From contig NZ_JAIWOI010000133.1 of the NCBI RefSeq assembly GCF_020217005.1, positions 1-10,000 of the forward strand: a DNA stretch of 10,000 bases, written 5' to 3'. Shown here one piece after another: positions 1 to 10,000 of this stretch. How positions within the stretch are numbered: the stretch's first letter is position 1; each line of letters begins with the position of its first letter. The notes under the pieces were generated by a model. It did no database searches. It was not told the DNA's origin and saw only the letters and a program-made list of their open reading frames with translations. Source of the stretch: Rheinheimera sp. GTDB lineage: Bacteria > Pseudomonadota > Gammaproteobacteria > Enterobacterales > Alteromonadaceae. The position numbers and the translations under genes were made by a program.

Positions 1-1
1 T

Positions 2-925
2 TATCGTGTCTACTGGCAGGATTTAAAAGATTCACATAAAGAATGCAGCACCCTGACCCGCCGTGTCGTGGTGTCAGCCGGAACTTTGGGCAGCAACGAG
101 CTATTGATGCGCTGTCGCGACTTGTATAAAACCCTTCCGAACATCAGTCAGCAATTAGGCCGGCACTTTTCCGGCAATGGCGATTTTTTATCTTTTGTGA
201 TTGATGGCGACAAACCAGCAGACCCCAACTATGGCCCTGTGATCACTCAGGGCACAGATTACAACCTGTTTAAAAACTTCGATCGTGACAAAGCTTTTAT
301 TTTGGAAGATGCCAGCTACCCGAACTTTGCCGCCTGGTACACCGAAGGTGTCAAACCCGGAGCCTCCAAGTTCCAGGCTTTAGTTCGCACCATCCGGCTG
401 GCTTTTGCCCGTTTTGTGCATGGTATCAGCACTGGTCATTTGGGCTATGCCTTAAGTTCATTGCTGAAAAACGACTTGTCCTACACCACCAGCGTCTTGC
501 TCTGTATGGGTCTGGACAAAAGCGACGGTGTGATGTCGCTGAATAAAGACGGCTACTTGCATCTGAAGTGGCCTTATAAAAACAGCATGTCCTTGTACAA
601 CGCCATATTGGCCACAGGCGAGCGTTTTAAAACATGGTGCGGTGGCAAAGCTTTTATTCCTATGCCGAACTGGCTCTGGCCTATGCGGCGTAACGTCACA
701 GTGCATTCCTTGGGGGGCTGTCGTTTGGCGGATAGTCCGGAGCAAGGGGTGACCAGTGCTGAATTGGCGACTTTTGGTCAGGTGTTCGGTTACAGCGGCT
801 TGTATGTGGCAGACGGTTCCTTGTTGCCCACAGCGGTAGGTGCCAACCCTATAGCCACCATCAGTGCCGTTTCAGAACGGGTGGCTGAAGGTATCACGGG
901 TATAGCACCCACAGCCGATCTGTAA
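2..925 (+). CDS. GMC-family FAD-dependent oxidoreductase (cholesterol-oxidase-like), C-terminal part
   Basis: The reading frame is open from the first bases of the window, so this is the 3' part (about 307 residues) of a longer gene; a GTG at 68 is internal, not a start. The piece opens with VVVSAGTLGSNELL, the strand-and-turn segment that in GMC enzymes precedes the substrate domain. It ends with the GMC C-terminal signature: VHSLGGC (His codon 704-706), then VADGSLLPTAVGANPIATIS (Asn codon 845-847). In cholesterol oxidases the equivalent His and Asn are the catalytic pair, and the GANP segment sits against the FAD. The family oxidises alcohols (sterols, choline, sugars) using FAD. The FAD-binding GxGxxG end lies outside the window, so substrate and export signal cannot be judged. 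Thirteen bases separate it from the metallophosphoesterase, indicating an operon. Family call is firm; sterol specificity is a guess from similarity. Confidence 0.88.
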   Translation, partial: YRVYWQDLKDSHKECSTLTRRVVVSAGTLGSNELLMRCRDLYKTLPNISQQLGRHFSGNGDFLSFVIDGDKPADPNYGPVITQGTDYNLFKNFDRDKAFILEDASYPNFAAWYTEGVKPGASKFQALVRTIRLAFARFVHGISTGHLGYALSSLLKNDLSYTTSVLLCMGLDKSDGVMSLNKDGYLHLKWPYKNSMSLYNAILATGERFKTWCGGKAFIPMPNWLWPMRRNVTVHSLGGCRLADSPEQGVTSAELATFGQVFGYSGLYVADGSLLPTAVGANPIATISAVSERVAEGITGIAPTADL

Positions 926-938
926 TAAGGCTTAGCCG

Positions 939-2528
939 ATGAGCGAATGGCTGTGGTCTTTCATTCGCCAATTTTTCCAGAAACGGTGCAGCACTGCTGC
1001 TCTGCCCCTTGCAACGAGGTTGACTACAATGAGCAATTTTCCTGCTTATGATGAAGTGCATGTCATTTCCGATATCCATATGGGCGGCGCTGACCCCAGT
1101 TTTCAGGTACTGCGCGAAACCAAAAGACTGGCTGGTTATATTCAGTGGGTCGGTAAGCAAAACCCAGCTGGTCAGGTGGCTTTGGTGCTGAACGGTGATG
1201 TGTTTGATACGCTCGCCGAAAAATCCTCTGATTACATTATGGTCGACAGAGCCGTTGAAGTGGTCAGCAGTATTATGGCCAACCCGTCCTTCTCCGGCAT
1301 TTGGGCCGCTCTGGCAGCTTTTGTCGCTCTGGAACGCCGCACCCTGGTGTTTATTATCGGCAATCATGATGTGGAAATCTCCTTTCCTGTGGTGCAGCGC
1401 CTGATCCAGCAGCGCCTGGCCGGAGACAATCCACAAAAACGCGCCAGCATAGAATTTTCCACTATAGGTGCAGGTTTTAGCTGCACTGTAGGTGGCGCTA
1501 CAGTGTATTGCACTCATGGCAATGAAGTAGACCCATGGAATTTCAACAGATACGAAGACTTAGCCAAAGTGGGCCGACGCCTCAATGCGGGCCGCACTTT
1601 AACTCAGCAGGAATGGACACCCAATGCCGGTACCCGTATGGTGAAAGAGGTGATGAATCAGGTTAAAGAAAAATACAAATGGATTGATTTGCTCAAACCT
1701 GAAACTCAGGCTGCTGTAGGCACTTTAGTGGTGCTGGATCCGTCACAGGCGAAAAAAATTGGCGACTTATTATCTATTGTCGGACGCAAAACTGTGGACG
1801 GCAGAGAAGTGAATCAGCGCTTGTCGATGGATGGTTTTCAGACTCATGCAGAGCAAAATGCGACGCCACCTCAACTGACGCAAGTGCTTGGCAGCAACCT
1901 GACACAAGGCATGAAAACTTATGCCAGTGCAGACAGTCAGGCGGTAGACGCTATGCTACTGCAAGCCGAACAAAACCTTGGAACCTCCAATGCTCAGCTG
2001 TTTGAACAGGATGGACAGCTAGGCACAGGCCAGCTGATATTTGATCGCTTAACCGGCTGGATCCGCAATATTCCCAAAGACGAAGCGCTGCGCCGCGCGA
2101 TGAAAGACTGGTTAGCTGGCGATAAAACCTTCGATATCAATGACAAAGACGACACTTACAAAGAAGTCACAGCTGCAGTTGGCAATGGCATCGACTTTAT
2201 AGTCACAGGCCATACCCATCTGGAGCGCGCCATCGACATGGGGTCTGGTCGTTATTACTTTAACTGCGGTACCTGGATCCGCCTGCTGAGTTTTACAGCT
2301 GATATGCTCAAAGATCAGGCGTCTTTTCAGGGAGTTTATAAAATCCTCATCGACGGCAAAATGGAAAGCATCGACAACGCCAGTTTTGCTGGCCAGCCTT
2401 TTGTGATGAATCAAACCAGCGCTGTTTCTATTAAAAAAACTGCTACCGGCGCTATAGGCAGCCTGACTCATGTGCTGGGTGATGGCACAGGTGAGCCGCT
2501 AATCATCAAGCAATTTGAGAGGTCTTAA
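939..2528 (+). CDS. Calcineurin-like metallophosphoesterase with large insert
   Basis: A 529-residue protein with all the binuclear metallophosphoesterase motifs in order: SDIH (Asp45, His47), NGDVFD (Asp87), GNHD (residues 141-144), THGN (His193) and GHTH (residues 424-427). It therefore very likely hydrolyses a phosphomono- or diester or a pyrophosphate bond using two metal ions; the substrate is unknown. The GHTH is followed by YYFNCGTWIR, resembling the end of LpxH-type folds. Unusual is the roughly 230-residue stretch between His193 and GHTH, rich in helix-forming and polar residues, probably a cap or partner-binding domain. No signal peptide is evident from the first Met, so a cytoplasmic location is inferred. 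The start at 939 has TAAGG eight bases upstream; a second ATG at 1029 (codon 31) has GAGG nine bases upstream, and the conserved domain begins just after it, so the shorter 499-residue form is also possible. It sits in an operon between the GMC oxidase and the CHAT protein. Confidence 0.9.
   Translation: MSEWLWSFIRQFFQKRCSTAALPLATRLTTMSNFPAYDEVHVISDIHMGGADPSFQVLRETKRLAGYIQWVGKQNPAGQVALVLNGDVFDTLAEKSSDYIMVDRAVEVVSSIMANPSFSGIWAALAAFVALERRTLVFIIGNHDVEISFPVVQRLIQQRLAGDNPQKRASIEFSTIGAGFSCTVGGATVYCTHGNEVDPWNFNRYEDLAKVGRRLNAGRTLTQQEWTPNAGTRMVKEVMNQVKEKYKWIDLLKPETQAAVGTLVVLDPSQAKKIGDLLSIVGRKTVDGREVNQRLSMDGFQTHAEQNATPPQLTQVLGSNLTQGMKTYASADSQAVDAMLLQAEQNLGTSNAQLFEQDGQLGTGQLIFDRLTGWIRNIPKDEALRRAMKDWLAGDKTFDINDKDDTYKEVTAAVGNGIDFIVTGHTHLERAIDMGSGRYYFNCGTWIRLLSFTADMLKDQASFQGVYKILIDGKMESIDNASFAGQPFVMNQTSAVSIKKTATGAIGSLTHVLGDGTGEPLIIKQFERS
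2517..2522 (+). promoter_or_regulatory. Ribosome binding site of the CHAT gene, inside the end of the phosphoesterase gene
   Basis: GAGAGG followed by a seven-base spacer and ATG at 2530. It overlaps the last codons of the metallophosphoesterase gene, whose stop ends at 2528. This fixes the CHAT start and suggests that translation of the two proteins is coupled. Confidence 0.7.
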
Positions 2529-2529
2529 C

Positions 2530-4485
2530 ATGAAAGCGCAAAGCACCGAAATTCGCAGCGTAAAGCTTGAACTGTTAAGAGCAGGCCCTACTCACAACCA
2601 GTTATTGTCGCCCTTAACGAACTACATAGCGCTTTGTGGTTCAGACGGCCCTGTAACCATCAATATACCTTTTGAACATCGCCAGTTACTGATGCGGTTA
2701 AAGCGGCTGAAGTACCCGCTGGATAAAGATCCGGCCACTGACGATCAGCGTCAGGCTGAACTTCGGGATATAGGCGAAAGTTTGGGCCGCATTTTTGCCG
2801 AAGTACCGGCATTGATTTCCGAGCTCGGAGCTGCTGCTGCAGAAAAAGGCAGTCTGGTGCATTTAACTTTGTCGATGTCGGCTTTTGAATTAGGTTTATT
2901 GCCTTTTGAAGCCGCCATAGCTGCTGATGGTTTCCCCGGCACTGGTGCCCCTTTGTTTTTACAGATGCGTACTCCTGTGTCCCTGACCCGCGAAGTACGC
3001 CGTGGCCGACCTTTGCCAATGAACTGGGCCAGAACACCAAAAATTCTGTTTGCTTTTGCCGCACCGGCTGGCAGTTACGTGCCATCCCAATCGCATTTAC
3101 AAGCGCTGCGTGAAGCGATAGAACCTTGGGTGAAATTAAAAAACAGCCCGGAAGAGCGCATCAGTGAAGTGAAAAAGCTGCTGACGGTGTTACCACAAGC
3201 GACACTTGAGCAATTACGCACCTTGTGCGCCACACAAGAGTTTACTCATGTGCATGTTCTGGCTCATGGCGCCCCTTATCAACAGTCCGGTGATGAGCAT
3301 TATGGTGTGGCTTTGTGCAGCGAGGCAGGTCCTGATCAGGCAGATGTGGTCGACGGTGAACGACTGGCGATGGCTCTGACGGCTAATGATGCTTTAGGCA
3401 CCAGCCACTGTCGGCCTACAGTGGTCACTTTAGCCACTTGCGATTCTGGCAATATCAACTCGGTGCTGACCCCAGGTGGCAGCATAGCGCATGAACTCAA
3501 TAGCTCAGGTATTCCATGGGTGATAGCTTCACAGTTTCCACTTTGGATGAAAGCCTCAGCTATAGCCGCCAAAGTACTGTACAGCGGTTTACTCAAAGGT
3601 GACGATCCGCGTTGGGTATTACACGAATTGCGTCAACGCTTACGCACTGACGCTCCGGAAACCCATGATTGGGCCAGCATAGTGGCCTACGCTACTATTC
3701 CGCCTGATTTTTCGATGCAGGTGCAGCAGTTCCATGCCAGCCAGACCCAACGCAAAATTGAAGTAAAGTTTGACCGTATTGATGAGCTGGTAAAAAGTAT
3801 CACACTTGGCCTGGCTGCATCCGATCAGCAGTCTGATGTGCATGAAGAATTAACTGCTTTATCCGAAGCGATACGGGCTGAACTTAAAGAGTGGCGGGAT
3901 GAACCCCATGATCATTTAACCAAAGAGGAATGGTCGATGCGGCTGGGCTTAAGCGCCGCCAGTGAAAAACGTATTGGCATAGCACTGGATTTAATAGGGG
4001 CCACAAAAGAAGCCGATCAGGCTTATAAATGCTGTTTTGAGTTTTATCAGGCCGCCTGGACTATCGATCAGTCCAATCACTGGTTACTGACTCAGTATCT
4101 GTCCGTCATTGCTATTCGCAACAGAACTGACGATGTGGCCGGATTACAAAAACTGTCGGAAAAATATGGCACCACCTGGTGTGCAGCCCTTGAAATGACC
4201 AGTTGGAAACTCAGCCTAAGCTCGGGTAAGGACAAAGTTTATGTATTGGCCACTTTGGCTGAGCTGACCTTATTGAATGCAGTTTACCATCCGGATAACG
4301 CAGACCAAAAGGCGCTGCAGGAGACTATTCAGCAGTATTGCAAAGCCATGCTGGATGAAGCTCTGACAGACAAATTCCCTCTGCTATCCACCAAGCGGCA
4401 ATTTAGTCGTTACTTGCAGGAATGGCAAAGTCCTATCTGGCAAGACTTGGCCCAAACTGCGGTCGACGCTTTAACTGAAGAGTAA
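2530..4485 (+). CDS. CHAT-domain (caspase-like) protein with helical C-terminus
   Basis: A 651-residue protein whose middle is a CHAT domain, a caspase/separase-fold cysteine protease module. Seen in order: an N-terminal segment (1 to about 90); LLPFE (123-127), the counterpart of the LPWE strand of CHAT domains; SLTREVRR then KILFAFAAPAG (about 151-182); VLAHG with His246; and LATCDSG with Cys304, which form the expected catalytic His/Cys dyad. IPWVIASQFPL and the VLYSGLLKGD...ALHELRQ-like helices close the domain near residue 400. The remaining 250 residues look wholly helical and TPR-like (for example FYQAAWTIDQSNHWLLTQYL), a probable sensing or partner-binding region. CHAT proteins elsewhere act as regulated proteases, for example with type III-E CRISPR or in gasdermin activation; nothing here shows the substrate. 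Start ATG 2530 was chosen over an in-frame TTG at 2515 because GAGAGG lies seven bases upstream. One base separates it from the previous stop, suggesting translational coupling. Confidence 0.85.
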   Translation: MKAQSTEIRSVKLELLRAGPTHNQLLSPLTNYIALCGSDGPVTINIPFEHRQLLMRLKRLKYPLDKDPATDDQRQAELRDIGESLGRIFAEVPALISELGAAAAEKGSLVHLTLSMSAFELGLLPFEAAIAADGFPGTGAPLFLQMRTPVSLTREVRRGRPLPMNWARTPKILFAFAAPAGSYVPSQSHLQALREAIEPWVKLKNSPEERISEVKKLLTVLPQATLEQLRTLCATQEFTHVHVLAHGAPYQQSGDEHYGVALCSEAGPDQADVVDGERLAMALTANDALGTSHCRPTVVTLATCDSGNINSVLTPGGSIAHELNSSGIPWVIASQFPLWMKASAIAAKVLYSGLLKGDDPRWVLHELRQRLRTDAPETHDWASIVAYATIPPDFSMQVQQFHASQTQRKIEVKFDRIDELVKSITLGLAASDQQSDVHEELTALSEAIRAELKEWRDEPHDHLTKEEWSMRLGLSAASEKRIGIALDLIGATKEADQAYKCCFEFYQAAWTIDQSNHWLLTQYLSVIAIRNRTDDVAGLQKLSEKYGTTWCAALEMTSWKLSLSSGKDKVYVLATLAELTLLNAVYHPDNADQKALQETIQQYCKAMLDEALTDKFPLLSTKRQFSRYLQEWQSPIWQDLAQTAVDALTEE

Positions 4486-4495
4486 TAACCTAAAC

Positions 4496-4523
4496 AACAC
4501 AGCGGGCTTAAGCCCGCTGTGTT
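4496..4523. terminator. Bidirectional intrinsic terminator (perfect palindrome)
   Basis: A perfect 28-base palindrome with arms AACACAGCGGGCTT and AAGCCCGCTGTGTT and a GC-rich core. T-rich sequence follows on the plus strand (TTTT at 4522-4525), and TTGTTTAGG follows on the minus strand. It lies 10 bases after the CHAT stop codon and 20 bases beyond the stop of the convergent CstA-family gene, so it can end transcripts from both sides. The central bases would form the turn of the hairpin. Confidence 0.85.
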
Positions 4524-4543
4524 TTCATCGGATAAAGAGCGGC

Positions 4544-6007
4544 TCAGACCGCTGGCGCTACTTTTTTATTATGAGCCAACACCAGACCAATCAAGCCAAC
4601 CACAGCCACCAGCACACCTATAGGTTTGCTGTATTCCACTGGCAAATTCAAACCTATACCAGCTGTGGCTATATAAGCCACTGTCATACTGGTGCCGACC
4701 ACAGCCGGAATGCTGGCAATCCAGTGAAAAGTACCGCGGTCAAATAAGTACTTAGTCGCCAGCCACAACACACTGGTCGACAACAACATATTTGAGAAAG
4801 CGAAATAACGCCAAATCAAGGAGAAATCCAGCAAAGTCATCAGATAAGCAATCATCAGGATAGGCACTGACAAGAGCAGTCTGTTACGCAAGCTTTGTGG
4901 AATATTGAACGCGTCTACTATGGTTAAACGTAAGGAGCGGAAAGCGGTATCGCCCGAAGTGATAGGAAATACTGCTACAGCCAGTATCGCCATCACACCA
5001 CCAAAAACCCCCAGATAACTGGTTGCTATATGATTCACCACCAGACCAGGGCCGCCCTGAGCCAGCATGGTTTTTAATTCAACATAACCGCCGGGAAAGG
5101 CAGCAATACCGGCCAAAGCCCAGACACAAGCCACTATGCCTTCACAGACCATAGCGCCGTAATACACAGGGCGGACATATTTTTCATTGGTTAAACAACG
5201 GGCAATAATAGGCGCCTGAGTCGAATGAAAACCACTGATAGCACCACATGTAATAGTTAAAAACAGCAAAGGCCAGATTGGCGCACCGTCAGGATTAGGG
5301 GTTAAAAAATCATGTTCATGATGACCATCAAAGTAAGCAAAAATATCGGCGACCTCTGGCAGGTGTGGCGCTTCCATTAACAAAGCACCAGCTATTAAAG
5401 TAGTCATTACTATCATCAACAGACCAAAAGCCGGATACAACTTAGTGATAATTTTATCGATGGGCAGCAAAGTCGCGAGGAAGTAATAGGCCAGAATCAC
5501 CAACACCCAAAAGGTATTGCCAGCCAGAAAAGTGCCTTCAAAATAAGACAGATTACTCAGTAATCCGGCTGGGCTCATAATAAAAACCACACCGACAAAA
5601 AACAGCAACATGGCGGTAAACACCAGCATAAAGCCTTTAAATACAATGTTGTAATAATGGCCTGCTATTTCTGGCAAACTTTTGCCGTCTTCTTTGATGC
5701 TCATCACACCAGAGAAATAATCGTGTACAGCCCCACCTATGATGTTCCCTATCACAATCCAGACTAACGCCACAGGGCCATAAATAGCGCCCAAAATAGG
5801 ACCAAAAATAGGGCCTACCCCAGCGACGTTTAAAAACTGAATCAAAAAGGCTTTTATCGGACTGATTGCCACATAATCCACCCCTTCGTTAAAACGCTGC
5901 TGTGGGGTAATGGCTTTGGGGTCTATACCCGCCTGCTTTTCAACAAAAGGACTGTAAAATTTATAGCCAAGTATCAGTATGGCTATGCTGACAAAAAAGA
6001 TAAGCAT
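4544..6007 (-). CDS. CstA-family carbon-starvation transporter, short form
   Basis: A 487-residue, very hydrophobic protein with about 13 membrane segments by eye. Family motifs seen: GVGPIFGPILGAIYGP near residue 65, GGAVHDYFSGVMSIKEDGKS near 90-110, CGAISGFHSTQAP near 255 and FPITSGDTAFRSLR near 350. These match the CstA/BtsT family, inner-membrane permeases of E. coli linked to peptide (CstA) and pyruvate (BtsT) uptake. The E. coli proteins are about 700 residues; this one belongs to the shorter group found in many bacteria and looks complete, not truncated. The substrate is not shown by sequence; neighbouring exported peptidases make small peptides or amino acids plausible (inference). 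The ATG at 6007 is preceded by AGGA about ten bases upstream, a modest ribosome site. It lies 125 bases downstream of the M24 peptidase gene on the same strand, and its own promoter cannot be excluded. Confidence 0.9.
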   Translation of the reverse strand: MLIFFVSIAILILGYKFYSPFVEKQAGIDPKAITPQQRFNEGVDYVAISPIKAFLIQFLNVAGVGPIFGPILGAIYGPVALVWIVIGNIIGGAVHDYFSGVMSIKEDGKSLPEIAGHYYNIVFKGFMLVFTAMLLFFVGVVFIMSPAGLLSNLSYFEGTFLAGNTFWVLVILAYYFLATLLPIDKIITKLYPAFGLLMIVMTTLIAGALLMEAPHLPEVADIFAYFDGHHEHDFLTPNPDGAPIWPLLFLTITCGAISGFHSTQAPIIARCLTNEKYVRPVYYGAMVCEGIVACVWALAGIAAFPGGYVELKTMLAQGGPGLVVNHIATSYLGVFGGVMAILAVAVFPITSGDTAFRSLRLTIVDAFNIPQSLRNRLLLSVPILMIAYLMTLLDFSLIWRYFAFSNMLLSTSVLWLATKYLFDRGTFHWIASIPAVVGTSMTVAYIATAGIGLNLPVEYSKPIGVLVAVVGLIGLVLAHNKKVAPAV

Positions 6008-6132
6008 AAGAGCGGGTTCCTATCTGGGCAACTGACAAAGAAGACGCAGCAAGTGCCGCGGCTTCAGATAAATATCAATACCTTAGCACAGCCTGCATGC
6101 TTCAGACATCAGCAGATAGTCTAAGTGTCCAG

Positions 6133-7491
6133 CTACCGCACTAAATGCCATTGTGTTTGACGACCAGCCAGATAAATGACTTTTTTTCCGTCAAAATACG
6201 CACTTTGTTCCAGTTTAATCTGCACATAGTTGCCTCCCCATTCCGGCACTTGCTGTTTAATATTGCCTTCGATGGCATAAGCAGTGTCGGCATACAAAGG
6301 CCATTGTCCACCCACAGCTGAAGGCCCCTGGTTATCCCACATGCCAATAGTTGGACCAGGCGCATGACCAACAAAACCCAGAGCATGGGTGTAGGTGCTG
6401 CTGATCATACCCTGCTTTTGACTTTCCTTGATGGTATTAGCTAAAACGTTATTGCCAGTACGTCCGGCTTTAAACTCATTGGTTAAAATATCCTGCCACT
6501 GATTGCCTGTCGCCAAAGCCTTAACCAAACCCGCTGGGACCTGCTCTTCGCCAACTTTCAGTACATAAGCCATTTCCTGCGTATCAGTGCACAGCTTCAG
6601 GTAACAAATCCCTACATCTGTATGCAGCACATCTCCTCTGTGGATCACTCTGCTTTGACCACAAAATGCTGAATCCAGACGACAATCGTCTTGCTGTCTC
6701 TGGCTATTTACATCGGGCATAAACCAGACAGGTAATCCCAGCGACTCATAACGCTGCCGAATATACCAGGCGACATCGTCCGTGGTTGTTACTCCGGGTG
6801 TAATGACTTTGGCACTAAAAGCCTCGGCAATGACAGCGCGGGCCAGACTGACAATAGCAGGGTAAATTTCAAGTTCAGACGCAGTACGTTGTTCCATCCA
6901 ACGTACCACTAATTGTTCAGAACTAACCAGTCTGTTGCCATAATCTTTGGGCAACACTTCCAGCAAAGACTGATGCATGGCTTTGGTTAAACCATCAGCC
7001 ACAGGCCAGTCTGTTGACACATTAATGCCTATACGTTGAGGATTTCGCTCAGTGATGACCTGTGCCAAAGCCTGCCATTGTTGCTGCAGGTCTCCGCCAG
7101 ACCAGGCTGAGGTATAAGGCGCACCAAAAGGATAACGGTTCACTGATAAGCGCTCGACTGAGCCATCTGCTTTGCGATAAAACACCAACATAGTAGTGCG
7201 ACGGGCGGCAAAAGTGGGCTGAGGTACTAATGTAAAATAGACTGGGTCTTCCGCATATTCGCGGTTGATCACCAGCCACATATCCAGCTTGGCTTCGGCC
7301 ATCAACTGCGGCAGTAATGCCTCAAGTCGTTCCTGCAGAATACGGTTTTCGGTCGCCACTCGGTCTCTTGGTGCCAGTACAGCAAAATCATCTGCTGAGA
7401 CCAGCTGCCTGGCCTGCGTAAATTCAGCGGCAAAGGTTGTTGGGGTGATGGTCATAAGTGCCAGCAAAGCCGTGGTGACTATAGTTTTCAT
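6133..7491 (-). CDS. Exported M24-family metallopeptidase (Xaa-Pro aminopeptidase/dipeptidase-like)
   Basis: A 452-residue protein when started at the ATG at 7491, preferred over an upstream in-frame GTG at 7500 because GGGTG lies six bases before it. The N-terminus (MKTIVTTALLALMTITPTTFA, cleavage expected before AEF) is a Sec signal peptide, so the enzyme is probably periplasmic. Residues about 25-190 resemble the creatinase/prolidase N-terminal domain. The C-terminal pita-bread domain carries all five metal ligands: Asp292 (HTDVG), Asp303 (CTDTQE), His369 (THALG), Glu408 (AIEGNI) and Glu428 (IKLEQ), plus the second conserved His376 (GHAPG). It should thus be an active two-metal peptidase; M24B members usually cut before proline in short peptides, but specificity here is inferred. 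It is followed by a CstA-type permease, consistent with peptide use. Its stop is TAG. Confidence 0.88.
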   Translation of the reverse strand: MKTIVTTALLALMTITPTTFAAEFTQARQLVSADDFAVLAPRDRVATENRILQERLEALLPQLMAEAKLDMWLVINREYAEDPVYFTLVPQPTFAARRTTMLVFYRKADGSVERLSVNRYPFGAPYTSAWSGGDLQQQWQALAQVITERNPQRIGINVSTDWPVADGLTKAMHQSLLEVLPKDYGNRLVSSEQLVVRWMEQRTASELEIYPAIVSLARAVIAEAFSAKVITPGVTTTDDVAWYIRQRYESLGLPVWFMPDVNSQRQQDDCRLDSAFCGQSRVIHRGDVLHTDVGICYLKLCTDTQEMAYVLKVGEEQVPAGLVKALATGNQWQDILTNEFKAGRTGNNVLANTIKESQKQGMISSTYTHALGFVGHAPGPTIGMWDNQGPSAVGGQWPLYADTAYAIEGNIKQQVPEWGGNYVQIKLEQSAYFDGKKVIYLAGRQTQWHLVR

Positions 7492-7522
7492 CTGTCGCAC
7501 CCTGTTGTTGTGATTATTTCGT

Positions 7523-7540
7523 TGAATTAAAACTAATTCA
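7523..7540. repeat. Inverted repeat upstream of the M24 peptidase gene, possible operator
   Basis: TGAATTA-AAAC-TAATTCA: two perfect 7-base arms around a 4-base spacer, 32 bases upstream of the ATG at 7491, in the 126-base gap between the membrane-protein gene and the peptidase gene. The AT-rich dyad is the size of a helix-turn-helix regulator site and would lie in the promoter or 5' leader. It lacks a GC-rich stem, so it is a poor terminator. Operator function is inference; AT-rich sequence can give such dyads by chance. Confidence 0.35.
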
Positions 7541-7617
7541 TAAATAACAACTTACAACGAACTTCCGGCAAATCAGCTGCTAAATACAGCAGACAACACA
7601 GAATCTGCGACAAAAGG

Positions 7618-8160
7618 TTACCTCGAACCAATGGCCCCCGACGCTGAGCGATAAACGTAACCCAACAAAGGCCGCAAAGTTTTATGCAAAATGTAAGACA
7701 TCAATACAACCAAAATGCCGACTCCTGTTGGAATTAATGCCCCAAAGGTAAAACACATGCCGAGTATAAAACCTAACAAGAATTCGGCACGGTACAATGG
7801 AAAAATTAATGCCAACACAGGCAGACTGAGCATCATGCCTGCTAACAGCTGTTCCTGCTGATACTGAAATAACACTGAAAGAGTGACCCCAAACAGCAGA
7901 GAGGCAGTTAAACCTGCTGTCACAGCCAAGGGATAGGTCGTCACTACCCGCTTATAGATACGTCCTGTTAAAAACCAACTCAACACAGGCACGACCAAAG
8001 CGCCCCACCAGTTTGAAATAGCGGGTAAATCTTCTCGTTGCAACAAATGATGGCTGACCACCCCACCGTTGTGGTGCTCAAAGGCAAGTAAAATCAGGAT
8101 ATAAAGACTGGCAGCTGCAACCAGCAACAGCCGGTGAAGTTTAAATGGTTGATCGTTCAT
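7618..8160 (-). CDS. Small polytopic inner-membrane protein, function unknown
   Basis: A 180-residue protein I cannot assign to a named family. It has five or six hydrophobic segments: about 10-27, 50-66, 75-97, 105-122 and a long stretch from 124 to 158 that may be two helices. Positive residues at the short N-terminus (KLHR) and at the C-terminus (KTLRP, YRSASGAIGSR) favour a cytoplasmic N-terminus by the positive-inside rule. A polar loop between the first two segments holds HH...SHHLLQREDLPAISNWW, rich in histidine and the most conserved-looking part. Start ATG at 8160 has only a weak upstream GGA nine bases away. It is first in the minus-strand series ahead of the M24 peptidase and the CstA-type transporter and divergent from the amidohydrolase gene. 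Composition and an uninterrupted frame support a real gene. Confidence 0.75.
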   Translation of the reverse strand: MNDQPFKLHRLLLVAAASLYILILLAFEHHNGGVVSHHLLQREDLPAISNWWGALVVPVLSWFLTGRIYKRVVTTYPLAVTAGLTASLLFGVTLSVLFQYQQEQLLAGMMLSLPVLALIFPLYRAEFLLGFILGMCFTFGALIPTGVGILVVLMSYILHKTLRPLLGYVYRSASGAIGSR

Positions 8161-8254
8161 CTTTAATGTCCGTGTTGACTTGAATGAATACCATCAGTGT
8201 GGCTGAAGTAAGGATGACAAAGTATATGAAACTGTAAGGAAAAATATTCTGATA

Positions 8255-8272
8255 CCTGCGGCTTTTCGCAGG
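8255..8272. repeat. Short hairpin-forming inverted repeat in the divergent intergenic region
   Basis: CCTGCG-GCTTTT-CGCAGG: perfect 6-base GC-rich arms with a 6-base loop, in the 219-base region between the divergent membrane-protein and amidohydrolase genes. No T-run follows on the plus strand, so it does not look like a terminator there. It lies 45 bases upstream of the proposed -35 box of the amidohydrolase promoter, where an activator site could sit. Function is unknown; the rest of the 8161-8379 gap is AT-rich with no ORF or RNA gene that I recognise. Confidence 0.3.
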
Positions 8273-8316
8273 CATGCAACTATAGTCCACTGCGCCCTAA
8301 TATAAGTTGAACCGCA

Positions 8317-8345
8317 TTGATAACCTTGTGTTCGCCAGTTATTTT
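8317..8345 (+). promoter_or_regulatory. Candidate sigma-70 promoter of the amidohydrolase gene
   Basis: TTGATA (8317-8322, five of six to the -35 consensus), a 17-base spacer, then TATTTT (8340-8345, four of six to the -10 consensus). Transcription would begin near 8352, giving a leader of about 28 bases before the ATG at 8380, which has AGGGG at 8371-8375 as its ribosome site. Found by eye only. Confidence 0.4.
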
Positions 8346-8379
8346 AAATTGACTAAAAATAAAACAATTCAGGGGCATT

Positions 8380-9759
8380 ATGAAAAAACATGTTATTTCA
8401 CTGATGGTTAGTCTTGTGCTTTGTGGCACAAGCACCAGTATTTTTGCGGAAAAAATAGCACTGGTCGGAGGTAGACTGATTGATGGAACAGCCGAAAACC
8501 TGATCCGCAACAGCGTAATTCTGGTCGATCAGGGAGTGATCCAACAAGTCGGCTCAACGGACACTTTGCAGGTACCTGAAGGGTATAAAGTGGTATCAAC
8601 CGAAGGGCAGGACGTATTGCCGGGATTATGGGAAAGCCACGCTCATCTTCAATTAACAGGTCATGCTAACTATGTGCACTGGCAAGCCAAATACAAAGAT
8701 CGCTTAGCCGACGAAATTATGCCAGCCAGTTTAGTGCAGTTATTGTTGGCTGGTGTCACCAGCGTGAGGGATCTGGGTGCTCCGCTTGAGGATACTCAAA
8801 TCATCAAACGTAAGCTGGCTAACAATGAAATACCAGGACCTACCTTGTACGCTTCAGGACCCTTTTTACAATGGCAGGTAGACGACTGGCAAAAAAGCTA
8901 CCGCTGGGCAGTAAAAGACAAAAATGATGCTGTGAAAAAAGTGAATCAGTTGGCTGATGCCGGAATGGATATAGTGAAACTGATAGACCAGGACGATATG
9001 CCACGTGAGGTCGCTGAAGCTATAGTACAGCAGGCTCATAAACGCGGAATGAAAGTAGTAGCCCATTCTCACAAACCCAATGAAATACGCCGGGGTGTTG
9101 AAATTGGGGTGGATAATTTTGAGCACACAGGCCTGACAACTGCACCTGGTTATCCGGAAGATGTGCTGGCAGCCATTAAAGAGCGCACTGGCACAGGTAT
9201 GTTTAAAGGCTTGTTATTCTGGACTCCTACAGTGGAAGGCTTGTGGAGTTATCAGGAAACCGTAAAAAACCCCGAGCATTTAGATAACACCTGTTGGCAC
9301 AGAGGTTTGAAGCCAGACACTATTGCTGACATTCAGCAGTCCATTAAAAAACCGGGCCATTTGGGGTATACCCAGTTGGTGCCGTTACGCAAACCCACGT
9401 TAAAACATAAGATTGATCAGCTCAAAGAGACAGGTGTGGTGATGTTAGTTGGGACTGATGTTGGCATTCCAATGAAGTTTCATTGCCAGACCACCTGGCA
9501 TGAGATGGCTGTCTGGGTTGATGATTTCGGTTTTGATCCGCTGGAAACCATTAGAGCAGCAACCTACTGGCCCGCTGTCATGATGGGGGTGCAGGATAAA
9601 TATGGTTCAGTCACCCCTGGCAAAGTTGCGGACATTATCACGGTCAAAGGCGACGTTCTGAAGTATATGAATCTGTTGCAACATGTTGATTTAGTGATGA
9701 AAGCCGGTGTGATTTATAAACAAAACGGTCAGGTCATTGAAGAAGCTTTAGTACGCTGA
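8380..9759 (+). CDS. Exported amidohydrolase-superfamily metalloenzyme (imidazolonepropionase/prolidase-like)
   Basis: A 459-residue protein with a Sec signal peptide (MKKHVISLMVSLVLCGTSTS, then IFA; cleavage likely after Ala23), so probably periplasmic. The short N-terminal beta part (IALVGGRLIDGT, VILVDQGVIQQVG) and the ending VTPGKVADIITVKGD...VMKAGVIYKQNG are typical of the superfamily. The TIM-barrel metal site is complete: His87 and His89 (PGLWESHAHL), Lys200 (DIVKL, the likely carbamylated bridging lysine), His229 (VVAHSH), His249 (NFEHTG) and Asp360 (VGTDVG). This should hydrolyse an amide, peptide or lactam bond with two metals. Related exported amidohydrolases include Xaa-Pro and Xaa-Arg/Lys dipeptidases; that assignment is inference, helped by the nearby M24 peptidase and CstA-type permease. 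The segment about 255-350 between the last His and Asp360 is long and probably shapes the substrate pocket. Start supported by AGGGG four bases upstream. Monocistronic: own promoter candidate and terminator. Confidence 0.88.
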   Translation: MKKHVISLMVSLVLCGTSTSIFAEKIALVGGRLIDGTAENLIRNSVILVDQGVIQQVGSTDTLQVPEGYKVVSTEGQDVLPGLWESHAHLQLTGHANYVHWQAKYKDRLADEIMPASLVQLLLAGVTSVRDLGAPLEDTQIIKRKLANNEIPGPTLYASGPFLQWQVDDWQKSYRWAVKDKNDAVKKVNQLADAGMDIVKLIDQDDMPREVAEAIVQQAHKRGMKVVAHSHKPNEIRRGVEIGVDNFEHTGLTTAPGYPEDVLAAIKERTGTGMFKGLLFWTPTVEGLWSYQETVKNPEHLDNTCWHRGLKPDTIADIQQSIKKPGHLGYTQLVPLRKPTLKHKIDQLKETGVVMLVGTDVGIPMKFHCQTTWHEMAVWVDDFGFDPLETIRAATYWPAVMMGVQDKYGSVTPGKVADIITVKGDVLKYMNLLQHVDLVMKAGVIYKQNGQVIEEALVR

Positions 9760-9781
9760 ACAAAAAACAAGCCCGGGTTGT

Positions 9782-9815
9782 AAAGGAGTGCCTGCCTGTG
9801 GCACTCCTTTGTTTT
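9782..9815 (+). terminator. Intrinsic terminator after the amidohydrolase gene
   Basis: An 11-base perfect stem, AAAGGAGTGCC (9782-9792) pairing with GGCACTCCTTT (9800-9810), loop TGCCTGT, followed by GTTTT. It starts 23 bases after the amidohydrolase stop and ends just beside the stop of the convergent gene. The A-run at the left base gives a T-run on the minus strand, so it may serve both genes. Confidence 0.85.
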
Positions 9816-10000
9816 ACTTTAAGGGCAGATAAATATCAGTGACTGCCTGATGTTGTGGTACGTCAGGAAAGAAGCTAAGCCGTTCAAAAAACAAAGGAAA
9901 GTCCCGTAATTCAGCCTGAGTTTCGTCCAGATACACTGAATACAAGTACCGCACAGCCAAAGCTAACTGTTCATCCGAACCTGTATGACGGATCCTGGCA
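9814..10000 (-). CDS. C-terminal end of a probable AraC-type regulator with GyrI-like effector-binding domain (partial)
   Basis: An open minus-strand frame of 61 residues runs from the window end to TAA (complement of 9814-9816). It reads ARIRHTGSDEQLALAVRYLY, then SVYLDETQAELRDFPLFFER and LSFFPDVPQHQAVTDIYLPL, ending in Lys. The pattern 'ELRDFP...F...PDVP.H...TDIYLPLK' resembles the last strand-helix-strand of GyrI-like (SOUL/Rob-type) effector-binding domains, which in many gammaproteobacteria sit behind an AraC-type DNA-binding domain. The frame abuts the terminator with no wasted sequence, which supports a real gene. The DNA-binding part, if any, lies beyond the window, so AraC membership is inferred; a stand-alone GyrI-like protein is the alternative. 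Confidence 0.6.
   Translation of the reverse strand, partial: ARIRHTGSDEQLALAVRYLYSVYLDETQAELRDFPLFFERLSFFPDVPQHQAVTDIYLPLK

Follow-up and report, generated by a model that had tools for sequence, protein, structure and literature searches.

The best-known CHAT proteases belong to type III CRISPR and gasdermin circuits and act there on a dedicated partner. The SAVED-CHAT protease (PDB 8tl0) represents the CalpL type of type III CRISPR (PMC11417357), and conflict systems in multicellular bacteria include CHAT and PF00149 among the locus domains (PMC10907252). The locus described here, in a window of 10,000 nucleotides from Rheinheimera sp., encodes a CHAT protein directly downstream of a PF00149-type metallophosphoesterase (MPE) and a GMC oxidoreductase. 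The MPE-CHAT pairing looks undescribed: we found no open-licence paper whose title or abstract describes MPE-CHAT, fusions of CHAT to a metallo-beta-lactamase (MBL) domain or the six-gene cassette discussed below, which is a weak absence.

Genes of the window and the six-gene cassette

The first-pass annotation described three genes, and the GMC, MPE and CHAT frames, all on the forward strand, were borne out (Table 1), but the GMC gene is incomplete. The window opens with the first base of contig C144, which truncates the gene and leaves its upstream neighbours outside the window; full-length GMC relatives are encoded at loci L006-L010 and L012. The gaps of 13 and 1 bases reported between the genes hold if MPE starts at the ATG at 939, but the GMC-MPE gap widens to 103 bases from the ATG at 1029. 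The latter start is likelier because 13 of 14 aligned database MPEs begin there and another Rheinheimera genome (G016) has a stop codon inside the upstream extension, so that the frame at its locus (L007, R. faecalis) opens only after the stop. The strong terminator proposed after CHAT is a real and strong 12-bp hairpin, but it was scored on the minus strand only and has no more than a short T run on the plus strand. CHAT and cstA converge around the hairpin, which is therefore probably shared.

Table 1. Positions of genes, domains and predicted functional sites in the window.
Feature	Position	Strand	Remarks
GMC oxidoreductase, cholesterol-oxidase-like	2..925	+	C-terminal 307 of 574 aa, 5'-open
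MPE, LpxH-like calcineurin-type metallophosphoesterase, 499 aa	1029..2528	+	conserved start; longer frame from 939
MPE insert, low-confidence variable stretch, residues 256-345	1794..2063	+	proposed protease-sensitive lid
MPE Arg264-Leu265-Ser266 codons	1818..1826	+	candidate cleavage or docking motif
CHAT caspase-like protease (predicted), 651 aa	2530..4485	+	ATG at 2530
CHAT domain, residues 81-387	2770..3690	+	Pfam PF12770, E 6e-22
CHAT His246, predicted catalytic	3265..3267	+	invariant 19/19 and 26/26
CHAT Cys304, predicted catalytic	3439..3441	+	invariant 19/19 and 26/26
CHAT C-terminal all-helical region, residues 430-651	3817..4482	+	possible sensor; structure model
12-bp GC-rich hairpin	4496..4523		probable shared terminator, between convergent CHAT and cstA

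The window trio is the end of a six-gene cassette that encodes, in order, an alpha/beta hydrolase, an acetoacetate-decarboxylase-like (ADC-like) protein, a patatin, the cholesterol-oxidase-like GMC, MPE and CHAT. A look upstream for further members had been suggested, and the first three genes of this order do precede GMC in relatives' loci. The full order recurs in 6 of 7 named relatives from one scan and at loci L044 and L062; at L011, MPE-CHAT is present and the other four genes are missing. Tight packing of the genes is not a chance arrangement, because the same order is found in 8 of the 25 MPE-CHAT pair loci fetched.

Within the genus, MPE was found in the source genome and 3 of 21 congeners, and GMC in the same four Rheinheimera genomes and not in the other 18 (E ≤ 1e-30). 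We looked for cstA in 16 congeners and found it in 10, three of them with the cassette. Regions beside cstA were taken from all seven cassette-free congeners, and those of L119, L122, L123 and L124 were compared base by base. In these four, DNA homology to the occupied L007 site extends up to ~146 bases before the first cassette gene and restarts 75 bases past the CHAT stop. These breaks indicate that the six genes form a ~9.1-kb block that is present or absent beside cstA; no mobile element was seen at the block. Another cassette-free congener (L120) keeps one flank gene at a greater distance from cstA. The expected left-flank genes were not found near cstA at L121 and L125, so the site has changed there. 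Locus L008, in a record named Shewanella, encodes an MPE 93% identical to that of the window, and by its sequence the record may be a misnamed Rheinheimera relative.

The MPE-CHAT pair and the CHAT-MBL fusions

MPE lies directly upstream of CHAT in 25 of 28 CHAT loci, in distant taxa and with MPE identity down to ~32%. This agrees with the proposal that CHAT is paired with an enzyme possibly under its control; we also looked for the opposite pattern, CHAT and phosphoesterase genes usually unlinked, and found the adjacency just given. The pair loci include near-duplicates (L007/L062, L055/L056 and L016/L017), and a fragment (L060) and a plasmid remainder without a match (L061) were not counted. 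MPE and CHAT distances correlate over 24 loci, some of them near-duplicates; joint transfer alone can explain both this correlation and the linkage. The plasmid records with MPE and those with CHAT are the same eight, and the pair is carried by a 37.6-kb Methylobacterium plasmid and by Paraburkholderia megaplasmids. A stable trio, in contrast to the first-pass proposal, did not emerge. Of the 25 pair loci, 8 have GMC immediately before MPE, and 23 extend far enough to show what precedes the pair. The remaining 17 do not show lipid genes immediately before the pair; they include L058 and L059, whose contigs end before that side. Furthermore, 19 of 32 genomes with a GMC ortholog in the order of Methylobacter G428 carry another phosphoesterase and no core CHAT. 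The conserved MPE-CHAT pair looks real as the deeper unit of the cassette.

At E ≤ 1e-60, CHAT was found in 2 of 369 class-sample genomes and 3 of 398 phylum-sample genomes (source genome included in both) and in 16 of 251 genomes in the order of G428. Thirteen of the 16 are core-type, a set that omits three genomes with a distant CHAT (G482, G511 and G523). Homologues of CHAT number at least 765 matches, not every one of which need be a pair member.

MPE matches PF00149 with 38.6 bits against a cutoff of 21.5 (Pfam) and has a predicted fold of the LpxH type. Its eight metal-ligand positions are intact in 23 of 24 aligned copies. The exception (L059) is missing the N-terminus and has five of the positions visible; about 250 bases upstream do not encode the N-terminus in any frame, so this copy is broken or misassembled. 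Between the metal-binding halves, the structure model has pLDDT below 50 at residues 256-281 and 302-345, and mean column entropy reaches 1.60 at residues 241-350 versus 0.80 and 1.03 in the flanking regions. The low-confidence stretch contains Arg264-Leu265-Ser266, which all 36 aligned close MPEs share; the motif was not evident in the alignment of distant MPEs. On these predictions, MPE is best read as a dinuclear-metal phosphoesterase of the LpxH kind whose insert is enlarged and partly disordered.

The match of CHAT to PF12770 (78.8 bits versus a cutoff of 24, Pfam) and a His-Cys dyad that is intact in 19 of 19 sequences of one alignment and 26 of 26 of another are best read as those of a probable caspase-like cysteine protease. 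The structure model is mediocre (pLDDT 69), and most of the N-terminal 160 residues are below 50. The protein resembles SAVED-CHAT and Csx29. The PADLOC SAVED_CHAT model matches residues 54-389, which is the CHAT part, and a SAVED domain was not found among Pfam matches at E ≤ 1. CHAT also has a structural likeness to Arg-gingipain; its structural matches to 14-3-3 and TPR proteins were taken as generic helical matches. The TPR-S domain (PF20308) scored 13.2 bits, under the Pfam cutoff of 27.6, and is in the precomputed domain list of one relative (P0048). The C-terminal helical region could sense a signal. For neither CHAT nor MPE did a sequence-only search against solved structures give a useful match.

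Two intact CHAT loci without MPE (L054 and L057) encode proteins of 1077-1078 aa. The C-terminus of the L054 protein is an MBL domain (Pfam), and both proteins have the motif LSHIDADHIGG. The MBL part weakly matches a competence protein (9ic4, E 0.0014). At E ≤ 1e-30, a search with the CHAT-MBL protein returned at least 1784 proteins, some of which may not be fusions; this set may overlap with the CHAT matches above. Among the 120 matches listed, lengths are 971-1122 aa, identity is at least 50% and query coverage 89-100%, and the names include Verrucomicrobia, Luteitalea and Thermoanaerobaculia. Between the two families, the CHAT domain and helical region can be aligned across 601 columns (E 2.5e-112). 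Thus, CHAT is the constant element, and its partner has one of two metallohydrolase folds. This partner swap is the strongest hint that the hydrolase may be what CHAT works on or with. A conserved cut site was also sought in the CHAT-MBL linker (L054 residues 665-733) and was rejected, as no column is invariant in 25 sequences. Taken with the motif that is not evident in distant MPEs, this means that no universal cleavage site was seen.

Lipid-type genes and a possible defence setting

The lipid role envisaged for the rest of the operon was backed by family and fold. The nearest solved relatives of GMC are cholesterol oxidases (E 2e-23); the GMC_oxred N and C domains are both found in the relative at L006 (R. 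tangshanensis), and the C domain in the window GMC. The patatin protein has the motifs GGGLR and GTSGG and a second domain of ~200 aa (residues 328-524), for which there was no Pfam match and which recurs in other operons, either by itself or N-terminal to an alpha/beta hydrolase.

The same four-gene order also occurs at L095, followed by another phosphoesterase (MPE2) and without CHAT, and GMC and MPE2 are found together in 25 of the 32 GMC-ortholog genomes in the order of G428, a set that omits two genomes (G485 and G509) with a GMC only ~40% identical. BLAST detected no significant similarity between MPE and MPE2 (best E 0.044); a profile comparison aligns the two across the first metal motifs (94.6% probability, 122 columns). 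Simple replacement of MPE2 by MPE-CHAT fits the linked operons, but 7 of the 13 core-CHAT genomes also have MPE2, and we rejected it. GMC is present in 10 of the 13 core-CHAT genomes versus 22 of 238 others, in raw counts that ignore kinship and genome size. Its identity to the L006 GMC is 78-80% in linked genomes outside Rheinheimera (93% at L008) and 62-69% where the pair is unlinked. Ten genomes have an unlinked core pair, with a GMC ortholog elsewhere in seven (G532, G429, G558, G467, G529, G494 and G571) and none found in three (G485, G573 and G660). Three genomes (G604, G617 and G538) encode a GMC with 74% identity to the L006 protein and have no CHAT at E ≤ 1e-60.

The defence-island setting suggested for the locus was not seen, in that PADLOC models were not enriched near the pair. 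The comparison is coarse: at E ≤ 1e-10, it covered 126 neighbour ORFs from 21 of the 28 CHAT loci and 118 control ORFs from 13 hand-picked stretches of CHAT-bearing genomes, and its power is low because distinct proteins were not counted in the family tables. Neighbour ORFs matched 57 PADLOC families, with two members in each of the 25 listed, which include UvrD-type helicase models and one DRT-helicase model; control ORFs matched 47, with at most two members in each of the 25 listed. CHAT itself matches SAVED_CHAT, and the other five cassette proteins had no PADLOC match. No NTPase, receptor or cyclase was found among the six cassette genes, and no NTPase domain scored above cutoff. None of 50,697 phage records matched CHAT. 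In one suggestive case, the pair on the 37.6-kb plasmid adjoins an operon of Dam, calcineurin and ORC-CDC6-like genes.

Proposed control of MPE by CHAT and relation to known systems

We tentatively favor, as a possibility somewhat short of probable, a model in which a CHAT protease and MPE form the core of the cassette. A signal, perhaps sensed by the C-terminal helical region, would trigger CHAT to cut MPE within the disordered insert (residues 256-345) that holds Arg-Leu-Ser. The cut would open or destroy the MPE active site. The MPE substrate would be a phospholipid or a lipid-linked phosphoester on which the patatin, the alpha/beta hydrolase and GMC may also act. The likeness to Arg-gingipain makes an Arg cut site plausible, no more. 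The model is built on the pairing, its conservation, the intact active-site residues, the predicted folds and the MBL domain of the sister proteins; MPE as the target of CHAT, the position of the cut, the direction of control, the lipid acted on and the activating signal are inferences from these. More broadly, the CHAT subfamily could be a widespread signalling family that controls a metallohydrolase, its folds exchanged (LpxH-type in trans, ComEC-like MBL in cis), and that became linked, in Rheinheimera, Shewanella and Methylobacter, to an operon for lipid oxidation, giving protease-controlled breakdown or remodelling of membrane lipids. We regard this wider proposal as doubtful.

The pair and the lipid-type genes may instead be two modules joined once, so that MPE-CHAT behind GMC would be an accident that transfer then carried between Rheinheimera, Shewanella and Methylobacter. 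Such a history is favoured by the 17 of 25 pair loci that show no cassette immediately before the pair and by GMC operons that carry MPE2 but lack CHAT, and the higher GMC identity in linked than in unlinked genomes is what one origin predicts. However, the linkage is held between distant genera, and 7 of the 10 order genomes with an unlinked core pair keep a GMC ortholog elsewhere; we consider a single accidental joining rather unlikely. The cassette could also degrade or remodel a lipid or terpenoid, with MPE as a phosphatase and CHAT as a scaffold or a slow quality-control protease. GMC near the cholesterol oxidases, the patatin motifs, the alpha/beta hydrolase and ADC all look metabolic, and the L095 operon and the frequent GMC-MPE2 association (25 of 32) fit such a pathway. 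A purely metabolic role is nevertheless unlikely given the invariant CHAT dyad and an MPE-CHAT pair that mostly lacks lipid genes directly upstream.

Patatin is known as an effector. In anti-phage or other conflict, an infection signal would activate CHAT and so release a metallohydrolase that, as the effector, kills the cell or arrests it. The likeness of CHAT to SAVED-CHAT and Csx29, the sporadic presence of the genes (MPE in the source genome and 3 of 21 congeners, CHAT in 16 of 251 genomes of the G428 order) and the neighbours of the plasmid pair are consistent with this role, as are the calcineurin-like domains named as effectors of bacterial conflict systems in PMC8195603. We judge it quite unlikely, since defence models were not enriched in the coarse comparison of 126 neighbour and 118 control ORFs, CHAT lacks a match in the phage records, the six genes include no NTPase, receptor or cyclase, and GMC and ADC would be odd in an effector set.

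If true, a metallohydrolase-coupled CHAT subfamily, acting in cis or in trans, would extend the dedicated-partner logic to hundreds of uncharacterised proteins, and the lipid cassette would be a case of protease control over bacterial membrane-lipid chemistry. The CHAT-MBL fusions are one-protein constructs for testing the coupling of CHAT to a hydrolase. At ~1075 aa, they resemble the window pair in that CHAT and a helical region are coupled to a metallohydrolase; they differ in that the hydrolase is fused and belongs to the metallo-beta-lactamase superfamily.

The repeat region of Csx29 is N-terminal. Unlike this TPR-CHAT protein, which works with Csx30 in Craspase, the window CHAT has its helical repeat region at the C-terminus, and no Cas7-11 was noted beside CHAT in the loci read, with 25 of the 57 neighbour families listed. 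Unlike SAVED-CHAT, the window CHAT is without a SAVED domain (Pfam) and has a metallohydrolase as its partner. MPE is about twice as long as LpxH (UDP-2,3-diacylglucosamine pyrophosphatase), has a large insert and is matched by no LpxH model (NCBIfam, E ≤ 1). Cholesterol oxidases are the nearest solved relatives of GMC, yet the full-length L006 GMC scores 210.7 bits against the cutoff of 850 for the cholesterol oxidase equivalog NF058674. The conflict systems described in PMC10907252 rely on NTPases of the STAND or MoxR type and on hypervariable sensors; the cassette has none of these. A CHAT protease with a dedicated partner is already known; for a metallohydrolase partner of either fold and for the lipid cassette, directed searches of open-licence papers gave no description.

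The MPE2 family and a domain near GMC genes

The second phosphoesterase family (MPE2, approximately 550 amino acids), found in GMC operons that lack a CHAT gene, is encoded directly 3' of a GMC or hydrolase gene in 11 of 17 loci (L095–L111). In the single member that was run, calcineurin-type motifs are visible and there is no Pfam match (E <= 0.05). Near GMC genes in the R. tangshanensis cassette locus (L006), L097 and L099, we also identified a domain of approximately 200 amino acids without a Pfam match that occurs in three settings.

Coordinates of an MPE2 example and of the approximately 200-amino acid domain
Feature	Locus	Position	Note
MPE2 example	L099	12601-14253	
Domain fused to patatin	L006	4623-6206	C-terminal part
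Domain, stand-alone	L097	8556-9164	
Domain fused to alpha/beta hydrolase	L099	10843-12588	

Distant CHAT loci

A distant CHAT gene in L058 is followed (2495-4851) by a distant GMC gene (33% identity) and a 257-amino acid ORF with no Pfam match; this locus is perhaps an independent CHAT-GMC link. Genome G511 carries both CHAT forms, the metallo-beta-lactamase fusion (L054) and a distant MPE-CHAT pair (L055), the latter with genes for a short-chain dehydrogenase and a thiolase directly upstream (L055:4462-6383). The MPE of another CHAT locus, L059, is a broken copy or a misassembly: its N-terminus is missing from all three frames in the first ~250 bases upstream of the MPE frame, where the contig continues.

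Genes beside cstA and on the plasmid

The M24-type peptidase gene (window 6133-7500), also in L006 and absent from the corresponding place in the R. faecalis cassette locus (L007), is a second presence/absence difference beside cstA. On the Methylobacterium plasmid (L015, NZ_CP099612.1), the MPE-CHAT pair lies 0.6 kb from an operon (9186-14084) encoding a Dam methylase, a calcineurin phosphoesterase and an ORC-CDC6-like ATPase. The phosphoesterase matched wHTH-Calcineurin_assc below the cutoff, a hint only, and the operon looks like a separate defence-type system.
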